Shown here: positions 1 to 64,000 of the stretch, piece by piece
Layout of the letters: each line of letters starts with the position of its first letter
Position numbering within the stretch: the first letter of the stretch is position 1
Assembly: GCF_902498805.1 (NCBI RefSeq)
Contig: NZ_LR701599.1
Span: 1,265-65,264, forward strand
Source of the DNA: Imperialibacter sp. EC-SDR9
GTDB lineage: Bacteria > Bacteroidota > Bacteroidia > Cytophagales > Cyclobacteriaceae
Direction: 5' to 3'
DNA: 64,000 nt
Notes under the pieces: model-generated
Seen by the model: only the letters and a program-made list of their open reading frames with translations
Told to the model about the DNA's origin: nothing
Databases searched by the model: none
Position numbers and translations under genes: made by a program

Positions 1-1090
1 TTCCTCGGAATCGGCATGACGTCGGTGTGGGAATGTTAGCTGTGCTTGTACTTTGTGCGGTACTGCTACTGCTCGCACAAATCTTCCATTACAGCCGTCA
101 CTTCGCAGCGAAGCGGAGAAATCCCCCAGACTACTGCCGAGCCTGCCGTGCCTTCTGTCATTACTCACAAAATCCCCGACCTGGTATTGCTTTTACCCGA
201 CTCACGGCCATTGTCTTGAGGATCCCGTTCCACGTCATTTCGCTCCTTCGTCGCAATCGGGATGACGTTGGTGTGGTAAGGGTGGTGGTGCTCCCGTTTT
301 GTGCAGTACTGCCACTGCCCGCACCAACCTACCATAGCAGCCGTCACTTCGCATCGCAGTGGATCCGAGGTGGAACGGAGTCCCCATGACCTTGGGCCAT
401 TACCCACTGGATTCGATATACCCAACACTGCCTTATCCAACTCACTGCCATTCCCAAGGGGATGCCTCCCTCGTTCCTCGGAATCGGCATGACGTCGGTG
501 TGGGAATGTTAGCTGTGCTTGTACTTTGTGCGGTACTGCTACTGCTCGCACAAATCTTCCATTACAGCCGTCACTTCGCAGCGAAGCGGAGAAATCCCCC
601 AGACTACTGCCGAGCCTGCCGTGCCTTCTGTCATTACTCACAAAATCCCCGACCTGGTATTGCTTTTACCCGACTCACGGCCATTGTCTTGAGGATCCCG
701 TTCCACGTCATTTCGCTCCTTCGTCGCAATCGGGATGACGTTGGTGTGGTAAGGGTGGTGGTGCTCACGTTTTGTGCAGTACTGCCAGTGCCCGCACCAA
801 CCTACCATAGCAGCCGTCACTTCGCATCGCAGTGGATCCGAGGTGGAACGGAGTCCCCATGACCTTGGGCCATTACCCACTGGATTCGATATACCCAACA
901 CTGCCTTATCCAACTCACTGCCATTCCCAAGGGGATGCCTCCCTCGTTCCTCGGAATCGGCATGACGTCGGCGTGGAAATGTTAGCTGTGCTTGTACTTT
1001 GTGCGGTACTGCTACTGCTCGCACAAATCTTCCATTACAGCCGTCACTTCGCAACGCAGTGGAGCCGACGTGGAACGGAGTCCCCTCGAT
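1..1090. repeat. tandem array of a 473-bp unit (two full copies, one partial)
   Basis: The sequence starting at 1 recurs almost unchanged at 474 and again at 947, so the period is 473 bp. Copies one and two differ at only a few bases. Each unit is itself two diverged halves of about 240 bp. Each half holds an element that starts CGTCACTTCGCA and ends near GGCATGACG or GGGATGACG. The third copy follows the first half to about 1055 and then jumps to sequence typical of the second half, which suggests recombination between halves. Open frames inside the array repeat with it, run on both strands and resemble no protein family, so I do not call genes. The array may continue left of the window. From 1091 to 1336 I see no gene or clear element. 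Confidence 0.9.
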
Positions 1091-1336
1091 GTTTGCAGTG
1101 TTTTCAAAATGGCTCATTAACCGTCGTGATGAGACTGGAATGCGGGAGGGAAAGGTACGAGCCTCAGCTTCGCCAGTCGGCAATCGCACCAGCCTGCGTT
1201 CTGGTTAGGGACTGCTAGGACTAGCGGGGTAAACCACACCGTTGTTTAAATTCATTAATTTTGGCGGACTCCCCAACTGCCACTAAATTTTCGTGACAGA
1301 AAAATCTGGATTTATCCAAAGGTGGGGTTGGAAGGA

Positions 1337-2290
1337 TTATTTAATCTTATATCGCTTATTCATATCGATAAACCTTGCAGTCATAAATTGCAGCAAATAT
1401 TGGCCTTCCAATTCTGTCTGATACTGAGTGCGCTGATTAATTGACATTGTTTGATTCTCGTTTATCTTATGATTCATGTGATAAATTGAAAAGAGTTTTT
1501 TTCTCGCACTAACTAGCTTGACTTTGGATAGTCTCTTATTCAGTAGAATATCAAGTTCTTCAAATCCTATTGGTGAGTGATTGAATCTGAATCCCTTGGT
1601 TCCTTCTCCGACACTTACAAAATTGAAATTTAGTTTTGATTTATCGTCAAACAGCATAATCAATGAGTCTCCTTTTGCTAAGGTGATATCTTTATTTCTT
1701 GAGTTAAATGAGGCATAGATATAGCCATTATGATTCACTAAAGATAACCCTAAATACTCATGCGCAAAAGTTGTTTGATCAAGGTAAAGTTTGAAGTATT
1801 CAGATTCTTCCGAAGCTACTTTTGTGAACTGTATAGTTTTAGCATCTGTGAATTCATCTTCTAAATAGCCAACTTCAGTTTGCTCAAGCTTAGGCCTGTT
1901 TTGTTCAAGGAGCTTACAGTTTAGTACTCCGTCATCCTCAATTTTGTGCACAAAAAGAAGCTCGTCATTCAAACGAATTCTTGTCTCTTTTTTTATCAAA
2001 AATTTATCTAATCTTCCGCCGTACGGAAGATTGATGTATAAAAGCCCACTGCCATGAATTTTTGAACCTAAAATTAATAACGTTTGATTTGGTTTGAAAT
2101 ACTCTCCCTCATTGATCAGGATTTCCGACAGTTCAAATTGATCAGTTTCTGGGATGTTGCTACTTAATAGCTTCGAGTAATTACTTTTATTCAGGCAAAT
2201 CAATTCTTGATCTTCATTTGGCCTAAGTCTTTCTATAGGCTTTTCTATATGTTTGTTGTCTTTTGATTTAAATAGCCCAAATATGTTCAT
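1337..2290 (-). CDS. hypothetical protein with a lipoyl/biotinyl-like beta domain
   Basis: This encodes 317 residues with no signal peptide or membrane segment, so it is probably cytoplasmic. Residues about 55-118 have the rhythm of a biotinyl/lipoyl-type barrel: LSEILINEGEYFKPNQTLL, then a run resembling the second half of such domains (GGRLDKFLIKKETRIRLNDE). The MKM or DKA lysine that carries biotin or lipoate is not evident, so the fold may be used structurally, as in HlyD-like adaptor proteins. The remaining 200 residues match nothing I recognise and are rich in Lys, Asn and Ile. The gene stands alone between the repeat array and another repeat copy. Its AT-rich codon use differs from the GC-richer gene that follows, which would fit acquired DNA. 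Function unknown. Confidence 0.7.
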   Translation of the reverse strand: MNIFGLFKSKDNKHIEKPIERLRPNEDQELICLNKSNYSKLLSSNIPETDQFELSEILINEGEYFKPNQTLLILGSKIHGSGLLYINLPYGGRLDKFLIKKETRIRLNDELLFVHKIEDDGVLNCKLLEQNRPKLEQTEVGYLEDEFTDAKTIQFTKVASEESEYFKLYLDQTTFAHEYLGLSLVNHNGYIYASFNSRNKDITLAKGDSLIMLFDDKSKLNFNFVSVGEGTKGFRFNHSPIGFEELDILLNKRLSKVKLVSARKKLFSIYHMNHKINENQTMSINQRTQYQTELEGQYLLQFMTARFIDMNKRYKIK

Positions 2291-2466
2291 TCTGAAAGTA
2301 TTTTACCGCTAACAATTTGGTATGACAGATAGCCAAACTCGTTTTATATGGCTACCAATTTAATAAATACTTTCATAGAATGGGATAATCATTGGACAGG
2401 TATGCGTATTTAAAGGCTTTCAGTAAAATGATGCCTACTAACAACTTTGTAAACTGCCGCTTAACG

Positions 2467-2617
2467 TACAAAGCCACAATAGCAGTCGTCACTTCGCAGC
2501 GAAGCGGAGAAGTCTCCATGATGTTTGCAGTTTCTCTATCCGTCTGTCTGCCATTCCCAGGGGGATGCCTCGCTCGTTCCTCACAATCGGCATGACGTTG
2601 GCTTTGAAAGTGTAGCA
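2467..2617. repeat. interspersed CGTCA/TGACG element, single copy
   Basis: The interval 2291-2805 has no credible gene. It carries one copy of the interspersed repeat found in the array at the window start: CGTCACTTCGCAGCGAAGCG near 2478 and CTCGTTCCTCACAATCGGC followed by ATGACG near 2600. The short frames across it on both strands are repeat-derived. The rest, about 2620-2805, is the leader of the next gene and shows a small CGACC/GGTCG hairpin near 2750 but no clear promoter. Confidence 0.8.
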
Positions 2618-2805
2618 CTGTAGCTGTTGTAGCGCACTTTTGTAATCTCCTTCACCCCCCCCTACCACCAATCCACTTTCCCCCTTGACTCCTCAATAAT
2701 TCTTGCTAAGATGCATAAGGTTACCCTTGAAGCAATATCATTTTTGCGACCTCACAGGGTCGGTATTGAAGATAAATTGAAGAACTGTCATTAACCATTG
2801 TTACC

Positions 2806-5800
2806 ATGTTGAAAAAAGCCTTTGTCCTCGCACTTGCCCTTTTCCTCACGAGCGGGAGGTTCCTTCCCCAAGCCATTGCTCAAACCACCAATAAAGACGC
2901 CCTGGCGGAAGCCGCAGCGGGCTTAAAGCTCCGTGGCATTGGCCCGGCGCTGATGGCTGGCCGTATTGCTGATATTGCTGTGAGCACTGCCGACCGCAGT
3001 ACCTGGTATGTGGCCGTGGGCTCCGGTGGCCTGTGGAAAACCACCAACCGTGGCACCTCGTGGCAGCCCGTGTTCGATGAGCAGCCTTCGTACTCCATTG
3101 GCTCGGTCACCATCGACCCCAACAACCCCGATGTGGTGTGGGTAGGCACCGGCGAAAACGTGAGTGGCCGCCACATGGGCTGGGGCAGTGGTGTGTACCG
3201 CAGCGGCGACGGCGGCAAAACCTGGAAAGCCATGGGGCTACCGGCATCAGAGCATATAGGCAAAATACTGATCGACCCCCGCAACAGCCACGTGGCTTAC
3301 GTGGCAGCCGAGGGTCCCCTGTGGTCAGCTGGTGGCGACCGTGGCCTCTACAAAACTACCGACGACGGAAAGACCTGGCAGCTGGTACTGCCTATCGATG
3401 AAAACACGGGCGTGACGGATGTGGAATTTGATCCTTCCAACCCTGACGTGCTGTACGCCGCCGCCTATCAGCGCCGCCGCCATGTGTGGTCGTTGCTGGC
3501 GGGCGGGCCTAAGTCTGGCATTTACAAATCCAGCGATGGGGGTGCCTCCTGGCGCCGCATGGCCACCGGCCTTCCCAAAGGAGACATGGGCAAAATAGGC
3601 CTGGCCGTTACGCCGGCCAATCCCCAGCTGGTGTACGCCACCATTGAAGCTGCCGACAACGAAAAGGGCTTTTACCGCTCTATCGACAAAGGTGAGAGCT
3701 GGGAAAAGCGCAACAGCTATATTTCGGGAGGCACAGGCCCGCACTACTACCAGGAGATTGAGGCCTCGCCTGCGAATGCCGACCTGGTCTACCAAATGGA
3801 TGTGTTCTTGCACGTGACGAGGGATGGAGGCAAAACGTTTGACTACCTGGGGACAGGCCGTGAGAAGCACAGCGACAACCATGCGCTGTGGATCGATCCT
3901 GCTGATGGAGAACACCTGCTGGCTGGCTGCGATGCGGGGTTGTACGAGTCCTACGACGAAGGCACCACCTGGCGGCATTTTCCTAACATGCCAGTGTCAC
4001 AGTTCTACAAGCTCTCGCTCGACAATGCCGAGCCGTTCTATAATATCGTGGGTGGAGCGCAGGACCTGGGCTCGCTCATTGGGCCGTCCCGCACCACCAA
4101 TGTGGAGGGCGTGCGCAACCAGGACTGGTATGTGCCGCTTGGCGCCGATGGCTATGACAATGCCGTGGATCCCGATGATTCGAATATTGTGTATGTGGAA
4201 ATTCAGGAGGGCAGCCTGAAGCGCCTGGACCGTCGCAGCGAAGAAACACTCGACATTCAGCCCCAGCCTGCTCCAGGCGATGCCCCTGAGCGCTGGAACT
4301 GGGATGCCCCTATTCTCATCAGTCCGCACAAGGGCTCCCGCCTCTACTACGGCTCGCAGCGGGTGTGGCGCAGCGACGACCGTGGTGACTCGTGGGCGCC
4401 CATCAGTCCCGACCTGACCACCAATCGCAACCGCTACGAGCTGCAGCTCATGGGCAGGGTGTGGAGCGCCGATGCCCTTTACGACAATGGAGCCATGTCG
4501 AAATACGCCACGCTGACGTCGATAGCCGAGTCGCCCCTCAAGGAAGGTCTGCTGTACACCGGCTCCGACGACGGCCTGATACAGGTGAGCGAGGACGGCG
4601 GACAAAACTGGCGCAAGAGTGCCGCCCTGCCCAAGGTGCCTTTGCTGTCCTTTATCAACGACATAGAAGCGTCGGCTCACGAGGCCAATACCTTGTTTGC
4701 CGTGGCCGACGCCCATAAGTTTGGCGACTTCAGCCCTTACCTGTTCATCAGCACCGACCGGGGCCGCAGCTGGCGGTCTATTGCCAGCGACCTGCCCATC
4801 GGCACCATTGTGTGGGTGATCAAACAAGACCCTGTCGATCCTAATCTGCTGTTTATTGGCACAGAGTACGGCATCTATTTTTCCGTAAACAAAGGGACGA
4901 ACTGGATCAGGCTGAAGAACGGCATGCCCACCATTCCGGTGCGGGACATTGAGCTGCACAAGCGTGACAATGACCTGGTGGCCGCTACTTTCGGGCGGGG
5001 CTTCTACGTGCTTGATGACTACACGCCCCTGAGAAACCTGAGCCAGGCGGTGAGCCTGAACAACGCTACCTTGTTTGCAGTGAGAGATGCCTGGTGGTAT
5101 GTGCCAAGCGTGCCTATGCAGGCCAAAGGCATGCCAACGCTGGGCACTACCAGCTTCAGGGCGGCTAACCCTCCGTTTGGCGCTGTATTTACCTACTACC
5201 TGAACGATGTGCCGCAGACGATGAAAGCACAGCGCCAGGCTACTGAAAAGACCCTGAACGAAAAGAACGCCAGTGTGCCCTTCCCTGGCTGGGAAAGGCT
5301 GCTGGAGGAGTCGACCGAAAAGGCCCCTCAGGCCATGTTGCTGGTGAGCGACGAAAGCGGGCAGCCCGTCCGCTGGATCAAAGGAGCCACAGCCAAAGGC
5401 TTGCACCGGGTAAGCTGGGACCTGCGGTTTCCCGCCCCCGACCCCATCGACCTGCGACAGCCCGACTTTGTGCCACCCTGGGCAGGCGATGCACAGGGGC
5501 CTTTTGCGGCACCCGGCAAGTACAGCGTGAAGCTATATGTGTTCCACAACGGCATGATGGAAGCCAAAGGGGCGCCACAGTCTTTTACGGTGAAGCCCGT
5601 GCCTACGGCACCCAAAGGCACAGACTTTAAGATGGTGGCAGCCTTTCAGCAGAAGACCAGCGAGCTTTCCCGCCAAATATCAGGGGCTGCCAGTCAGCTG
5701 GGTGAAGCAGGGGAAAAGCTGCGCTATATGAGGGCAGCACTGATGGAAACGCCTCAGGCAAAACAGGAGCTGTTTGCCAGGCAAAATGACCTGGAGAAAG

Positions 5801-6084
5801 AGCTGGCTGCCCTGCGCACTCGTCTCACAGGTGACCGCATCCGAAGAGGCATGAACGAATCGACCGTGCCGTCGATCATGAGCAGAGTAGGGCAGGTGGC
5901 TTACGGTCATTGGGATACCCGGCAAACGCCCACGGTAACGCAGCAGCGAAACATCGACATTGCAGGCATTGAATTTAGCCAGTTCAAAGGAGATATGGCT
6001 GCCTACCTCAGCAAGCTATCGCAATACGAAGCAGCGCTTGAGGCGGCAGGTGCGCCCTGGACGCCGGGCAGAAAATTCGAGTAG
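2806..6084 (+). CDS. secreted BNR/VPS10-like beta-propeller protein
   Basis: A 1092-residue protein with an N-terminal signal peptide ending near AIAQ, so it is exported to the periplasm or cell surface. At least nine Asp-box (BNR) motifs of the form S-x-D-x-G-x-[ST]-W are visible, for example RSGDGGKTW (about residue 131), KTTDDGKTW (182), KSSDGGASW (240), RSDDRGDSW (522), VSEDGGQNW (593) and STDRGRSW (648). They mark two seven- to ten-bladed propellers as in sortilin/VPS10-like and glycoside hydrolase BNR proteins. After about residue 750 comes a non-propeller C-terminal part with an alpha-helical stretch near 940-1010. Such proteins are often called glycosyl hydrolase, but I see no catalytic set that proves this. 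A glycan- or peptide-binding surface role is equally possible. Confidence 0.9.
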   Translation: MLKKAFVLALALFLTSGRFLPQAIAQTTNKDALAEAAAGLKLRGIGPALMAGRIADIAVSTADRSTWYVAVGSGGLWKTTNRGTSWQPVFDEQPSYSIGSVTIDPNNPDVVWVGTGENVSGRHMGWGSGVYRSGDGGKTWKAMGLPASEHIGKILIDPRNSHVAYVAAEGPLWSAGGDRGLYKTTDDGKTWQLVLPIDENTGVTDVEFDPSNPDVLYAAAYQRRRHVWSLLAGGPKSGIYKSSDGGASWRRMATGLPKGDMGKIGLAVTPANPQLVYATIEAADNEKGFYRSIDKGESWEKRNSYISGGTGPHYYQEIEASPANADLVYQMDVFLHVTRDGGKTFDYLGTGREKHSDNHALWIDPADGEHLLAGCDAGLYESYDEGTTWRHFPNMPVSQFYKLSLDNAEPFYNIVGGAQDLGSLIGPSRTTNVEGVRNQDWYVPLGADGYDNAVDPDDSNIVYVEIQEGSLKRLDRRSEETLDIQPQPAPGDAPERWNWDAPILISPHKGSRLYYGSQRVWRSDDRGDSWAPISPDLTTNRNRYELQLMGRVWSADALYDNGAMSKYATLTSIAESPLKEGLLYTGSDDGLIQVSEDGGQNWRKSAALPKVPLLSFINDIEASAHEANTLFAVADAHKFGDFSPYLFISTDRGRSWRSIASDLPIGTIVWVIKQDPVDPNLLFIGTEYGIYFSVNKGTNWIRLKNGMPTIPVRDIELHKRDNDLVAATFGRGFYVLDDYTPLRNLSQAVSLNNATLFAVRDAWWYVPSVPMQAKGMPTLGTTSFRAANPPFGAVFTYYLNDVPQTMKAQRQATEKTLNEKNASVPFPGWERLLEESTEKAPQAMLLVSDESGQPVRWIKGATAKGLHRVSWDLRFPAPDPIDLRQPDFVPPWAGDAQGPFAAPGKYSVKLYVFHNGMMEAKGAPQSFTVKPVPTAPKGTDFKMVAAFQQKTSELSRQISGAASQLGEAGEKLRYMRAALMETPQAKQELFARQNDLEKELAALRTRLTGDRIRRGMNESTVPSIMSRVGQVAYGHWDTRQTPTVTQQRNIDIAGIEFSQFKGDMAAYLSKLSQYEAALEAAGAPWTPGRKFE

Positions 6085-6139
6085 GACAGTCGGACAGTCG
6101 GATGTTCGGATAGTCAGATGTTCGGACATTCGGACAATC
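6084..6139. repeat. 8-bp tandem repeat (GGACAGTC type), seven units
   Basis: Directly after the stop codon of the propeller gene there are seven consecutive 8-bp units: GGACAGTC, GGACAGTC, GGATGTTC, GGATAGTC, AGATGTTC, GGACATTC, GGACAATC. The register is kept without a slip. The unit length is not a multiple of three and the array lies outside the reading frame. It may be a slippage-prone minisatellite. The rest of 6085-6802 holds the palindromic element described next and, from about 6210 to 6802, no gene I can support. Confidence 0.85.
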
Positions 6140-6148
6140 GGAGTCGCA

Positions 6149-6201
6149 GGGCAGGCGTCGTTACGGCGAGTGGCATTTGCGGTGGAGCCGTCAGACGCCG
6201 G
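6149..6201. repeat. palindromic REP-like element, copy 1
   Basis: A stem-loop of about 50 bp. The left arm, GGCGTCGTTACGGC, pairs with the right arm, GCCGTCAGACGCC, through GGCGTC:GACGCC and ACGGC:GCCGT. A second copy with the same arms but a different loop lies at 22417-22472. Conserved arms with a variable loop are typical of repetitive extragenic palindromes. Confidence 0.75.
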
Positions 6202-6802
6202 GGTAATGAAAGAAAGGAGACGGAAGTAACCCGCCTACGCCAATGGCTTCAAGGAGCGGCCCATCTACGCTGAAAGCTTCGGCGGGCGAGGAAGTGAGGG
6301 AGTGGAGGGCAGTGTTAGAAAGAACGCTGTTTCTCAAGCAATGCATGGATGCTCCATACCTTAAGTTTTCAAGCGCTTCAAAGCCCTGAAAGGGCGGCAT
6401 AAATCAGGAGGGTGGTGAAGCCCCATCCTGAAGGTAATAGGTAATCCTGACAGGGTTAAGCCCATTTTGCAGTAGCTAAAGTTGAGTGCCAAGTACCTTT
6501 GCCCGCCAACCCAGGGTTTTGAACGGGGCTTGGTGCTGGTGTGCGCATGCACCCACCGGAACGACGGAGGGATGCTGGTAAAGCCCCCAAGCCTCTTAAC
6601 AATCGCTTAAACTCGTCACCGTTTCCTCCTCTGAATTCCCAACCCGACCGCTCGTCAATTTAATCGGCTTTTTTCGTACCTTATGTAAGTGATTACCCTG
6701 GCTACTTCGTCTTACAGTAGCAGGTGAACCACATGCACAATGCAGTTTGCAAGCCTGGTTGAAACAATGAAAACTAATAGTCCTACTTAAAATAATAAAT
6801 GA

Positions 6803-8146
6803 ATGAAAATGGAACCAACTAGAAGAGAGTTTATAAAGAAAACCGCTGTGGCCGGGTCAGTGGCGTTTGCACTACCCACCATCATGCCATCAAGCGTTTT
6901 TGGTGCCAACGACCGTATCAATGCGGCTGTTTTAGGTGTGAATGGCCGTGGCAAAAGCCATATCAAAAGCTTTATGGTGCAGGACAATGTTCAGATTACG
7001 CACCTGTGTGACCCTGACATGCCCCTTCTGAAAAAGCGCCAGGCTGAGTTCAAAGAAACTTATAAGAAAGACGTACTCCTTGAGCAGGATGTTCGTAAGA
7101 TCATTGACAATAAGGACATTGATGTGATTAGCATCGCCATGCCCAATCACTGGCATGCGCTGGCCACAATCTGGGCATGCCAGGCTGGCAAAGACGTGTA
7201 TGTAGAAAAGCCAGGGTCCCACAATATCTGGGAAGGTCGCAAAATGGTTGAAGCAGCACACAAGTACGACAGAATTGTGCAGCACGGCGTGCAGCTGAGA
7301 AGCTCACCGGCGATTAACAAAGCCATTGACCTGATGCGCAACGGCTACCTGGGCAAGGTATATATGTCACGTGGTCTTGTGTTCCGCTGGAGACCAAGTA
7401 TAGGCGATCAGGGATTCTCTCCGGTCCCCGAAGGCCTTGACTACGACCTATGGACTGGCCCGGCGGGCAAGCGTGCTTTCACCAAAAATCTTGTACACTA
7501 CAACTGGCACTGGGCGTGGGACTATGGCAATGGAGACGTAGGCAACCAGGGTATTCACGAAACCGACCTTTGCATGTGGGGCTTGGACGTCGGGCTTCCT
7601 ACCAAAATCACCTCTATGGGCGGTAAATTCCTTTGGGATGATGCCAAAGAGGTGCCTGAAGTACTTACATCTATCTATAATTACCCTGAAGAAGGCAAGA
7701 TCATCCAGTTCGAAGTGCGCCCATGGTGTACCAACACGGAAGATGGTGCTACAGTGGGCAACATCTTCTACGGCGAAAAGGGCATCCTCGTGGTGGATGG
7801 CTACGACAAGTTCAAGACCTACATGGGTCAGGACAGAACACCGGGCGAGTCAGGCGACGATGGACAGGCTTCTGGCACAGGCATGGACCGTGGCGACGGT
7901 GGCACCGACGGACACTTCAAGAACTTTATCGAGGCTGTTCGCAAGCGTGACAGGTCTGTGCAAAACGGTCCTGTAGAAACAGCGCACCTTGCTTCAGGAC
8001 TGGCGCACCTTGGTAATATTGCCTACAGACTGGACCGTGTGCTGACGTTCAATCCAAGCTCTGAAACTTTCGTTAACGACCCTGAGGCAGATAAAATGCT
8101 GAAACGTAATTACAGAAAAGGGTTCGAAGTTCCTGAGATAGTGTAA
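6803..8146 (+). CDS. twin-arginine exported Gfo/Idh/MocA family oxidoreductase
   Basis: A 447-residue NAD(P)-dependent dehydrogenase-family protein. The N-terminus has a Tat motif, TRREFIKK, followed by a hydrophobic stretch, so it is probably exported folded with its cofactor. The Rossmann part begins AAVLGVNGRGKSH, and the family lysine appears in VYVEKPGSHN. A C-terminal alpha/beta domain follows, as in glucose-fructose oxidoreductase. Substrates in this family are sugars, inositols or glycosides; the substrate here cannot be read from sequence. The next gene, 13 bp downstream, is a Tat-exported TIM-barrel sugar isomerase homologue, so the two probably act together on a carbohydrate in the periplasm. 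Met3 is an alternative start. Confidence 0.92.
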   Translation: MKMEPTRREFIKKTAVAGSVAFALPTIMPSSVFGANDRINAAVLGVNGRGKSHIKSFMVQDNVQITHLCDPDMPLLKKRQAEFKETYKKDVLLEQDVRKIIDNKDIDVISIAMPNHWHALATIWACQAGKDVYVEKPGSHNIWEGRKMVEAAHKYDRIVQHGVQLRSSPAINKAIDLMRNGYLGKVYMSRGLVFRWRPSIGDQGFSPVPEGLDYDLWTGPAGKRAFTKNLVHYNWHWAWDYGNGDVGNQGIHETDLCMWGLDVGLPTKITSMGGKFLWDDAKEVPEVLTSIYNYPEEGKIIQFEVRPWCTNTEDGATVGNIFYGEKGILVVDGYDKFKTYMGQDRTPGESGDDGQASGTGMDRGDGGTDGHFKNFIEAVRKRDRSVQNGPVETAHLASGLAHLGNIAYRLDRVLTFNPSSETFVNDPEADKMLKRNYRKGFEVPEIV

Positions 8147-8159
8147 GCGAAGCATTTGA

Positions 8160-9053
8160 ATGGAACAACCTATGAAAATGAATACGTCACGTCGTGATTT
8201 TATTCAAAAAAGTGTTATTGCCGGAGTGGGTCTGTCGTTGATAGACCCACTTATGGTAAATGCGTTCGCCAAAAAGCCGAAAATGAAGCTCGGCCTGGTT
8301 ACTTACCAATGGGGGAAAGACTGGGATTTGCCCACCCTCATTGCCAACTGTGAGAAAACAGGTCTATTGGGAGTAGAGCTACGCACCGAACATGCACATG
8401 GTGTAGAAACCAGCCTTTCTGCCAGTCAGCGGGCTGAGGTGAAAAAACGCTTTGCCGATAGTTCGGTTACCTGCCTCGGTTATGGTTCAAACTTCGACTA
8501 TCATCATGCGGATCAGGCAAGGGTTCGCAAGAACATCGAAGGCACCAAGGAATACCTTCAGCTATGCAAGGACATCGGATCTACCGGTATCAAGGTGAAG
8601 CCCAATGGTTTCCCTGACGGTGTGTCTAAAGAAAAGACCATTGCCCAGATAGCGGCCTCGTTCAATGAATGCGGCAAATTTGCAGCTGACCTTGGTTTGG
8701 TGGTGCGTGTGGAAGTGCATGGAGAGAAGACCCAGGAGCTGCCTAATATGAAGGCTATCTTTGAGCAGGTAACCGAAAAAAGCGTGAAGATGTGCTGGAA
8801 CTGCAACGACCAGGATCTGTTGGAGCCGGGGCTGGAGGCCAACTTCAATTCTGTGAAGAAATGGTTTGGCGATACCGTGCACATCAGGGAGCTGAATGTG
8901 GGTGAATACCCCTATCAGCAGCTCATGACTATGTTCAATACCATAAAGTACGACGGCTGGCTGCTGCTTGAAGCCCGCACAGAACCTGCCGACAGGGTAG
9001 CTGCCATGAAGGAGCAGTTGCAGATATTTAATAAGATGGTCGGGAATAGCTAA
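8160..9053 (+). CDS. sugar phosphate isomerase/epimerase family protein (TIM barrel), Tat signal
   Basis: A 297-residue xylose-isomerase-like TIM barrel protein (AP endonuclease 2 family). The N-terminus carries TSRRDFIQKS plus a hydrophobic stretch, a Tat signal. The barrel begins KLGLVTYQWGKDWDLPTL and has likely metal-site segments such as GVELRTEHAHG, RVEVHGEK and WNCNDQD, with LLLEART near the end. It lies 13 bp after an exported Gfo/Idh/MocA oxidoreductase in the same direction, a common pairing in Bacteroidota for sugar or 3-keto-glycoside modification. An in-frame ATG at 8172 (MKMNTSRR) may be the real start, since it matches the MKM start of the upstream partner and keeps the Tat motif nearer the N-terminus. 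The substrate is unknown. Confidence 0.9.
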   Translation: MEQPMKMNTSRRDFIQKSVIAGVGLSLIDPLMVNAFAKKPKMKLGLVTYQWGKDWDLPTLIANCEKTGLLGVELRTEHAHGVETSLSASQRAEVKKRFADSSVTCLGYGSNFDYHHADQARVRKNIEGTKEYLQLCKDIGSTGIKVKPNGFPDGVSKEKTIAQIAASFNECGKFAADLGLVVRVEVHGEKTQELPNMKAIFEQVTEKSVKMCWNCNDQDLLEPGLEANFNSVKKWFGDTVHIRELNVGEYPYQQLMTMFNTIKYDGWLLLEARTEPADRVAAMKEQLQIFNKMVGNS

Positions 9054-9065
9054 GACTGATTTTTG

Positions 9066-9093
9066 TTCCGGCGGGTGTCTTCACACGCCGGAA
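9066..9093 (+). terminator. hairpin after the oxidoreductase/isomerase pair
   Basis: The arms TTCCGGCG...TGT and ACACGCCGGAA pair, with a two-base bulge and a CTTC loop, starting 13 bp past the stop codon. The trailing run (taatttg) is weak for an intrinsic terminator. The sequence GTCTTCACACGC (9077-9088), which overlaps the right half of the hairpin, can instead pair with GCGTGTGAAGAC at 9157-9168, so two mutually exclusive folds exist. A further pair, CTACAAAAGTTT near 9191 and ACTTTTGTAG near 9271, nests in the same gap. Confidence 0.55.
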
Positions 9094-9304
9094 TAATTTG
9101 ATCACCCTCCATCTGAGTTTCTCGCAGAGGACTCTGAACGAGATCAATGTTTCAAAGCGTGTGAAGACGTTCGCTATCAGTTCCCGCAGCCTACAAAAGT
9201 TTGGTTGAATAGCTTCCACTGGCTAACGAACCGAAATGCGGGGAATGGCTGCATTCCGGCGATCCTGCGAAACTTTTGTAGTCTTTTCTTTCTGCCGATA
9301 CGAA

Positions 9305-10918
9305 TTATCTAACTGCCACCTTTTGAGCCGGAGCAAACTGGGAAATAATAGCTTTCACCTCTTTGGCTTCCTCTGTTCTGCCTAATGCCTCCAGGGCAGC
9401 TACCTTCCCACGCAGGGCTTTGTTACGATTTTTTCGGTTGCTCAACGACTGGTTGAACTGCGTCAATGCCTCTTCAGGTCTGTTTTGGGCCAGTAGCCAA
9501 TCGCCGTATTGCTCAAAGGAAGGGTAGGCGATAAACGGCGGACCAGAATCATAGGAGCACTCACTTTCCAGTTGGGTGGCTTGGGTGAGGTGGTCTTCTG
9601 TTAATACATTGTCACCTTTTAGCTGTGCCAGCAGCGCTTTCATTTGGTGAATCACTACCTGTGTTTTTTTCAGCCCTTCTTTGGTGGGCGCATACCTGGT
9701 GGGGCCTGCGCTGCACATGGCTATGCCTTCGTCATTTACCAATAGACTGGCTTTGCTGAGCTGGCGGTTAAGCCCGTCAATTTCCAGTTGGATCGCTGCA
9801 GCGTCTTTTTCGTCGAAGGCCAGCAAACCATTGAAAAAATGCATGGCCGACTTTTCCGAAAGCCCAAGTTGCGAGTAATCCACTTTTTGTGGCGTGAGCC
9901 CTTCCGCCCAGTACCCAGCCTCGATGCGTTGTTCGTTTTGCATGGTAATCAAATAGCTCTTCGATGCGGTGGAATCCTGGTGGTAGCCGATGATCTCAGC
10001 CAATAGATCGGCAGCTTTTTGATACTCGCCAGTCTGCAGGTAGCCGTAGTGCAGCCAGGCCATGGCATGGTAGCCTCTTTCTTTTCCGCCAAGTCCTTTT
10101 GCCTCCATACGATGCAAGCTTGCCTGATAAGAGGCGATGTTGGAGCTGACCACTTTGTTCCACATACCAAGTGCTACGTAAATGTGCGAAGGCATGTGGA
10201 GCGCATGGGAGGCATCGGGGGCAACATTTGCATATTTATCGGCCGCAGTGAGCGCAATCTGAGCGTAGGCCGGATCGTCGTTGGCGTGAATCATGTAGTG
10301 CAAAGCTCCCGGGTGGGTGGGGTTCTCAGAAATAATTCCGGCTGCCACTTCGGCGGATTTATTGAGGTTGTCCTGGTTGGTGTAGCCTGCCCACATAAGT
10401 CCGAGGGCGTAAAAAGCCGCTACTTCCTGGTTGTCGGGATTGGCTGCATACACGGTAGCCATGTGATCCGCATAGCCTTTGTTGCGCTCGTCGAGCTCAC
10501 CTTCTCCGTAGAGAATTTCTACACCTTCCCAGAAATCGCTTTCCAGTTGATTTTCGGCTTTTTTTAGTCTGGCCTCTTTGGTTTCCCCAACAGCCTGAAT
10601 CACCTTACGTCCTGCTTCTACGTCCTGTAAGCCCCACAGTGCCCGGTAATGCGTCATCGCCAGGCCCCAGTGGGCCATGAGCTCGTCAGGATCGGCTTCT
10701 GTAGCCTTTTGGAACGCTTCCTTGGCATCGTCATATTCGAAGCTATGCAGCAGCAAAAGCCCCTGGTCAAAAGAGTCGCTTGCCTTGTCAGATATAGAGA
10801 AACTATGCTGCAGATCGCCTAGCTGAGTGTCTTCGGATGAAGAGGATTGTTGAGTGCAGGATGCTGCGATAAGAATGAAGAGCGAGAGAGTCAGGGATGT
10901 AACGGTCGGTTTTTTCAT
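9305..10918 (-). CDS. tetratricopeptide-repeat lipoprotein
   Basis: A 537-residue protein with a lipoprotein signal (LFILIAASC, lipid-attached Cys21), so it is membrane anchored and probably periplasmic. Helical pair repeats follow: DQGLLLLHSFEYDDAKEAFQ (about 50-70) is a clear TPR, and PEEALTQFNQSLSNRKNRNKA near the C-terminus is another. The middle has the HALHMPSHIYVALG and AMAWLHYGYLQTGEYQKA segments seen in a family of bacterial TPR proteins of unknown function. It probably holds protein partners, but no partner is encoded next to it. It is transcribed convergently with the isomerase gene. Confidence 0.85.
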   Translation of the reverse strand: MKKPTVTSLTLSLFILIAASCTQQSSSSEDTQLGDLQHSFSISDKASDSFDQGLLLLHSFEYDDAKEAFQKATEADPDELMAHWGLAMTHYRALWGLQDVEAGRKVIQAVGETKEARLKKAENQLESDFWEGVEILYGEGELDERNKGYADHMATVYAANPDNQEVAAFYALGLMWAGYTNQDNLNKSAEVAAGIISENPTHPGALHYMIHANDDPAYAQIALTAADKYANVAPDASHALHMPSHIYVALGMWNKVVSSNIASYQASLHRMEAKGLGGKERGYHAMAWLHYGYLQTGEYQKAADLLAEIIGYHQDSTASKSYLITMQNEQRIEAGYWAEGLTPQKVDYSQLGLSEKSAMHFFNGLLAFDEKDAAAIQLEIDGLNRQLSKASLLVNDEGIAMCSAGPTRYAPTKEGLKKTQVVIHQMKALLAQLKGDNVLTEDHLTQATQLESECSYDSGPPFIAYPSFEQYGDWLLAQNRPEEALTQFNQSLSNRKNRNKALRGKVAALEALGRTEEAKEVKAIISQFAPAQKVAVR

Positions 10919-11031
10919 AAGATGAAGTTAATGAAAAAACGCATGTTAAGTAAGTGGGGCGCCTGGTGCAGCTGCGGAGCGACAGGTGGCAGGCTACTTG
11001 TGCACAGAAAATACTGGCCCCAGGAAATGCG

Positions 11032-11370
11032 TTATTTTATTGTGCAGGCAAAATCATCTGGTTGCCAGTAGACTTTGCCATTTTTGAGTTTATCAGGCTC
11101 AATATCATCCCTAAGGGTTCCAATTGCCTTGCCTAAGCAGTTGCGGACTTCGGGTGCGACAGTGGAGCAATTGGGACAGCAGTTGTCAACATAAAAAACC
11201 GTCATTCCCTTGTATTCAGCCTGATACACGTAAAAAAACTGAACAAGCCCGTATTCCTTTATAGTTTCTATTTCTGCATCTAACCAGGCCAAATCGTCGC
11301 AGGGAATATCATCCTTACACGAAAAGGTTAAAGCAATAATAAGCATCAGGGGGAGAATATGTGATTTCAT
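11032..11370 (-). CDS. small cysteine-rich lipoprotein
   Basis: A 112-residue protein with a lipoprotein signal (LIIALTFSC, Cys18). The mature part has further cysteines in DDIPCDD, YVDNCCPNCS, VRNCLG and DDFAC. The CC-P-x-C group could bind metal or form disulfides. The YVYQAEYKGMTVFYVDNCC segment resembles small Bacteroidota lipoproteins of the DUF6970 type, but I hold this loosely. It follows the TPR lipoprotein on the same strand but is separated by more than 110 bp. Function unknown. Confidence 0.7.
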   Translation of the reverse strand: MKSHILPLMLIIALTFSCKDDIPCDDLAWLDAEIETIKEYGLVQFFYVYQAEYKGMTVFYVDNCCPNCSTVAPEVRNCLGKAIGTLRDDIEPDKLKNGKVYWQPDDFACTIK

Positions 11371-11558
11371 TGTTAATTTAGACGCTACATTAGCGCAAAT
11401 AGTTGGGAGGGGCTCTACGACCCTCTCTAAGAGTGTCCGAAAGGTAGGAAGGGACGCTGTTCTTATTCAGCGTCTTTTTCGGGAAAGATATAGTCAAAAA
11501 CGATTTACGCTCCCTTTGTAAACATTTTTTATCTTACCTCTCCCAATCACCCTATATC

Positions 11559-12749
11559 ATGAAACACACGACCCTATACCTCCTGGCCTGCTTTTTATGG
11601 GCTCACCTGTCTCCAGCCCAAAAGCCCTCCGACTTCATCATCAGCCAGCAACTCATCTTTCCCCCGCAGTCGGAGCATACCCACGCCAGCAGCCTGGTCA
11701 TTTTGCCTAATGGCGACAAGCTGGCGGTGTGGTTTCAGGGGAGCGGTGAACGCACGGCCGACGATGTTCGACTGATGGGGTCCAGGCTAAAGAAGGGCGC
11801 AAAAACCTGGATTGCACCTTTCCTCATGGCTGACACCCCCGGCTTGCCCGATTGCAATCCGGTGCTGTTTATGAACGGAAGCGGTAAGCTTTTTCTCGTA
11901 TGGATAGCCGTGCAGGCCCATCGCTGGGAGAACTCCATTTTGCGGATGCGTACCTCTACCCACTACAATACCGATGGCGCCCCGGATTGGGACTGGCAGG
12001 ATAATATCCTGCTCGCTCCGGGAGAAGCCTTTGCTACTGAGGTGGCCGCTAAGTTCAAAGACTTGCCGGGCAACCCGGCTGGCTGGGCGGAGTATGCGCC
12101 GTCGTATGACAAAATGATCATAGAAGCGAGCAAGGATGCGAGCAAAACGAGCGTGGGCTGGATGACCCGCATCAAGCCGCTGCAACTCGACAACGGAAAA
12201 ATACTGCTACCGCTCTACTCGGACGGGTTCAATATGTCGCTGGTAGCTATTTCGGACGATGACGGTGCCTCCTGGCGGGCCAGCCTTCCGATTGTTGGTC
12301 GTGGGCCGATACAGCCTGCCCTGGCGCAGAAAGAAAACGGAGACATCGTTGCCCTGATGAGGGACAGTGGCGATGCGCCCTCAAGGGTGCACAAAAGTGT
12401 GTCAACAGATGGTGGGGAGTCGTGGAGTGCAACGGTGAAAACCGACATCCCCAACACTGCCAGCGTGGAGCTGCTCAAGCTGAAGGATGGCAAGTGGGCC
12501 TTTTTGGGCAATGACATTGACGATGGCCGTTACCGGGTGAGCCTTTACCTGTCGGACGACGAAGGCGAGACCTGGAAATGGAAGGTGCGCCTCGAAGACC
12601 ATGAAAAAGGGGATGGTGGCAGTTACTCTTACCCCTGCCTGCTGCAAGACGACAAAGGGCTGCTACACATCACCTACTCCTCCCGCACCAGCGAGACGGA
12701 GAAATCGATCAAATATGTGGTGGTGGATCCTGCGAAGGTGGTGAGGTAA
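11559..12749 (+). CDS. secreted sialidase/BNR-repeat family protein
   Basis: A 396-residue protein with a signal peptide ending about AHLSPAQ. It has the fold signature of the exo-alpha-sialidase BNR_2 group: SLVILPNGDKLAVWFQGSGE at the first blade, SRLKKGAKTW, and Asp-box-like segments SDDDGASW, STDGGESW and SDDEGETW, with the typical ending LLQDDKGLLHITYSSR. The length (about 380-420) fits the family. Known members either hydrolyse sialic acid or act on other acidic sugars such as rhamnogalacturonan, so sialidase activity is not certain. It has no operon partner; its downstream neighbour is convergent. Likely periplasmic. Confidence 0.88.
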   Translation: MKHTTLYLLACFLWAHLSPAQKPSDFIISQQLIFPPQSEHTHASSLVILPNGDKLAVWFQGSGERTADDVRLMGSRLKKGAKTWIAPFLMADTPGLPDCNPVLFMNGSGKLFLVWIAVQAHRWENSILRMRTSTHYNTDGAPDWDWQDNILLAPGEAFATEVAAKFKDLPGNPAGWAEYAPSYDKMIIEASKDASKTSVGWMTRIKPLQLDNGKILLPLYSDGFNMSLVAISDDDGASWRASLPIVGRGPIQPALAQKENGDIVALMRDSGDAPSRVHKSVSTDGGESWSATVKTDIPNTASVELLKLKDGKWAFLGNDIDDGRYRVSLYLSDDEGETWKWKVRLEDHEKGDGGSYSYPCLLQDDKGLLHITYSSRTSETEKSIKYVVVDPAKVVR

Positions 12750-12750
12750 A

Positions 12751-12773
12751 CTGGCATGTGTGACACATGCCAG
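12751..12773. terminator. 23-nt perfect palindrome after the sialidase-like gene
   Basis: Two bases past the TAA stop there is a perfect palindrome with 11-nt arms, CTGGCATGTGT and ACACATGCCAG. A degenerate relative (GGCATGTGAGACACACACCAG) follows at about 12786. A second hairpin, CTCTCGCGGGAGAG, lies near 12893 just beyond the end of the convergent serine dehydratase gene. There is no long T run on either side, so it may work as a bidirectional transcript end or an RNA-protecting stem. Confidence 0.5.
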
Positions 12774-12922
12774 AACGGGGTGAGCAGGCATGTGAGACAC
12801 ACACCAGAACGTGAGACAAACAATAGAACTGCGGTAAAGCAAGCTGCAAGGCTTGTCTGGAGTGAACACGCAAGCCTACAGCCCGACTTGCTACTCTCGC
12901 GGGAGAGCGGGAGATGATGAAA

Positions 12923-14512
12923 TCAACAAACCTTAAAGAAAGTTTTGCTTTGAGCCTCTTCTTTCTCAGCCAGCATGGCTTCAATTTTCTTCGCAGTTTT
13001 GGTAATGGCCAGACCACCAAGGCCCGTGCACCGCAAGGTGTTGGGAATGGCATCGCCCACCTTCTTCATGGTTTCAATTACTTCATCCAATGGAATGACC
13101 TGATCATAATCGGCCAGTGCCATGTTGGCACAGGAGATAGCGGTAGAGGCAGCCATCACGTTTCGGTTCAGGCAGGGAGCTTCCACCCTGTCGGCCACCA
13201 TATCGCAAATCATTCCCAGCGACGACTGCAACGTGATGGAGGCAGCCGTAAGCGATTGAGCAAGGGTGCCTTTTTTCAACACCACCAGTCCTGCGGCAGC
13301 CATGCCGGAACCAGAGCCGCATTCCGCCATACAACCACCTACCTCGGCGGCAAACGTGGCATGGGCCGAGATGAACACGCCAATGATGCCAGCGGCCAGC
13401 ATTGCTTTTACCATTTCATCCTGAGACAAATTCAAGGTAGTCGCAGTGCCAATGATGGCTCCTGGCAGCGCACCGCACGAACCAGCAGTGGGCGCTGCTA
13501 CGATGACACCCATTGAGCTTTTTACTTCCATCATGGCTGAGGTATAAAGCGTAACGGTATTGAGCACATCGCCTTCCACCAGGGTCTTCTTTTCCATCTG
13601 CTTTTTGAAGTTGACCGACTGCGGTCCCAGGATACGGTCTTCATAAGAGGTGCCCTTTACGCCGATTTCAATGGCATTTTGCATGATGGCAACAATGGCC
13701 CGCATTTTTTCAAACACTTCGTCATGCGAAATAGCCCCTCTGGCGCTTTCGTAGTGAACTGCCAGCTCCCATAGCGATAGGTTTTTGTCTTTGTTGTACT
13801 CCAGCATTGCTTCAGCTGTGATAAAGGGAACCTGTAGGTTCTTTCTGGCCAGCACTGGCAGTACCGGCGACAGCTGTTTTATAACGAGCGTGCTTTCAAG
13901 TTGCTGCAATTCGCCGATGATGTCCGATGAAATGAACTGATTTGACTTCACCTCTACAAAAGGCTGGTCACCGTGGTGAATATTGATCTCATCACAGTCG
14001 ATTGAACCCTTCAGGAAATCAGCCACCTTATCAGGCGACTTTGTATAGACCAGGGTTTCAAAGAAATCGCCGGCCATCAACAACGGCGCACTATCAATTT
14101 CAATTACCTGAATCATGCCTCCACCGGTCGATAGTGCGGTGAGCGTATGCGTTTCTTTCGGATTTTTTAAAGTGAGCTTATAGGTGTTGGGGTGGGTGGC
14201 GCCAATTGGGTGAATGTCGATGGTGATTTTAATACCTGCTTCATCTATCGCCCGCAAGTAGTTGGGCAGTCGTTCGTCGTAGGCTTCCCATCCCAGGAAA
14301 CCACCAAACAAACCCATGTCGGAGCCTTGTCCCTTGTGGGTGGTGGCCAGCGAACCGTTTGGGTCAAACTCAATATTTACCTCCGTGATGTTTTCATCCA
14401 TCAAATCTCTGCACAGCCTGCCGATGCGAAGTGATGCAGCGCAGTGAGAGCTGGAAGGGCCCCGCATGACCGGGCCGATTACGTCATTGAATATGCTGGG
14501 ATAACTTTCCAT
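12923..14512 (-). CDS. L-serine ammonia-lyase (iron-sulfur L-serine dehydratase)
   Basis: A 529-residue single-chain enzyme that deaminates L-serine to pyruvate in the cytoplasm. The N-terminal half is the beta domain (MRGPSSSHCAASLRIGRLCR). The C-terminal half is the alpha domain with the conserved cysteines of the oxygen-sensitive 4Fe-4S cluster in AGSCGALPGAI, VGGCMAECGSGSG and VEAPCLNRN. The length matches fused-domain serine dehydratases. It is divergent from a TauE/SafE permease and an ornithine-cyclodeaminase-like enzyme, which suggests an amino acid degradation locus. The same substrate, L-serine, is also used by the serine palmitoyltransferase encoded about 25 kb away, but there is no sign of a direct link. 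Confidence 0.93.
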   Translation of the reverse strand: MESYPSIFNDVIGPVMRGPSSSHCAASLRIGRLCRDLMDENITEVNIEFDPNGSLATTHKGQGSDMGLFGGFLGWEAYDERLPNYLRAIDEAGIKITIDIHPIGATHPNTYKLTLKNPKETHTLTALSTGGGMIQVIEIDSAPLLMAGDFFETLVYTKSPDKVADFLKGSIDCDEINIHHGDQPFVEVKSNQFISSDIIGELQQLESTLVIKQLSPVLPVLARKNLQVPFITAEAMLEYNKDKNLSLWELAVHYESARGAISHDEVFEKMRAIVAIMQNAIEIGVKGTSYEDRILGPQSVNFKKQMEKKTLVEGDVLNTVTLYTSAMMEVKSSMGVIVAAPTAGSCGALPGAIIGTATTLNLSQDEMVKAMLAAGIIGVFISAHATFAAEVGGCMAECGSGSGMAAAGLVVLKKGTLAQSLTAASITLQSSLGMICDMVADRVEAPCLNRNVMAASTAISCANMALADYDQVIPLDEVIETMKKVGDAIPNTLRCTGLGGLAITKTAKKIEAMLAEKEEAQSKTFFKVC

Positions 14513-14591
14513 GGACTGTAAATTTTAAGAGATGGCTCATCAATTTAAGAAATTTGTTTCATTATTTGCAGCTCCCATCAACAGGTTATCT

Positions 14592-15455
14592 ATGATTACA
14601 ATTATCTGGACTGTTTTAGTGCTGCTGGCTATTTGGATCGCAGTTGTTCTCTTTCTCGACTATCTAAAACACCGCACACAACTGGAGGGTAACAGTTGGA
14701 CAAAAACAGGATTGATAGGGTTGGTTGGTAATTTCTTTGACACACTGGGCATCGGCTCCTTTGCCATTGAAACTGCACTGCTGAAATTCACGAAGCAAAC
14801 AGAGGACCGATTGTTGCCAGGAACCCTTAATGTGGGAAACGCCATTCCGACCATGGCGCAGGCAATTATCTTCATACGAATTGTGGAGGTAGAACCATGG
14901 ACGCTGGTACTGATGGTGGTGGCTTCGGGTGCAGGTGCCTTGCTGGGGGCTGGAATAGTGGCGAAGTTACCTGAGAACGTTATCAGACTGACCATGGGCA
15001 TTGCCCTTCTCATCACTGCGTGTTTTATGGTGGCTACTAAAATGAACTGGATAGAAGGAGGAGGAGAGGCGATTGGTCTTGCCGGGGGCAAGCTGATATT
15101 AGCGGTGGCTGCCAATTTTGTGCTGGGGGCGATTATGACAGCGGGTATCGGACTTTACGCACCGTGCATGGCCCTGGTATTTGCATTAGGCATGTCGCCC
15201 GCAGTGGCATTTCCCATCATGATGGGCTCATGTGCCTTCCTGATGCCCATGGCCTCATATCGTTTTATTAAAGCAGGTGCCTATAACAGAAAAGCTGCTT
15301 TTGCGATTGCCATGGCAGGCCTTATAGGTGTATTCATAGCGGCTTTTGTAGTGAAATCATTGGAGTTGGATACCCTGCGCTGGGTGGTGCTCGGCGTGAT
15401 TCTTTATACTGCTGCGGTCATGCTTCGGGCAGGCCTTCGAAACCAGGAAAACTAA
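14592..15455 (+). CDS. sulfite exporter TauE/SafE family (TSUP) permease
   Basis: A polytopic inner membrane protein of about 287 residues from the ATG at 14592 (MITIIWTVLV). An in-frame ATG at 14532 would give 307 residues but lies only 19 bp from the divergent serine dehydratase start, so I prefer the later one. About eight hydrophobic segments are visible. The two TSUP half-repeats show as GLVGNFFDTLGIGSFAIET and LGAIMTAGIGLYAPCMALVF. The family moves sulfite, sulfoacetate, or other small organosulfur or carboxylate anions. The next gene starts 11 bp on and encodes an ornithine-cyclodeaminase-family enzyme, so the two are one operon. The substrate is not readable from sequence. Confidence 0.9.
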   Translation: MITIIWTVLVLLAIWIAVVLFLDYLKHRTQLEGNSWTKTGLIGLVGNFFDTLGIGSFAIETALLKFTKQTEDRLLPGTLNVGNAIPTMAQAIIFIRIVEVEPWTLVLMVVASGAGALLGAGIVAKLPENVIRLTMGIALLITACFMVATKMNWIEGGGEAIGLAGGKLILAVAANFVLGAIMTAGIGLYAPCMALVFALGMSPAVAFPIMMGSCAFLMPMASYRFIKAGAYNRKAAFAIAMAGLIGVFIAAFVVKSLELDTLRWVVLGVILYTAAVMLRAGLRNQEN

Positions 15456-15466
15456 ACAGTTGTCGC

Positions 15467-16429
15467 ATGCTTGTATTGCAAAATGAGTTAATGGGCGATT
15501 TACTTTCCTTCTCGGAAGTAATAGAGGAAGTTGAGAACGCCATGATCGACTATGAAAGGCAGGAGGTGATTGTTCCTTTGCGCATGCATATCGAAAAAGG
15601 AAAGAATACAATGATCTGCATGCCGGCCTGGGGCGATCGTTATTTTGCCAACAAGCTGGTGAACGTATTCCCGGCGAATCGGGATAAAAATCTGCCCGTC
15701 AACATCGGTGCACTTGTGTTGAACGATGCTGAAACCGGGGAGGCGCTGGCGCTGATGAATGCCTCGAAGATAACCGCTCTCCGCACGGGCGCCCTGGGTG
15801 CCATTGGCATCAAGTACCTAACGCCTTCAGACACCTCAAGTTTTGGATTGATAGGATGCGGCGTGATGGGCCTTCATCTGGCGGCGATGACTTGCACGGT
15901 TAGGAAGATATCAACCGTCCATTACCTGCATCGGTCGGAGAGCGGTGCCGCCCGTTTGACCGCCTTTATGCAATCCTATTTTCCCGAAGTGGCAATTGAG
16001 GGGAGTTATTCCGCAGAAGAGTTGCTTGGCAAAACAAATGCCGTGATTGCGGCAACGCCCTCCCAGGTACCAGTATTGCCTGACGACAGCCGTCTCTTGA
16101 AAGGAAAGTGTTTTATCAGCATAGGCTCTTTTAAACCCTCCATGCAGGAGTTGCCCGATGAAGTGTTTAAGCTCGCTGGAAGGCTGTTTATGGACTCTGA
16201 AGATGCCCGGGTGGAACCGGGGGATTGTATTAATCCGGTAACGAAGGGTATCTTGAAGGAAACTGATCTGCTTACGATTGGAAAATTAATCACCAAAGAA
16301 GCAAGCGTTGATGTTCAGCAGACGACTGCTTACAAATCGGCGGGCATGGCGGTGTACGATTTGTTCGTAGCGCAGGCCATGTATGAAAGGGCAGTGCAGT
16401 CCAATAAGGGCGCCCAGGTAGCGTTTTAG
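15467..16429 (+). CDS. ornithine cyclodeaminase / mu-crystallin family protein
   Basis: A 320-residue NAD(P)-binding enzyme. The N-terminal half gives the substrate platform, with the family lysine in FANKLVNVFPAN and the arginine in ITALRTGALGA. The Rossmann part starts FGLIGCGVMGLHLAA. Family members include ornithine cyclodeaminase, alanine dehydrogenase, ketimine reductase and opine-type synthases; sequence alone does not choose between them. It lies 11 bp after a TauE/SafE permease and beside a divergent L-serine dehydratase, which supports amino acid metabolism. Cytoplasmic. Confidence 0.9.
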   Translation: MLVLQNELMGDLLSFSEVIEEVENAMIDYERQEVIVPLRMHIEKGKNTMICMPAWGDRYFANKLVNVFPANRDKNLPVNIGALVLNDAETGEALALMNASKITALRTGALGAIGIKYLTPSDTSSFGLIGCGVMGLHLAAMTCTVRKISTVHYLHRSESGAARLTAFMQSYFPEVAIEGSYSAEELLGKTNAVIAATPSQVPVLPDDSRLLKGKCFISIGSFKPSMQELPDEVFKLAGRLFMDSEDARVEPGDCINPVTKGILKETDLLTIGKLITKEASVDVQQTTAYKSAGMAVYDLFVAQAMYERAVQSNKGAQVAF

Positions 16430-16524
16430 TCTTTCGAGCTGGGGCAATATTCGACGCTCGCAGCCAACCTTATGGCAGCAATGGATGAAGTTGCTTGCGT
16501 GTGAGACAAACGCCAAAACTACCA

Positions 16525-16926
16525 TTAAGCATCTTCACGAGGCCATCCGAGGTAGCAGGCCAATAAGCCCAGGGGAAGGAAAAGCACGATCAGGTACCTT
16601 CCATAGTTAGCCAGCACGTAATTGCTTGGATCCAGGGGGTCGTAGTAGATACGCACATGCTGGTCGTCGGCGCCTCTGGTGAGTGTTTCTCTTTCCTCGT
16701 CTTCGCTGATGTGATGGACCACACCTTCACCGTCGGTAAAGTCCATCAGCGTTAATAGTTCCGCCTCCGGCCCGTCGGTATTTAGCACCGTCCCCGTAAT
16801 GATGGCCTCGGTGGGCGTCCAGCAGAGTTGTGCGTAGAGGTAGTTCAAAGGAACAAGAACGCTGGTTGCTACCAAAGCCACTCCCGGGATGAGAAACCAG
16901 AGTTGAAAGAGCTTAAAGTTTTTCAT
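16525..16926 (-). CDS. DUF3592-type membrane protein
   Basis: A 133-residue protein with one membrane segment near each end (about residues 12-32 and 110-126) and an exported middle domain. The middle has the DUF3592 pattern: a beta strand after the first helix (PTEAIITGTVLNTD) and the ending HVRIYYDPLDPSNYVLANYG. The family has no assigned function. It is transcribed alone and convergent with the ornithine-cyclodeaminase-like gene. Confidence 0.75.
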   Translation of the reverse strand: MKNFKLFQLWFLIPGVALVATSVLVPLNYLYAQLCWTPTEAIITGTVLNTDGPEAELLTLMDFTDGEGVVHHISEDEERETLTRGADDQHVRIYYDPLDPSNYVLANYGRYLIVLFLPLGLLACYLGWPREDA

Positions 16927-17117
16927 CGCTACAATTACTGAGGATTTTTAGCCATCAAGGGCCACTTCAGCTATCCAATATAATCCAACAAACTGTTTGG
17001 CATACTATGTCCTCTACTGCGAGGACAGAACTTTTTCTCACCACCCTCCTTCTTTCTTGACTCAAGTCAATGAACCGCACCTGCCGTTGCCAGACCTTTG
17101 AATCAAAAAAAGGAACT

Positions 17118-17735
17118 ATGAAGAACAGAATTATTTTTTCAGTGCTATTGTGGGCTGCTTTGTCGGTCAATGCTGATGCTCAGTCGGGAGACAAAGACAG
17201 CACTTTCCGGCGACACTTTATCGGAAGTACGCTGTTTATACTGGCTACCCCAATTCTTACGCCCTCACCTGAGTACTTTCAGCTGAACTATGGCTATCGG
17301 ATCACTCCAAAAGACGTGCTGTCGGTGGAGGCCATTACCTGGTTGTATGGTGGCCCTCTTGGCAGGCCCTATGGCCCCGACTACGAAAAAGAGGCGTCGG
17401 GTTTTCCTGGAAGCGTAAGGGCTTTTGGTGTAGGATTGGCCTACAAGCGGTTTCTTTGGAAACGCCTGTACGGGCAGGTGCATTCTACTGCATTCCGTCA
17501 AAACTATTTGGACGAAAACGATCAGAAAATCCAAAGCGGGTTTCAGCTTTTCAACACGCTAAGGTTTGGCTATCAGCTAAGGCTGTTTAAAAACCGTGTG
17601 TTTATTGAGCCGTCGGTGGCGGCTACCTGGTGGCCTGTGAATACTAATTTACCTGCCTCCTTTCAGGTTCAAGAAGACAAGTGGCGCAACTTCTTCCTTT
17701 TTGAACCGGGAATGCACTTTGGCATCAACTTCTAG
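17118..17735 (+). CDS. predicted outer membrane or secreted protein
   Basis: From the ATG at 17118, preceded by AGGAAC, this gives 205 residues with a clear signal peptide (MKNRIIFSVLLWAALSVNADAQ). The longer frame from 17070 would bury that signal, so I reject it. The mature part alternates hydrophobic and aromatic residues (FQLNYGYRITPKDVLSVEAI, VGLAYKRFLWKRLYGQVHS) and ends GMHFGINF, with the terminal Phe typical of outer membrane beta-barrels. It lies 10 bp from the end of a convergent Crp/Fnr gene. No specific function is recognisable. Confidence 0.8.
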   Translation: MKNRIIFSVLLWAALSVNADAQSGDKDSTFRRHFIGSTLFILATPILTPSPEYFQLNYGYRITPKDVLSVEAITWLYGGPLGRPYGPDYEKEASGFPGSVRAFGVGLAYKRFLWKRLYGQVHSTAFRQNYLDENDQKIQSGFQLFNTLRFGYQLRLFKNRVFIEPSVAATWWPVNTNLPASFQVQEDKWRNFFLFEPGMHFGINF

Positions 17736-17745
17736 CTGACGGACG

Positions 17746-18327
17746 CTATTTAATCGTGATACGTTTTCTGATTCTTGAAAGTGTTTCAGGTTTGACACCA
17801 AGGTAGCTGGCTATTTGATACTGGGGAACCCGGCTCAACAAGTCGGGTCTCTCTTCCAACAAATACATGTATCTCTCCTCAGGACTTTTTTGGGCGAAGG
17901 CTTCTACCTTGTCGGCTTTTTCGCCCATCATCCTTTCAAACTCCATACGGCACATAGTTTCAAAACGAGGAAATTTTTTGTAGAAAGCGGCCTCTTTTTC
18001 TGCGTTGTTCACTGTTACGGTAGTCTTTTCCACGCAAACGAAGAAATGCCTGGAGGGGGCTTGACTCGCAATACTGTTGAAGTCTGCCGCTGTATGCCCC
18101 TCAGTGTAAAAGTCTGTGGTAATTTCCTCCCCATCCACAATCGAAAATCTTCGGATGCACCCCTGCACAACGGAATAGCCTTCTTTTGCTATTTGTCCGG
18201 CTTTTAGCAGATAAGTGCCTTTGTCGAATGTTTTTACAGGGTACGCTTCTTCTATCGCCCGACTTTCTTCCTCTGAAAGGTTCTTTAACTTAGACACTTG
18301 AACCGTCGAAACTTTGCTATTAGTCAT
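17746..18327 (-). CDS. Crp/Fnr family transcriptional regulator
   Basis: A 193-residue regulator. Residues about 25-115 form a cyclic-nucleotide-binding-type beta roll (FDKGTYLLKAGQIAKEGYSV, EEITTDFYTEGH). The C-terminal helix-turn-helix is short: VPQYQIASYLGVKPETLSRI. There are no Fnr-type cysteine clusters and the phosphate-binding cassette of true CRP is not obvious, so the ligand is unknown. This is the common short Crp-like type in Bacteroidota. It is likely monocistronic; the neighbour at 18514-19194 lies in the same direction 186 bp upstream. Confidence 0.9.
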   Translation of the reverse strand: MTNSKVSTVQVSKLKNLSEEESRAIEEAYPVKTFDKGTYLLKAGQIAKEGYSVVQGCIRRFSIVDGEEITTDFYTEGHTAADFNSIASQAPSRHFFVCVEKTTVTVNNAEKEAAFYKKFPRFETMCRMEFERMMGEKADKVEAFAQKSPEERYMYLLEERPDLLSRVPQYQIASYLGVKPETLSRIRKRITIK

Positions 18328-18513
18328 CTGATAAAATTAAACGTTAAACCGGAGATGCCAAGCTGTTCAATATCAAACTGCTTGCCGGACACTGCTTCGT
18401 TACTAGTGGCAAAGTTGCTGGATTTTTTTTGAAATGTTTTGTGCAGGAATTAGCACAAAAAATGGGCCAGAACACGGCTGCTAACCGGTCTGGCCCTGGA
18501 AGAATTTTAAATA

Positions 18514-19194
18514 CTACCTATTGATTTTGATATTAGTACCGAACTCTGCATAAAACGGAATCGTGGGACTTGACTTAAAATCTTGGGTCACTACTTTCCC
18601 AATCCGAAACAAAGCATCTACACCATCAAATGATAGTCCCGTTTGCACGCCGTAGCTGAAGTTTCCGCCTGTTGCAGGTTGGTACCAGCCGTTTTTCACT
18701 TCAGGATAATTTTCTTTGAATGCATCCGAATGTTCGAAGTGGGTAACAATTGCCTTGTCGAAGCCAAATTCGGCTGCCACAAACCACTTGCTCTGATAAA
18801 AACCAAAGACGCCCTTGAACTCACTGCCGAAATTTTGCAGCACGGCCATTGGGTTTTCGTACCGACGGTAGATGCCATATACTGAAGCACTTAGGTGAAA
18901 GTTATTGAACTCACACAGGTCTGCCACGCCACCGATTTTCGTTTTGAAATCGTCGAGCACCTTGTTACCCACCGGAGTGGAGAAATCGATAGTGGCTAAA
19001 ATGGGAATTGGCGATAACAATTGGCGGCTGTAGCCGACGCCATACACAAATGCATAGTCGAAACCTGCATGGGCATGCGCAATATGGCGTTGCTCTTTTC
19101 CCAAACTAGCCCAGTTAATGGTTTGGCTATGAGCGGCGTTGATGAAAAGGGCCGGAAGTATTAAAAGAAGAAATATTTTCTTGCTGAGTGTCAT
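18514..19194 (-). CDS. predicted outer membrane beta-barrel protein
   Basis: 226 residues with a signal peptide (IFLLLILPALFINAAHSQ). The mature part has alternating strands such as AHAGFDYAFVYGVGYSRQLL, FHLSASVYGIYRRYENPMAV and NFSYGVQTGLSFDGVDALF, and ends FYAEFGTNIKINR. That is a small outer membrane barrel pattern. It lies 54 bp downstream of an alpha/beta hydrolase lipoprotein gene on the same strand and may be cotranscribed with it. No specific function recognised. Confidence 0.75.
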   Translation of the reverse strand: MTLSKKIFLLLILPALFINAAHSQTINWASLGKEQRHIAHAHAGFDYAFVYGVGYSRQLLSPIPILATIDFSTPVGNKVLDDFKTKIGGVADLCEFNNFHLSASVYGIYRRYENPMAVLQNFGSEFKGVFGFYQSKWFVAAEFGFDKAIVTHFEHSDAFKENYPEVKNGWYQPATGGNFSYGVQTGLSFDGVDALFRIGKVVTQDFKSSPTIPFYAEFGTNIKINR

Positions 19195-19248
19195 TCGTAT
19201 GATGATTTGAAAAAAAATGAATTGAGGTTTGTTACTGTTTGAAGAGAC

Positions 19249-20235
19249 CTACTTCAATGAATTGAGATAGTCCAGCATCGCCGGATAAGTGTTGCTCCAC
19301 CCGGTGGGAAACGACAGCATATCGTGCCCGGCGCCTTCCGTTTTGAAAAGCTTCACTGAAGGGTAGGGGGCTGAGACTTTTTGTGCATGCTGGAGGCCGT
19401 ATGCTTTGTTGTTGGCACTATAAATGAAAAGCACCTGCGTAGTGTACTTGTTCAAATTGGTAGTCCAGTCGGGCTTTTGTTTATCGCCAATTTCGAGATA
19501 GGCATCAAAGGTAACTGCTCCACCCCGCCATTCCTGAAGGCTGCCCTCATTCCCGATTTCGCTCGACTCTTTTGAGGTCAGCAACATGAATTTATAGTCC
19601 AGGATGGCGTGTTGGTCTGTTTTGCCTGTCACAAACTGGTCGGCATAAACGGCGTCATTGAGGCTTTCGCCTAAATATTTGAATTTGCGGGAGCGTGTGA
19701 TATAGTCTTTCACGTCCTTCCAGATCAGGCCCCCGGGCTCGGCGAGTATGGCTCCGTCGATGGCTGTGGGGTACTGATTGATGTAGGCCGACGCCAGCAT
19801 GGCTCCCCATGAGTGACCCAGCAGAAAAACTTTTTGATTCGGATCGGTCCGATAGTGTGAAATGATGCCGCTCAGATCGTCATACGCCACCTGCATGGTG
19901 TAGTGCGATTTAGGAAACCGCTGCGAGAGTCCTGTACCCCGCTGGTCGTAAAACACCACACGGTATCCCTGACTGGCAAACTCCCTGCAATTCAAAAGGT
20001 AGCGATAGTCACTCCCGGGGCCACCGTGCAACACTACCACCAGGGGGCCATCAGCAGGCCCAAAGGCCTCGGCATGAAATAAGGCATTATTTAAGCTAAC
20101 AGAAGGCAGCGAGGGATCCAGGTCAACTGTTTTAGGGACCAAATTACCGGAGTCATTGATGTCCAGCTCATCCTGACATCCCGAAAAAATACTCACTGTG
20201 AACATGGCGCAAGCCAGAAAAAAACGATGTTTCAT
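19249..20235 (-). CDS. alpha/beta hydrolase lipoprotein (proline iminopeptidase-like, S33)
   Basis: From the ATG at 20235 this gives 328 residues with a lipoprotein signal (MKHRFFLACAMFTVSIFSGC, Cys20). The longer frame adds 19 residues with no signal and is rejected. The oxyanion-hole motif VVLHGGPGSDYRYL, the strand VVFYDQRGTG, the nucleophile elbow GHSWGAML and the late histidine EGAGHDM give a full alpha/beta hydrolase active site of the proline iminopeptidase type. It is anchored in the cell envelope, so it probably acts on peptides or esters outside the cytoplasm. A distant paralogue lies at 54952-55944. Confidence 0.88.
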   Translation of the reverse strand: MKHRFFLACAMFTVSIFSGCQDELDINDSGNLVPKTVDLDPSLPSVSLNNALFHAEAFGPADGPLVVVLHGGPGSDYRYLLNCREFASQGYRVVFYDQRGTGLSQRFPKSHYTMQVAYDDLSGIISHYRTDPNQKVFLLGHSWGAMLASAYINQYPTAIDGAILAEPGGLIWKDVKDYITRSRKFKYLGESLNDAVYADQFVTGKTDQHAILDYKFMLLTSKESSEIGNEGSLQEWRGGAVTFDAYLEIGDKQKPDWTTNLNKYTTQVLFIYSANNKAYGLQHAQKVSAPYPSVKLFKTEGAGHDMLSFPTGWSNTYPAMLDYLNSLK

Positions 20236-20351
20236 AAAATTGATTTTGATTTTCCCCAAAGCTGGACCTACACGCCGGTTCCATCGCCCCATCCTATAAG
20301 TTGGAACCAGAAAACTGTGTGTGTGACTATTGAGAAAAGGCTACCCTGGAG

Positions 20352-21506
20352 TTATGTATGGAGGTAGGTGGTTGTCCGCTTCAGGTACTCGGACGGAGCG
20401 AGACCCGTAACGCTTTTGAAATTACGGTTGAAGGAGGTTTTGGAGTTAAACCCGCAGTCGAGGGCAAGGGCAAGCAAGGTAAACTTTTTGCTTTCTGGCA
20501 GAGCAACCAGGCGTTTAAACTCCTCCACCCGCAAGGTGTTGATGTAGTCGTAAAATGTCTTCCCCTCAAAAGTATTGATGACTTGCGACAGGTAGTGAGG
20601 GTGCACGTCCAGTGCTTTGGCTAATTCTGTCAAAGTGAGTTCTGTGTTGGTGTACAGCTTTTCCTTTTCCATGATCTCGCCCAACGAGCTGTGCAACTTG
20701 GCTGCAGCCTCATCGCTCAAGCCCGATCGCTGGTATTTTGGTGCAGCTGGCTTGTTGTTTTGTCCGCTGACCGGGTTGCCCGGAGTGGCAGTGCCATGAA
20801 CTGCCAATGCCGTAGCAGGGAGAAGCTTTTCGGGTGTGGGATACCCCTGTGAAAAAATGCCCACTTGCCTGATTCCGAAATAGCCAAGGAAGAAGACGAA
20901 CACCACCACGGCATTAAAGATCATTACATCTTCGGCAAACAAAACAAAAAGCCAAATCAGGCCAATGCCGTATATTAAATACCGCAGCCAGGCCAGATTG
21001 ATCTTTTCTGCGGAAGAGAATTGATCCTGAATCGTTTTTTTATGCTCATTCAACTTCCATAGTGAAAGGCCAACATATACCACTCCGGAAATCATTATTG
21101 AGCTGATCATCACTAACATTTCGACCTCATACCCCGATCCCTCATTTTTAAACACTTCAACCTTCTGCTCTTCTGGCAGCAAAATGAAAGGGAGAAAAAG
21201 GCCATAAAGCAGCACGAAAGGGATGAAGTGTGCTGCTTTGTATTTCGCAGGGGTATTTTGATTCGTTAATGCGCTGGTGTACAAAAACAGGAACGGGCCG
21301 TGGAGCAGCGGGAGCGGAAAGTTAAAGCCCAAAAGGAAGGGGAACGACAAAAATTGATCAGAAAAGGTCAAATAGAAAAAACACAAATGAAACCCGATGG
21401 CAGTAAGCCACGCAGCCAAAATCAAGTCTGCCTCCGATTTAGCCTTCTTTGTAATGAGTAAGACTGCCAGAAAAAAAGTCAGTATGATGCCAGCCAGGTA
21501 AAACAT
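20352..21506 (-). CDS. membrane-bound AraC family transcriptional regulator
   Basis: 384 residues. The N-terminal 220 residues hold about seven hydrophobic segments (from FYLAGIILTFFLAVLLI to AVVVFVFFLGYFGI), giving a membrane sensor. A linker rich in Pro, Ala and Gly follows. The C-terminal AraC domain (about 280-380) has both helix-turn-helices: LTELAKALDVHPHYLSQVIN and LALDCGFNSKTSFNRNFKS, then TGLAPSEYLKR. This architecture is common in Bacteroidota, where the membrane part is thought to sense envelope or lipid signals. The hydrolase lipoprotein and barrel genes directly downstream may be targets. Confidence 0.92.
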   Translation of the reverse strand: MFYLAGIILTFFLAVLLITKKAKSEADLILAAWLTAIGFHLCFFYLTFSDQFLSFPFLLGFNFPLPLLHGPFLFLYTSALTNQNTPAKYKAAHFIPFVLLYGLFLPFILLPEEQKVEVFKNEGSGYEVEMLVMISSIMISGVVYVGLSLWKLNEHKKTIQDQFSSAEKINLAWLRYLIYGIGLIWLFVLFAEDVMIFNAVVVFVFFLGYFGIRQVGIFSQGYPTPEKLLPATALAVHGTATPGNPVSGQNNKPAAPKYQRSGLSDEAAAKLHSSLGEIMEKEKLYTNTELTLTELAKALDVHPHYLSQVINTFEGKTFYDYINTLRVEEFKRLVALPESKKFTLLALALDCGFNSKTSFNRNFKSVTGLAPSEYLKRTTTYLHT

Positions 21507-21634
21507 GTATCAGGGACGATGACGAGTCAGTTAATTCGGCAGGAAAGATAAAAGCACTTTTTTGGATAATGGACAGGACTGAGGTTTATTTTCTGCTGCG
21601 CAAACTGGGAAGGAATGGGTTTGTAGGCTGATGC

Positions 21635-21994
21635 TTAATCCTTCCTTGCAAACCAGGGTAAATAGATTAAAACCAATTGAATACCGATTCTCACCAGGGC
21701 CACTGTTTTAGTGCCAATGGCGGGGTTCTCCTTGAGCGCATCCCAGATGTGAATGGGTAGAAAAGCCACCATCAACAGGAAAATCCCCAATAGGGCTCTT
21801 TTTTTGAAGGTGGGAATAAATACGCCAATACCTAAGATGATTTCGACGACACCTGCCAATACGTTGACGATGGATTTGGGTAGAAAGTCAGGAATCAATG
21901 GGAGGTACATTTCAGGCGTAGTGAAATGGTTAACCCCAGAGAAAATCAGGAACAAGGCTAATACTATTCCGAGGATGGTTTTTGCTGTTTTCAT
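21635..21994 (-). CDS. DoxX-like membrane protein
   Basis: From the ATG at 21994 (MKTAKTILGIVLALFLIFSG) this gives 119 residues. A longer frame to 22120 adds a polar, unlikely N-terminus. Four hydrophobic helices are visible, with the DoxX family pattern SGVNHFTTPEMYLPLIPDFL, then VNVLAGVVEIILGIGVFIP and MVAFLPIHIWDAL. The family is small quinone-linked or stress-associated membrane proteins without a firm general function. It appears to be transcribed alone. Confidence 0.85.
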   Translation of the reverse strand: MKTAKTILGIVLALFLIFSGVNHFTTPEMYLPLIPDFLPKSIVNVLAGVVEIILGIGVFIPTFKKRALLGIFLLMVAFLPIHIWDALKENPAIGTKTVALVRIGIQLVLIYLPWFARKD

Positions 21995-22203
21995 TGTTGG
22001 GCGGGCGTTTATTCTGCACCTAAATTGCGAAATGATGAGTGACTTAAAAAACTGCACAGCAGAATAAATGCCTCTTGATCTGTTGCCGAACCGAAGGTTG
22101 ATTTTTCCTCTACCAGGCATGCCGGACTACGGTTTTCAATCCATAAAAATTACCTATTTCCGAAAATGTGTCAGTGTTGTTAAGTGTAAGGCTTTTTACC
22201 CTT

Positions 22204-22269
22204 CGGCACAAGCCTTTGTGCCGGTAGCTGTTAAGCGCTTGTCTCCCTACCTCATAAGCGCTTATGAGG
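22204..22269. repeat. two adjacent perfect palindromes
   Basis: The interval 21995-22604 has no credible gene. It holds a hairpin CGGCACAA/TTGTGCCG at 22204-22223 and a perfect 20-bp palindrome CCTCATAAGCGCTTATGAGG at 22250-22269. Around 22350-22415 there are loose repeats of AGTG and GGCAG blocks that lead into the REP-like element at 22417. The palindromes could be regulator sites or transcript ends; nothing flanking decides this. Confidence 0.6.
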
Positions 22270-22416
22270 GGTGTGGTGAAGGCGTTAAAAGAAGTGGGAC
22301 AACGCCTTGTCGGAGGTGAGTAAAGGGCTTAACAGGAGGCTGTGGTGCGCACCACTCATAGGCAGTGGTAGGCAGCATAGCTAGTGAGTGCTGGGCAGCA
22401 AAGGTAGTGAATAGTG

Positions 22417-22472
22417 GGCAGGCGTCGCTACGGCGAGCTTAGCCTACTGGGGAGGAGCCGTCAGACGCCGGG
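22417..22472. repeat. palindromic REP-like element, copy 2
   Basis: It has the same arms as the element at 6149-6201: GGCGTCGCTACGGCGAG on the left and GGAGCCGTCAGACGCCGGG on the right, around a different central sequence. The two copies differ in the arms by a single base (GTT versus GCT), while the loop is unrelated. That supports a structure-conserved extragenic repeat. Confidence 0.75.
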
Positions 22473-22604
22473 AAGGGAGTCCAGCCCTCTTTACTTGTAA
22501 TTATCTGCTAAAACCGGGCCAGTTGGAATTCACTCAAAAGCTTGGTGCGGTAGTATTACATTAACTGTGTCAGCTTAAAAAACTGTAGTTTTTGCTTTAA
22601 ATTG

Positions 22605-23387
22605 TTACCAGTCGTTTAGGTCAGTCTCTATCATTCTGCGTTTATTGGCCAGTTCCAATATGAACTTTACTAGATGATTAAAATTAACATGTTCATCTAG
22701 GACAATGTGTTGCATAACTAAATGATAGTTCTTCGTTGGTTGAAGCACTTCAACCGAGCACGTTGTTCCGTGAATAATACTAGGATGAAAGTTGATTGGG
22801 GCAAGTTCGTAAAAGTTTGAATCATCCAAACGTTGTAAGAGTTCTTCTATCTCTACTTTACTAAGAGTTTGAGAAAGTTTTGTGAATTTGTATCTAACAG
22901 AGTCTGAAATTGCTGCCTTTCTGTAAATGTTGTCAATTACTATGCTTGAACCCTGATAGCTGTTATTTATCGCACTGTTCAATTGTCTACGTTCCTTGTT
23001 TGTGAGACTATCTAAATAGAAATCTTCAATGGTTACTGAGTTATCGCCTTCCTTTTTAACAGTAATTTCCCAGTTAGTATATGATCCACTATATCCTGAA
23101 ATTCTAATTGTTATGCTCTTTTTCCAGCTCTCATGATAGATTAATCGGATGCTTATTGAGTCATTTGCAGGCTCTCTAAACCAACTTGGTTCATCGAAAT
23201 TTCGGAGATAGTTTCCGAGGCCATACAAATAGACGTTGTCCATTCGTTCGGCTGTCCAGTCAAGTTCGAGATAGTTCCTAGCGTTGGCAATAAACCTTTC
23301 AAAGTAAATCTCGTCCTTTGTTTGTCCAAAAAGAGTGCTTACGGCGAGTAATGCCAATATGGTTAACGAAGTTTTTGGAAGTATCAT
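22605..23387 (-). CDS. hypothetical secreted protein
   Basis: 260 residues with a signal peptide (SLTILALLAVSTLFGQ). The mature protein is hydrophilic and mixed alpha/beta; I recognise no domain. Segments such as SITIRISGYSGSYTNWEITV suggest a beta sandwich, and KVEIEELLQRLDDSNFYELAP suggests a helical C-terminal part. The only histidine-rich stretch, FHPSIIHGTT, does not form a known motif. Its AT-rich codon use resembles the two genes that follow on this strand, and together they are bounded by interspersed repeats. Confidence 0.6.
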   Translation of the reverse strand: MILPKTSLTILALLAVSTLFGQTKDEIYFERFIANARNYLELDWTAERMDNVYLYGLGNYLRNFDEPSWFREPANDSISIRLIYHESWKKSITIRISGYSGSYTNWEITVKKEGDNSVTIEDFYLDSLTNKERRQLNSAINNSYQGSSIVIDNIYRKAAISDSVRYKFTKLSQTLSKVEIEELLQRLDDSNFYELAPINFHPSIIHGTTCSVEVLQPTKNYHLVMQHIVLDEHVNFNHLVKFILELANKRRMIETDLNDW

Positions 23388-23504
23388 TTATAACTCATAA
23401 TTGCTGCTCACAAAAGAATAAAGACCGGCCCGTATTCTCTTTTATGACTACCAATCTACCATATTATCTAACAATAGAAAAAGCCAGGAAACAGCTTGCT
23501 GCCA

Positions 23505-23700
23505 TCATCAGGGGATGCCGTTCCGGCGGCGGGCTCCACATCGGCTCGCTTGTTCCTCGCTATCGACATGACGTTGATGTGGGTAGGGCGGATGTACCTA
23601 TGCTTCCAGTGCGAAAGGCCGCTTAACCTCAAAGACCTCCATAGCAGCCGTCATTTCGATCCGCCAACCGGCGGAGAGAAATCCCCCTGGCCTGGCACTG
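23505..23700. repeat. interspersed CGTCA/TGACG element
   Basis: In the gene-free interval 23388-23748 there is a rearranged copy of the interspersed repeat: GGGGATGCCGTTCCGG and TTGTTCCTCGCTATCGACA, then TGACG near 23570, followed by CGTCATTTCGATCCGCC near 23650 and GGAGAGAAATCCCCC. The order of the two ends suggests the junction of two adjacent elements. The short frames across it are not genes. Confidence 0.75.
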
Positions 23701-23748
23701 GATTCAAGAGTAGCAAGTGTAACTGTGAATGGCTGTTGGTTAGCACCT

Positions 23749-24303
23749 TTATTTTAACAGTTGGAACGAGTCCATAAAACGACGTATAGATTCATTGTTG
23801 CTTTTGCCTGTTTCTGTAATAGTTTGCAGCATGTAGGCCCTGTTGTGTATCAGGAAAAGCCTCATCCTGATGATTGCCATCCCTTGGCCATAGTCTACTG
23901 TAATTTCTCTTCCAGGATAATCAGCCAGGTTTTTGACCTCTTCTGTTAGAAGCTTTCCTTTTACATTGTTTACAGCTCCGTCAATGGCGCCTCTGAAAAA
24001 CTTATCTAAAATATCCGTTCTATCTGAATTTATCAGAGAGTCAGGGTACTCTGTAACATTCGTCATATAAAGCAGGTTGTCGTCATTTCCTTTTTTGGAA
24101 GCATCGTATATGACCATATTCATTTTCAATTGACCTATCTCTGAATCTATCATTTGTGGCGTTGCCGTTGGTTCCTCGGGGAACTCAATTTTGAATCCAA
24201 ATTCTTTGTCTTCAAAAAGAAACCATTTGCCTGAGGCGAAGCTTGATAAAATAGTCAGCAATGCTACTGAGGCGATTAAATGGAGGGTATACTTCAGATT
24301 CAT
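23749..24303 (-). CDS. hypothetical exported protein (PsbP/MOG1-like pattern)
   Basis: 184 residues with a signal peptide (LHLIASVALLTILSSFASG). The mature part starts FEDKEFGFKIEFPEEPTATP and ends SNNESIRRFMDSFQLL. That beginning and end (a protein that is compared with FGFxIxFP and finishes with a FxxSF helix) is the pattern of small PsbP/MOG1-like exported proteins in many bacteria. No catalytic motif is visible. It is on the same strand as the neighbouring unknown genes at 22605 and 24341, but gaps hold repeat elements, so an operon is unlikely. Confidence 0.65.
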   Translation of the reverse strand: MNLKYTLHLIASVALLTILSSFASGKWFLFEDKEFGFKIEFPEEPTATPQMIDSEIGQLKMNMVIYDASKKGNDDNLLYMTNVTEYPDSLINSDRTDILDKFFRGAIDGAVNNVKGKLLTEEVKNLADYPGREITVDYGQGMAIIRMRLFLIHNRAYMLQTITETGKSNNESIRRFMDSFQLLK

Positions 24304-24340
24304 ATTTGCTGGATAATTGCCATTGTTGTTAGTGGTTTTT

Positions 24341-24736
24341 TTACTCAGCTCTTTTTAACTCAAGTCTATCAATTGTCCAGAAGATATATTCACCAATCAC
24401 TTTCTCATCACTTGTCCAGTCGCCTAAATTAAATTGAAAATCACCGAAGTCGCCAATTATTGGGTTAACTGATTTAATTGTTCCATAGCAATGATAAGTC
24501 CATTCTCCTTGGTTTGATTTTTCTATTCTAATTTCTCGTCCCTTGTTTCCGCCAAAAATTACGTCCCATTTCAGTGGATAGTCCAGGTGAGTCAAAGTCA
24601 CATTAATTTTTTCTCTAAGTTTAAATTTATCCTCTGAATAAAAGGCGTCGTATTGTCGCCCGTTGACCTCAAATGTGACAGTTCCCTCATGGTTGTCTGT
24701 CTCATTAATTTTTGTGATTTCGACAGCTATTGTCAT
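24341..24736 (-). CDS. hypothetical small protein
   Basis: 131 residues, no signal peptide, rich in charged residues and predicted beta strands (GTVTFEVNGRQYDAFYSED, KINVTLTHLDYPLKWDVIFG). The size and strand pattern could be an OB-fold or lipocalin-like barrel, but there is no motif to support either. It ends with a hydrophobic strand, VIGEYIFWTIDRLEL. No function can be given. It is followed upstream by a copy of the interspersed repeat. Confidence 0.6.
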   Translation of the reverse strand: MTIAVEITKINETDNHEGTVTFEVNGRQYDAFYSEDKFKLREKINVTLTHLDYPLKWDVIFGGNKGREIRIEKSNQGEWTYHCYGTIKSVNPIIGDFGDFQFNLGDWTSDEKVIGEYIFWTIDRLELKRAE

Positions 24737-24841
24737 CGTCTTGAAGAATTTCCCACAACAAAAGAATACGAACCGACCAATATTCGTCCCTTATCGCTGC
24801 CAATCTACCATATTGTCTAACAATTGAAAAAGAAGGGAACC

Positions 24842-25075
24842 AGCTTACTGCCATTATCATGGGGATATCTCCCTCGTTCCTCGGTTCGATATGACGTTGG
24901 TGTGGTGAGGGCGGATGTGGCCGTTGTACAACAAAAGCACTCATAACGACGTCATTTCGCAGCGTAGCGGAGAAATCTCCCAGGATATGGCACTGCATTC
25001 AAAAGGCTTACTGCCATCACCAGGCGGCTGCCGTTCCGGTGTCCAGTGGGCTCGCTCGTCGCTTTGGCTACGCCT
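24842..25075. repeat. interspersed CGTCA/TGACG element
   Basis: The gene-free interval 24737-25193 has another repeat junction: GGGGATATCTCCCTCGTTCC then ATATGACG near 24893, and CGTCATTTCGCAGCGTAGCG near 24951 followed by GAGAAATCTCCC. The central sequence between the two ends differs from that of the copies at 2.5 and 23.6 kb. No gene is supported here. Confidence 0.75.
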
Positions 25076-25193
25076 TCACTTTGTTGCGGCAGGCAGACAG
25101 GATCAGGATGACTCGCCATCGACATTGTCTTGCCTGCAAACATTTCCCACAAAATCGTAACTTGGTTGGCGAGTACCTTCACAACCATCAACA

Positions 25194-25958
25194 ATGAGTG
25201 CTATTTCTGAATCAGCTTCCCGGGCAGTATCGCACCAAAGGTGGGTAAAAGCCTCGCATTGGATGGTGACATTAAGCTTTCTACTGCTGGCTTTTTCCGG
25301 CTTCGAGATACTCATGGTGCACCCTAGGCTCTATTGGGGAGAAGTAGGCAATGAGTTGACACCAGCATTGCTGGAGCTACCCATTAGCCGCAATCATCAA
25401 CGGGATACCTGGGAGGAAAGCAAGGCTTTTTTTGCCACCGATGGTTCGCCTGTTAGCGCTGCCCGTACGTTCGATGAGCTCATGTTCAACCAAAATGGGT
25501 GGGGGCGAAGCCTTCATTTTCTGGCTGCCTGGCTGTTGATCGTGCCGGGAGTCATTTACCTGCTGATCGGGGTTTTTAGCGGACACTTCCGAAACCACAT
25601 CTGGCCAAAAAGAAGAGAGCTGACACCTGCGTCGGTTTGGAGAGACGTGAAGGACCATCTGCGCATGCAGATGGCTCCGGCTACTGGTGGGCCTGATTAT
25701 GGGCTGCTGCAGAAGCTCGCTTACATGATGGTTATATTCGTTGCACTACCGCTGGCAGTGGTCACCGGGCTCACCATGTCGCCAGCCATCACAGCGGCTT
25801 ACCCTTTTCTGCTGAAAATGTTCGGCGGTTATCAGTCGGCCCGCACTATTCATTTTTTTACTTCGCTGACCCTCGAGTTGTTTCTGTTCATGCATCTGGC
25901 CATGATCATCAAAACTGGCTTCACACAGCAAATACGTTACATGACACTGGGAAAGTAA
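25194..25958 (+). CDS. cytochrome b/b6-type membrane subunit
   Basis: 254 residues with about four membrane helices (near 22-42, 105-130, 165-190 and 215-235). Candidate heme-ligand histidines are in WVKASHWMVTLSF, GRSLHFLAAWLL, RTIHFFTSL and LFMHLAMI, which fits a di-heme cytochrome b561 or formate-dehydrogenase-gamma-like protein. The stop is followed one base later by the start of a molybdopterin oxidoreductase gene, so the two form an operon. By analogy with MsrQ/MsrP-type pairs, this subunit probably passes quinol electrons across the inner membrane to the exported Mo enzyme. Confidence 0.88.
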   Translation: MSAISESASRAVSHQRWVKASHWMVTLSFLLLAFSGFEILMVHPRLYWGEVGNELTPALLELPISRNHQRDTWEESKAFFATDGSPVSAARTFDELMFNQNGWGRSLHFLAAWLLIVPGVIYLLIGVFSGHFRNHIWPKRRELTPASVWRDVKDHLRMQMAPATGGPDYGLLQKLAYMMVIFVALPLAVVTGLTMSPAITAAYPFLLKMFGGYQSARTIHFFTSLTLELFLFMHLAMIIKTGFTQQIRYMTLGK

Positions 25959-25959
25959 T

Positions 25960-26712
25960 ATGAGGAATATGAAGAAGACAGACATCATCACCAGAAGAAA
26001 AGCCCTTGCAGTAAGCGCCTCCGCCCTAGGCGCTCTTTTGCTACCTGGATGTTCCAAATCCTCACCGCCCACTTACGGCAGTCTACTGCGCATGGGAGAT
26101 GCACTGACCTACACGGCCCAGCGAACCCTATTACCAGGACAGTCCCTGGCAAAAGAGTACAGCTTTGCCGATATATCGTCGTTTCCAGCTACCGGCACCA
26201 TCAATCCGGCAGATAGCTCAAAGGAATACTACAGCGAAGAGTATGAACGCCTCAAGAGTGGGTTATTTGCCAACTGGCGATTGTCGGTGGAGGGAAGTGT
26301 GACTAATGCTGGTCAGTACTCGCTGCGGGATCTTCAGCGGTTTGCGGCAAGGACTCAGATCACCCGACACACTTGTGAAGAAGGGTGGACAGCTATTGGT
26401 GAATGGACTGGCGTACCGTTAAGCAGCGTGCTCGAGCATGCAGGCATATTGCCAGGCGCCCGTTTCATTAATTTTTATTCTTATGATGGATGGGAGGACA
26501 GCATCGATATGCTGGATGCTTTCCATCCGCAGACGATCCTGGCTTATGGCATGAATGGAAAGGCCCTTTCGGTTCCTCACGGTGCTCCGGTTCGGCTCCG
26601 GGTGGAAAAGCAGATTGGCTACAAAAGCATGAAATACCTTCAGCGAATTGTAGTGACTGACGAGTTTGTCGATCCAGGCGACACTGGATGGGCCTGGTAT
26701 GTGGGTATTTGA
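25960..26712 (+). CDS. exported molybdopterin-dependent oxidoreductase (sulfite oxidase fold)
   Basis: 250 residues. The N-terminus has a Tat-type RR (ITRRKALAVSA) and also a lipobox (ALLLPGC, Cys31), so it is likely an exported, lipid-anchored enzyme. The Mo-ligand cysteine is in RHTCEEGWTAIGEWTGVPL (Cys139), the signature of the sulfite oxidase/MsrP family. YGMNGKALSVPHGAPVRL and KQIGYKSMKYLQRI continue the cofactor domain. There is no cytochrome or dimerisation domain, so it needs a partner for electrons, and the preceding cytochrome b gene supplies one. Substrate could be sulfoxide (methionine repair), sulfite or another small molecule. ATG at 25969 is an alternative start. Confidence 0.9.
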   Translation: MRNMKKTDIITRRKALAVSASALGALLLPGCSKSSPPTYGSLLRMGDALTYTAQRTLLPGQSLAKEYSFADISSFPATGTINPADSSKEYYSEEYERLKSGLFANWRLSVEGSVTNAGQYSLRDLQRFAARTQITRHTCEEGWTAIGEWTGVPLSSVLEHAGILPGARFINFYSYDGWEDSIDMLDAFHPQTILAYGMNGKALSVPHGAPVRLRVEKQIGYKSMKYLQRIVVTDEFVDPGDTGWAWYVGI

Positions 26713-26742
26713 TTAGGCTGGAGTGCGATATTGTGACATACT

Positions 26743-27114
26743 CTACTTAACGAAATGAAGCATGTCTTGTGGGTTGCTCATCATCACTATTTTATCGCCT
26801 TTCATGACAACAGGCGCTTTTAATATCTCAGGATTGTGTACCAATAAATCCAACCAATCTTGATCCGATAATTCGTCTATCTGCCCAAATTTTTGCAAAA
26901 AGTTGGGATGTTCGGTGTTGACTAAATCCCGCACATTAATTCCCATTTTAGACGCCAATTCTGCCCAATGCGTAGGAGTTAATTTCGCATGTGACAGATC
27001 GATATCGTGAATAGGTATATTTTCGATTTGCGCATAAGCACGAATTTGCTTGCCGATGTTTTCTTCTGAATTATAAATCAGCGTTATTTCCTTATCTGAG
27101 TTAGCAAATGTCAT
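26743..27114 (-). CDS. ArsC/Spx-like thioredoxin-fold protein lacking the active cysteine
   Basis: 123 residues. The sequence begins EITLIYNSEENIGKQIRAYA, aligns with the start of ArsC-family arsenate reductases (Y-N-P-x-C-S-x-S), and continues with the family pattern NVRDLVNTEHPNFLQK, LLVHNPEILKAPVVMKGDKI. The catalytic Cys is replaced, and the whole protein has no cysteine. It therefore cannot act as a thiol arsenate reductase; a regulatory or structural role like Spx is possible. It is alone, convergent with the Mo-enzyme operon. Confidence 0.75.
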   Translation of the reverse strand: MTFANSDKEITLIYNSEENIGKQIRAYAQIENIPIHDIDLSHAKLTPTHWAELASKMGINVRDLVNTEHPNFLQKFGQIDELSDQDWLDLLVHNPEILKAPVVMKGDKIVMMSNPQDMLHFVK

Positions 27115-27289
27115 GGCATTTATTTCTTATCAAGATAAGAATAATAAACCACTAAGTTCTTGACCAGCATCAATTGCCTGCAAGAGTTGGATATGGAGTG
27201 ATCGATATGTCCAGTCAATACCTGTAATCTTCTGCATATTTAAGACGGTAAAGGTTCTTTTCCCGGCAACGGTTATTGCCAGGTACTAA

Positions 27290-27353
27290 CCGTCGGCGAC
27301 TACCCGTCGGCGACTACCCGTCCGGGACTGCCCGTCTGGGACTGCCCGTCTGC
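27290..27353. repeat. 14-bp tandem repeat, four and a half units
   Basis: The gap 27115-27437 has no gene. It holds four head-to-tail 14-bp units: CCGTCGGCGACTAC twice, then CCGTCCGGGACTGC and CCGTCTGGGACTGC, ending in a partial unit CCGTCTGC. The sequence just before it (GGTTATTGCCAGGTACTAAC) is similar, in inverted orientation, to the segment near 29670-29700. Both probably derive from one repeat family. Confidence 0.85.
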
Positions 27354-27437
27354 GAAATCTCTCATTCGTTCCTTCGGCGAGGCCTACAGGTCGTTTCCGA
27401 TGCATGACGCCGGAGTGCGGACAGCTACTGTGAAGTT

Positions 27438-28691
27438 TTAACTCGACCTTGTCATCCCCGCCTTCTTCTCCTCCAAATATTCCCTCTCCAAACTATTGGT
27501 GCAAGTGCAAATGGCCTTGTCGATGGCGATGAGTGCCCTGGCAGGCTCGCCGTTTTTGGCGTAGTACTCGGCGTAGGTACCATGGAGGAGGTAGGTGCGC
27601 TGGCTCATGGCAGCAGCGTTAATGCTGTCGAGCTCCTTTTTGGCGTCGGCCAAGCGCTCCATTTGCAGGTAGGTGATGGCCCGGGAAAGCCGGATGCTGT
27701 CGGAAGGCATCAACTCAAACATCTCGTTGTAGTAGTCGATGATCTGCTGCCAGTTGGTATTCTCAAACTTGATGGCCTTGATATGTTCAGCCGCAATGCC
27801 CGCCTCCAGGTGATAAATAGACTGGTCTGAGTATAGCATGGCTTTGTTGAGAGCATCATTCCCCAGCACAATGAGGGGGAAATGCCAGGTCGAACGATCC
27901 TGGTGCTTGAGGTCTACGATTTTACCATCAACAACCTTGGAGTCGAGCCGGGAGGCGTGAAAGCAAAGCAACCCAAACAAGGCGTAAAGACTACCTGACC
28001 TGAACTGCTCCTTCACCAGCAGGAGCTTGCACAGGCGCAGGGCCTCACCGCAAAGGTCTTTGTCGATGAGCTGATTGAGCTTGGTAGAGTGGAAGCCTTC
28101 GTTGAAAATGAGATAGATGATCTGCTGCACGGCGGAGAGCCTGCCGTCGATCTCGTTGGGTTCGGGGTAGTCAAGCGTAATGCTTAGCTCCTGAATCTTT
28201 TTCCTGGCCCGCATCAGCCGTTTTTTGATGGTCTCATCTTTCTGTAGCAGGGCCACGGCTATTTCCTTCATGGAAAAACCCGAAATGGCCTTGAGGGCAA
28301 AGGCAATTTGCTCTTCTCTGGAAAACCCGGGGTGGCAGGCCACAAAGAGCATCCTCAGCTGGCTGTCCTGCACTTCGTGGTCGAGAAAGTATTCGTTGAT
28401 TTCGAGGGTAGCTGCGCCGTGGACTGTTTTTTCGTGTCGCTGCCTTTGGGCATTGATTTGGCGCATCAGGTCAATGGCCCTGTTCTTCGCTGCCTGGGTA
28501 AGCCAGGCTTCCGGGTTGTCGGGCTGGGCCTCCCGCCACTTGAGTGAGGCCTGCAAAAAGGTGTCCTGAATGGCATCTTCAATCAGCTCGAGGTGGGCGA
28601 GGCCGAAGATTTTGGACAAAATGGCGACCAGCTTTCCGTACTGATGTCGGAAAAGATGGTCGACCATGCTATGGGGCTGCTTACCTGTCAA
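27438..28691 (-). CDS. RNA polymerase sigma factor, ECF42-type with TPR-like C-terminus
   Basis: 417 residues. Region 2 is at about 10-80 (FRHQYGKLVAILSKIFG, EDAIQDTFLQASLKW, RAIDLMRQINAQR). Region 4 is at about 115-175 (EQIAFALKAISGFSMKEIAV, KRLMRARKKIQEL). The long C-terminal part (DUF6596 type, about 190-290) continues into helical repeats near 320-410 (LSRAITYLQMERLADAKKEL). This is the ECF42 arrangement, in which the C-terminal extension is thought to control the sigma factor instead of an anti-sigma factor. It overlaps by 11 bp the upstream gene for a DGPF/YciI-type protein, the known partner of this ECF group. Confidence 0.92.
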   Translation of the reverse strand: MTGKQPHSMVDHLFRHQYGKLVAILSKIFGLAHLELIEDAIQDTFLQASLKWREAQPDNPEAWLTQAAKNRAIDLMRQINAQRQRHEKTVHGAATLEINEYFLDHEVQDSQLRMLFVACHPGFSREEQIAFALKAISGFSMKEIAVALLQKDETIKKRLMRARKKIQELSITLDYPEPNEIDGRLSAVQQIIYLIFNEGFHSTKLNQLIDKDLCGEALRLCKLLLVKEQFRSGSLYALFGLLCFHASRLDSKVVDGKIVDLKHQDRSTWHFPLIVLGNDALNKAMLYSDQSIYHLEAGIAAEHIKAIKFENTNWQQIIDYYNEMFELMPSDSIRLSRAITYLQMERLADAKKELDSINAAAMSQRTYLLHGTYAEYYAKNGEPARALIAIDKAICTCTNSLEREYLEEKKAGMTRSS

Positions 28692-29028
28692 ACTTCACCA
28701 CCTCACGAATTTCTACTGTTCCGCCGAGGTGGTAGTCAGGATAATCCTGGGCAATCTTCACGGCCTCTTCTACGCTGTCGGCTGCGGCGGTGTAGTAGCC
28801 ACCTATCAGCTCCTTGCTTTCTACAAATGGCCCATCTGATTCTATCCTGTCAGGCCCGGAGACCCGCTTGGCCGTGGCATAAAGTGCTGCGCCGCCTCGC
28901 AAAATGCCCTGTTCCTTCATTTTGTCACCCCAGGCAAACCACCTGCCCATTTGGGTTTGTATTTCTTCTGGTGAAAGGCCCAGCTCGTCGTAGCTGGCTC
29001 CTATAAATATCATCATGAATTCTTTCAT
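28681..29028 (-). CDS. YciI-like DGPF-domain protein
   Basis: 115 residues of the YCII superfamily. The motif that names the group, SDGPF, is present (ESDGPFVESKELIGGYYTA), after MIFIGASYDEL and GGAALYATAKRV. The 3' end overlaps the ECF sigma gene by 11 bp, so they are cotranscribed. DGPF proteins are the conserved neighbours of ECF42 sigma factors; their biochemical role is unproven. Together with the VOC protein just upstream on the same strand, the three may be one stress-response unit. Confidence 0.92.
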   Translation of the reverse strand: MKEFMMIFIGASYDELGLSPEEIQTQMGRWFAWGDKMKEQGILRGGAALYATAKRVSGPDRIESDGPFVESKELIGGYYTAAADSVEEAVKIAQDYPDYHLGGTVEIREVVKFDR

Positions 29029-29123
29029 CGTGTAAAAATTAAATGGTTTCTAATGTATTAAATTCTAGCGCTTTTGCCATCTAAAAGCTTCCGCTTTATC
29101 GGCCTGATTGCTTCAATATACTG

Positions 29124-29498
29124 CTAGTTTCTCGAATGAAAGGCCACCCTGTTTCCTTCCGTGTCGATGAACTGCGCCATGAATCCGTTGGGCCCCAGGG
29201 AGGTCTTGGGTACGATGATTTTGCCGCCAGCTTTCTCTACCCTCGATAGCGGGGTTGTCAGGTCGTCTCCACCGTTGAGGTACACCAGCGCTCCTTTGTC
29301 GGAAGGTTCGCAGCCCGGGCCGAAGGCAATGCCGCCGCCAACGCCGTTTTCCCAGTCGGCCGGAAAGAACGCCATGGTCATGCCCATTGCTTCCATCGAC
29401 ATGGTTTCCATTTTTGCATCCAGTACCTGCTCGTAAAATGACTTGGCCCTGTCGAAGTCTTTGGCTGGCACTTCAAACCAGTTGATTGCATTTTTCAT
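29124..29498 (-). CDS. VOC family (glyoxalase-like) protein
   Basis: 124 residues with two beta-alpha-beta-beta-beta modules: NAINWFEVPAKDFDRAKSFY at the start and FMAQFIDTEGNRVAFHS at the end. Family members bind a metal and include glyoxalase I, dioxygenases and resistance proteins. The first metal ligand position is not the usual His, so catalysis is uncertain. It lies 95 bp upstream of the DGPF gene on the same strand and may share its regulation. Confidence 0.88.
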   Translation of the reverse strand: MKNAINWFEVPAKDFDRAKSFYEQVLDAKMETMSMEAMGMTMAFFPADWENGVGGGIAFGPGCEPSDKGALVYLNGGDDLTTPLSRVEKAGGKIIVPKTSLGPNGFMAQFIDTEGNRVAFHSRN

Positions 29499-29629
29499 CT
29501 TGTTAGTTGTTTTGGTGAAACATGATTTGCCCTATGACGAGGCCGGGTTTGTGAAAGGGGACAGGTGGGAGGAAAGTTTTTTGCCAATTAGAAGGTTGGA
29601 GGAGTGAGAACGAGAAGCCATGCAGGGAA

Positions 29630-29712
29630 CATGGAGGATAAGATTTCTCCGCTCCGCTACGAAATGGCCGTTACCGACGGCTCGGTGCCAGTAATAGCCG
29701 ATTTGCATATTG
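29630..29712. repeat. degenerate interspersed repeat
   Basis: The interval 29499-29845 has no gene. It contains GATTTCTCCGCTCCGCTACGA, which is the inverted form of the AGCGGAGAAATC end of the interspersed repeats, and then CGTTACCGACGGCTCGG followed by a segment similar to the inverse of the sequence before the 14-bp array at 27290. The last 100 bp are the leader of the next gene. Confidence 0.65.
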
Positions 29713-29845
29713 TTCACTATAACTAAAGAGCTGTACACGGGAGTACCACCATTCCGTAAGCAAAGGGGATGTCATATTTAAAGAAACAGGTTTAGTCTAA
29801 TTGAAAATCTTACTAGTTTCGAAACATCATTACAAACCGAAGTCT

Positions 29846-30847
29846 ATGTCCTCTAACAGAAGAGATTTTATTCGCAAGTCTGCCCTTGGAGCAGGTGTGC
29901 TGGGCGTGTCGTCGCTGGCGGCGTGTGCGAGTGAAGGTGAGCAGAAGCAGGCTGCCGGACCAGACCCGTCCACCACAGGCACAAAGCCCATTGTTATCGC
30001 CACCTGGGCGCATGGCATGCCCGCCAATGAAAAGGCCTGGGAGCTACTGAGTCAGGGCAAAAGTAGTCTGGATGCGGTAGAAGCAGGTGTGAGGGTGGTG
30101 GAGTCGGATCCGGAGGTGCAGACGGTTGGCTTGGGTGGCTTCCCCGATAGAGATGGAGTGGTGTCGCTGGATGCCTGCATCATGGACTACGACAGCCGCT
30201 GTGGTTCAGTAGCATTTTTGGAAGAGATAGAAAATCCTATTTCGGTGGCCCGCAAGGTGATGGAGGAAACACCCCATATCATGCTGGTAGGAGAGGGTGC
30301 TCAGCGATTTGCCGTGGAGCAGGGCTTCGAAAGGAAAAACCTGCTAACGGAAAAGTCGAAGGAGGCTTACGAGAAATGGCTGGAAACGGCTGAATATAAG
30401 CCGGTCATCAATATTGAAAACCACGATACCATTAGCATGCTGGCGCTGGATAGCCAGGGCCGACTAGCAGGCGCTTGCACCACCAGCGGTGCCGCCTGGA
30501 AAATGCATGGCCGTATTGGTGACTCACCGATCATTGGCGCTGGTCTCTTCCTTGACGGAGAAGTAGGAGGCGCTTGTGCTACCGGGCTTGGAGAGGCAGT
30601 GATCAGAGTCGCTGGCAGCGCCATGGTAGTGGAGCTGATGCGCAATGGCATGAGTCCGGGAGAGGCATGCAAAGCCATTGTAGAGCGTATCGCAGCCAAG
30701 CACCCATCCGTCGCTGACTTGCAGGTGGGCTTTCTGGCGCTGGATAAGTATGGTAATTATGGGTCCTATGCGATTCACAAAGGATTTAATTTCGCTGTGT
30801 ACAATAACAACGGCAATACGCTGATTGACGCAGTGAGTAAGTATTAA
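29846..30847 (+). CDS. N4-(beta-N-acetylglucosaminyl)-L-asparaginase
   Basis: From the ATG at 29846 this gives 333 residues. The N-terminus combines a Tat motif (NRRDFIRKS) with a lipobox (VSSLAAC, Cys27), so it is an exported lipoprotein. It is an Ntn-hydrolase: autoproteolysis before the threonine in NHDTISMLALD (Thr195) would release the active N-terminal Thr. TSGAAWKMHGRIGDSPIIGA and CATGLGEAVIR form the substrate pocket. Glycosylasparaginases cleave the sugar-asparagine bond of N-linked glycans, so in Bacteroidota they serve glycoprotein degradation. The longer frame from 29801 would bury the export signal. Confidence 0.93.
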   Translation: MSSNRRDFIRKSALGAGVLGVSSLAACASEGEQKQAAGPDPSTTGTKPIVIATWAHGMPANEKAWELLSQGKSSLDAVEAGVRVVESDPEVQTVGLGGFPDRDGVVSLDACIMDYDSRCGSVAFLEEIENPISVARKVMEETPHIMLVGEGAQRFAVEQGFERKNLLTEKSKEAYEKWLETAEYKPVINIENHDTISMLALDSQGRLAGACTTSGAAWKMHGRIGDSPIIGAGLFLDGEVGGACATGLGEAVIRVAGSAMVVELMRNGMSPGEACKAIVERIAAKHPSVADLQVGFLALDKYGNYGSYAIHKGFNFAVYNNNGNTLIDAVSKY

Positions 30848-30924
30848 TATCATTTGACTTGTTGATAAGGTAATTTTCTATTAATCAGGCAACCTATTTT
30901 GGCACAAAAGTGTCGTTGCATAAG

Positions 30925-33135
30925 ATGAAACACATTATTTTTTTACTGGCTATTTGGATAACAGGGGCAAGCACATTCGCCAGACAAAATGATCACTCTA
31001 TTGCCCGGAAGTGGAATGAAGTGCTGCTGGAAGCCGTCAGGAATGACTTTGCCAGGCCCACTGTTCATGCCCGCAATCTTTTCCACATCTCTGCCGCCAT
31101 GTACGATGCCTGGGCGGCCTATGATGAGACGGCAGAGCTGTACTTTCTGGGGCGGTATCACGGAGACTTTTATTTCCCTTACGATGGCATACAGGCGCCG
31201 GAAGACTTAAGTGCCGCTCAAGAGGAGGCCATTAGCTATGCAGCCTACAGACTGATTAGTCATCGTTTCGCCCTCTCTCCCGGAGCCCAGAATATCTTCC
31301 TGGCCGCTTACAAACAGATGCAGGCAAGGGGCTATTCACTTTCGTTTACATCCACCGACTACTCAACCGGCTCCCCGGCGGCGCTTGGTAACTATATAGC
31401 CGAAAAAGTGATTCAGTTTGGCTTGCAGGATGGCTCGAACGAGATGAATTTGTACGCCAACCAGTATTATGCTCCGCTCAACGATAAGCCGCTCAATCCA
31501 TTAATGCCGGGAAATCCCAATTTGAAAGACCCCAATCGCTGGCAATCTCTTGAACTTGGGGCGTTTATCGATCAGGGCGGAAACCCTATTCCAGGAAGTA
31601 ATATTCCGTTTTTGAGCCCCGAGTGGGGCAATGTCACTCCCTTTTCAATGAATGCGCTTCATTTTACCCCGCATAAAAGAGACGGTGACGAGTACCTGGT
31701 GTATCACGATCCCGGCCCACCCGTTTATTATGATGAGGATGACAAGGAGGCTATAGCAGCCTATGTATGGACATTCAGCCTGGTGGCAGCCTGGTCGTCT
31801 CACCTCGATCCATCCGATGGGGTAATGTGGGACATTTCGCCAGCTTCCCTGGGTAATATTGACTACGCTGAGCTTCCGACAAAAATGGAAGACTATCCGG
31901 CTTTTTATGATTTTACCAACGGTGGAGACGTAGGCAAAGGCTACGAGGTGAATCCAGTAACAGGCGAGCCTTACCAACCTCAAATGGTAGCCAGGGGAGA
32001 TTATACGAGGGTACTGGCAGAATTCTGGGCTGATGGACCCAGCTCTGAAACACCGCCCGGGCATTGGTTTGTCATTCTCAATTATGTAAACGACCACCCA
32101 CAGCTTGTGAAGAAGTTCATGGGGCAAGGAGAGGTTTTGGACGACCTCGAATGGGATATTAAAGCCTATTTTATCCTTGGAGGCACCATGCACGATGTAG
32201 CCATTGCCGCATGGGGGGTAAAAGGGTACTACGACTATATCAGGCCTGTGTCTGCTATTCGCTGGCTGTCGGGCGTTGGCCAGTCCTCCGACCCAAAATT
32301 GCCAAGGTACCACCCCGGAGGGTTTAAGTTGTATGATGGACTTATAGAGTCAGTCAAAGCTGGCGACCCACTGGCCGGGCCGAGTAGGGAAAATGTTGGC
32401 AAAATAAAATTGAAGGCATGGAAGGGGCCGCAGTATGTATACGACCCGGCCACAGTGGAGGCAGGCGTTGACTGGATCCTGGCGGACTACTGGTGGCCTT
32501 ACCAGCGGCCTTCATTCGTTACGCCACCTTTTGCAGGGTACGTATCGGGGCATAGCACCTACTCACGGGCCGCCGCAGAAGTGCTGTCGCTACTGACTGG
32601 CAGTGAGTACTTTCCAGGTGGTATGGGTGAGTTTGATGCGGAGAAAAATGAGTTCCTGGTGTTTGAGGAGGGGCCTGGTGCCGATGTGGTGCTCCAATGG
32701 GCCAGGTACCAGGATGCTTCCGATCAATGCAGCCTGTCCAGGATATGGGGCGGCATTCACCCGCCTATGGATGATATCCGTGGGCGAATGATGGGCCATG
32801 AAATAGGAATTGATGCTTTTAACTTTGCCAACAGGTTTTTTGACGGGGTCACTACAGGTGTGAAAGAGCGCCAGCTGGTGAGAAATCAGGTGACGGTGTA
32901 CCCGATCCCTGTCCAGCGGGGAAACGCTCTGACGCTTTCATTTAATAGCCGTATGTCGCAGGCTCGGGCCGAGCTCATTACCATGGAAGGGGCATCCGTC
33001 GCTGCCAGTGAGCTTTCGGCTACATGGGCTGGGCAAACCCTCGATCTCGACGTTGCAGGTTTGAAGCCTGGGTTTTACCTGCTGCGCATCAATTCTGGCA
33101 ACGCTTCGGAGATCCACAAGGTCATTATTGAGTAA
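30925..33135 (+). CDS. secreted vanadium haloperoxidase/PAP2-family protein with T9SS domain
   Basis: 736 residues from the ATG at 30925 (a GTG lies at 30910), with a signal peptide (HIIFLLAIWITGASTFA). The acid phosphatase/haloperoxidase signature is complete: K-x6-RP as KGYYDYIRP (about residue 435), SGHS in GYVSGHSTYSR (about 540), and SR-x5-H as SRIWGGIHPPMDD (about 610). The C-terminal 75 residues form a type A sorting domain (VTVYPIPVQRGNALTLSF ... LKPGFYLLRI), so it is exported by the type IX system and attached or released at the surface. The chemistry could be halide oxidation or phosphate-ester hydrolysis; sequence alone does not tell. Confidence 0.92.
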   Translation: MKHIIFLLAIWITGASTFARQNDHSIARKWNEVLLEAVRNDFARPTVHARNLFHISAAMYDAWAAYDETAELYFLGRYHGDFYFPYDGIQAPEDLSAAQEEAISYAAYRLISHRFALSPGAQNIFLAAYKQMQARGYSLSFTSTDYSTGSPAALGNYIAEKVIQFGLQDGSNEMNLYANQYYAPLNDKPLNPLMPGNPNLKDPNRWQSLELGAFIDQGGNPIPGSNIPFLSPEWGNVTPFSMNALHFTPHKRDGDEYLVYHDPGPPVYYDEDDKEAIAAYVWTFSLVAAWSSHLDPSDGVMWDISPASLGNIDYAELPTKMEDYPAFYDFTNGGDVGKGYEVNPVTGEPYQPQMVARGDYTRVLAEFWADGPSSETPPGHWFVILNYVNDHPQLVKKFMGQGEVLDDLEWDIKAYFILGGTMHDVAIAAWGVKGYYDYIRPVSAIRWLSGVGQSSDPKLPRYHPGGFKLYDGLIESVKAGDPLAGPSRENVGKIKLKAWKGPQYVYDPATVEAGVDWILADYWWPYQRPSFVTPPFAGYVSGHSTYSRAAAEVLSLLTGSEYFPGGMGEFDAEKNEFLVFEEGPGADVVLQWARYQDASDQCSLSRIWGGIHPPMDDIRGRMMGHEIGIDAFNFANRFFDGVTTGVKERQLVRNQVTVYPIPVQRGNALTLSFNSRMSQARAELITMEGASVAASELSATWAGQTLDLDVAGLKPGFYLLRINSGNASEIHKVIIE

Positions 33136-33154
33136 GGCGGAGGGGCTTTTGCTT

Positions 33155-33688
33155 TTAGCTTTCCATCCAGGCTACAATGCCCAAATGGTGGTGGTGGCTG
33201 ACACTTGCTGGTGTTGTGGTGCCGTTGTGTCTTACAGTCGGCAAGCCTGCCACATCCGATAACACTTGATAGCCTGGCCCCATTTCTCTTTGAAAGGAAT
33301 CTCGAAGCTCCTGAGACTGATTTGACGTATTCAGCATGAAGGTCTTCCATTTTACCGCTGCTATATTTGCGGTCGCCGCCACGGAGATGATATTGTCTTT
33401 TTTCAGGATAGAATAGCCGTTAATTTCATTCAGCCATTTTCCACGGTAGTGCAGCCTATCGTCTATTGCTTCAACATAATGTACTTCGATTTCTTTGGGA
33501 GAAAACGCCTGGTCTGATCTTTCGGCCTTAAATATTGCTTCTTTGGCAGCCCAGAGCAGCCAGTAGTGTGTTTCGTCGTCGGTGCCTTTGGGGCAACGGT
33601 CGTTGGGATGGGAAATAAAACTTATTTCCCTTTGAGAGCGTGGCTTGAGGAGTGGGTCTGTCAGGTCAACAATGTCAATCCCAATCAA
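33155..33688 (-). CDS. 4'-phosphopantetheinyl transferase superfamily protein
   Basis: 177 residues, last gene of the sphingolipid operon. The Mg-binding acidic residues appear in MIGIDIVDLT (Asp5), and the WxxKE motif as WAAKEAIFK (Lys49, Glu50), the signature of enzymes that add the phosphopantetheine arm to carrier proteins. The SHHH segment near the C-terminus (PASVSHHHHLGIV) sits where Sfp-type enzymes usually have their N-terminal SxSH motif, so the order looks permuted, and the tail after residue 125 is otherwise odd. Its start overlaps the ACP stop by 4 bp, so it very probably activates that ACP. Confidence 0.88.
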   Translation of the reverse strand: MIGIDIVDLTDPLLKPRSQREISFISHPNDRCPKGTDDETHYWLLWAAKEAIFKAERSDQAFSPKEIEVHYVEAIDDRLHYRGKWLNEINGYSILKKDNIISVAATANIAAVKWKTFMLNTSNQSQELRDSFQREMGPGYQVLSDVAGLPTVRHNGTTTPASVSHHHHLGIVAWMES

Positions 33689-33939
33689 TCCTTTTTCATT
33701 TTTTCCAGAATCACCTCAATGGCTTCGCCAATGGTATTCATCTTGTTGATGGACTCATCGTCGATAGTGATATCGTATTTTTCCTCAATATCAAGCACAA
33801 TGTCCACCACGTGGGCAGAGTTAATTTTAAGATCACCAATGAGTTGTATTTCGTCGGAGAGGTTGTCCAGTAACTCTTTTTGCATCACATAGGGTTCAAT
33901 AACACCTTTGATTTCTGCTTTGATTTCATCTTTGGTCAT
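33685..33939 (-). CDS. acyl carrier protein, dedicated copy
   Basis: 84 residues from the ATG at 33939; the longer frame would run back into the preceding gene. It has the four-helix ACP pattern with the attachment serine in LKINSAHVVDIVLDIEEKYD (Ser41). The usual DSL is NSA here, so this is not the housekeeping ACP. It starts 20 bp after the ketoacyl synthase stop and overlaps the phosphopantetheinyl transferase start by 4 bp. It most likely carries the fatty acyl chain made by the operon and hands it to serine palmitoyltransferase or to the N-acyltransferase. Confidence 0.92.
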   Translation of the reverse strand: MTKDEIKAEIKGVIEPYVMQKELLDNLSDEIQLIGDLKINSAHVVDIVLDIEEKYDITIDDESINKMNTIGEAIEVILEKMKKD

Positions 33940-33959
33940 AGGGGTGGTTGGTAAGGTTT

Positions 33960-35240
33960 TTAGGACGAAAACTTCCGCAAAATAATACAACTATTCACGT
34001 CCCCAAAGCCAAAGTTCGCTTTGGCAATGATGTTGAGGTTGGTTTCCACAGTGGCTGTTGGGATTTTTTCAGTCGGAATGATCTTCAGAATCTCCGGGTG
34101 AAGCTCCTCAATATTGAGGTTGCCGTGCACAAAGTTGCCATGCATTTGAAGGGCACACCCCACCAACTCGATAGAGCCTGCACCCGCAATGCAGTGCCCA
34201 ATCATTGATTTGGTCGCATTCACCAAAGGGAAATCGGCTGTTTTAACATTGAGCGCTTCCACCCAATTATTAAGTTCAATGGGATCGGCCATGGTGGACG
34301 TGAGGTGACCTGAAATGAGGTCGATAGACTCAGGTGTTACCCCAGCTTCTTTGATGGCATTTTTGATGCAGGCCTGCACGGCGGTGGAGTTGGGGGCTGT
34401 CATGGACCCGCCCATTCTTTGTCCCCCCGAATTGACGTCGCCTCCAAGGATCTCCGCATAAATCCGGGCACCTCTGGCAAGAGCCGTGTCGAGTTCTTCC
34501 AGCACCAGCGCTCCACCTCCTGCGCCGGGCACAAAACCTGACGATGTGCTGCTCATGGGCCTTGAGCCAAATGTCGGGTTGTCGTTGGAGTCTCTGCAAA
34601 GCACCCGCATCGAGTCGAAAGCCCCCCAGATGTATTTGCCTTTGCCTTCGGAGCTGCCACACAGCATTCGCTTCGCTTTGCCACTTTTAATAAGCTCATA
34701 GCCCATGATGGCCGCTTCGGTGCCAGTGCTGCAGGCCGACGAGTTGGACATGACACGGTTGCCTGCTCCGAGCATGCCGTTGAGGTAGGCACTCACCCCG
34801 CTGTTCATCGACTGAGTGATGGTTTTGGTGCCCAGCTTTTTCACCTGTCCGGCATTCACCAGGTCGAAGCGGGGCCCTATGCTTTCGTCCATACTCAGTG
34901 CTCCACCTCCATAGATGATGCCTAGTTCAGGGTCAAATTTGTCATAGTCAAGCGTAAGGCCCGCATCTTTCCAGGCTTCCAGACCCGACAAACAGCCATA
35001 GATCACGCCATGATTGTCTAGCATTTTGTTCAGGAGCTGAGGGAGAAGACTGAGCTTGTACTCCTCTGATACTTCGGGTTCACCAGCGATTTGACAACCC
35101 AGGTTGTGCTCGGCCAAAGTAGGTATCCGGGTAATGCCCGACTTCATGCCTCGCAAGGCGTGTTCAAAAGCCTCTTTTCCCGTAGCATTTGGTGCCACTA
35201 CGCCAAGTCCCGTGATAACTACTCGTTTATTTAAGCTCAT
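33960..35240 (-). CDS. beta-ketoacyl-ACP synthase (KAS I/II type)
   Basis: 426 residues with the full condensing-enzyme active site: nucleophile Cys170 in SNSSACSTGTEA, His312 in SGHLTSTMADPIE, and Lys344/His349 in NATKSMIGHCIAGAGS. GFGDVNSC near the end is the usual glycine-rich closure. It elongates acyl-ACP with malonyl-ACP. SGHLTST replaces the common HGTST, so it is a diverged KAS. It overlaps the dehydratase gene by 14 bp. Its place between a dehydratase and an ACP, behind serine palmitoyltransferase, suggests it extends a chain destined for sphingolipids. Confidence 0.93.
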   Translation of the reverse strand: MSLNKRVVITGLGVVAPNATGKEAFEHALRGMKSGITRIPTLAEHNLGCQIAGEPEVSEEYKLSLLPQLLNKMLDNHGVIYGCLSGLEAWKDAGLTLDYDKFDPELGIIYGGGALSMDESIGPRFDLVNAGQVKKLGTKTITQSMNSGVSAYLNGMLGAGNRVMSNSSACSTGTEAAIMGYELIKSGKAKRMLCGSSEGKGKYIWGAFDSMRVLCRDSNDNPTFGSRPMSSTSSGFVPGAGGGALVLEELDTALARGARIYAEILGGDVNSGGQRMGGSMTAPNSTAVQACIKNAIKEAGVTPESIDLISGHLTSTMADPIELNNWVEALNVKTADFPLVNATKSMIGHCIAGAGSIELVGCALQMHGNFVHGNLNIEELHPEILKIIPTEKIPTATVETNLNIIAKANFGFGDVNSCIILRKFSS

Positions 35241-35691
35241 TTTTATTCACTAGTAGGCCCGATAGATCGCCTTTACAAACAAGTTGCTGTGTGTCTCTGT
35301 TGTGGCATTCAATCCGGCATTTCAACTTACCGAATCTATAATAAATTTTGGAGGAAGTCACCTCAAGTGTTTGCTCAGGGTAGGCAGGCGAATAGAAATC
35401 GACGCAGGAAGAGGTGAAAACAGGCACCTTTCCATCCATCCCATCAGGGCTGCTGGTGCTGTTTAAGTACATGCCAAAACAAACCAGGCCAATTTGCGCC
35501 ATCACTTCGGTGATGATTACCCCAGGGGTGACAGGGTTGCCAGGAAAATGACCCTGATAGAAAAATTCATCCTTTTTTAGCTTATAGGTTCCTTTAATGG
35601 AGTTTTCGTCGGCACTGAGTATTTCATCCACAAACAAAAAAGGTGGACTGTAGGGTAGTTTTTGAATAATGGCTGCAAACAGTTCGCTCAT
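35227..35691 (-). CDS. 3-hydroxyacyl-ACP dehydratase (FabZ-like)
   Basis: 154 residues, hotdog fold. The FabZ active site is visible: His48 in YQGHFPGNPVTPGVI and Glu62 in TEVMAQIGL. Length and motif order match FabZ/FabA-type dehydratases. It removes water from 3-hydroxyacyl-ACP. Overlaps with its neighbours (4 bp with the reductase, 14 bp with the synthase) indicate translational coupling within the lipid operon. Confidence 0.92.
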   Translation of the reverse strand: MSELFAAIIQKLPYSPPFLFVDEILSADENSIKGTYKLKKDEFFYQGHFPGNPVTPGVIITEVMAQIGLVCFGMYLNSTSSPDGMDGKVPVFTSSCVDFYSPAYPEQTLEVTSSKIYYRFGKLKCRIECHNRDTQQLVCKGDLSGLLVNKNELK

Positions 35692-36461
35692 AGTAGGTGT
35701 TCGCCACCATCCACATGAATGGTGCTTCCGTTGATCCAGTTGGCTTCATCCAAAGATAACAGGTAAATGGCATTCGCTACATCTTCTGGCTGAGTCATTC
35801 TACCCATTGGGTTGTTTTTGGTTACCAATTCGATCATCTTTTCGTAGGAGGGGATCATCTTCAAAGATGGTGTAAGGGTCACACCTGCCTGTATCGTGTT
35901 CACCCTGATGCCGTGGGGGGCTAGCTCCACTGCCAGGTACCTGGTCAAAGTTTCGAGGGCTGATTTTGCCAGGGCGATGGCACCGTAGCCTTCCCATACC
36001 CGATCGTTACCCATAGAAGTCAACGTGATGATGCGGGCAGGTTTGGCAAAGAAGTTGTTTTTTAGCAGCGTGCGGGCCCAGGTAAACACATTGAGGGCCA
36101 TGGCGTCTATTGTCAGCTGCAAGTCCTGGAGGTTAAGCTCAGGGCTATCGTTTGAAACAAACGGTTTCAGGTTGCCACGGGAAACAGAGTGAAGCATCAG
36201 GCTGATATTGGCATTACCCAAAGCCTTTCTGAACTGCGGCTGGTGTTCGTCGATTTTCTCCTGGCTGGTGGCATCGAAGTTGAAGGAGATTAGCTGGGCA
36301 CCAGACTCCCGGATTTCACTGAATGCAGCTTCAATATCGGCCAGCACCGAGCGACGATCTCTGTGGACAATAAGCAGGTTCCAGCCACTTTTGCCTAACT
36401 TCTGTGCGGTAGCCAGCCCAATACCTGAAGAACCTCCCAGGATCAATGCCCATTTGCTCAT
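35688..36461 (-). CDS. SDR oxidoreductase, probable enoyl-ACP reductase (FabL/FabI-like)
   Basis: 257 residues. The cofactor loop is ILGGSSGIGLA (residues 7-17). The catalytic pair is Tyr159 and Lys166 in YGAIALAKSALE, with six residues between them. That Y-x6-K spacing marks enoyl-ACP reductases of the FabI/FabL type rather than ketoreductases (Y-x3-K). The run LETLTRYLAVELAPHGIRVN and NPMGRMTQPEDVANAI is FabL-like. It would complete the elongation cycle with the operon's synthase and dehydratase; the operon has no evident FabG ketoreductase. It overlaps both neighbours by 4 bp. Confidence 0.9.
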   Translation of the reverse strand: MSKWALILGGSSGIGLATAQKLGKSGWNLLIVHRDRRSVLADIEAAFSEIRESGAQLISFNFDATSQEKIDEHQPQFRKALGNANISLMLHSVSRGNLKPFVSNDSPELNLQDLQLTIDAMALNVFTWARTLLKNNFFAKPARIITLTSMGNDRVWEGYGAIALAKSALETLTRYLAVELAPHGIRVNTIQAGVTLTPSLKMIPSYEKMIELVTKNNPMGRMTQPEDVANAIYLLSLDEANWINGSTIHVDGGEHLL

Positions 36462-37588
36462 GGCTGGACGGGTTTAATGAAACACCTTCGGCGGATGGCA
36501 AGCCGGTTGCCTTCTCCGGTGTAGTCGTTCCACAGATTAAGCACATTGAAATTTTCTTCGAGCATAGGGCCCGTCATCACGTTGGTAGCGCCAGTTTTAA
36601 TAAAGTTGTCTAACATGCTCCTAAAGATAAGAACATTTGCTCCAAGCTTTTGATATTCGGGCTTCACCCCAATGAGAAACATGTCGAGGGTTTTGTTAAA
36701 ATAAAAATCTTTCAGGACGTGATAAAAACCAAACGGAAAAAGTGAGCCTTTGGCCTTTTGAAAGGCCTTCGAAAAAGAAGGGAAACAAATAGCGAACCCG
36801 ATGGCTTCGTCGCTCTCATTTACAACCACGCTCACATACTCCTTTCTTACCAGTCCAAAATATTGCTTCACGTAATAGTCAATCTGCTTTTGGGAGAGGG
36901 GATAATAGCCATACAAATTGGCGTACGACTCATTCAAAATTTCAAAGATACTATTGGCATAAACCAACATTTCCTTATTGGTCTTGAACTCTTTTACCTT
37001 GAATTTGAAGCGGCCTTCAACAATTTCGGCAGTTCTTTTTAGTCTTCTTGGAATCTCACTGGGTACAGCACCCCTGGCTTCCACCCAGTCACAGGCCTTT
37101 TCAAACCCCAGGGCTTCAAAATGCTCTTTGTAATAGGGGTAATTGTAGATAGTAGCCTGAGTGGCCATTTCTTCAAACCCATCAACGAGGGTGCCTTCAA
37201 AGTCAAGATCGGTAAAGCCCATTGGCCCGTGAATAGCCTTCACATTTTTTGATTTGGCCCAATTTTCAACAGCTTCGATGAGCTTCTTTGAAACATCCCT
37301 GTCGTCAATAAAGTCTACCCAGCCAAACCTAACCAGGGCCTTTTCCTGTAGCTCTGTGCCGTGGAGAATGCCCGCAACCCGTCCGACAATCTCGTCTCCG
37401 CTGTAAGCCAGAAAATAGGCAGCGGAGCAGTACTCAAATGCGGGGTTTTTGTCTTTGTTGAGTGTGCTTTCTTCAAACTGAACGAGCGGCGGCACCCAAT
37501 ACGGATGGTTTTTATAAAGCCTGAAGGGGAACCTTATGAACGCTTTTAAATCTTTGGAGGATTTTACTTCTCTAATTTCAATCGACAT
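36458..37588 (-). CDS. GNAT-fold acyltransferase, candidate bacterial ceramide synthase
   Basis: 376 residues, cytoplasmic. The N-terminal segment FIRFPFRLYKNHPYWVPPL and AYFLAYSGDEIVGRVAGILH, and a later motif A-like stretch, IGVKPEYQKLGANVLIFRSM, belong to a large GNAT-type group often labelled N-acetyltransferase. It sits 3 bp after the CerR-like reductase in an operon headed by serine palmitoyltransferase. In Caulobacter the ceramide N-acylation step is done by a GNAT-type enzyme (bCerS) unrelated to eukaryotic ceramide synthase, so this gene is a good candidate for the same role. The assignment rests on family and context; no substrate can be read. Confidence 0.72.
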   Translation of the reverse strand: MSIEIREVKSSKDLKAFIRFPFRLYKNHPYWVPPLVQFEESTLNKDKNPAFEYCSAAYFLAYSGDEIVGRVAGILHGTELQEKALVRFGWVDFIDDRDVSKKLIEAVENWAKSKNVKAIHGPMGFTDLDFEGTLVDGFEEMATQATIYNYPYYKEHFEALGFEKACDWVEARGAVPSEIPRRLKRTAEIVEGRFKFKVKEFKTNKEMLVYANSIFEILNESYANLYGYYPLSQKQIDYYVKQYFGLVRKEYVSVVVNESDEAIGFAICFPSFSKAFQKAKGSLFPFGFYHVLKDFYFNKTLDMFLIGVKPEYQKLGANVLIFRSMLDNFIKTGATNVMTGPMLEENFNVLNLWNDYTGEGNRLAIRRRCFIKPVQP

Positions 37589-37591
37589 AAT

Positions 37592-38554
37592 TTACAGAAG
37601 GCCGTTTTGTCTGTAATGCTCGGCAGATTCTTTCAACGCATCGCTCAAAGATGTGAAAATAAAATCTTTTGGCGTGATATCACCTTCTGCAATTCCCCAG
37701 TCGGCGGTGAGCTCGTTCATTTTTTCGGGGGTAAGCACAGGTTGCCCTTTGAAAATTTTGGCAAAGAACTCATTGGCATGGGCGTAGGGCATCATAACAA
37801 ATGAGGGGATACGAACCGTAACAGGTTTTTTCCCAATACAGTCGCCAATACAGCTATACAGCTCGCCAGGGGCGTAGTTTTTTCCATCCGTAGCTGCAAT
37901 GATGGTGCTGTCTGGTTGGGCGGGGGCGTAGTCCACCAGCAGCCTCGCCAGGTCTCTGGCAAAAATAAACGTTAGCTGCTGTGTTGGCTTCGCAAGCAGG
38001 GGAGCAATATTCATTTTGATAGCCTTAAAAAGCTTGAGGAAGGCAGCATCCCCAGGTCCGAATACGGCAGTCGGCCTGACAATCACCAATGGTAGCGACA
38101 TTTCCAAAAGTTGCTCTTCAGCCAATAGCTTGCTTCGACCATAGTTTGTTACAGGCTTTAACACACCGGAGGGGCCTCTGGCGGCCAGGGAGGATACATA
38201 GACAAATTTGCCTTTTGCTGAGAGCAGCCCTTGCTTTTCAATCAGCTTTGCAAACTTTACAGTGAGCACCTGATTCGTTTCGAAGAGCTTTTTAGGATCG
38301 AAGGCCTTTGTGAGCCCTGCGTTATGGATGATGAGGTCGAAAGTGCCATAAAGTTGTTTCAACTCTTCCATTTCTTTTTGCAGCAACTCTCCGGAGTGGT
38401 AGCTGAAAACGGTAGAAGGAACCTGCAGATTTTGCAGCTGGCTGGTGTCCGACGATTTCCGCACGCCAGCCACTACCTGATGCTTTTGACTAACAGCGTA
38501 TTTTACGATATGCGTTCCGATGAAGCCACTGGCTCCTATGACGAGGACTTTCAA
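37592..38554 (-). CDS. NAD(P)-dependent epimerase/reductase, CerR-like
   Basis: 320 residues, extended SDR. The nucleotide-binding loop is VIGASGFIGTHIV (residues 5-17). The catalytic residues are Ser121/Ser122 in VYVSSLAARG and Tyr138-x3-Lys142 in NYGRSKLL. It overlaps the serine palmitoyltransferase gene by 4 bp. In the bacterial sphingolipid pathway a similar epimerase-family protein (CerR) reduces the 3-keto group of the oxidised ceramide, so I assign that role by context. The family also includes sugar epimerases, so this is not proven. Confidence 0.8.
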   Translation of the reverse strand: MKVLVIGASGFIGTHIVKYAVSQKHQVVAGVRKSSDTSQLQNLQVPSTVFSYHSGELLQKEMEELKQLYGTFDLIIHNAGLTKAFDPKKLFETNQVLTVKFAKLIEKQGLLSAKGKFVYVSSLAARGPSGVLKPVTNYGRSKLLAEEQLLEMSLPLVIVRPTAVFGPGDAAFLKLFKAIKMNIAPLLAKPTQQLTFIFARDLARLLVDYAPAQPDSTIIAATDGKNYAPGELYSCIGDCIGKKPVTVRIPSFVMMPYAHANEFFAKIFKGQPVLTPEKMNELTADWGIAEGDITPKDFIFTSLSDALKESAEHYRQNGLL

Positions 38555-39768
38555 TGGGCAGCCATGTTCTTGTCCTGCAACGTTTCGATGCCAAGCTTTT
38601 TCATGGTCTTGTAGATTTTTTCGACTGCAATATCAATTTGTTCTTTGGTATGCGACGCCATCAGGCTGAAGCGAATCATGGTGTCCTCGGGGCCAACGGC
38701 CGGAGGAATAACAGGATTGACGAAAAGCCCGGCTTTGAAGAGTTCGGTAGTGAGTTCAAACGTCTTCATGAAATTTCGGACGTAGATAGGTATAATGGGC
38801 GTCTCCGTTTTTCCTATATCGATGCCATATTCTCTGAAAAGCCTGTGGGCGTGGTGTGTGTTATCCCAAAGTTTCGCTATCAACGAGTCGTCGCTTTCGA
38901 GCAAATCCAGCACGGCAAGCACAGAGGCCACCGTAGAAGCTGGCATGCTGGCACTGAAGATCAGCGCTCTGGAGTGGTGCTTCAGGTAGTTGATGGTATC
39001 GGCGTCTGACGCCACAAAACCGCCAATAGATGCCAGCGACTTACTGAAAGTACCGCCAATCAGATCGACTTCATTGTCGAGACCGAAGTGGCTGGAGGTG
39101 CCGGCACCATTTTTCCCAAGCACACCAATGGCATGGGCACAATCGGTCATGATGGTGGCTCCGTATTTGTTGGCCAGGCGCACAATTTCTGGCAGGTTGG
39201 CAATATCACCTTCCATGCTGAACACGCCATCGACAACGATGAGCTTCAATTGTGAATCGCCACACATTTGGAGCTTTTTCTCCAGTGCGTCCATGTCGTT
39301 GTGCTTGAATTTCAGTTTTCTTGCAAACGACAACCTGCTGCCTTCTATAATGGAGGCATGGTCAAACTCATCGAGAATGATGGTGTCTTCTTTGGTGGTG
39401 AGGCAGGGAATAACCCCCAGATTTACCTGAAAGCCCGTGGTGTAAACCAATACCGCTTCTTTATTCAGGAACTTCGCCAGCCTGTTCTCAAGCTCCACAT
39501 GGAGATCGAGCGTTCCGTTCAAAAACCTTGAACCTGCGCAGCCGGTACCGTATTTTTTTATGGCCGCCGCTGAGGCTTCCATTACCTTGGGATGGTTGGT
39601 CAGTCCGAGGTAGCTGTTCGACCCGAACATGAGCACCTGATGACCGTCGATGGTTACTTCTGTGCCCTGCTCTGACTCAATAGGGCGGAAGAAAGGATAC
39701 TGACCAAGTCTTTTTACCTTTTGAGGCTCCTGGTAAGTACTCGTACGTTTTCTCAATTTGTCATTCAT
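38551..39768 (-). CDS. spt: serine palmitoyltransferase (alpha-oxoamine synthase)
   Basis: 405 residues, PLP-dependent. It condenses L-serine with an acyl thioester to 3-ketosphinganine, the first committed sphingolipid step. The PLP lysine is Lys243 in GGTFSKSLASIGG, the ring-stacking His is His137 in DEFDHASIIEG, and GSRFLNGTLDLHVELE and FGSNSYLGLTNHP are typical of Bacteroidota SPT. The motif that usually reads DEAH is DCAH (Asp209, His212). It is the first gene of the minus-strand operon, so the promoter lies in 39769-39929. An alternative is a cysteate acyltransferase for capnine-type sulfonolipids, known in Cytophagales, from the same fold; I favour SPT because of the following CerR-like and GNAT genes. 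Confidence 0.9.
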   Translation of the reverse strand: MNDKLRKRTSTYQEPQKVKRLGQYPFFRPIESEQGTEVTIDGHQVLMFGSNSYLGLTNHPKVMEASAAAIKKYGTGCAGSRFLNGTLDLHVELENRLAKFLNKEAVLVYTTGFQVNLGVIPCLTTKEDTIILDEFDHASIIEGSRLSFARKLKFKHNDMDALEKKLQMCGDSQLKLIVVDGVFSMEGDIANLPEIVRLANKYGATIMTDCAHAIGVLGKNGAGTSSHFGLDNEVDLIGGTFSKSLASIGGFVASDADTINYLKHHSRALIFSASMPASTVASVLAVLDLLESDDSLIAKLWDNTHHAHRLFREYGIDIGKTETPIIPIYVRNFMKTFELTTELFKAGLFVNPVIPPAVGPEDTMIRFSLMASHTKEQIDIAVEKIYKTMKKLGIETLQDKNMAAH

Positions 39769-39929
39769 AGTCTACAACAAACATTGTCACGGCTGGGCCT
39801 GTGAAGTAACACAATTAACCTACATCTTCCAATCAAAGGGTGTTGGGAGAACGAGAATAAACTGCATTTATAATCAGAAGAATGTTCATTTAAGGGTGCA
39901 GGCTCAAAGTTAGCAAAAAGTATTTACTC

Positions 39930-39998
39930 TTACTTTTTATAAATTTTATGTTTGTACTCGAAGGCAAGGCACTCAGCTCTGCTGCTTGAGAACAGACG
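39930..39998 (-). pseudogene. relic of the 3' end of a paralogue of the 42958-43359 gene
   Basis: Read on the minus strand, this encodes about 22 residues ending AFEYKHKIYKK and a stop. They align without gaps to the end of the protein at 42958-43359 (AFEYKHEVYKK), including a preceding FSSSRAECL versus FSSNGAAGL. The DNA of 39915-39964 matches 42943-42992 at 45 of 50 bases. An in-frame stop lies just upstream and no start is present, so this is a broken fragment. The rest of 39769-40149 holds no gene and should contain the promoter of the lipid operon. Confidence 0.8.
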
Positions 39999-40149
39999 CC
40001 ATGTTTACCATACTTTGTCTAAGCAGAGTCGGCTTTTCAGAAGACACTTTTCAGGCAACTTTATGGACGACGCTGCGCTTTAGATTGAATTACATTTTTT
40101 GTTGAACGATAAAGCATACATTTTGATATTGTCATACTAAAATCGATTA

Positions 40150-41331
40150 TTGAGTACGGTTATCAAACTAACATTTGGAAATATGGATTTTGACCAAAAT
40201 GGGTATACGGCAAACTGGATTTCCTCTATAAAGAAAAATGAGCTGAAGGCTATTGATAAACTGGAATTGGACAGCTTATGGGGTAGTGAAGACAATTTTA
40301 TCTGGAAGGCTTCGCAAGTAGTAGGCCTGCCGTCATTTTACCCTATATATCAGTATAGAGATTTTTTTACCACGAATCCGCTCCCTCTGATCCTGATGAA
40401 AGGCCATCTGCTAGTTAATAAAAGGTTTTTAGCAAAGTACTCCCCTGATGGTAGATATTATTCCGGATCAGATACAATAGATAAAGAAATTGTTCGGGTT
40501 GGTGCGCCGATGTCGCCCGGTTTCGTCATTCAGTCAAAAGAAGTTTTTATTGCCAGGATATGTGAAGCTATAACAGAGGACATAAAAAAGATTGAGTCTT
40601 TACATCCCTCACACAACCATGTGTTGTTGTGTGGTGGAAAAGATAGTCTCAATATGCTGTTGTTTCCTTGGAGCAAGCCAGTAGTGGTAGCAAGTGCCCC
40701 GCCAAACTACGAGTTGGTGCGAAATTTTATTGAAGAAAATAAAATAACGTGTGTAAAAGAGATGATTTGCTTGTCCGATACATCGTCTCGGTTTGAGGAT
40801 ATGGAAATTTTGGCTAATGTCTGTCGAAACAGTTTAGAGCATTGTCGATGGATCAACGATTTACAACTTCTGGCTGAAAGATACCCCAGAAGTGTTTTTT
40901 GGAAGGGACAATTAGGAGATACTTTTTTAACCCCTTCTTGGAAGAAGTACAGACACCAGAAGGTGAATTTTCTGGACAAGCTGAAGCCAGACCATTGGAA
41001 GCAGAAGGATTTTTTCAACTCACTCTGGCTCAGAGGTGCCATGTGGCAAGGTGCCCACATGTCGCAGCTTAGACTTCTGACCGGGAAACTATTTCTATCT
41101 TTCTATCACGGAGCTAATATGACATCGCTTTTGCAGCAAGTTGACTTGAGCTCCTGCGTGATGGCCGATATTCGTACCGAAATAGGAAATTTCGCCTCTG
41201 GTAAAGAAGTGGTCTATCCTGAGCTGAACCCATCCCCAGGTATTCTGAAGAGAACAGAAGGGATATCTTCGCCAGAGCGATTCCTTAGTTTAATTGAATC
41301 GTTTGTCACAATAGACCAAATTGTTGATTAG
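40150..41331 (+). CDS. stand-alone asparagine-synthetase-like PP-loop protein
   Basis: 393 residues from a TTG codon; an ATG at 40183 would remove 11 residues. The PP-loop ATP pyrophosphatase motif is VLLCGGKDSLNML (about residues 157-169), and FWKGQLGDTFLTPSWKKY resembles the loop that in asparagine synthetase B reads GEGSDE. The glutaminase domain of AsnB is not present; the N-terminal 130 residues resemble nothing I know. Such stand-alone synthetase domains form amide bonds in natural products, lasso peptides and some glycans. It is AT-rich next to the GC-richer lipid operon and sits in a module flanked by duplicated gene ends. Its substrate is unknown. Confidence 0.75.
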   Translation: MSTVIKLTFGNMDFDQNGYTANWISSIKKNELKAIDKLELDSLWGSEDNFIWKASQVVGLPSFYPIYQYRDFFTTNPLPLILMKGHLLVNKRFLAKYSPDGRYYSGSDTIDKEIVRVGAPMSPGFVIQSKEVFIARICEAITEDIKKIESLHPSHNHVLLCGGKDSLNMLLFPWSKPVVVASAPPNYELVRNFIEENKITCVKEMICLSDTSSRFEDMEILANVCRNSLEHCRWINDLQLLAERYPRSVFWKGQLGDTFLTPSWKKYRHQKVNFLDKLKPDHWKQKDFFNSLWLRGAMWQGAHMSQLRLLTGKLFLSFYHGANMTSLLQQVDLSSCVMADIRTEIGNFASGKEVVYPELNPSPGILKRTEGISSPERFLSLIESFVTIDQIVD

Positions 41332-41724
41332 CGTCGCCAAATTATTAAACTTTTCCTTTGGCATCGACAATATTTTGGAATCAATAGCCAGGTCGCTGCG
41401 ATCTTGCATTTGTATGCGTTCGCTATAAGAATACCTCCATCCTAAAAAGATATCTTAAAAGTATAGTAGGGCAACATTTATCTGGAACAGGTAGAGCAGA
41501 AGCTAATGTGTCTTTTGGTGGAGACTACCCCAAGGTGCAATAGGCAGCTCTTTTTGGATAAAAAAATATTTGAATAAAACTTCACAAGATGGTAATAGCG
41601 ATGCTGGGTTTTGCTATCACACCAAAATCACGTTTTATTTTTTTTATTGAGTAGTTATTATGAATGTTATTTATTTGTATATATCTTGATGTAAATATTT
41701 TTTTTAACTAAAATGGTCAATTTT
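41332..41724 (+). other. AT-rich intergenic region
   Basis: I see no gene here. The DNA is clearly AT-rich, with long A and T runs (for example near 41635 and 41697). The 60 bp before the following lipoprotein gene probably hold its promoter, but no box matches the Bacteroidota consensus well. No repeat from elsewhere in the window is present. Confidence 0.6.
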
Positions 41725-42807
41725 ATGAAAACGAAATTCACTTTTGCTCTTTTTTTATTAATCTCTTTCATTGGCTGCAAGGACGATTTAGAGGATATTG
41801 ACTCTGATGTCTATGTAGACAGTTCGGCATTTGGTACGCTTTCAGTTCCTACTAAAGCTGATAAAATATACTGGAATTATAATTCTTCAGGAGGCCAGAC
41901 TAAGGTTCATGTGGCTACTGGAGGAGGAGGGTTTGATGTTACCTCTATTGATACTCCAGGGAGTGTTTCTAGTGCCACAAAGTGGTTTTTTGCTGATGCA
42001 AATGGAGATGGGTTGGCGGACAAAATCTATTGGAATCCCAACGTCAATAGTGGACAGGTTACAGTATATCTTTCGACTGGAACTGGGGGGTTCTCAACAA
42101 CCTCACTTTACTCTACGGGATCACAATCTAGCAATACTAAATTTAATTTTGCTGATGTTAATGGCGATGGTATAGCTGATAAGATTTATTGGCTCTATTC
42201 AAATAATGGTGGTCGTATCGAAGTTTCCTTGGGGCAGTCAAGTGGCCTATTCTCAGCGTCAGTCGTTCCGTCCAATGGTAGCGTCAGTACTAGTACCACA
42301 TTTTATTTCTCTGATGTAAATGGAGATGGACTGGCGGATAAGATTTATTGGAATCCGTCGCAATCTGGTGGACAAACACAAGTTTATTTAGCTACATCAG
42401 GAGGGAGTTTTTCCTCAATTTCAGTTAGCTCACCTGGAAGTGTCAATTCTGACACCAGATGGACTTTTGCAGATGCAAATGGTGATGGACTGGCAGACAA
42501 AATCTATTGGAATCCTAACTTTAATGGAGGGCAAGTAACAGTGTATTTGGCAACCAACTCAGGCAGTTTTTCCACAACTCCTATCTACTCCGGCGGGTCG
42601 CAGTCAAACAATACCAGCATGCAATTTGTTGACGTGTCTGGAGACGGGATAGTTGACAAAATCTATTGGCTCTATTCTAACAATGGCGGTCGAGTTGAAG
42701 TTTCACTCGGGCAGTCAAGTGGCGTATTCAGTTCTACAATTATTCCGTCTTCTGGTAGCCAGAGTTCAAATACTGTTTTTTATTTTGCAGATGTGAATGG
42801 AAACTGA
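41725..42807 (+). CDS. six-blade FG-GAP/VCBS-like beta-propeller lipoprotein
   Basis: From the ATG at 41725 (MKTKFTFALFLLISFIGC) it is a lipoprotein of about 360 residues; a second start lies at 41713. The body is six blades of 53 residues, each beginning near F-x-D-x-NGDG-x-ADKIYW, with the calcium-loop pattern DxNGDG. The blades come in a three-blade order that is repeated once: the segment at residue 91 reappears at 250, a distance of 159 residues or 477 bp. The first blade starts in its middle, and the protein ends with FYFADVNGN, which supplies the missing strand, so the ring probably closes by velcro. It is therefore complete. Such propellers bind glycans or integrin-like ligands on the cell surface. 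Confidence 0.8.
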   Translation: MKTKFTFALFLLISFIGCKDDLEDIDSDVYVDSSAFGTLSVPTKADKIYWNYNSSGGQTKVHVATGGGGFDVTSIDTPGSVSSATKWFFADANGDGLADKIYWNPNVNSGQVTVYLSTGTGGFSTTSLYSTGSQSSNTKFNFADVNGDGIADKIYWLYSNNGGRIEVSLGQSSGLFSASVVPSNGSVSTSTTFYFSDVNGDGLADKIYWNPSQSGGQTQVYLATSGGSFSSISVSSPGSVNSDTRWTFADANGDGLADKIYWNPNFNGGQVTVYLATNSGSFSTTPIYSGGSQSNNTSMQFVDVSGDGIVDKIYWLYSNNGGRVEVSLGQSSGVFSSTIIPSSGSQSSNTVFYFADVNGN

Positions 42808-42927
42808 TTGAATGAAGCAAATGTATTCTAGGCGTTGATTTTTATGGTTAGGGTATTGGGGGCCATGTTCTAGCAAGCAAAAGGTGACGAGCTCTCGACT
42901 TTTTCGCAACATTACATTTGTGAGCGA

Positions 42928-42981
42928 AAACATGAAGTCTATAAAAAGTATCTACTCTTACTTTTTATAGACTTCATGTTT
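42928..42981. terminator. 23-bp perfect inverted repeat across the end of a gene
   Basis: The arms at 42928-42950 and 42959-42981 are perfectly complementary over 23 bp, with an 8-bp loop. The right arm includes the last seven codons of the minus-strand gene at 42958-43359, so the left arm is an inverted copy of that coding end. It is AT-rich and would make a strong RNA hairpin between convergent genes. The degenerate copy near 39915 keeps only 8-bp arms. Confidence 0.75.
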
Positions 42982-43359
42982 GTATTCGAAGGCCAGCCCT
43001 GCCGCCCCATTGCTCGAAAACTGGTGCATGTAGTCGATGCTTTCGTTGTTGTTAAACATCTCATACCGAATCTCCCAGAACCTGTCTTCTTTGTAATCGT
43101 TGTTTTCGTACCCATTATAAAGCTCAACTTTTATGGAGTTCAGTCCTTTGGCCAAGTGCGCTGCCAAATCCACGTCAAGGTTAAGGTCTGGGTTGCCGTC
43201 AAACACTTTGCTGGTATACGTTAAGGAGTCATTTATGTACACCTTCACCTGATTGTCGGCCTTATAAAACCTGATGAAATGGCCCTTTGCCGCCTGCTGG
43301 GGTTGTGAGAAAACGAGCTGAGAGATCAGGCAGAAAAAGACAAAAGAAAATGTTTTCAT
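42958..43359 (-). CDS. hypothetical secreted protein
   Basis: 133 residues with a signal peptide (TFSFVFFCLISQLVFSQ). The mature protein looks like a beta-sandwich: GHFIRFYKADNQVKVYINDS, KGLNSIKVELYNGYENNDYK, and the ending LAFEYKHEVYKK. No domain name or catalytic residue can be assigned. A decayed copy of its 3' end lies 3 kb away at 39930. It is oriented opposite to the propeller lipoprotein. Confidence 0.7.
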   Translation of the reverse strand: MKTFSFVFFCLISQLVFSQPQQAAKGHFIRFYKADNQVKVYINDSLTYTSKVFDGNPDLNLDVDLAAHLAKGLNSIKVELYNGYENNDYKEDRFWEIRYEMFNNNESIDYMHQFSSNGAAGLAFEYKHEVYKK

Positions 43360-43443
43360 AATTCAAATTTATGAAAACATACAAGCATACGAAGTGCCAA
43401 ACTATTTTGGAGCTGGCAAAAAGGAGTTGGTGGCGCTATTTGA

Positions 43444-45054
43444 TTAATTATTAATGCGATACCTGAGGTTTAAAAGTGCCTGGAAATTTCTATCGTTGAT
43501 CCCGTCAACGAAATAGCGGTGGTAGTGTTTTGCATACTGTAGCTGGGCTTCAACTGTAAACTGATCAAACAGCCGGTAGTACCTGGCTGAGTAGGCAAAT
43601 TCAAATTCTGAAGGGTATTTCAAGGCCCCTGCATACTCTCTGAGAATGTAGTCATCGTTAAACCTTATTGCCTGTGCCGTGAGACCAAACATGCTCTTGG
43701 GGGTGAAATACTGCGCCTGGACAACATTTGTATTTGACCCCGGCCCAATGCCTGCACCAATGATTTGGCCGTTTTGGGTGTAGCCATGAGCGATGGAGTA
43801 GTGCACATAATAGGTAGGCGACGAGAAAATACTGACAATCTGGAGCTGGTTGGCGCTAAGTTTGGTGTTTTCGTAGTGGAGCTTGATGGTGTTTCCGTTG
43901 CTGAGTTCAAAAGCCTCAGTGATACCGAGCACAAAGGCGGACGAGCGATCAGGGTTGCGGCCAAATTCTTTGAAATTTCCCGGAAAATCATTTCTCGCAT
44001 ACTCGGTGTAGATCTCCAGCCCTAGTTCCGGACGATTCCAGCGGATGGTCGCAGATGCCATCTGGTCGTATTCATCGTTGGTGATGATGCCGTTTAGCGG
44101 GGTGTCGTATTGCCTTGAGGTATGGGCAAAAGCGGCAAAAGCATCTTTCGCTCCCATGCTACTTCTTTCCCAAAGCCTGTACATGACCCGATGGAGGCCC
44201 AGGTTCAATCCTTTAATGAAGCTCGGCGCATAGCCGCCTGTGAAGCCGGTGATATAACGGTAATTATTGTTTGGGTTGCTATCATAATAATCTGACTCTC
44301 TAAGCATACCCCAGAAAGCTTTGCCCTCCAGGCGTCCGATTTTGGTATCTATAGGCCTGTTGAAGCCGAGGTTGAATCGAGGTATGCCCGCCGCCTGCTG
44401 ACTCATTAGAATAGGGTTGAAGGTGGCTGGCCCCCAGACTTCATTTTGGGTAGTGAAACCTGCTGCAATGCCCCGGTAAACGTATTTGACCTCTGACTGC
44501 CCCGGATCAATCTTGAAAAGGCTTTCGTCTCCAAACCTTTCCACCTGGTCCAGCCTTTCGTAGAAAGGATACGAATATTGACTTTTGTTGTAAATAGGTT
44601 GCGGGATATCTATGGCAGCGTTCTGACTATAATGCACAATGGGCGACAAGGTGTAGCTGAAGTATCCATTTTCGCCGGTAGGAAGTTTGCCCATCACACC
44701 GGTGGTAAACCATGAATTGAGCCCTTTCCCATTCCAAACGGCGCCGTCGTTGTAGCTTCGGGGCGCAGTAGAATTGTACAATGTGCCAAAAGTGGGATCA
44801 ACCACAGAAAATTTGTCCGAACTGGTTGAAGGCACCAGGTAGTTATTCCATGGGTTCCAGCTAAGGGAGCTGTCGGGAGCGAAGTCGGTTATTACGGACG
44901 GGAACGTGCCAATGGGTTCCTTGTCGAAATCATTTTTTAAGAGCAGTAGCCTGTGGTACTCAAAATCCAGCGTACCGGGCTGGAGCACCTGGCCGAAAAG
45001 GCTGGAGGAAAATAGAATGAAAAGTGAAAAGAGGCAGATTTTTCCTTTATTCAT
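43444..45054 (-). CDS. capsule assembly Wzi family protein
   Basis: 536 residues with a signal peptide (CLFSLFILFSSSLFGQ) and an outer membrane barrel pattern of aromatic, alternating strands ending FQALLNLRYRINN. The segments GYFSYTLSPIVHYSQNAA, SEVKYVYRGIAAGFTTQNEVWGP and RLEGKAFWGMLRESDYYD belong to the Wzi-type proteins, which hold or present polysaccharide at the surface. Next to an ABC exporter and several glycosyltransferases, it may anchor or export the glycan made here. The interval 45055-45544 that follows is treated separately. Confidence 0.85.
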   Translation of the reverse strand: MNKGKICLFSLFILFSSSLFGQVLQPGTLDFEYHRLLLLKNDFDKEPIGTFPSVITDFAPDSSLSWNPWNNYLVPSTSSDKFSVVDPTFGTLYNSTAPRSYNDGAVWNGKGLNSWFTTGVMGKLPTGENGYFSYTLSPIVHYSQNAAIDIPQPIYNKSQYSYPFYERLDQVERFGDESLFKIDPGQSEVKYVYRGIAAGFTTQNEVWGPATFNPILMSQQAAGIPRFNLGFNRPIDTKIGRLEGKAFWGMLRESDYYDSNPNNNYRYITGFTGGYAPSFIKGLNLGLHRVMYRLWERSSMGAKDAFAAFAHTSRQYDTPLNGIITNDEYDQMASATIRWNRPELGLEIYTEYARNDFPGNFKEFGRNPDRSSAFVLGITEAFELSNGNTIKLHYENTKLSANQLQIVSIFSSPTYYVHYSIAHGYTQNGQIIGAGIGPGSNTNVVQAQYFTPKSMFGLTAQAIRFNDDYILREYAGALKYPSEFEFAYSARYYRLFDQFTVEAQLQYAKHYHRYFVDGINDRNFQALLNLRYRINN

Positions 45055-45544
45055 GTGTTGTTTTGCTTAGGGTATAGCTTGGTAAAATGGAGGGTTGCTT
45101 AGGTGCAATTTGTTTGGTTACTAGACTTTTTTGGTGATTTTTTCGACAACCATGGTTTCTGAATATGTTCTCAAACGTAGCAATTTCTAAGTAATAGTGA
45201 GCGGTTGAAGTTTACGAAAGTCACCTTATTTTTTGAGGTAATCTTTTTGCCTGGGCAAATGAATTCTCTGGTTTCTCAGCTATTGCGGCCATTTTTCAAA
45301 AATGAAAGCAAGATGCAAAGTACAGCCTTTGAGTTGGAACAAGTGACCTTTTTTTATCGCTTTTGTACCGCTTTGGGGAAATTTGTGCCTTTTTTGAGGC
45401 GTCGCTCGTATGTTCCATTTCTGGTTGCATAAAGAATCTGGTGAGCTTCTGGCTGCCGGTTTTTTTGAGAAAAGGAAATTTTCTTGCCTACTTTGCTGCC
45501 TTGCTGCTGAGCAACAAGCGGCAGGTAGAACGAAAAGCCACTTA
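45055..45544. other. intergenic region between divergent Wzi-like and ABC genes
   Basis: No convincing gene is visible. It should hold divergent promoters for the Wzi-like gene and the ABC exporter. Frames in it (for example around 45205-45432) have no signal or family. The frame of the ABC gene stays open upstream to 45410, but that part reads as a cysteine-rich, low-quality sequence and is probably not translated. Confidence 0.55.
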
Positions 45545-47167
45545 GTGAAACTAATCTACTCTTTACTTCTGACAAGCTGGAAAAAGCTGTTTTTTGCCAT
45601 GTTGATGAGCATTGTGGCCGGAGGGTTGTATGCTTTGTCTATCAAGTTTCTTCACGAAATCATTACCAGCGATTCCGGGTTGATGCTGGTGTTTTACAAG
45701 CTCAATATTTCCATCATTGTCTCAACAGCCTTGTCGGTGTTTGCCGGACATTACCTTACCAAAGTGTATGAGGGCCAGGTATCTGACCTCCGTCTTTCCA
45801 TATCAAAGAAAATCCTGAAGGCCGATTTTTTTCATGTAGAGCAGAACTCTCTTCAAATAATGCCTGTGCTGAATAACGACATCAATACCATTGGTGCGTT
45901 CATAAAAACGGTGCCTGATTTTTTTGTTTCAATTTCAAAAGTTGTTGCCTGTGTTGCCTATATGTTCTGGCTGTCATGGCAGCTCACGGCCTACGTGATG
46001 AGCATTTACGCCCTGGTATTCCTGGTTTCGATGATCGTTTTTCCAAGAGTACATAAGCAGGAAAGGATGATCAGAGAGCTGAAGAATGACATTTTCGAGC
46101 ATATCAATGGTCTGGTGAGAGGGCTCAAGGAGCTGTCCCTCAACAAAAAGCATAAGGCTATTTACGTGCAGGATATTATGGGCCCCACCAGCCGCAAACA
46201 CAGCGACAGTTTAACGATTCTTGGCACGCTGCACATATTTGTCACCAAGGTTGGAGAGCTGATTGTGATTGTTTCGCTTTCGGTGCTGCTGATTAAATAC
46301 AACGACATTGTGGTGATGGACAGCGGTTTGCTGCTGGAGTTTTTGACGGTGGTCATGTTCGTTTTGCCAGCACTGATTATTACGACGACTTTTCTTAATA
46401 ACATAAAAAAGGTGGAGGTTGCCCTCAATGCGATCGGCAAGCTGGGAATTGAGTATCAACCAGACAAAGAAGCAAAGCAGCAGCCGGTGAGCCCAATCGG
46501 GGCTCGCCAGGAGCCTTTGATTGCTCTTAAAGATGTGGGGTTTGAATATGGTTCGGAAAGGGAAGCAAATGGGTTTCACATCGGTCCGTTTAATCTGACG
46601 ATCAACCGTGGAGAAATCGTTTACCTGAGTGGGGGAAATGGCAGCGGAAAAACGACATTGGGCAAACTGATTGTGGGACTTTATCGCCCAAGCTCAGGCA
46701 AGGTTTTATTTCAGGGGCAGGAAATAGACGATCGGAAAAACGAAGACTATCGCAACCAGTTCGCAGCGCTGTTCCCCGATTCTCATGTGTTTAGAGGGCT
46801 GCAGTACATTGATGATGGATACCTTCAACAGCATGGAGAGCGACTTATCAAGATGCTCAATATCGAGGAAATTGTAAATATCAAGGATAAATCGCTGTCT
46901 ACCATACGGGTGTCGTCGGGCCAGCAGGGCAGATTGTCACTGTTGAGGTCGCTACTGGAAGACAAAGAAATTTACCTGTTCGATGAGTGGGCGGCTAATC
47001 AGGATCCGCTTTTCAAACTGAAATTTTATGGGTCAATTATCCCGGATTTGAAGAAAGAAGGAAAGACTGTCATCGTGATTACCCACGATGAGTCCTATTT
47101 CCATATGGCCGATAGAATTATCAAGCTCGAAGATGGCCACGTTGTCAGGCAGCACACCGGCAAATAG
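45545..47167 (+). CDS. ABC exporter of the cyclic-peptide (SyrD/PvdE) type
   Basis: From the GTG at 45545 (VKLIYSLLLTSWKKLF) this gives 540 residues, the usual length of the group. The frame extends back to an ATG at 45410, adding 45 unlikely residues. It has six membrane helices and then an ATPase: Walker A GGNGSGKTTLGK, a degenerate signature SSGQQGRLSLL, Walker B IYLFDEWAANQDP, and the switch histidine ITHDES. It is a fused half-transporter like PvdE and SyrD, which move siderophore precursors or lipopeptides. Its place beside glycosyltransferases and a lipid desaturase suggests the cargo is a lipid-linked product. Direction is outward in the family. Confidence 0.87.
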   Translation: MKLIYSLLLTSWKKLFFAMLMSIVAGGLYALSIKFLHEIITSDSGLMLVFYKLNISIIVSTALSVFAGHYLTKVYEGQVSDLRLSISKKILKADFFHVEQNSLQIMPVLNNDINTIGAFIKTVPDFFVSISKVVACVAYMFWLSWQLTAYVMSIYALVFLVSMIVFPRVHKQERMIRELKNDIFEHINGLVRGLKELSLNKKHKAIYVQDIMGPTSRKHSDSLTILGTLHIFVTKVGELIVIVSLSVLLIKYNDIVVMDSGLLLEFLTVVMFVLPALIITTTFLNNIKKVEVALNAIGKLGIEYQPDKEAKQQPVSPIGARQEPLIALKDVGFEYGSEREANGFHIGPFNLTINRGEIVYLSGGNGSGKTTLGKLIVGLYRPSSGKVLFQGQEIDDRKNEDYRNQFAALFPDSHVFRGLQYIDDGYLQQHGERLIKMLNIEEIVNIKDKSLSTIRVSSGQQGRLSLLRSLLEDKEIYLFDEWAANQDPLFKLKFYGSIIPDLKKEGKTVIVITHDESYFHMADRIIKLEDGHVVRQHTGK

Positions 47168-47175
47168 ACGCATGG

Positions 47176-48933
47176 CTAGTTCTCATCTCTGAGATCGAAG
47201 CATTCAGGGCATGGTTTTTTCAGTCCGAAGAGAAATGATCGGTAGGGGTAGATGTTTCTCGTGTAGGGAAATTCCGATGGATAAAGTTTGTATTTGATGT
47301 TGTCCGTTTGAATCATATCGTCCATACTAGATCCAAAGGCCAAAAATGTGCAGGTCGGATTATTTTCGAACCAAACCGGACTGACGATTTTGGCCAGCAT
47401 TCCACACATCATCATCACTACTGTTCCATCTTCAAATCTTTGCTCAGCAAGTTCATCGTAAAGTTCGTAGGAGTTTCGGAAAGGGACTTTCATGATTTGT
47501 GTTTCGTCCGCTTTGAGCCCCAGTTTTTGAAGCATAGTAAGGTCTTGAAACTCGTTAAGGACAAAGAACAGTTTCCTGTTTCTCAGTTCTCCAAGGATCG
47601 ACGGCAGCAGCGACAGGTTATGGTGGATGGTCATCGCCGGCACAGTAAATTCGTCGGCTTGTCTGAGCTCCAGTGCCAGTGTTTTCAGCTCGGGATAGCA
47701 GGTGCCGCAGGGGATTCCAACAAAGTAGTTATGGTTTTTGGTTTGTAGAGCAGTCAGCAGGCGTTCGGCCAGTACTTCCGAGTATATCTGCTGTTTCCTG
47801 CCGTACCATTTTGCTTCGTTGTCTTTGTTAAGATACTTTCTGATAAAAGTGATTTCGCCATCGTTGAGGTGAGAAAAGCAGAACGGCTCGTTCTTTTTTA
47901 AAAGGTCTCTAAGGCGTGACGCACTTTCATGATAGGTGGGGCCAAAGTTCTTGCTGTACCTGAAAACTTGTTGCTGAGTCGACGTCCCTTTGTTGTACCG
48001 GTTGATCTGCATCAGGCTCACCAGCGACTGCATGTAGGCTGCCAATGAAACAAGAGCTGCCAGCGGCTTAAGAAGGCTCGTGGTGTTGAATGTGTATTTG
48101 CCCTTTAACTGCTGTAGACGCCTGCGAAAGTTTTCTCTCGATGCTGGGATGTGAACCACCAGTGGGTGGGTGCCTGTGGCGGTGTTGTGCAGTTGGCCCT
48201 TTTTCCACGCCAGGTCCCTGAAGATGGTTTGCTGTGATGCCAGTCCAAATGTCTTGAGCAGCTTCCGCTCGTATTGGAAGAAGAGGAAGCTGTGCCTTTT
48301 TGAAAGGAGGGGCCAGCTAACAGCGGTGGCTCGCCCGCCTGTGCAGGCAAAGAGCTGTTGCTGACCGTCGATGGCGATAGTGTACGTTGGGTTAAACAAC
48401 TGAGAGCTGCAGTCTGCATAGAACCGGCTAAATAGCGACTGGTCTGACCGTATTTGTGTCAAAGCTTGTTCGTTGGTAGAGTCAATTCCGTACAAAGCCT
48501 GTATGTCGCTCAGCATTTGACGAAGATGCTTCAGTTTCCCCATGAAGGAGCCCGAATTAAGATAGTCGTAGTAAGTGGCGCCACGGGGGTAAAATTTCCA
48601 GTAGTAGTATTTGAGGGTGCGATCTCTGAAATAGAAATTAGCTTCGGCTGAAAATAGAATATCAGTGTTGAGCCTGGAAAAAAGCTCCAAAATGTCAGAC
48701 TCGCCACCGATCACATCGACATCAAAAGCGTCCACAACAAGTAGGTGATCGTCGTCGGAGAGGTTAGTTGAAAGAAAAAATGTATTGAGGAGGTTCAGTT
48801 TAATAGCGTTTGTACTCCATTTCTTGCCAATTCCCAGAATTTCCAGCGGCAGGCCGAGCTTTGCACACGAATTCTTCAGGGTATTTATCCTTTCGTCAAC
48901 CGTGTTTGCAAAAGTCACTACATTTAAACTCAT
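47176..48933 (-). CDS. bifunctional glycosyltransferase: PLOD-type GT fused to GT-D-like domain
   Basis: About 585 residues from the ATG at 48933 (MSLNVVTFANT); an ATG at 48978 would add 15. Residues 15-290 look like the glycosyltransferase domain of procollagen lysyl hydroxylases: DDDHLLVVDAFDVDVI (metal-binding D residues near 83-88), LNSGSFMGK (140-148), RSDQSLFSRFY (177-187) and VVHIPASREN. After a linker, residues about 345-595 start with FSHLNDGEITFIRKYL, the DGE signature of the GT-D (DUF1792) fold. The N-terminal domain in other organisms adds galactose or glucose. Two transferases on one chain suggests a disaccharide is added. It is convergent with the ABC exporter gene. Confidence 0.78.
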   Translation of the reverse strand: MSLNVVTFANTVDERINTLKNSCAKLGLPLEILGIGKKWSTNAIKLNLLNTFFLSTNLSDDDHLLVVDAFDVDVIGGESDILELFSRLNTDILFSAEANFYFRDRTLKYYYWKFYPRGATYYDYLNSGSFMGKLKHLRQMLSDIQALYGIDSTNEQALTQIRSDQSLFSRFYADCSSQLFNPTYTIAIDGQQQLFACTGGRATAVSWPLLSKRHSFLFFQYERKLLKTFGLASQQTIFRDLAWKKGQLHNTATGTHPLVVHIPASRENFRRRLQQLKGKYTFNTTSLLKPLAALVSLAAYMQSLVSLMQINRYNKGTSTQQQVFRYSKNFGPTYHESASRLRDLLKKNEPFCFSHLNDGEITFIRKYLNKDNEAKWYGRKQQIYSEVLAERLLTALQTKNHNYFVGIPCGTCYPELKTLALELRQADEFTVPAMTIHHNLSLLPSILGELRNRKLFFVLNEFQDLTMLQKLGLKADETQIMKVPFRNSYELYDELAEQRFEDGTVVMMMCGMLAKIVSPVWFENNPTCTFLAFGSSMDDMIQTDNIKYKLYPSEFPYTRNIYPYRSFLFGLKKPCPECFDLRDEN

Positions 48934-49130
48934 CTTTATGAACCGTTTTGCGAACAAAGTAAATGAACTTTGAGACATTTATCGTCCATGGATACTGATC
49001 AAATCAGTCACCCTGCAATGAGTGTCGTTTCGGGACATTGTCGGAAGCCAGATGATATTTATCCTTCATTCTTTGTTTGCCCAATATCTCATACTAAACC
49101 AACTTTCAAGCAAAACAGCGTTTTCGTAAG

Positions 49131-50009
49131 ATGATGGCTACTCTGAGAGAGATTTTGAGGTATTTAAGGCTGAACGCTTTTTGGCGCTCCAGCTTTCGCA
49201 TGAGGTCGATAGTTGCCACCAAACGAAGTGAAGATCAGCCGATTTACATTTCTCTGTCTACCACCCCTGAGCGTATAGCCAAAATAGGCCCTGCCATAGC
49301 GTCGCTAATGGATCAGGCCGTGATGCCTGACAGGATATTCCTTTGCATCGCCAAAAAAAGCAGGAAGGGGCAGGCTTATAAAATTCCCGGCTTTTTATCG
49401 GGCAACCCTCTGGTGGAAATTCGTTGGGTAGAGAAAGACCTCGGGCCCGCCACCAAATGGTTTTACAGTTGCCAGACCGATGATATTGAAGAGCGTAGCA
49501 GCATCATCGTGCTGGATGATGATCAGGTGTATCCGAAGCAACTGGTGGAACACTATCTGCATTGCAGAAAGCAGTTTCCTGGAGCGGCTTTCACATTGCT
49601 GGGCTGGCCAGTGCCAACTACCGGGCGGCATACCGACAGAAAGTGTGTGAGTGCGGGGAAAGTTAGAATCCTGGGTGCCGACGATAGGATTGAAGTGACT
49701 GAGAGCCCCCGGCAGGTGCATTGCATGCAGGGAGCCTCCAGCTATATGATTACAAAGGGGATGCTTAAACCCACGGCCGATTACTTCGAGAAATATAAGG
49801 CAACCAATTTTGCCGACGACATCCTGATCAGCGGGCTTTTGGCAGACAGCCAGGTGCCTGTGTATGTGCTGCCGGGCCCATTTCGGTTTATTCGACTTCA
49901 TTCTTTGCGGATGATGAGGGCACCCAGCTTGTACAATAACACCAATCGGAGTAGTGATTATAACGATCAGCTTTACAGGCTGTTCGAAAAAAGCTGGCCT
50001 GCTGTTTAG
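49131..50009 (+). CDS. GT-A glycosyltransferase
   Basis: 292 residues, no signal. YISLSTTPERIAKIGPAIAS at the start, KDLGPATKWFY (102-112) and IIVLDDDQVYP with the metal-binding DDD at 129-131 are the pattern of a GT-A nucleotide-sugar transferase family seen in polysaccharide loci. LHSLRMMRAPSLYNN lies near the C-terminus. The donor sugar is not readable. Its last 4 bases overlap the end of the convergent sulfotransferase gene. Confidence 0.8.
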   Translation: MMATLREILRYLRLNAFWRSSFRMRSIVATKRSEDQPIYISLSTTPERIAKIGPAIASLMDQAVMPDRIFLCIAKKSRKGQAYKIPGFLSGNPLVEIRWVEKDLGPATKWFYSCQTDDIEERSSIIVLDDDQVYPKQLVEHYLHCRKQFPGAAFTLLGWPVPTTGRHTDRKCVSAGKVRILGADDRIEVTESPRQVHCMQGASSYMITKGMLKPTADYFEKYKATNFADDILISGLLADSQVPVYVLPGPFRFIRLHSLRMMRAPSLYNNTNRSSDYNDQLYRLFEKSWPAV

Positions 50010-50857
50010 TAAATGTACGGGCTTAACCGGTTCGATCGGTTAACAGTGATTCTCAGGCCAAGGCAAAAAACTACCCGAATAAATTTAGCGACATGCGTGA
50101 CGCTGGTGCTGTAGGTTCTAGGACTGACCCAGCCATTGTTTTTCCCGGCTACTTTTATGTTCTTCACAAGGTGCCTCTCCCTGATGAAATCTTTGCTCAG
50201 CACCTTCATTGTGTATAGAAACAAGCGATCCCGTATGTCTCGTTGAGACACCTCCGGATATACGACGCTTGCATGCTTTGCCTTGTTTTCTGCTTCCGCC
50301 ACAATTTTCGATACCCACTCAGGATTTGATTTCTTGTCTTGCTTGTTGTCCCACTTGATTTCTAGCCGGATGTCGAGGTGTCTCATTAACCGTTTCCATT
50401 CGTCAGGCCCGTTCTCGATATTGATATGAATAAACCTCGGGTTGGCCTGGAAAAAGTGTAGTACTCTTTTCCGGTAAATGAGCCAGTCAATCAATATTTG
50501 GCGGTAGATCGTTTTGCCCATGATTAGCCTGGAAAGGCGAACGATTGCCTTGTCATCCGACATGTGCCGCTCGTCGATATGGCTGAACCAGTTGAACATG
50601 CTGAGAATCCAGCGGGAAGGCTCCCTATCCAGCAGAACTATTTTTGCATCAGGAAACCAGGCGGTGAGGTGACGAAAATTGTGGAGGCTGCCATCCAGAA
50701 AGTAGTCGAATTTCGAAAAAAATGCTTCGTCTGGCTCAGCCAGGTGAGAATACACCCCGAAGTGCGGCGTATGGGTGACACGCAGCCCTTTCTCCTTCAA
50801 TGCATTGGTAATGCTGGTGGTGCCCATTTTAGACGAGCCGATGAAAAACACTTTCAT
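50006..50857 (-). CDS. sulfotransferase
   Basis: 283 residues. The 5'-phosphosulfate-binding loop is FFIGSSKMGTTSITNAL (residues 4-20), and the 3'-phosphate-binding segment is VLLDREPSRWILSMF. These are the two PAPS contacts of the sulfotransferase fold. It would transfer sulfate from PAPS to a hydroxyl of a sugar or lipid. The gene overlaps a GT4 glycosyltransferase by 4 bp (start at 50857 within the stop of the other), so they are coupled. This is the main sign that the product of the region is sulfated. Confidence 0.85.
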   Translation of the reverse strand: MKVFFIGSSKMGTTSITNALKEKGLRVTHTPHFGVYSHLAEPDEAFFSKFDYFLDGSLHNFRHLTAWFPDAKIVLLDREPSRWILSMFNWFSHIDERHMSDDKAIVRLSRLIMGKTIYRQILIDWLIYRKRVLHFFQANPRFIHINIENGPDEWKRLMRHLDIRLEIKWDNKQDKKSNPEWVSKIVAEAENKAKHASVVYPEVSQRDIRDRLFLYTMKVLSKDFIRERHLVKNIKVAGKNNGWVSPRTYSTSVTHVAKFIRVVFCLGLRITVNRSNRLSPYIY

Positions 50858-52050
50858 AGATTATCGGCTACTGGTTTTTGAAAAAGCTCGAAATAGGCTT
50901 GTGCCATGCTGTCCCAGGTGAACATCTCCTTCTCGGTATTGTTTTTGAACAACTGGCCAAGTTTTTTGAGTTCTTCTTTGTCGGCCAGCAGTTTGTTAAC
51001 TGGCTTGCTCCATGCTTCTCCGTCGCCGGAGGGCAGCAGCAAGCCATTGAAGGTGTCTTTTACTGCAGATGGAATGCCGTCTACTCTTGCTGCCAGGCAA
51101 ACCAGCCCGCTGACGGCCGCTTCCAAAGCTACGAGGCCAAATCCTTCGTAATCACCGTCAATATGCAAGTTGGGCATCACAAACAAATCGGCATGCAAAA
51201 GCAGCTGATCCAGTTCAGCTTGGGGTAATTTTCCTGTAAATAACACTTTGTCTCTATAGACAGGCTCTTTCATGAGCTTATCCAGTTCAAGGGCTTCCAG
51301 GCCAAAGCCAAAAAGATGAGCGAGTTTCTTGAAAACCGATGCCGGAAGTACTTTAGAAAACCACAATATGAGCTTAATGTTCTTCTCTCTGGGCCCAACA
51401 ATGACATAAAAGACGGGCGTTTGTATTTGTGGGAGCACATTTTTTATGAACCAAACAAAGCCCTTCCGTTTAATTGGTCGGCCAATCGATACTATCAAAG
51501 ATTTGTTGTTGATGGCCACTCCACATCGGTCCCTGAACAGAGAGTAGATGGCTTCATTTTTTTGTGGGCTTGGCAGTGGCTCAAATCCATTGGGGATATA
51601 ATGCGTCCTGGCTGAAGGGATGCCTGCCTTGATGCATTCAAGCCTTGTCTCGTCGCTCACGGCAATAATCCAGGTAAATTTTGACAGGTATTTTCGCAGC
51701 CATAACTGGTATAAGGTCGACTTGAAGATAACATCGAGGCCATGGACTGTGGCAGCCATTTTTTTTCGGGTGAGCCAGAGTAGGGGAGTTAAAAACAGTG
51801 CCATGAGTCCGTCGTTGGCGTGAATGACAGCTATGCGTGGATTGCTCCAAACCTTGAATAAGCACCACGGAACAACCGAGATGAAAAATAGCGCTTTAGG
51901 GTATTTTCCACTAAAGATAATTTTGTGGACTATTGTATATGATTGCAGGTTTTTGATCAACTCATAGCTTTGCTTTTGCATGCCGCCAACGGATGGAGGA
52001 TATTTGTGCGTAACAACAAGAACTTCGGAATCGCTTCGGCCTGCCAACAT
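50854..52050 (-). CDS. glycosyltransferase family 4
   Basis: 398 residues, GT-B fold. VVTHKYPPSVGGMQKQSYEL at the start is the acceptor-domain glycine loop. VSIGRPIKRKGFVWF opens the donor domain, and the donor motif E-x7-E lies in YEGFGLVALEAAVSG. It is a retaining glycosyltransferase; the sugar is unknown. It is the first gene of a two-gene unit with the sulfotransferase, and its start is 17 bp from the divergent GT4 gene at 52068. Confidence 0.88.
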   Translation of the reverse strand: MLAGRSDSEVLVVTHKYPPSVGGMQKQSYELIKNLQSYTIVHKIIFSGKYPKALFFISVVPWCLFKVWSNPRIAVIHANDGLMALFLTPLLWLTRKKMAATVHGLDVIFKSTLYQLWLRKYLSKFTWIIAVSDETRLECIKAGIPSARTHYIPNGFEPLPSPQKNEAIYSLFRDRCGVAINNKSLIVSIGRPIKRKGFVWFIKNVLPQIQTPVFYVIVGPREKNIKLILWFSKVLPASVFKKLAHLFGFGLEALELDKLMKEPVYRDKVLFTGKLPQAELDQLLLHADLFVMPNLHIDGDYEGFGLVALEAAVSGLVCLAARVDGIPSAVKDTFNGLLLPSGDGEAWSKPVNKLLADKEELKKLGQLFKNNTEKEMFTWDSMAQAYFELFQKPVADNL

Positions 52051-52067
52051 GTGAGGTTTGTGGAAAT

Positions 52068-53213
52068 ATGAGCAAAGTTAAGATTGTATTTTTTATTGAT
52101 GTACTCAAAAAGGATTTTGATGGGGTGTCTAACACCACCAGCCAAATTGCCTACCGCCTGCCCAGGGACCAATTTGACGCCATCTTTATCACTCCGCTGC
52201 CGCCAGAAGACCCGGAGTTTCCGTTTCCTGTGTACAAGTGCCCATCGATAGACCTACCGCTTTATAAGCAATACAAACTGGCGCTACCCAAGCGAATGAA
52301 GGAATTGGAGGCAATTCTCGATGACTTCAAGCCCGATATCGTACATTGGAGCACCCCATCGGCACTAGGCTGGTATGCTGTGAACTATGCGAAAAAAAAC
52401 AAGATTCCTGCGGCAACTATATACCACACGCACTTCACTTCCTATGTAGAATACTTCTTAAGGTTTGTGCCTGGTATCGATAAGATTTCGCCTCCGATAG
52501 CCCGGCGGCTGCTTTCGCTGTACAAAGACTGTTCACTTGTGCTGGCACCCACCGAAAGCATGAGTGATTACCTGAAAGTATTGAGAGTTGATGCTGGCAA
52601 AATAAACGTATGGGGCAGGGGGGTCAATCAGCACCTGTTTTCTCCCGATTTCCGGGACGATAAGTTTTTCACTCCATACGGCGTCACCAGCAAAAAGAAG
52701 ATTCTTTTTGTCAGTCGGCTGGTGAGTTACAAGTCCACCGACAGCCTGATAGAGCTCTATAAGTTGCTTGACAAAGGCCATAAGCTGATTGTCACTGGTG
52801 ATGGTCCCGACATGGAGAGGCTTCAAAGTAAGATGCCAGAGGCTGTGTTTACAGGAAAACTCACCGGTGAAGCACTTTCCAAAGTATTTGCCTCGGCCGA
52901 TGTGTTTGTCTTTCCGTCGGTTACGGAAACGTTTGGTAACGTGATTCTTGAGGCCATGGCTTCCGGACTGCCAGTGGTGGCCGCAAGGGCTGGAGGCCCA
53001 GCTGACATCATTGAACATGGAGTTACCGGTTTTTTGGCTGAACCCGGTAACACCAAAGAAATGTATGGTCATGTAAAGTCATTGCTGTCAGATGATGAAC
53101 TGCATGCAATGATCAGAGAAAAGGCGATTTACTACGCCAGCCAGCAAAACTGGGACGTACTGTGCCAGCGGCTGTTCGACTACTACACCGATTTAGCCAA
53201 AACAGCTTCATGA
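52068..53213 (+). CDS. glycosyltransferase family 4, lipid-GT-like
   Basis: 381 residues, GT-B fold. FDGVSNTTSQIAYRLPRDQF forms the N-terminal loop, and PSVTETFGNVILEAMASGLP holds the E-x7-E donor motif. The overall sequence (SLVLAPTESMSDYL, NVWGRGVNQHLFSP) resembles SQD2/MgtA-type transferases that glycosylate membrane lipids, so a lipid acceptor is likely. It is first of a three-gene unit (this gene, a GT34-like transferase with ATGA overlap, and the DES1-like desaturase), which ties glycosylation and lipid desaturation together. Confidence 0.88.
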   Translation: MSKVKIVFFIDVLKKDFDGVSNTTSQIAYRLPRDQFDAIFITPLPPEDPEFPFPVYKCPSIDLPLYKQYKLALPKRMKELEAILDDFKPDIVHWSTPSALGWYAVNYAKKNKIPAATIYHTHFTSYVEYFLRFVPGIDKISPPIARRLLSLYKDCSLVLAPTESMSDYLKVLRVDAGKINVWGRGVNQHLFSPDFRDDKFFTPYGVTSKKKILFVSRLVSYKSTDSLIELYKLLDKGHKLIVTGDGPDMERLQSKMPEAVFTGKLTGEALSKVFASADVFVFPSVTETFGNVILEAMASGLPVVAARAGGPADIIEHGVTGFLAEPGNTKEMYGHVKSLLSDDELHAMIREKAIYYASQQNWDVLCQRLFDYYTDLAKTAS

Positions 53214-53932
53214 GCCTGACCTTTAAGATACTTCAGCTGGCTACGCCAAACATCGATTCTTACGCTGCCTATAGCATTGCCTCTGTGCGGGGCTATGCAA
53301 AAAAACATGGTTATCAGCATTTGGTGCAACGCAGCCGGTTGGTTGATGATATGCATATCAATTGGACCAAAATTGCGCTGTTACAAAACGCCCTGACGGA
53401 AAAAGACGTCGATTATGTGGTGCTGTTAGATGCGGATATTATCCTCACAGCTACCGCCCTGCACCTGGAAGACTTTGTGAAGATGGGGAATGAAGCAACG
53501 CACATACTGATGCCTGGCGATACGCCGTTGTTAGGAGGTAAAAGGCCTAACGCAGGGATGATCATTGTTAAAAACAGTCCCGAGGGCAGAGGCATTATTG
53601 ACTATTGGCTGCATGCAGCCCGCCACGAAGGCAAGCACCTGGCAGATACCCACCCGAGAAATCAGCTGGTGTACTGGAATTTCGTGATGCCCAGGTTCAA
53701 ACCCCTTCAGTTTATTATTCCAAGGTCATTTGCCAGGAAGTATTACCCTGTTTACGACTACCTGGGACTGCGTGGGGGATTTTTGTGGCATGTGACCCAA
53801 ACTAATGAGGGCGTAAGAGAAAAGTATATGAAGAGGCTTTACGAGCAACACAGGTCAGAAATGGGCGACCTTCAGGCCACTTTAGAAGCGCTGAAAGAAG
53901 CAACGCAAGGGTTGGTTAAATTGGTTGAGTAA
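53210..53932 (+). CDS. GT34-like glycosyltransferase
   Basis: 240 residues from the ATG at 53210, which overlaps the preceding stop as ATGA. MHINWTKIALLQNALTEKDV, then VVLLDADIIL (metal-binding DAD at 74-76) and GGKRPNAGMIIVKNS match the pattern of the GMA12/MNN10 galactosyl/mannosyltransferase family (GT34), which is mainly eukaryotic. It has no membrane anchor and would work at the cytoplasmic side. The acceptor is probably the product of the preceding GT4 enzyme. The C-terminal tail is a charged helix. Confidence 0.78.
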   Translation: MSLTFKILQLATPNIDSYAAYSIASVRGYAKKHGYQHLVQRSRLVDDMHINWTKIALLQNALTEKDVDYVVLLDADIILTATALHLEDFVKMGNEATHILMPGDTPLLGGKRPNAGMIIVKNSPEGRGIIDYWLHAARHEGKHLADTHPRNQLVYWNFVMPRFKPLQFIIPRSFARKYYPVYDYLGLRGGFLWHVTQTNEGVREKYMKRLYEQHRSEMGDLQATLEALKEATQGLVKLVE

Positions 53933-54001
53933 CTAATAGCACTTTTAGGCGCAGTTAAAAAATTCATTGTTTAGTTTTAGGAAACGTTAATCGAAGTTTC
54001 A

Positions 54002-54955
54002 TTGGAGAAGATTGCCGGTTTGAAAAACGCTCAATCATTTTACTGGGAAGAAAGCAGAGAGCCACACTTTCAGCGCAGAAAGCAAATTATGAATGAAGTG
54101 CCTGAGGTGAAGAAGCTTTTTGGTACCGACCCTCTTTTAAAGTACAAAGCGATTTTTGTACTGCTGCTGCAACTGGCTATTCCTGTATTTTTTCTACCCG
54201 AAAATCCATACCTGTTTGCCCTGCTGGTGGTGGTTGTGGGTGCCACACTTAGTCAAATTCTTTTTTTGGCTATTCACGAAATCACCCATGACCTGGCGTT
54301 TAAAAACCCAGTACTCAATAATGTTTTGGCCATCATTGTTAACTTCCCCATTGTGTTTCCCTTTAGTATGGCATTTAAGGTGTACCACGCTAAGCACCAC
54401 TGGCACCAGGGCAAGGAGGGAGTTGACACAGACCTGCCGACGGACGGTGAAGCACTTCTGTTTAAGGGTTTTTTCGGTAAGCTGATTTGGCTGGTGAATC
54501 AAATCCTTTTTTATGCCATCAGACCACTCATGGTGCACCCTATCAAACCCGACAAGTGGCAAGTCATCAATCTGGTGTCTCAGTTGTTATTCGTTGTGGT
54601 GTTTTACCAACTGGCAGGTATTGCCGGTTTTGTTTATCTCATTGCCTCGCTGTTTGTAGCCGGCGGGCTTCACCCCATAGCCGGCCACTTTATAGCAGAG
54701 CACTACGTTTTCAAAGAAGGTCAGGAAACCTATTCGTACTACGGTTTCCTGAACAAGATTACTTTCAATGTAGGCTTTCATAACGAGCACCACGACTTCC
54801 CTAAAATTCCCGGTAGTCGGCTGCCAAAGTTGAAGAAACTTGCCCCCAACCATTACGACCGCCTCTATTCGCACACCTCATGGTCAAAGGTGCTTTGGCG
54901 GTTTGTTTCCGAGGAATCAATGACGCTTTACGCACGGGTCAAGCGCAACAACTAG
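54002..54955 (+). CDS. fatty acid desaturase, dihydroceramide delta-4 desaturase (DES1)-like
   Basis: 317 residues from a TTG start; an internal ATG at 54089 would cut conserved sequence. All three histidine boxes of membrane di-iron desaturases are present: His92-x3-His96 in AIHEITHD, His129-x2-HH (132-133) in YHAKHHWHQG, and His260-x2-HH (263-264) in FHNEHHDFP. From memory of the human enzyme, their spacing and residue numbers almost match DES1, as do VDTDLPTDGE, HPIAGHFIAEHY and ETYSYYGFLNKITFNVG. About four membrane helices are visible. It probably puts the 4,5 double bond into the sphingoid base of dihydroceramide, using oxygen and an electron donor not encoded nearby. It is 69 bp downstream of the GT34-like gene in the same direction. 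Confidence 0.93.
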   Translation: MEKIAGLKNAQSFYWEESREPHFQRRKQIMNEVPEVKKLFGTDPLLKYKAIFVLLLQLAIPVFFLPENPYLFALLVVVVGATLSQILFLAIHEITHDLAFKNPVLNNVLAIIVNFPIVFPFSMAFKVYHAKHHWHQGKEGVDTDLPTDGEALLFKGFFGKLIWLVNQILFYAIRPLMVHPIKPDKWQVINLVSQLLFVVVFYQLAGIAGFVYLIASLFVAGGLHPIAGHFIAEHYVFKEGQETYSYYGFLNKITFNVGFHNEHHDFPKIPGSRLPKLKKLAPNHYDRLYSHTSWSKVLWRFVSEESMTLYARVKRNN

Positions 54956-55944
54956 TTGTTTCTCATGAAACTAAGTGCTGCTTCAATAAACTTTTCATTT
55001 TCGGAAACGAACGGCTCGTGCCAGGAGTCGTCGAAGACCGTCCAGTCGACTGTAGTGTTGACAAGCAGGGCTTCCGTTTCGTAGCCAATTTCTATCGGCA
55101 CCACACCGTCTTTTTTGCCCCACAGAAATGCCACTGGTATGTCGATCATATCCAGTTTGCCGGAGGTGTCGTAGTTCAGCATTTCGAAGTCAAAGTAGTT
55201 TTCATACCCTTTGCCGTGGCTAAACTGTGCCAGCGTGGTGTTGGGTGTAAACAAGGCATAATTGATGAGGAATTTCTTGTTAGAAAACAGAGAAAGCTCG
55301 TTACCTCCCAGGTCCAGCATGTGGCGGTAATAGCCCACCCAGTCCAGCTCCTGGATGTTTTCCTTTGTCACGGGGTTTTCCTCGGCAAAGTCCAGCGCTT
55401 TGGCGTTGTTCTGCTCGGTAGCCTCTCTGATTACCCAGTCACGCATCACGTCCATCCACCGGTAGTTGGAGAAGGTGCCGTTGACAATGAGGGCTCCGGC
55501 CACCATTGATTGGTTGTCGTTAGTGGTTAGAAACTGCCAGGTGACCTCGACTCCGAAACTGTGGCCCATGAGGTAGATCTTTTTACCGGGGTATTGTTGC
55601 CTCAGCAGCGACACCACATAAAAGGCGTCTTCTGTGTACTGCTCATAATTGAGCGTTTTAGGGTCAACGTTGCCGGAAGCGGAACCTGCGATGCGCTGGT
55701 CCCAATAGGCCACCGCCACGTCTTTCTCCATCCCTTTCAGGTAGTACCGGTAGCACATGGCACAGTCTCCAGGCCCGCCGTGAACATAGAGGATGATCTT
55801 GCCTGAGTCGACATTTCCCCGCACCCACACAGGCATGTCGGCACCGTCATTGCGAACATAGAAAGTGTCGGTAGCCTCCGTTGCATCTTCAGTGCACGAT
55901 AGAAAGAAAAGGGGAATAATGAATAAGAAAAATAGCTTTTGCAT
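54952..55944 (-). CDS. alpha/beta hydrolase lipoprotein
   Basis: 330 residues with a lipobox (FIIPLFFLSC, Cys17). ILYVHGGPGDCAMCYRYYL is the oxyanion loop, YLMGHSFGVEVTW the nucleophile elbow (Ser), AFLWGKKDGVVP carries the acid, and VFDDSWHEPF the histidine, so the active site is complete. Resembles the hydrolase at 19249-20235. Its 3' end overlaps the desaturase end by 4 bp, tail to tail. Anchored outside the cytoplasm; substrate unknown, perhaps an ester or lipid. Confidence 0.87.
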   Translation of the reverse strand: MQKLFFLFIIPLFFLSCTEDATEATDTFYVRNDGADMPVWVRGNVDSGKIILYVHGGPGDCAMCYRYYLKGMEKDVAVAYWDQRIAGSASGNVDPKTLNYEQYTEDAFYVVSLLRQQYPGKKIYLMGHSFGVEVTWQFLTTNDNQSMVAGALIVNGTFSNYRWMDVMRDWVIREATEQNNAKALDFAEENPVTKENIQELDWVGYYRHMLDLGGNELSLFSNKKFLINYALFTPNTTLAQFSHGKGYENYFDFEMLNYDTSGKLDMIDIPVAFLWGKKDGVVPIEIGYETEALLVNTTVDWTVFDDSWHEPFVSENEKFIEAALSFMRNN

Positions 55945-55946
55945 GT

Positions 55947-56513
55947 TTAAAAAATCAAAGGTTTAATAATTCCGAATTCAATGGCGAAGCGGGTGAGAGA
56001 TGACGCATTGTAGGGAACTTGTTTCATTACGTTCAGTCGGGCATACCAACTGATGGGAATTTCCCTTTTCACCGAAAGGTCCTTGCCAATCCCGATAAAA
56101 ACTGTTGGCATGAATGCTGTTCGTCCCGCCAGCGTCAGCTTTTCGAGCTCACCTGCTTCATTCACTTCGTACACCTTGCCCTCCAGGAATGAGCGAAAAA
56201 GCCCGGGACTAATGCCAGTTTCGAAGATTCTGCCTTTTTCATTTTTCCTTCTGTAGGAAACATCAGGCATAACAATGAGCCCCACGTGGTTGTGGGCGTG
56301 GCGGTAAATGGCCAGGCCCGGAGTGAAAGCCACGGCGTTGGTTACGCTGTGACCTTTCTTTGTCTGTTTGTCGACAGAGCGAAGGGTGATGGAGTAGCCG
56401 CCTTTAAGCCCATAGTGAGTAAAGGATTCTCCGAAATAGGCAACTTTCAGCTCCTGGCTTGCGGCCGACTGGAAGGTCAAAACGCAAGCCACTAAAAAAA
56501 TAAACTTGTGCAT
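55947..56513 (-). CDS. predicted outer membrane or secreted protein
   Basis: From the ATG at 56513 this gives 188 residues with a signal peptide (KFIFLVACVLTFQSAASQ). The frame is open further, to 56972, but that part runs antisense to the next gene and has no signal, so I reject it. The mature protein has barrel-like strands (FTHYGLKGGYSITLRSV, VGLIVMPDVSYRRKN) and ends RFAIEFGIIKPLIF. It follows the hydrolase gene upstream by 2 bp, so the two are in one operon. No function assigned. Confidence 0.75.
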   Translation of the reverse strand: MHKFIFLVACVLTFQSAASQELKVAYFGESFTHYGLKGGYSITLRSVDKQTKKGHSVTNAVAFTPGLAIYRHAHNHVGLIVMPDVSYRRKNEKGRIFETGISPGLFRSFLEGKVYEVNEAGELEKLTLAGRTAFMPTVFIGIGKDLSVKREIPISWYARLNVMKQVPYNASSLTRFAIEFGIIKPLIF

Positions 56514-56655
56514 AAAAAAGTAAATTGATGTGACAGTTCCCATACGGTGCGAACAAATGGATGGATGCAAAAAGGGGCGAATAATACCTGAACTATTGAA
56601 AAAACTACCTGAAGTATGGAAAAGAAGCGGTGGCTTTAGAGACTGAAATGCCGCA

Positions 56656-57477
56656 TCAGGAATGACTGATCCATTTTTTGAAATCTGTAGCCTTGAGTTG
56701 GCTGATAACCACAGGTTCATCCATTGATGGGTGCACCTCAAGCAGCAATTTACCATTCGGTTCGCTAACAAACGACCTGCACGATTTTCTGTGAACGATG
56801 ACCTGTCGGTTAGCCCTGAAAAAATCTTCCTCGCTGAGCAAGCCAAAGACCTCGTCCAGGGTATAGTTGATCGAAAGTCGGCTACCCTCAAAAGTGGTAA
56901 TATAAACGACAGCACCCCTGATAAAAATATTGGCAATGTTGCCCGCTTCAACCGGCACATTTTTTCTCCCAAAGGTACCGATCACCGACTTGAGAGAACC
57001 AGTCTTTCTCCCATCATCGTGTCGGGCAACCTTAGATGCCCGGTAGAAATAGTAAATAATGTAGTAGACGTTGAACTGACCAATGACGATGATGCTGAAG
57101 GGCAGCTCATAGTCAGGAAATGATGTGGCTGAAATGGGAACTTTGTAGTATAGATGAAAGTAAATGGATGTGATGGTTACGCATACAAGAGAAGGTAATG
57201 CAAGTCCCAAAATTGTTTGCAGCAATATCCTTGAAAGTGGTCGATCGAACCAGTCATGTTTCTTTTGCAGTTGCTTCGTCACCTGCCTGACAAACAGCCA
57301 CAAAAGAGATGTGAGAGAGAATGAGTAAATGGTGTCAGGCAGGAAGTTGGTTTGGTATAGAAGCTCGAACCAGCTGAGGTCAGCCCCAATGGAAAGGAAT
57401 ACCTGGGACACAACAAAGCTTACGCCAAGGATGACCCAAATGTCTCTTTTGAATGGAGGCAGGCAGTTGTGTACCAT
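56656..57477 (-). CDS. LytTR family DNA-binding regulator with membrane domain
   Basis: 273 residues. Four hydrophobic segments lie in residues 12-150 (WVILGVSFVVSQVFLSIG to FSIIVIGQFNVYYIIYYFY). The LytTR domain covers about 175-270: IANIFIRGAVVYITTFEGSR, INYTLDEVFGLLSEEDFFRA, NRQVIVHRKSCRSFV. There is no response-regulator receiver, so the membrane part must do the sensing. It may control the barrel/hydrolase operon just downstream on the same strand. The gene is divergent from the Crp/Fnr gene at 57638. Confidence 0.88.
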   Translation of the reverse strand: MVHNCLPPFKRDIWVILGVSFVVSQVFLSIGADLSWFELLYQTNFLPDTIYSFSLTSLLWLFVRQVTKQLQKKHDWFDRPLSRILLQTILGLALPSLVCVTITSIYFHLYYKVPISATSFPDYELPFSIIVIGQFNVYYIIYYFYRASKVARHDDGRKTGSLKSVIGTFGRKNVPVEAGNIANIFIRGAVVYITTFEGSRLSINYTLDEVFGLLSEEDFFRANRQVIVHRKSCRSFVSEPNGKLLLEVHPSMDEPVVISQLKATDFKKWISHS

Positions 57478-57637
57478 AGAGGGTAAAAGTCGGACAAAAA
57501 TTCAACTTTTTAAAGAGCATACAGCCTGCACCATTTTGAAGACTGCCTCAATTAACATTGGCTTTGGGAACGAATCGATGACCGTTAATAGTTCTTATGA
57601 GCAATGCACTTTGGTAAATAAAGCTTTAATTTTCGAC

Positions 57638-58288
57638 ATGGAACTTACTGCCACAAAACTCTCTGCGCTTTTTCCTGATATGGAACAGGCCCTCAAAGAC
57701 GCCATTTTGAAGGAGGGGATCATAAAAACTGTAAAAGAGGGAGATCTGCTGGTAAGCTCCGGCCAGTACATCAAATCAGCCATGCTGGTGATAGATGGTT
57801 TGGTGAAAGTTTCCAGAGAAGACGAGGATGGCAAGGAGTTTCTGATGTACTACCTGGAGCCAGGTTCAGCTTGTGCGCTTTCACTCTTGTGTGCCGCCCG
57901 AAGTGAAAAGAGCGCCATATCAGCCAAAGCTGTTTCTAATGCCACCATCATCACTGTTCCGTTTGTTTTAACCGAAACTTGGCAAACCAGGTACAGAACC
58001 TGGCACGAGTTTGTTGTGGCTACCTACCGAAAAAGGTTTGAGGAGCTGCTGATCACCCTCGATAGTGTTGCTTTTAAATCTATGGATGAGCGCCTGGTGT
58101 TTTACCTGAAAAGGCAAATGAAAGTGTCGGGCAAGCTGCTGGCCATTTCTCATCAGGAAATTGCCAACGACCTGAGCACTGCCAGAGAGGTGGTGTCGAG
58201 GTTGTTGAAAAAACTGGAGCAGTCGGGCGCCATTGTATTGAGCCGAAACCATATTGAAATCATTAACCTCGACAAAATTTTTGACTAG
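57638..58288 (+). CDS. Crp/Fnr family transcriptional regulator
   Basis: 216 residues from the ATG at 57638 (MELTATKLSALF); the open frame extends back to 57329 but overlaps the divergent LytTR gene and has no family sequence there. Residues about 25-115 form the sensor roll (VKEGDLLVSSGQYIKSAMLV, KEFLMYYLEPGSACALS). The C-terminal helix-turn-helix is ISHQEIANDLSTAREVVSRLLKKLE. Cysteines are few (ALSLLCAARSEK), so redox or persulfide sensing is possible but unproven. The next gene encodes a persulfide-dioxygenase/rhodanese enzyme, and a CRP-like palindrome lies between them. Confidence 0.92.
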   Translation: MELTATKLSALFPDMEQALKDAILKEGIIKTVKEGDLLVSSGQYIKSAMLVIDGLVKVSREDEDGKEFLMYYLEPGSACALSLLCAARSEKSAISAKAVSNATIITVPFVLTETWQTRYRTWHEFVVATYRKRFEELLITLDSVAFKSMDERLVFYLKRQMKVSGKLLAISHQEIANDLSTAREVVSRLLKKLEQSGAIVLSRNHIEIINLDKIFD

Positions 58289-58297
58289 TTTTGCCAG

Positions 58298-58313
58298 AGT
58301 GATTATTGTCACT
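58298..58313. promoter_or_regulatory. candidate Crp/Fnr operator
   Basis: A perfect dyad, AGTGA-N6-TCACT, lies 10 bp after the regulator stop and 57 bp before the next gene's ATG. The half-site and the six-base spacer are those of CRP-type sites (TGTGA-N6-TCACA). Position and family suggest the adjacent regulator binds here to control the persulfide/rhodanese gene. Confidence 0.6.
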
Positions 58314-58369
58314 GAAGTCGGTCTTCCGCTGGTATACCTTTGATGAAGGAAATTGAAAAATAAACAACA

Positions 58370-59782
58370 ATGATAGTAGAACAGATATACACAGGATGTT
58401 TGGCACAGGGTGCCTACTACATAGAGAGTGAAGGCGAAGCGGTTGTTATAGACCCATTGAGAGAAGTAGCACCTTATGTGGAGAAGGCCAAAAGAAGAGG
58501 AGCCAAAATTAAGTATGTGCTGGAAACCCATTTTCACGCTGACTTTGTTTCTGGTCACCTGGATCTCTCTAGAATAACAGGGGCGCCCATTGTTTTTGGA
58601 CCGAATGCCAAGCCTAACTTTGAGGCGCATATTGCCAAAGACGGCGAAGAGTTGAAAATTGGTAAGGTAACACTTAAGGTGCTTCACACGCCCGGCCACA
58701 CCATGGAGAGCACCACCTATTTACTGATTGATGAAGAGGGTAAAGAAAATGCTGTCTTCTCCGGCGACACGCTGTTCATTGGCGATGTGGGAAGGCCTGA
58801 TTTGGCTGCCAAGTCGCACCTGAGCGTGGAAGACCTGGCGGGGCATCTTTTTGACTCGCTGCGAAGTAAGATTATGACATTGCCCGATGACGTCATCGTG
58901 TACCCCGGACATGGAGCAGGCTCAGCTTGCGGAAAAAACATGAGCAAGGAAACCACCGATACGCTTGGCCATCAAAAAGAAACCAACTATGCCCTAAGAG
59001 CCAATATGACAAGGGATGAGTTCATCAAAGAAGTAACAGACGGATTGGCGCCTCCACCGGTGTACTTTCCGGAAAACGTGATGATGAATAAGATGGGATA
59101 CGAAAGTGTGGACAAAGTACTGAGTCGTGGACTTCAAAAGCTTTCTGCTGAAGGCTTCGAAGCAGCAGCCAACGAAACGGAGGCGTTGGTGCTTGACACC
59201 CGTGACCCAAATGTTTTCTCAAAAGGATTCATTCCTAACTCTATCAATATAGGTATCGACGGTAGCTTTGCCCCCTGGGTAGGCGCATTGATCCTGGATA
59301 TTAAGCAGCCGATATTGATTGTTGCGGAACCTGGCCGGGAAGAAGAGGTAGTAACGAGGCTGGCAAGAGTAGGATACGACAATACGATCGGTTATCTGGA
59401 AGGCGGTTTTGCTACATGGCAGCAAGCTGGAAAGGAAATTGATATCATTGATAATGTGTCGGCCGCTGATTTTTCAACTATGTACAGTAAAGAGAAGTTG
59501 GAAGTGATCGATGTGCGCAAGCCGAGTGAATTTGCCGCAGAGCACGTGGAAGATGCTAAAAACCTGGCGTTAGACTTTATCAATGATCATATGGCTGACT
59601 TTGACAAGGAAAAGCCGCTGTACCTGTACTGCGCCGGCGGCTATCGCTCCATGATTGCAAGCTCTATTCTGAAAGCCAGAGGCTGGGACAATGTCATCAA
59701 TATTGAGGGAGGCTGGAAAGCAATAGAACAAACCAGTGTGCCGAGAACAGACTACGTTTGCCCTACCACGTTGCAGAAGTAG
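58370..59782 (+). CDS. MBL-fold persulfide dioxygenase/rhodanese fusion (CstB-like)
   Basis: 470 residues. Residues 1-240 are a metallo-beta-lactamase-fold domain of the ETHE1 group: THFHADFVSGHLDLS, HTPGHTMES, SGDTLFIGDVGRPDLA and VYPGHGAGSACGK carry the iron ligands. Two rhodanese domains follow. The first (about 270-355) has no active cysteine (LIVAEPGREEEVV). The second (about 375-460) has it in LYLYCAGGYRSMIASS. Such enzymes oxidise persulfides such as glutathione or CoA persulfide and use the rhodanese domain to move sulfur. It follows a Crp/Fnr regulator and a matching operator palindrome. Confidence 0.93.
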   Translation: MIVEQIYTGCLAQGAYYIESEGEAVVIDPLREVAPYVEKAKRRGAKIKYVLETHFHADFVSGHLDLSRITGAPIVFGPNAKPNFEAHIAKDGEELKIGKVTLKVLHTPGHTMESTTYLLIDEEGKENAVFSGDTLFIGDVGRPDLAAKSHLSVEDLAGHLFDSLRSKIMTLPDDVIVYPGHGAGSACGKNMSKETTDTLGHQKETNYALRANMTRDEFIKEVTDGLAPPPVYFPENVMMNKMGYESVDKVLSRGLQKLSAEGFEAAANETEALVLDTRDPNVFSKGFIPNSINIGIDGSFAPWVGALILDIKQPILIVAEPGREEEVVTRLARVGYDNTIGYLEGGFATWQQAGKEIDIIDNVSAADFSTMYSKEKLEVIDVRKPSEFAAEHVEDAKNLALDFINDHMADFDKEKPLYLYCAGGYRSMIASSILKARGWDNVINIEGGWKAIEQTSVPRTDYVCPTTLQK

Positions 59783-59813
59783 GAGAGGTGTTAAAAGCAA
59801 AGTTATGAGGCTC

Positions 59814-59929
59814 TCTCAAAAGCCCAGATCAGGTGTCAGGTTGAGCTCGTCGAAACCTTGTTGTTAAACGTTCTCAAGCATTTCGACAGGCTCAATGTGA
59901 CATTTTCTTCTTAATTAGGGCTTTTGAGA
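59814..59929. repeat. 116-bp composite inverted repeat
   Basis: The outer arms TCTCAAAAGCCC (59814-59825) and GGGCTTTTGAGA (59918-59929) are perfect. The inner arms at 59834-59855 and 59881-59902 pair over 18 of 22 bases (TTGAGC..GTCGAAA against its complement). Together they can form one long stem between convergent genes, so it may end both transcripts. The inner sequence TTGAGC-x-GTCGAAA with its inverse is a repeat type common between genes in Bacteroidota; the structure would also fit a small non-autonomous mobile element. Confidence 0.75.
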
Positions 59930-59964
59930 CGCCCTCGTTGCTTTTTTTAGCTCTTCAAGGATAC

Positions 59965-60717
59965 CTAGTCTAGCTCGTGCTTCGTGTTGATAGAGAATTT
60001 ATATCTATCACCCCTGTATAGCGACCTTTCAATCTCAACAATTTTTCCGTCTTCGGAGAAGATAGCTCCATCAAGCATAAAGGCTGCCAGCGGCACTGTG
60101 TTCTCGAAGTAATTCTGTGGATCACCGGGAGACAGAATGACGGCCCCCATTGTTCTGTGAGCATTGCCCAGTTTAAGTTTATACTGATCTTCGTAAATGG
60201 CAATCAGCGGGTCTTTAAGCTCAATAAGGTGAATTTTTGGACAGGCAACCAGGGAAATGTATCTGGTCTCATCTTTCATTAGCGTATCATCGGCATATCT
60301 CAGGCGGTGGACCTTCAACACCGGGCCGTCGATCTTCATATGTCTGTTATCGATTTTAGATGACAGGCCACTCTCAAGGATTGTCTTTTCAAGAATAATA
60401 TCTTTTGGCTTGAACCCCTCTTTGATCAGGTTGCCGTCGAAGCTGTTCTTCATGGCATCGAACGAACCAAGCACTCTGGTTACGTGCCTGTCTTCTGTTT
60501 TATTCAACACATAAGTACCTCTTCCTTTTATTCTGGTAGCCCATCCCTGTAATTCTACTTCGTGCAAACTCTTGCGGGCCGTAGTATTGCTCACGTTGTG
60601 CTCTTTGATTAATTCATTCTCTGAAGGCACCTTATCGCCAGGTAAAAGCTCGCCTGACTCTATTTTTTGAATGATTTCTTTGCTGATTAAAATGTACTTG
60701 GGGACTGGCCTTTTCAT
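59965..60717 (-). CDS. GntR family transcriptional regulator (HutC/UTRA type)
   Basis: 250 residues. The winged helix-turn-helix is at 1-75 (IIQKIESGELLPGDKVPSEN, SNTTARKSLHEVELQGWATR, GRGTYVL). The UTRA ligand domain covers about 95-245 (VLKVHRLRYADDTLMKDETR, NYFENTVPLAAFMLDGAIF). UTRA domains usually bind a sugar or amino acid metabolite. It is divergent from an MFS transporter by 100 bp, with a dyad in between, and probably represses the locus until its sugar ligand is present. Confidence 0.93.
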   Translation of the reverse strand: MKRPVPKYILISKEIIQKIESGELLPGDKVPSENELIKEHNVSNTTARKSLHEVELQGWATRIKGRGTYVLNKTEDRHVTRVLGSFDAMKNSFDGNLIKEGFKPKDIILEKTILESGLSSKIDNRHMKIDGPVLKVHRLRYADDTLMKDETRYISLVACPKIHLIELKDPLIAIYEDQYKLKLGNAHRTMGAVILSPGDPQNYFENTVPLAAFMLDGAIFSEDGKIVEIERSLYRGDRYKFSINTKHELD

Positions 60718-60791
60718 TACGCTAAGTTTGGCGGACAGCTAATTTGAAATTTTTTTTTGTCATATTAAAATTTACTTACTACATTAGGTTC

Positions 60792-60810
60792 TTTAACTTA
60801 GTGCGTTAAG
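60792..60810. promoter_or_regulatory. candidate GntR operator 1
   Basis: In the divergent gap between the GntR gene and the MFS gene there is a dyad, TTAAC-N7-GTTAA, within TTTAACTTAGTGCGTTAAG, 8 bp before the MFS start. The 12-bp core TAGTGCGTTAAG is repeated before the isomerase gene (62066-62077). A shared site in front of two operons of one locus is what a local repressor would need. Confidence 0.55.
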
Positions 60811-60817
60811 GAACCCT

Positions 60818-62044
60818 ATGAAAACTACAACAAAGTATTGGTGGGTCGTATTCCTGCTACTAATAGCTACGTCTTTAAGCTTCCTTGACAGGCAGGTGCT
60901 GTCCATTGTCATTATTAAAATAAAGGAAGATTTATTTATATCCGATGTCGAGTACGGATTCATCAACTCGGGTTTTCTGGCAAGCTATGCCATTATGTTT
61001 ACCCTCGGCGGTGTACTTATAGATAAATACGGTAGCCGACTGGGTCTGGCCGTTTCGGTCGGGTTTTGGTCTTTTGCCACCGTACTGCACAGTTTTGCTG
61101 GCAGTGTATTCCAATTTGCTACCTTCCGGTTTTTGCTGGGCATAGGAGAGGGAGGATGTTTCCCTGGTGCGGTTAGGGCGGTTATTGAATGGGTGCCTAA
61201 AACAAAACATTCCCTTGCGAACGGCATTGCCATCGGTGGATCTGCGCTTGGTGCTGTTATTGCTCCACCACTGTGTGCATACTTTTTAGGGTTTTGGGAC
61301 TGGCGCTACATATTCATAATGACTGGCGCTTTCGGGTTTGTTTGGTTAGTAGCCTGGCTTATCATTACAAAAAAGAATGAACTGGCAGAGGCCCCGTCAA
61401 AAAGTGAGGTAGCTGAAAATAGAAGCTTCAGCTTCATTAAAGTGCTCAAATCCAGGGAGGCATTGATTTTCATGGCTATGCGCTTTGTGCTTGACCCCAT
61501 TCTCTATTTCTACATGTTTTGGATTCCCAAGTACCTGAACGAAAGTCACGGCCTTGCTGTAGACAAGATCGGCCAGTTGCTGTGGATTCCTTTTTTAGCG
61601 TTGGGCGTTGCGAATGTGACTGGCGGATGGGTATCGGACTTCATCTTTCAAAAGACGGCAAAAGAAGCATTTTCACGCCAGGTCGTCATGGGCTTTGCCG
61701 CCCTTATGACGCTGCCAGTAGCAGCCATAGGGCTTTTGGATTCCTATGTAGTTATCTTGGTGTTGGTTGGGCTGGCTTTCTTTGCCCATGGATTATGGAT
61801 CACCAATTACATTACTTCGATTGGGGATGTGTTTGGTAAAACGGCTTCATCCACAGTTGTGGGGCTGTCAGGGAGTGCCGGCGCTTTGTCCTCACTGGTA
61901 CTTAATCCTGTGATCGGACTTATTATTTCTACATACTCTTACGACTCAGTATGGATTTATTGCGGGCTTATGTATCCCGTTGTATTTATAGGTTATATGA
62001 TTTTCACAGCAAAGAAAAAGTCAGCGGCTTTTACTGCCGCATAA
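60818..62044 (+). CDS. MFS transporter, hexuronate/sugar-acid type
   Basis: 408 residues with about twelve membrane helices. LSFLDRQVLSIVIIKIKEDL in helix 1, GGVLIDKYGSRLGL after helix 2, FRFLLGIGEGGCFPGAVRAV in helix 4 and a central loop with KSREALIFMAMRF match the anion:cation symporter group that includes ExuT and related sugar-acid transporters. The family imports glucuronate, galacturonate or phthalate-like anions with protons. It lies between the GntR regulator and the isomerase gene, so it likely imports the substrate of the locus. Confidence 0.9.
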   Translation: MKTTTKYWWVVFLLLIATSLSFLDRQVLSIVIIKIKEDLFISDVEYGFINSGFLASYAIMFTLGGVLIDKYGSRLGLAVSVGFWSFATVLHSFAGSVFQFATFRFLLGIGEGGCFPGAVRAVIEWVPKTKHSLANGIAIGGSALGAVIAPPLCAYFLGFWDWRYIFIMTGAFGFVWLVAWLIITKKNELAEAPSKSEVAENRSFSFIKVLKSREALIFMAMRFVLDPILYFYMFWIPKYLNESHGLAVDKIGQLLWIPFLALGVANVTGGWVSDFIFQKTAKEAFSRQVVMGFAALMTLPVAAIGLLDSYVVILVLVGLAFFAHGLWITNYITSIGDVFGKTASSTVVGLSGSAGALSSLVLNPVIGLIISTYSYDSVWIYCGLMYPVVFIGYMIFTAKKKSAAFTAA

Positions 62045-62065
62045 TTTTTTTTTCAATTTTTAAAT

Positions 62066-62097
62066 AGTGCGTTAAGTTAAAGTTATTAAGCGTTAAG
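62066..62097. promoter_or_regulatory. candidate GntR operator 2
   Basis: The 71-bp gap between the transporter and isomerase genes contains TAGTGCGTTAAG at 62066-62077 and a related AAGCGTTAAG at 62088-62097. The first is identical to the core of the site at 60799-60810. Two sites in tandem before the isomerase could allow cooperative binding. Confidence 0.5.
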
Positions 62098-62114
62098 AAT
62101 TTTAAGACATTATT

Positions 62115-63545
62115 ATGACAAGAATAGGGGTTTTCGGAGTAGGCTATGATAAATACTGGTCTCAGTTTGACGGACTGCTTGATGAATTGATGAGAAAGCA
62201 AGAAGTATTTATTGACAAAATAAAGTCTACGGAAGTCGAGGTGGTGGATTTAGGCTTGGTTGATAACCCGGAAAAAGCCTATTGTATGGTTGATAAGATA
62301 GGCCAGGCAAATTTGGATCTGATCTTCTGTGATATGCTGACCTATGCCACTTCGGGGACTTTCGGGATAATTATCAAGACCATTAATATTCCAATTGTGC
62401 TTGTGGCACTACAGCCATTGAAAGCGCTCGACTATTCAAAAGCATCCACCTATATGCAGTTGGTGAACGACGACATTTGTTCATTACCGGAGTTTGCAGG
62501 TGTGGCGGTTAGGATGGGGAAGAAGGTACCCGACATGATTATTGGTACTTTATTCGACGACCCTGAAGTGGATGCTGAGATTGAGGAGTATTGTCGGATT
62601 GCGAAGGTGTTGCACGACCTGAAAAGAGCCCATTTGGGACACATCGGTCATCCTATCAACGCCATGTTGGACATGCATTCTGATGCGACCATGCTGACGT
62701 CTTTTTTTGGTAGTCACATCGTGCAATGTGAGGCCAACCAACTAATGAAAAGCTACGATGAGGTAACTGAAAAAGAGATTGTTGCTTGCGAAAAGCAAAT
62801 CCTTGATTTCTTCGACACACCAGATCCTGTTTCGGATCCTATTTCAATGAAGCTCAAGCCTGAAGACCTAAGGATTGCCGCAAAGGTTTGTGTGGCACTG
62901 GAAAAATTTGTGGTGTCAAATAAGCTTGACGGTCTGGCTTACTATTATGACGGGCCAGATGATAGTGAGCTTAGGAAGGTCTTTTCTAATCTGATCGTTG
63001 GAAATTCTTTACTAACTGCTAAGCACATTCCCATGTGTGGCGAGTCGGATTTAAAAACACTCATTGCCCTTCTTATTTTCGACCGCCTTTCGATAGGCGG
63101 GAGTTTCGCTGAGTTCCATCCGGTAGATTTCAAAGAGGGTTTTGTACTCGTAGGTCACGACGGGCCGCACAACATCTCCATTGCCGACGGAAAGCCAGTT
63201 TTACGCAGCCTGAAAAAATACCACGGCAAGCCTGGTCATGGGGCGGGAGTGGAGTTCAAAATCAAAGAGGGGCCCATTACCATGCTGTCGATCAACTCGA
63301 CCTATGATGGCAAATTCAAATTCATCATTGCAGAAGGTCAGTCAGTGTCCGGCCCGATCCCCCCAACAGGCAATACGAACACCCGGGGATTCTTTGAACC
63401 TGATGTGAAAACGTTTTTAACAAGATGGATCAAGGAAGGCCCAACACACCACTTTGCGCTGGGTGTTGGTCACCACGCATCAACGCTACAGAAGATAGCA
63501 AATTACTTAAACATTGAATCGCAAGTTATCGCCAGCGATAAATAA
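62115..63545 (+). CDS. L-fucose/L-arabinose isomerase family protein
   Basis: 476 residues, cytoplasmic. RIGVFGVGYDKYWSQFDGL opens the first alpha/beta domain; GHIGHPINAMLDMHSDATM and VGHDGPHNISIADG, and the late HGKPGHGAGVEFKIKEGPI followed by PTHHFALGVGHHA, are the metal and substrate segments of the arabinose isomerase (AraA)/fucose isomerase fold. It differs enough from AraA that the sugar cannot be named. It follows a sugar-acid-type MFS transporter and precedes a SusC receptor, which supports a role in monosaccharide use. Confidence 0.88.
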   Translation: MTRIGVFGVGYDKYWSQFDGLLDELMRKQEVFIDKIKSTEVEVVDLGLVDNPEKAYCMVDKIGQANLDLIFCDMLTYATSGTFGIIIKTINIPIVLVALQPLKALDYSKASTYMQLVNDDICSLPEFAGVAVRMGKKVPDMIIGTLFDDPEVDAEIEEYCRIAKVLHDLKRAHLGHIGHPINAMLDMHSDATMLTSFFGSHIVQCEANQLMKSYDEVTEKEIVACEKQILDFFDTPDPVSDPISMKLKPEDLRIAAKVCVALEKFVVSNKLDGLAYYYDGPDDSELRKVFSNLIVGNSLLTAKHIPMCGESDLKTLIALLIFDRLSIGGSFAEFHPVDFKEGFVLVGHDGPHNISIADGKPVLRSLKKYHGKPGHGAGVEFKIKEGPITMLSINSTYDGKFKFIIAEGQSVSGPIPPTGNTNTRGFFEPDVKTFLTRWIKEGPTHHFALGVGHHASTLQKIANYLNIESQVIASDK

Positions 63546-63569
63546 TAAAAGTTAAATAAACACATACTT

Positions 63570-64000
63570 ATGACTATGAAAAACTACTTAGAGAATCTGG
63601 TTTTGATTAAGAAAGGAGTTTGTGAAAAGTACCTTTGCATGTTTGTTTTCGCACTGGCACTTCTCGCAGGATTTCCAACGCTTGCTCAAAATCAAAATGG
63701 TGCTTCCGGCGCTTTTAGTGTGTCGGGAGTTGTTGTTGGCTCCGATGGGATGGCCATTCCGGGAGTAAGCATTCTTGTAAAAGGTACCAGCTCAGGTACT
63801 ATCTCTGACGCAGAGGGTAAATACACGGTGAATGTTGATGATTCAAATGCTGTATTACTTTTCTCGTTTATTGGATACCAATCTCAGGAGGTGTCGGTAG
63901 GCTCACGGAGAGTGATTGACGTGACCATGGAAGACGACTTCAAGGTACTTGGAGAAGTTGTGGTGACAGGTTACGGAACACAAAAGAAACAGGATATTAC
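63570..64000 (+). CDS. SusC/RagA-type TonB-dependent receptor, N-terminal part
   Basis: The window ends inside this gene; 143 codons are present. The N-terminus has a signal peptide (CMFVFALALLAGFPTLAQ). A carboxypeptidase-like domain follows (FSVSGVVVGSDGMAIPGVSI, GTSSGTISDAEGKY), then the TonB box and plug start EVVVTGYGTQKKQDIT. This is the classical SusC start. It imports a glycan or other nutrient across the outer membrane and should be followed by a SusD partner beyond the edge. The preceding isomerase ends 24 bp upstream. Confidence 0.95.
   Translation, partial: MTMKNYLENLVLIKKGVCEKYLCMFVFALALLAGFPTLAQNQNGASGAFSVSGVVVGSDGMAIPGVSILVKGTSSGTISDAEGKYTVNVDDSNAVLLFSFIGYQSQEVSVGSRRVIDVTMEDDFKVLGEVVVTGYGTQKKQDI

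Follow-up and report, generated by a model that had tools for sequence, protein, structure and literature searches.

The gene at positions 54002-54955 of the window (the whole 64,000-nucleotide stretch of Imperialibacter sp. EC-SDR9 DNA analysed here) probably encodes a bacterial DES-family sphingolipid delta-4 desaturase, which would make (4E)-ceramide from the dihydroceramide of an operon in the same window; the activity, regiochemistry and electron donor are predictions. Computed support for this assignment comes from domain membership, purifying selection, protein fold, genomic linkage and co-occurrence with serine palmitoyltransferase (SPT). The desaturase family is already known, and the domain name itself says sphingolipid delta-4 desaturase.

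Identification of a DES-type desaturase gene

The gene and the features of its product are as follows.

54002..54955, plus strand: gene of the DES-type desaturase, TTG 54002 as start giving 317 aa (PF00487, PF08557, AlphaFold2 model and trees)
54032..54136, plus strand: Lipid_DES N-terminal domain (PF08557), residues 11-45, 46.4 bits, gathering cut-off 23
54275..54289, plus strand: His box 1, HEITH, residues 92-96; H92 and H96 invariant in alignment A2
54386..54400, plus strand: His box 2, HAKHH, residues 129-133; H129, H132 and H133 invariant in alignment A2
54779..54793, plus strand: His box 3, HNEHH, residues 260-264; H260, E262, H263 and H264 invariant in alignment A2

This open reading frame is real and not a chance one, as seen from the domain scores, from 96% identity to the desaturase of a genome of the same genus (G001) and from the substitution rates over the whole gene between the two (dN 0.019, dS 0.586, ratio 0.033). 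A preliminary description of the window had taken the segment before Met30 to be genuine and translation to start at a TTG. The segment is indeed genuine: Lipid_DES spans residues 11-45, so the start must precede Met30, and codons 1-29 show a dN/dS of 0.09 between the window and G001 (six changes only). As for the start codon, coding upstream of Met30 agrees with a TTG. A second in-frame TTG at 54020 would give a 311-aa product whose N-terminus (MKNAQSFYW) comes nearer to the length seen in relatives, for example L001 (MKQQDFTW). Both TTGs are kept in G001, ATG being absent there in both genomes, and either of them, 54002 or 54020, is a possible start.

In addition to Lipid_DES, the protein matches FA_desaturase (PF00487 of Pfam; 90.2 bits, cut-off 29.7). 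The three histidine boxes reported earlier (HEITH, HAKHH and HNEHH) are all present, and their nine key residues are invariant in alignment A2, which consists of 68 sequences of desaturase relatives. NCBIfam desaturase models score far under their cut-offs on the window protein (26.4 and 34.5 bits for DesA/DesB, cut-off 500 each), a search of PDB sequences gave no significant match, and the five other FA_desaturases of the same genome align to it in short pieces only (best E 6e-4). Compared with provisional, non-database copies of the human DEGS1 and Arabidopsis DES sequences, the window protein shows 43% identity over 312 aa and 46% identity over 307 aa, respectively. It has in common with eukaryotic DES proteins (DES1/DEGS1, plant and fungal) both Lipid_DES and FA_desaturase, the three His boxes and a similar length; it differs from them in being bacterial, in its linkage to a bacterial ceramide operon, in having no ATG start and in that its activity is predicted. 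The acyl-lipid desaturases DesA/DesB and stearoyl-CoA desaturase belong to the same membrane di-iron superfamily, but the NCBIfam model of DesB is the one giving 34.5 of 500 bits. Lipid_DES, the low NCBIfam scores and the position in trees on the side of the provisional eukaryotic DES sequences (see below) favour kinship with DES1 over kinship with the ordinary acyl-lipid desaturases, as had been proposed at first sight of the gene.

The AlphaFold2 model of the desaturase (pLDDT 94.7, pTM 0.91) was matched by two chains of chloroplast FtsHi motor complexes with Z-scores of 18.9 (8xks_K, also found by Foldseek with E 2.8e-6) and 17.6, by the alkane monooxygenase FtAlkB with 14.7 and more weakly, by stearoyl-CoA desaturase SCD1 with 6.5-6.7. 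For helical proteins, a Z-score as low as that of SCD1 can also come from a shared arrangement. As modelled, the protein has the membrane di-iron desaturase/hydroxylase fold. Domains, fold and His boxes cannot tell hydroxylase from desaturase activity, and the DES family is described as including DES2, a desaturase as well as a hydroxylase (PMC10499023, PMC12993136). A C4-hydroxylase, or a mixed desaturase/hydroxylase like DES2, would yield phytoceramide instead of or beside the 4-ene; we consider this rather improbable, while none of our observations speaks decisively against it, and the delta-4 desaturase is the reading that we prefer.

Ceramide operon and genes around the desaturase

A ceramide operon occupies positions 33155-39768 on the minus strand. 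Its genes, followed by those identified between it and the desaturase, are listed below.

38551..39768, minus strand: serine palmitoyltransferase (SPT), NF047600 639.3 bits; PDB SPT 8guh/3a2b 485.5 bits
37592..38554, minus strand: NAD-dependent epimerase-type reductase, PF01370 72.3 bits
36458..37588, minus strand: GNAT-like acyltransferase, PF00583 27.1 bits, cut-off 20.7
35688..36461, minus strand: SDR reductase, PF13561 164.1 bits
35227..35691, minus strand: FabA/FabZ-like dehydratase, PF07977 51.7 bits
33960..35240, minus strand: beta-ketoacyl-ACP synthase (KAS), PF00109 84.6 bits, PF02801 86.4 bits
33685..33939, minus strand: small ORF resembling an acyl carrier protein, lying between KAS and PPTase, recognised by eye from the sequence
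33155..33688, minus strand: 4'-phosphopantetheinyl transferase (PPTase), PF01648 34 bits, cut-off 25
45410..47167, plus strand: ABC exporter-like protein, TIGR01194 326.5 bits, cut-off 286.2
50854..52050, minus strand: second GT4 glycosyltransferase, PF00534 88.3 bits; 45% identical copy near the L078 desaturase
52068..53213, plus strand: GT4 glycosyltransferase upstream of the desaturase, PF00534 115.6 bits; 47% identical L078 neighbour
53207..53932, plus strand: GT34-like glycosyltransferase ending 69 bases before the desaturase, PF05637 39.4 bits

The product of 38551..39768 falls 0.7 bits under the NF047600 cut-off of 640 and is treated here as an SPT, the kind of enzyme that it matches best in PDB. 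Operon position and the literature on bacterial ceramide synthesis suggest that the epimerase-type reductase carries out ketosphinganine reduction in a CerR-like manner and make the GNAT-like protein a candidate bacterial ceramide synthase. The preliminary description had placed the desaturase next to a sphingolipid operon; a ceramide operon with SPT does lie in the window, but the two are not adjacent, 14.2 kb separating the SPT gene start (39768) from the desaturase, with Wzi-like (capsule-like), ABC exporter-like and several glycosyltransferase-like genes between them.

Elsewhere in the window, positions 1-1064 form a tandem array (473-base unit, 2.2 copies, 98% matches), and ARAGORN called a tRNA-Pyl (CTA) at 11397-11480 on the plus strand, a call that is probably false, since Rfam, run with its gathering thresholds, gave no match anywhere in this stretch.

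We also weighed whether the enzyme desaturates or hydroxylates not ceramide but the capnine base found in sulfonolipids, a lipid class that this genome may produce beside sphingolipids. Such a substrate would be available, since an enzyme encoded on another contig of this genome (L130; G000 contig C26:284160-285290) is likely a cysteate-C-fatty acyltransferase, matching PDB 28eh with 577 bits behind the generically named enzyme 7u7h with 587 bits. A likely cysteate acyltransferase is also encoded in a genome that has a B-type desaturase (see below) and no SPT (L128; 28eh 560 bits behind 7u7h 578), and Algoriphagus RIF-1 is reported to bear a 5-hydroxy capnine base (PMC3463246). Against this stands the neighbourhood conserved in the window's clade, which is the SPT operon; the SPT of the window operon scores 485.5 bits with bacterial SPT and 254.5 bits with the cysteate enzyme 28eh. 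We consider action on capnine very unlikely and keep action on dihydroceramide as the preferred reading. The window operon itself was likewise rejected as a sulfonolipid operon, its enzyme being nearest SPT and the likely cysteate enzyme lying on the other contig.

Linkage of the desaturase and the ceramide operon in relatives

In the clade of the window, the ceramide operon was found less than 15 kb from the desaturase in all seven loci with enough flank, the window included (two pairs among them, L037 with G032 and the window with G001, are closely related); an eighth member, L038, is on a 5-kb contig and was left out of the count. The nearest core operon gene is 271 bases away in L041, 1169 in L125 (G035), 1175 in both L126 (G032) and L037, and 1482 in L078; the distance grows to 11.2 kb in G001 and to about 14 kb in the window. 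Strand and gene order differ among these loci, and the linkage has therefore survived rearrangement. The L041 contig comes from a metagenome-assembled genome (MAG) labelled Rickettsiales and carries a Bacteroidetes-like desaturase together with a ceramide operon whose SPT is 70% identical to that of the window; its label or binning may be wrong.

On a wider scale the linkage is of limited spread, which speaks against the preferred reading. We considered 35 loci with more than 9.5 kb on each side, taken from the best 80 of at least 579 relatives and including members of the clade. An SPT-like and a GNAT-like gene near the desaturase were detected in five of them (L037, L041, L078, L096 and L107), and the pair was absent from the nine A-type loci of Saprospiraceae, Ignavibacteria and Balneolaceae, from the two of Myxococcota/Bacteriovoracaceae, from all 18 B-type loci and from L106. 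One B-type locus with a shorter flank, L104, has SPT, a reductase and a GNAT-like protein. In Legionella parisiensis (L096, 167-13292), an A-side DES gene is clustered with a 1112-aa AMP-binding/carrier/oxoamine-synthase fusion and with PAP2, CDP-alcohol phosphatidyltransferase, SDR and glycosyltransferase genes (all by Pfam), as well as with a gene whose product is 25% identical to the window GNAT-like enzyme and in which Pfam finds no domain. BLAST matches of the same kind were obtained in L. gratiana (L107), the GNAT-like match being 25-26% across both Legionella loci. The L096 cluster is a candidate for a separate sphingolipid cluster.

Two bacterial branches and the place of eukaryotic DES

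Phylogenetic analyses divide the bacterial sequences into an A-side, which holds the window protein and in which most sequences read GH[FY]xxEH[YF] at the HPIAGHFIAEHY site, and a B-type branch with GARWIQEHY or close variants at that site. This split was recovered with support of 100/99 in both main trees, and the provisional human and Arabidopsis DES sequences fall on the A-side together with the window. The first main tree took in 20 of the 61 B-type rows; the second omitted L106 and 19 other A-side rows, and two of the rows added to it are poor, L143 (read in the wrong frame at the edge of a contig) and L141 (a very long branch). B-type proteins resemble the window protein in having Lipid_DES and the same His boxes (rows in A2 about 35-43% identical), but they are separate at 100/99 and occur in some genomes without SPT. 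Both branches are seen in Bacteroidota, Myxococcota and Bacteriovoracaceae. In the first tree the window belongs to an eight-row clade (97/98) of Cyclobacteriaceae/Flammeovirgaceae-like genomes and the MAG labelled Rickettsiales.

The provisional human DEGS1 and Arabidopsis DES sequences group with Myxococcota and a Bacteriovoracaceae protein, with support of 100/95 in the first tree and 100/94 in the second, which has six additional Myxococcota rows there, one being identical to L075. The AU test rejects placement of the eukaryotic rows inside the A-type group of Bacteroidota, Ignavibacteria and Balneolaceae (p 0.025) and with the B-type branch (p 0.028). That eukaryotic DES joins the Myxococcota/Bacteriovoracaceae enzymes is a lead, drawn from two provisional sequences, a thin sample with long branches.

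To compare the gene with ordinary desaturases, a tree was built with the five other FA_desaturases of the same genome. Four of them stood outside the DES family (94/88), but the fifth (OG_L122) fell inside it on a branch of length 10, a position that is plainly an artefact, the rows being too divergent for alignment, and the tree is accordingly not a clean comparison. In it the eukaryotic rows were again with the Myxococcota group (99/91), but a single branch no longer set all B-type sequences apart.

The tree position with the provisional DES1 sequence also bears on whether the enzyme could act on the amide-linked acyl chain, as a 2-hydroxylase or an acyl desaturase. Both kinds of chemistry are performed within one membrane di-iron superfamily, and Caulobacter CC_0202, a protein of the DesA family connected with bacterial sphingolipids, has been suggested as the enzyme that hydroxylates the sphingolipid acyl chain in Caulobacter (PMC11324152). 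CC_0202 differs from the window protein in that suggested acyl-chain target, and Lipid_DES was found in none of 14 control genomes, including that of Caulobacter vibrioides, where FA_desaturase does occur. Together with the tree position, this makes an acyl-chain enzyme like CC_0202 highly improbable, slightly more so than action on capnine, in comparison with a desaturase of the sphingoid base.

Distribution and co-occurrence with SPT

Among 59 near relatives, a set that contains the genome of the window itself, 8 had Lipid_DES over its cut-off, as did 30 of 296 genomes sampled across the phylum and 19 of 146 genomes of a Myxococcota draw (the phylum of Hyalangium). Seven genomes of the Myxococcota draw (G359, G376, G393, G452, G462, G484 and G514) have two Lipid_DES genes each above the cut-off, with differing scores. 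A scan of GTDB contigs gave at least 596 pattern stretches, of which at least 579 encode a relative (called by tblastn); titles among the best 80 of these name Bacteroidetes, Balneolaceae, Ignavibacteria, Myxococcota, Bacteriovoracaceae, Legionella and, for a few MAGs, other groups. With this wide spread, the gene is no peculiarity of a single genome. According to the earlier remark, such an enzyme would be notable in a bacterium with SPT; the organism does have an SPT operon, but the gene is not exceptional, as the counts for the phylum and for Myxococcota show. Mobile origin was considered and rejected: there was no phage match, 30 stretches matched in a scan of viral contigs contained no relative, and the two plasmid desaturases found are distant (25-26% identity).

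Within the class of the window, taken to be Bacteroidia, SPT (at least 590 bits) was detected in 11 of 16 genomes with Lipid_DES versus 3 of 69 without it (Fisher p 6e-8), the 69 being those listed without the domain and not a random draw, with two further genomes of the class that have SPT without Lipid_DES (G285 and G293) lying outside them. Counted by genus, the figures are 8 of 13 versus 3 of 63 (p 9e-6). Both p-values are optimistic because genomes share ancestry. The sample comprised the own genome and genomes of the same genus, family, order and class; 20 Lipid_DES genomes of other classes were dropped. The five Lipid_DES genomes without SPT (G018, G053, G055, G304 and G206) count against the preferred reading, but all of them are B-type, and SPT reaches at least 604 bits in the eight scored A-type genomes (G000, G001, G032, G035, L037, L039, L041 and L044), which are of the window's class or Bacteroidetes-like records; Aureispira (L067) has an SPT-like match of 483 bits. 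Among 21 genomes searched through named loci, 15 had an SPT-like match of at least 450 bits; none was obtained in three Legionella genomes, in two Chitinophagaceae with the B-type or in L106.

In genomes of other classes, SPT-like proteins scoring about 470-526 bits turn up in nearly all of those listed (224 of 296 overall). Co-occurrence there says nothing because such proteins are nearly universal, and a phylum-wide comparison (31 of 36 versus 3 of 69) was dropped on the same ground. The link between desaturase and ceramide operon is supported by the neighbourhood in the clade and by co-occurrence within the class.

Proposed mechanism

SPT and its partner enzymes from the operon at 33-40 kb would provide dihydroceramide, the predicted substrate of the desaturase. 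On the pattern of its family, the enzyme would lie in the membrane, with a predicted di-iron centre held by the three His boxes, and would use O2 and two electrons to take hydrogens off C4 and C5 of the sphingoid base, leaving a double bond of predicted position and trans geometry and thereby ceramide. Electrons might arrive via a small cytochrome b5-like protein; the genome has one ORF with a Cyt-b5 domain (95 aa, 30.4 bits, cut-off 23.7) on another contig, which is a possible carrier. The neighbouring glycosyltransferases may use the ceramide product. Glycosylation is suggested because the L078 desaturase, too, is flanked by copies of two of the window's GT4 genes and of its PLOD-type gene, and in a moss sphingoid base desaturation is reported to enable glycosylceramide formation (PMC8318264).

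Implications for bacterial and eukaryotic sphingolipids

Descriptions of bacterial sphingolipids usually present them as saturated dihydroceramides, and 4E-unsaturated bases were reportedly described in Flectobacillus major by Batrakov et al. in 2000. No bacterial sphingolipid delta-4 desaturase with tested activity was found among the papers listed by full-text searches of an open-access library, which covers few subscription journals. In a 2016 classification, delta-4 sphingolipid desaturases form their own cluster, which its text does not analyse further, and clusters contain sequences from different kingdoms (PMC5037126); because of this, bacterial members may already be in its data set. 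The window gene is a family member with a clear genetic context and an evolutionary lead.

Many signalling functions of ceramide in animals reportedly require its double bond, and the table of a 2026 review lists DEGS1 as arising in early eukaryotes (PMC12993136). A broad bacterial family of DEGS1-type enzymes would change this early-eukaryotic view. We tentatively put forward, as a possibility that we hold with some reserve, that DES diversified in bacteria, that the eukaryotic enzyme came from a Myxococcota- or Bdellovibrionota-like donor, and that bacteria living today, this one among them, produce genuine (4E)-ceramides, perhaps in glycosylated form, which animals and protists could read as their own. 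The linked operon genes make the predicted activity directly testable. At the level of prediction, our findings suggest that some bacteria make 'eukaryote-style' unsaturated ceramides.
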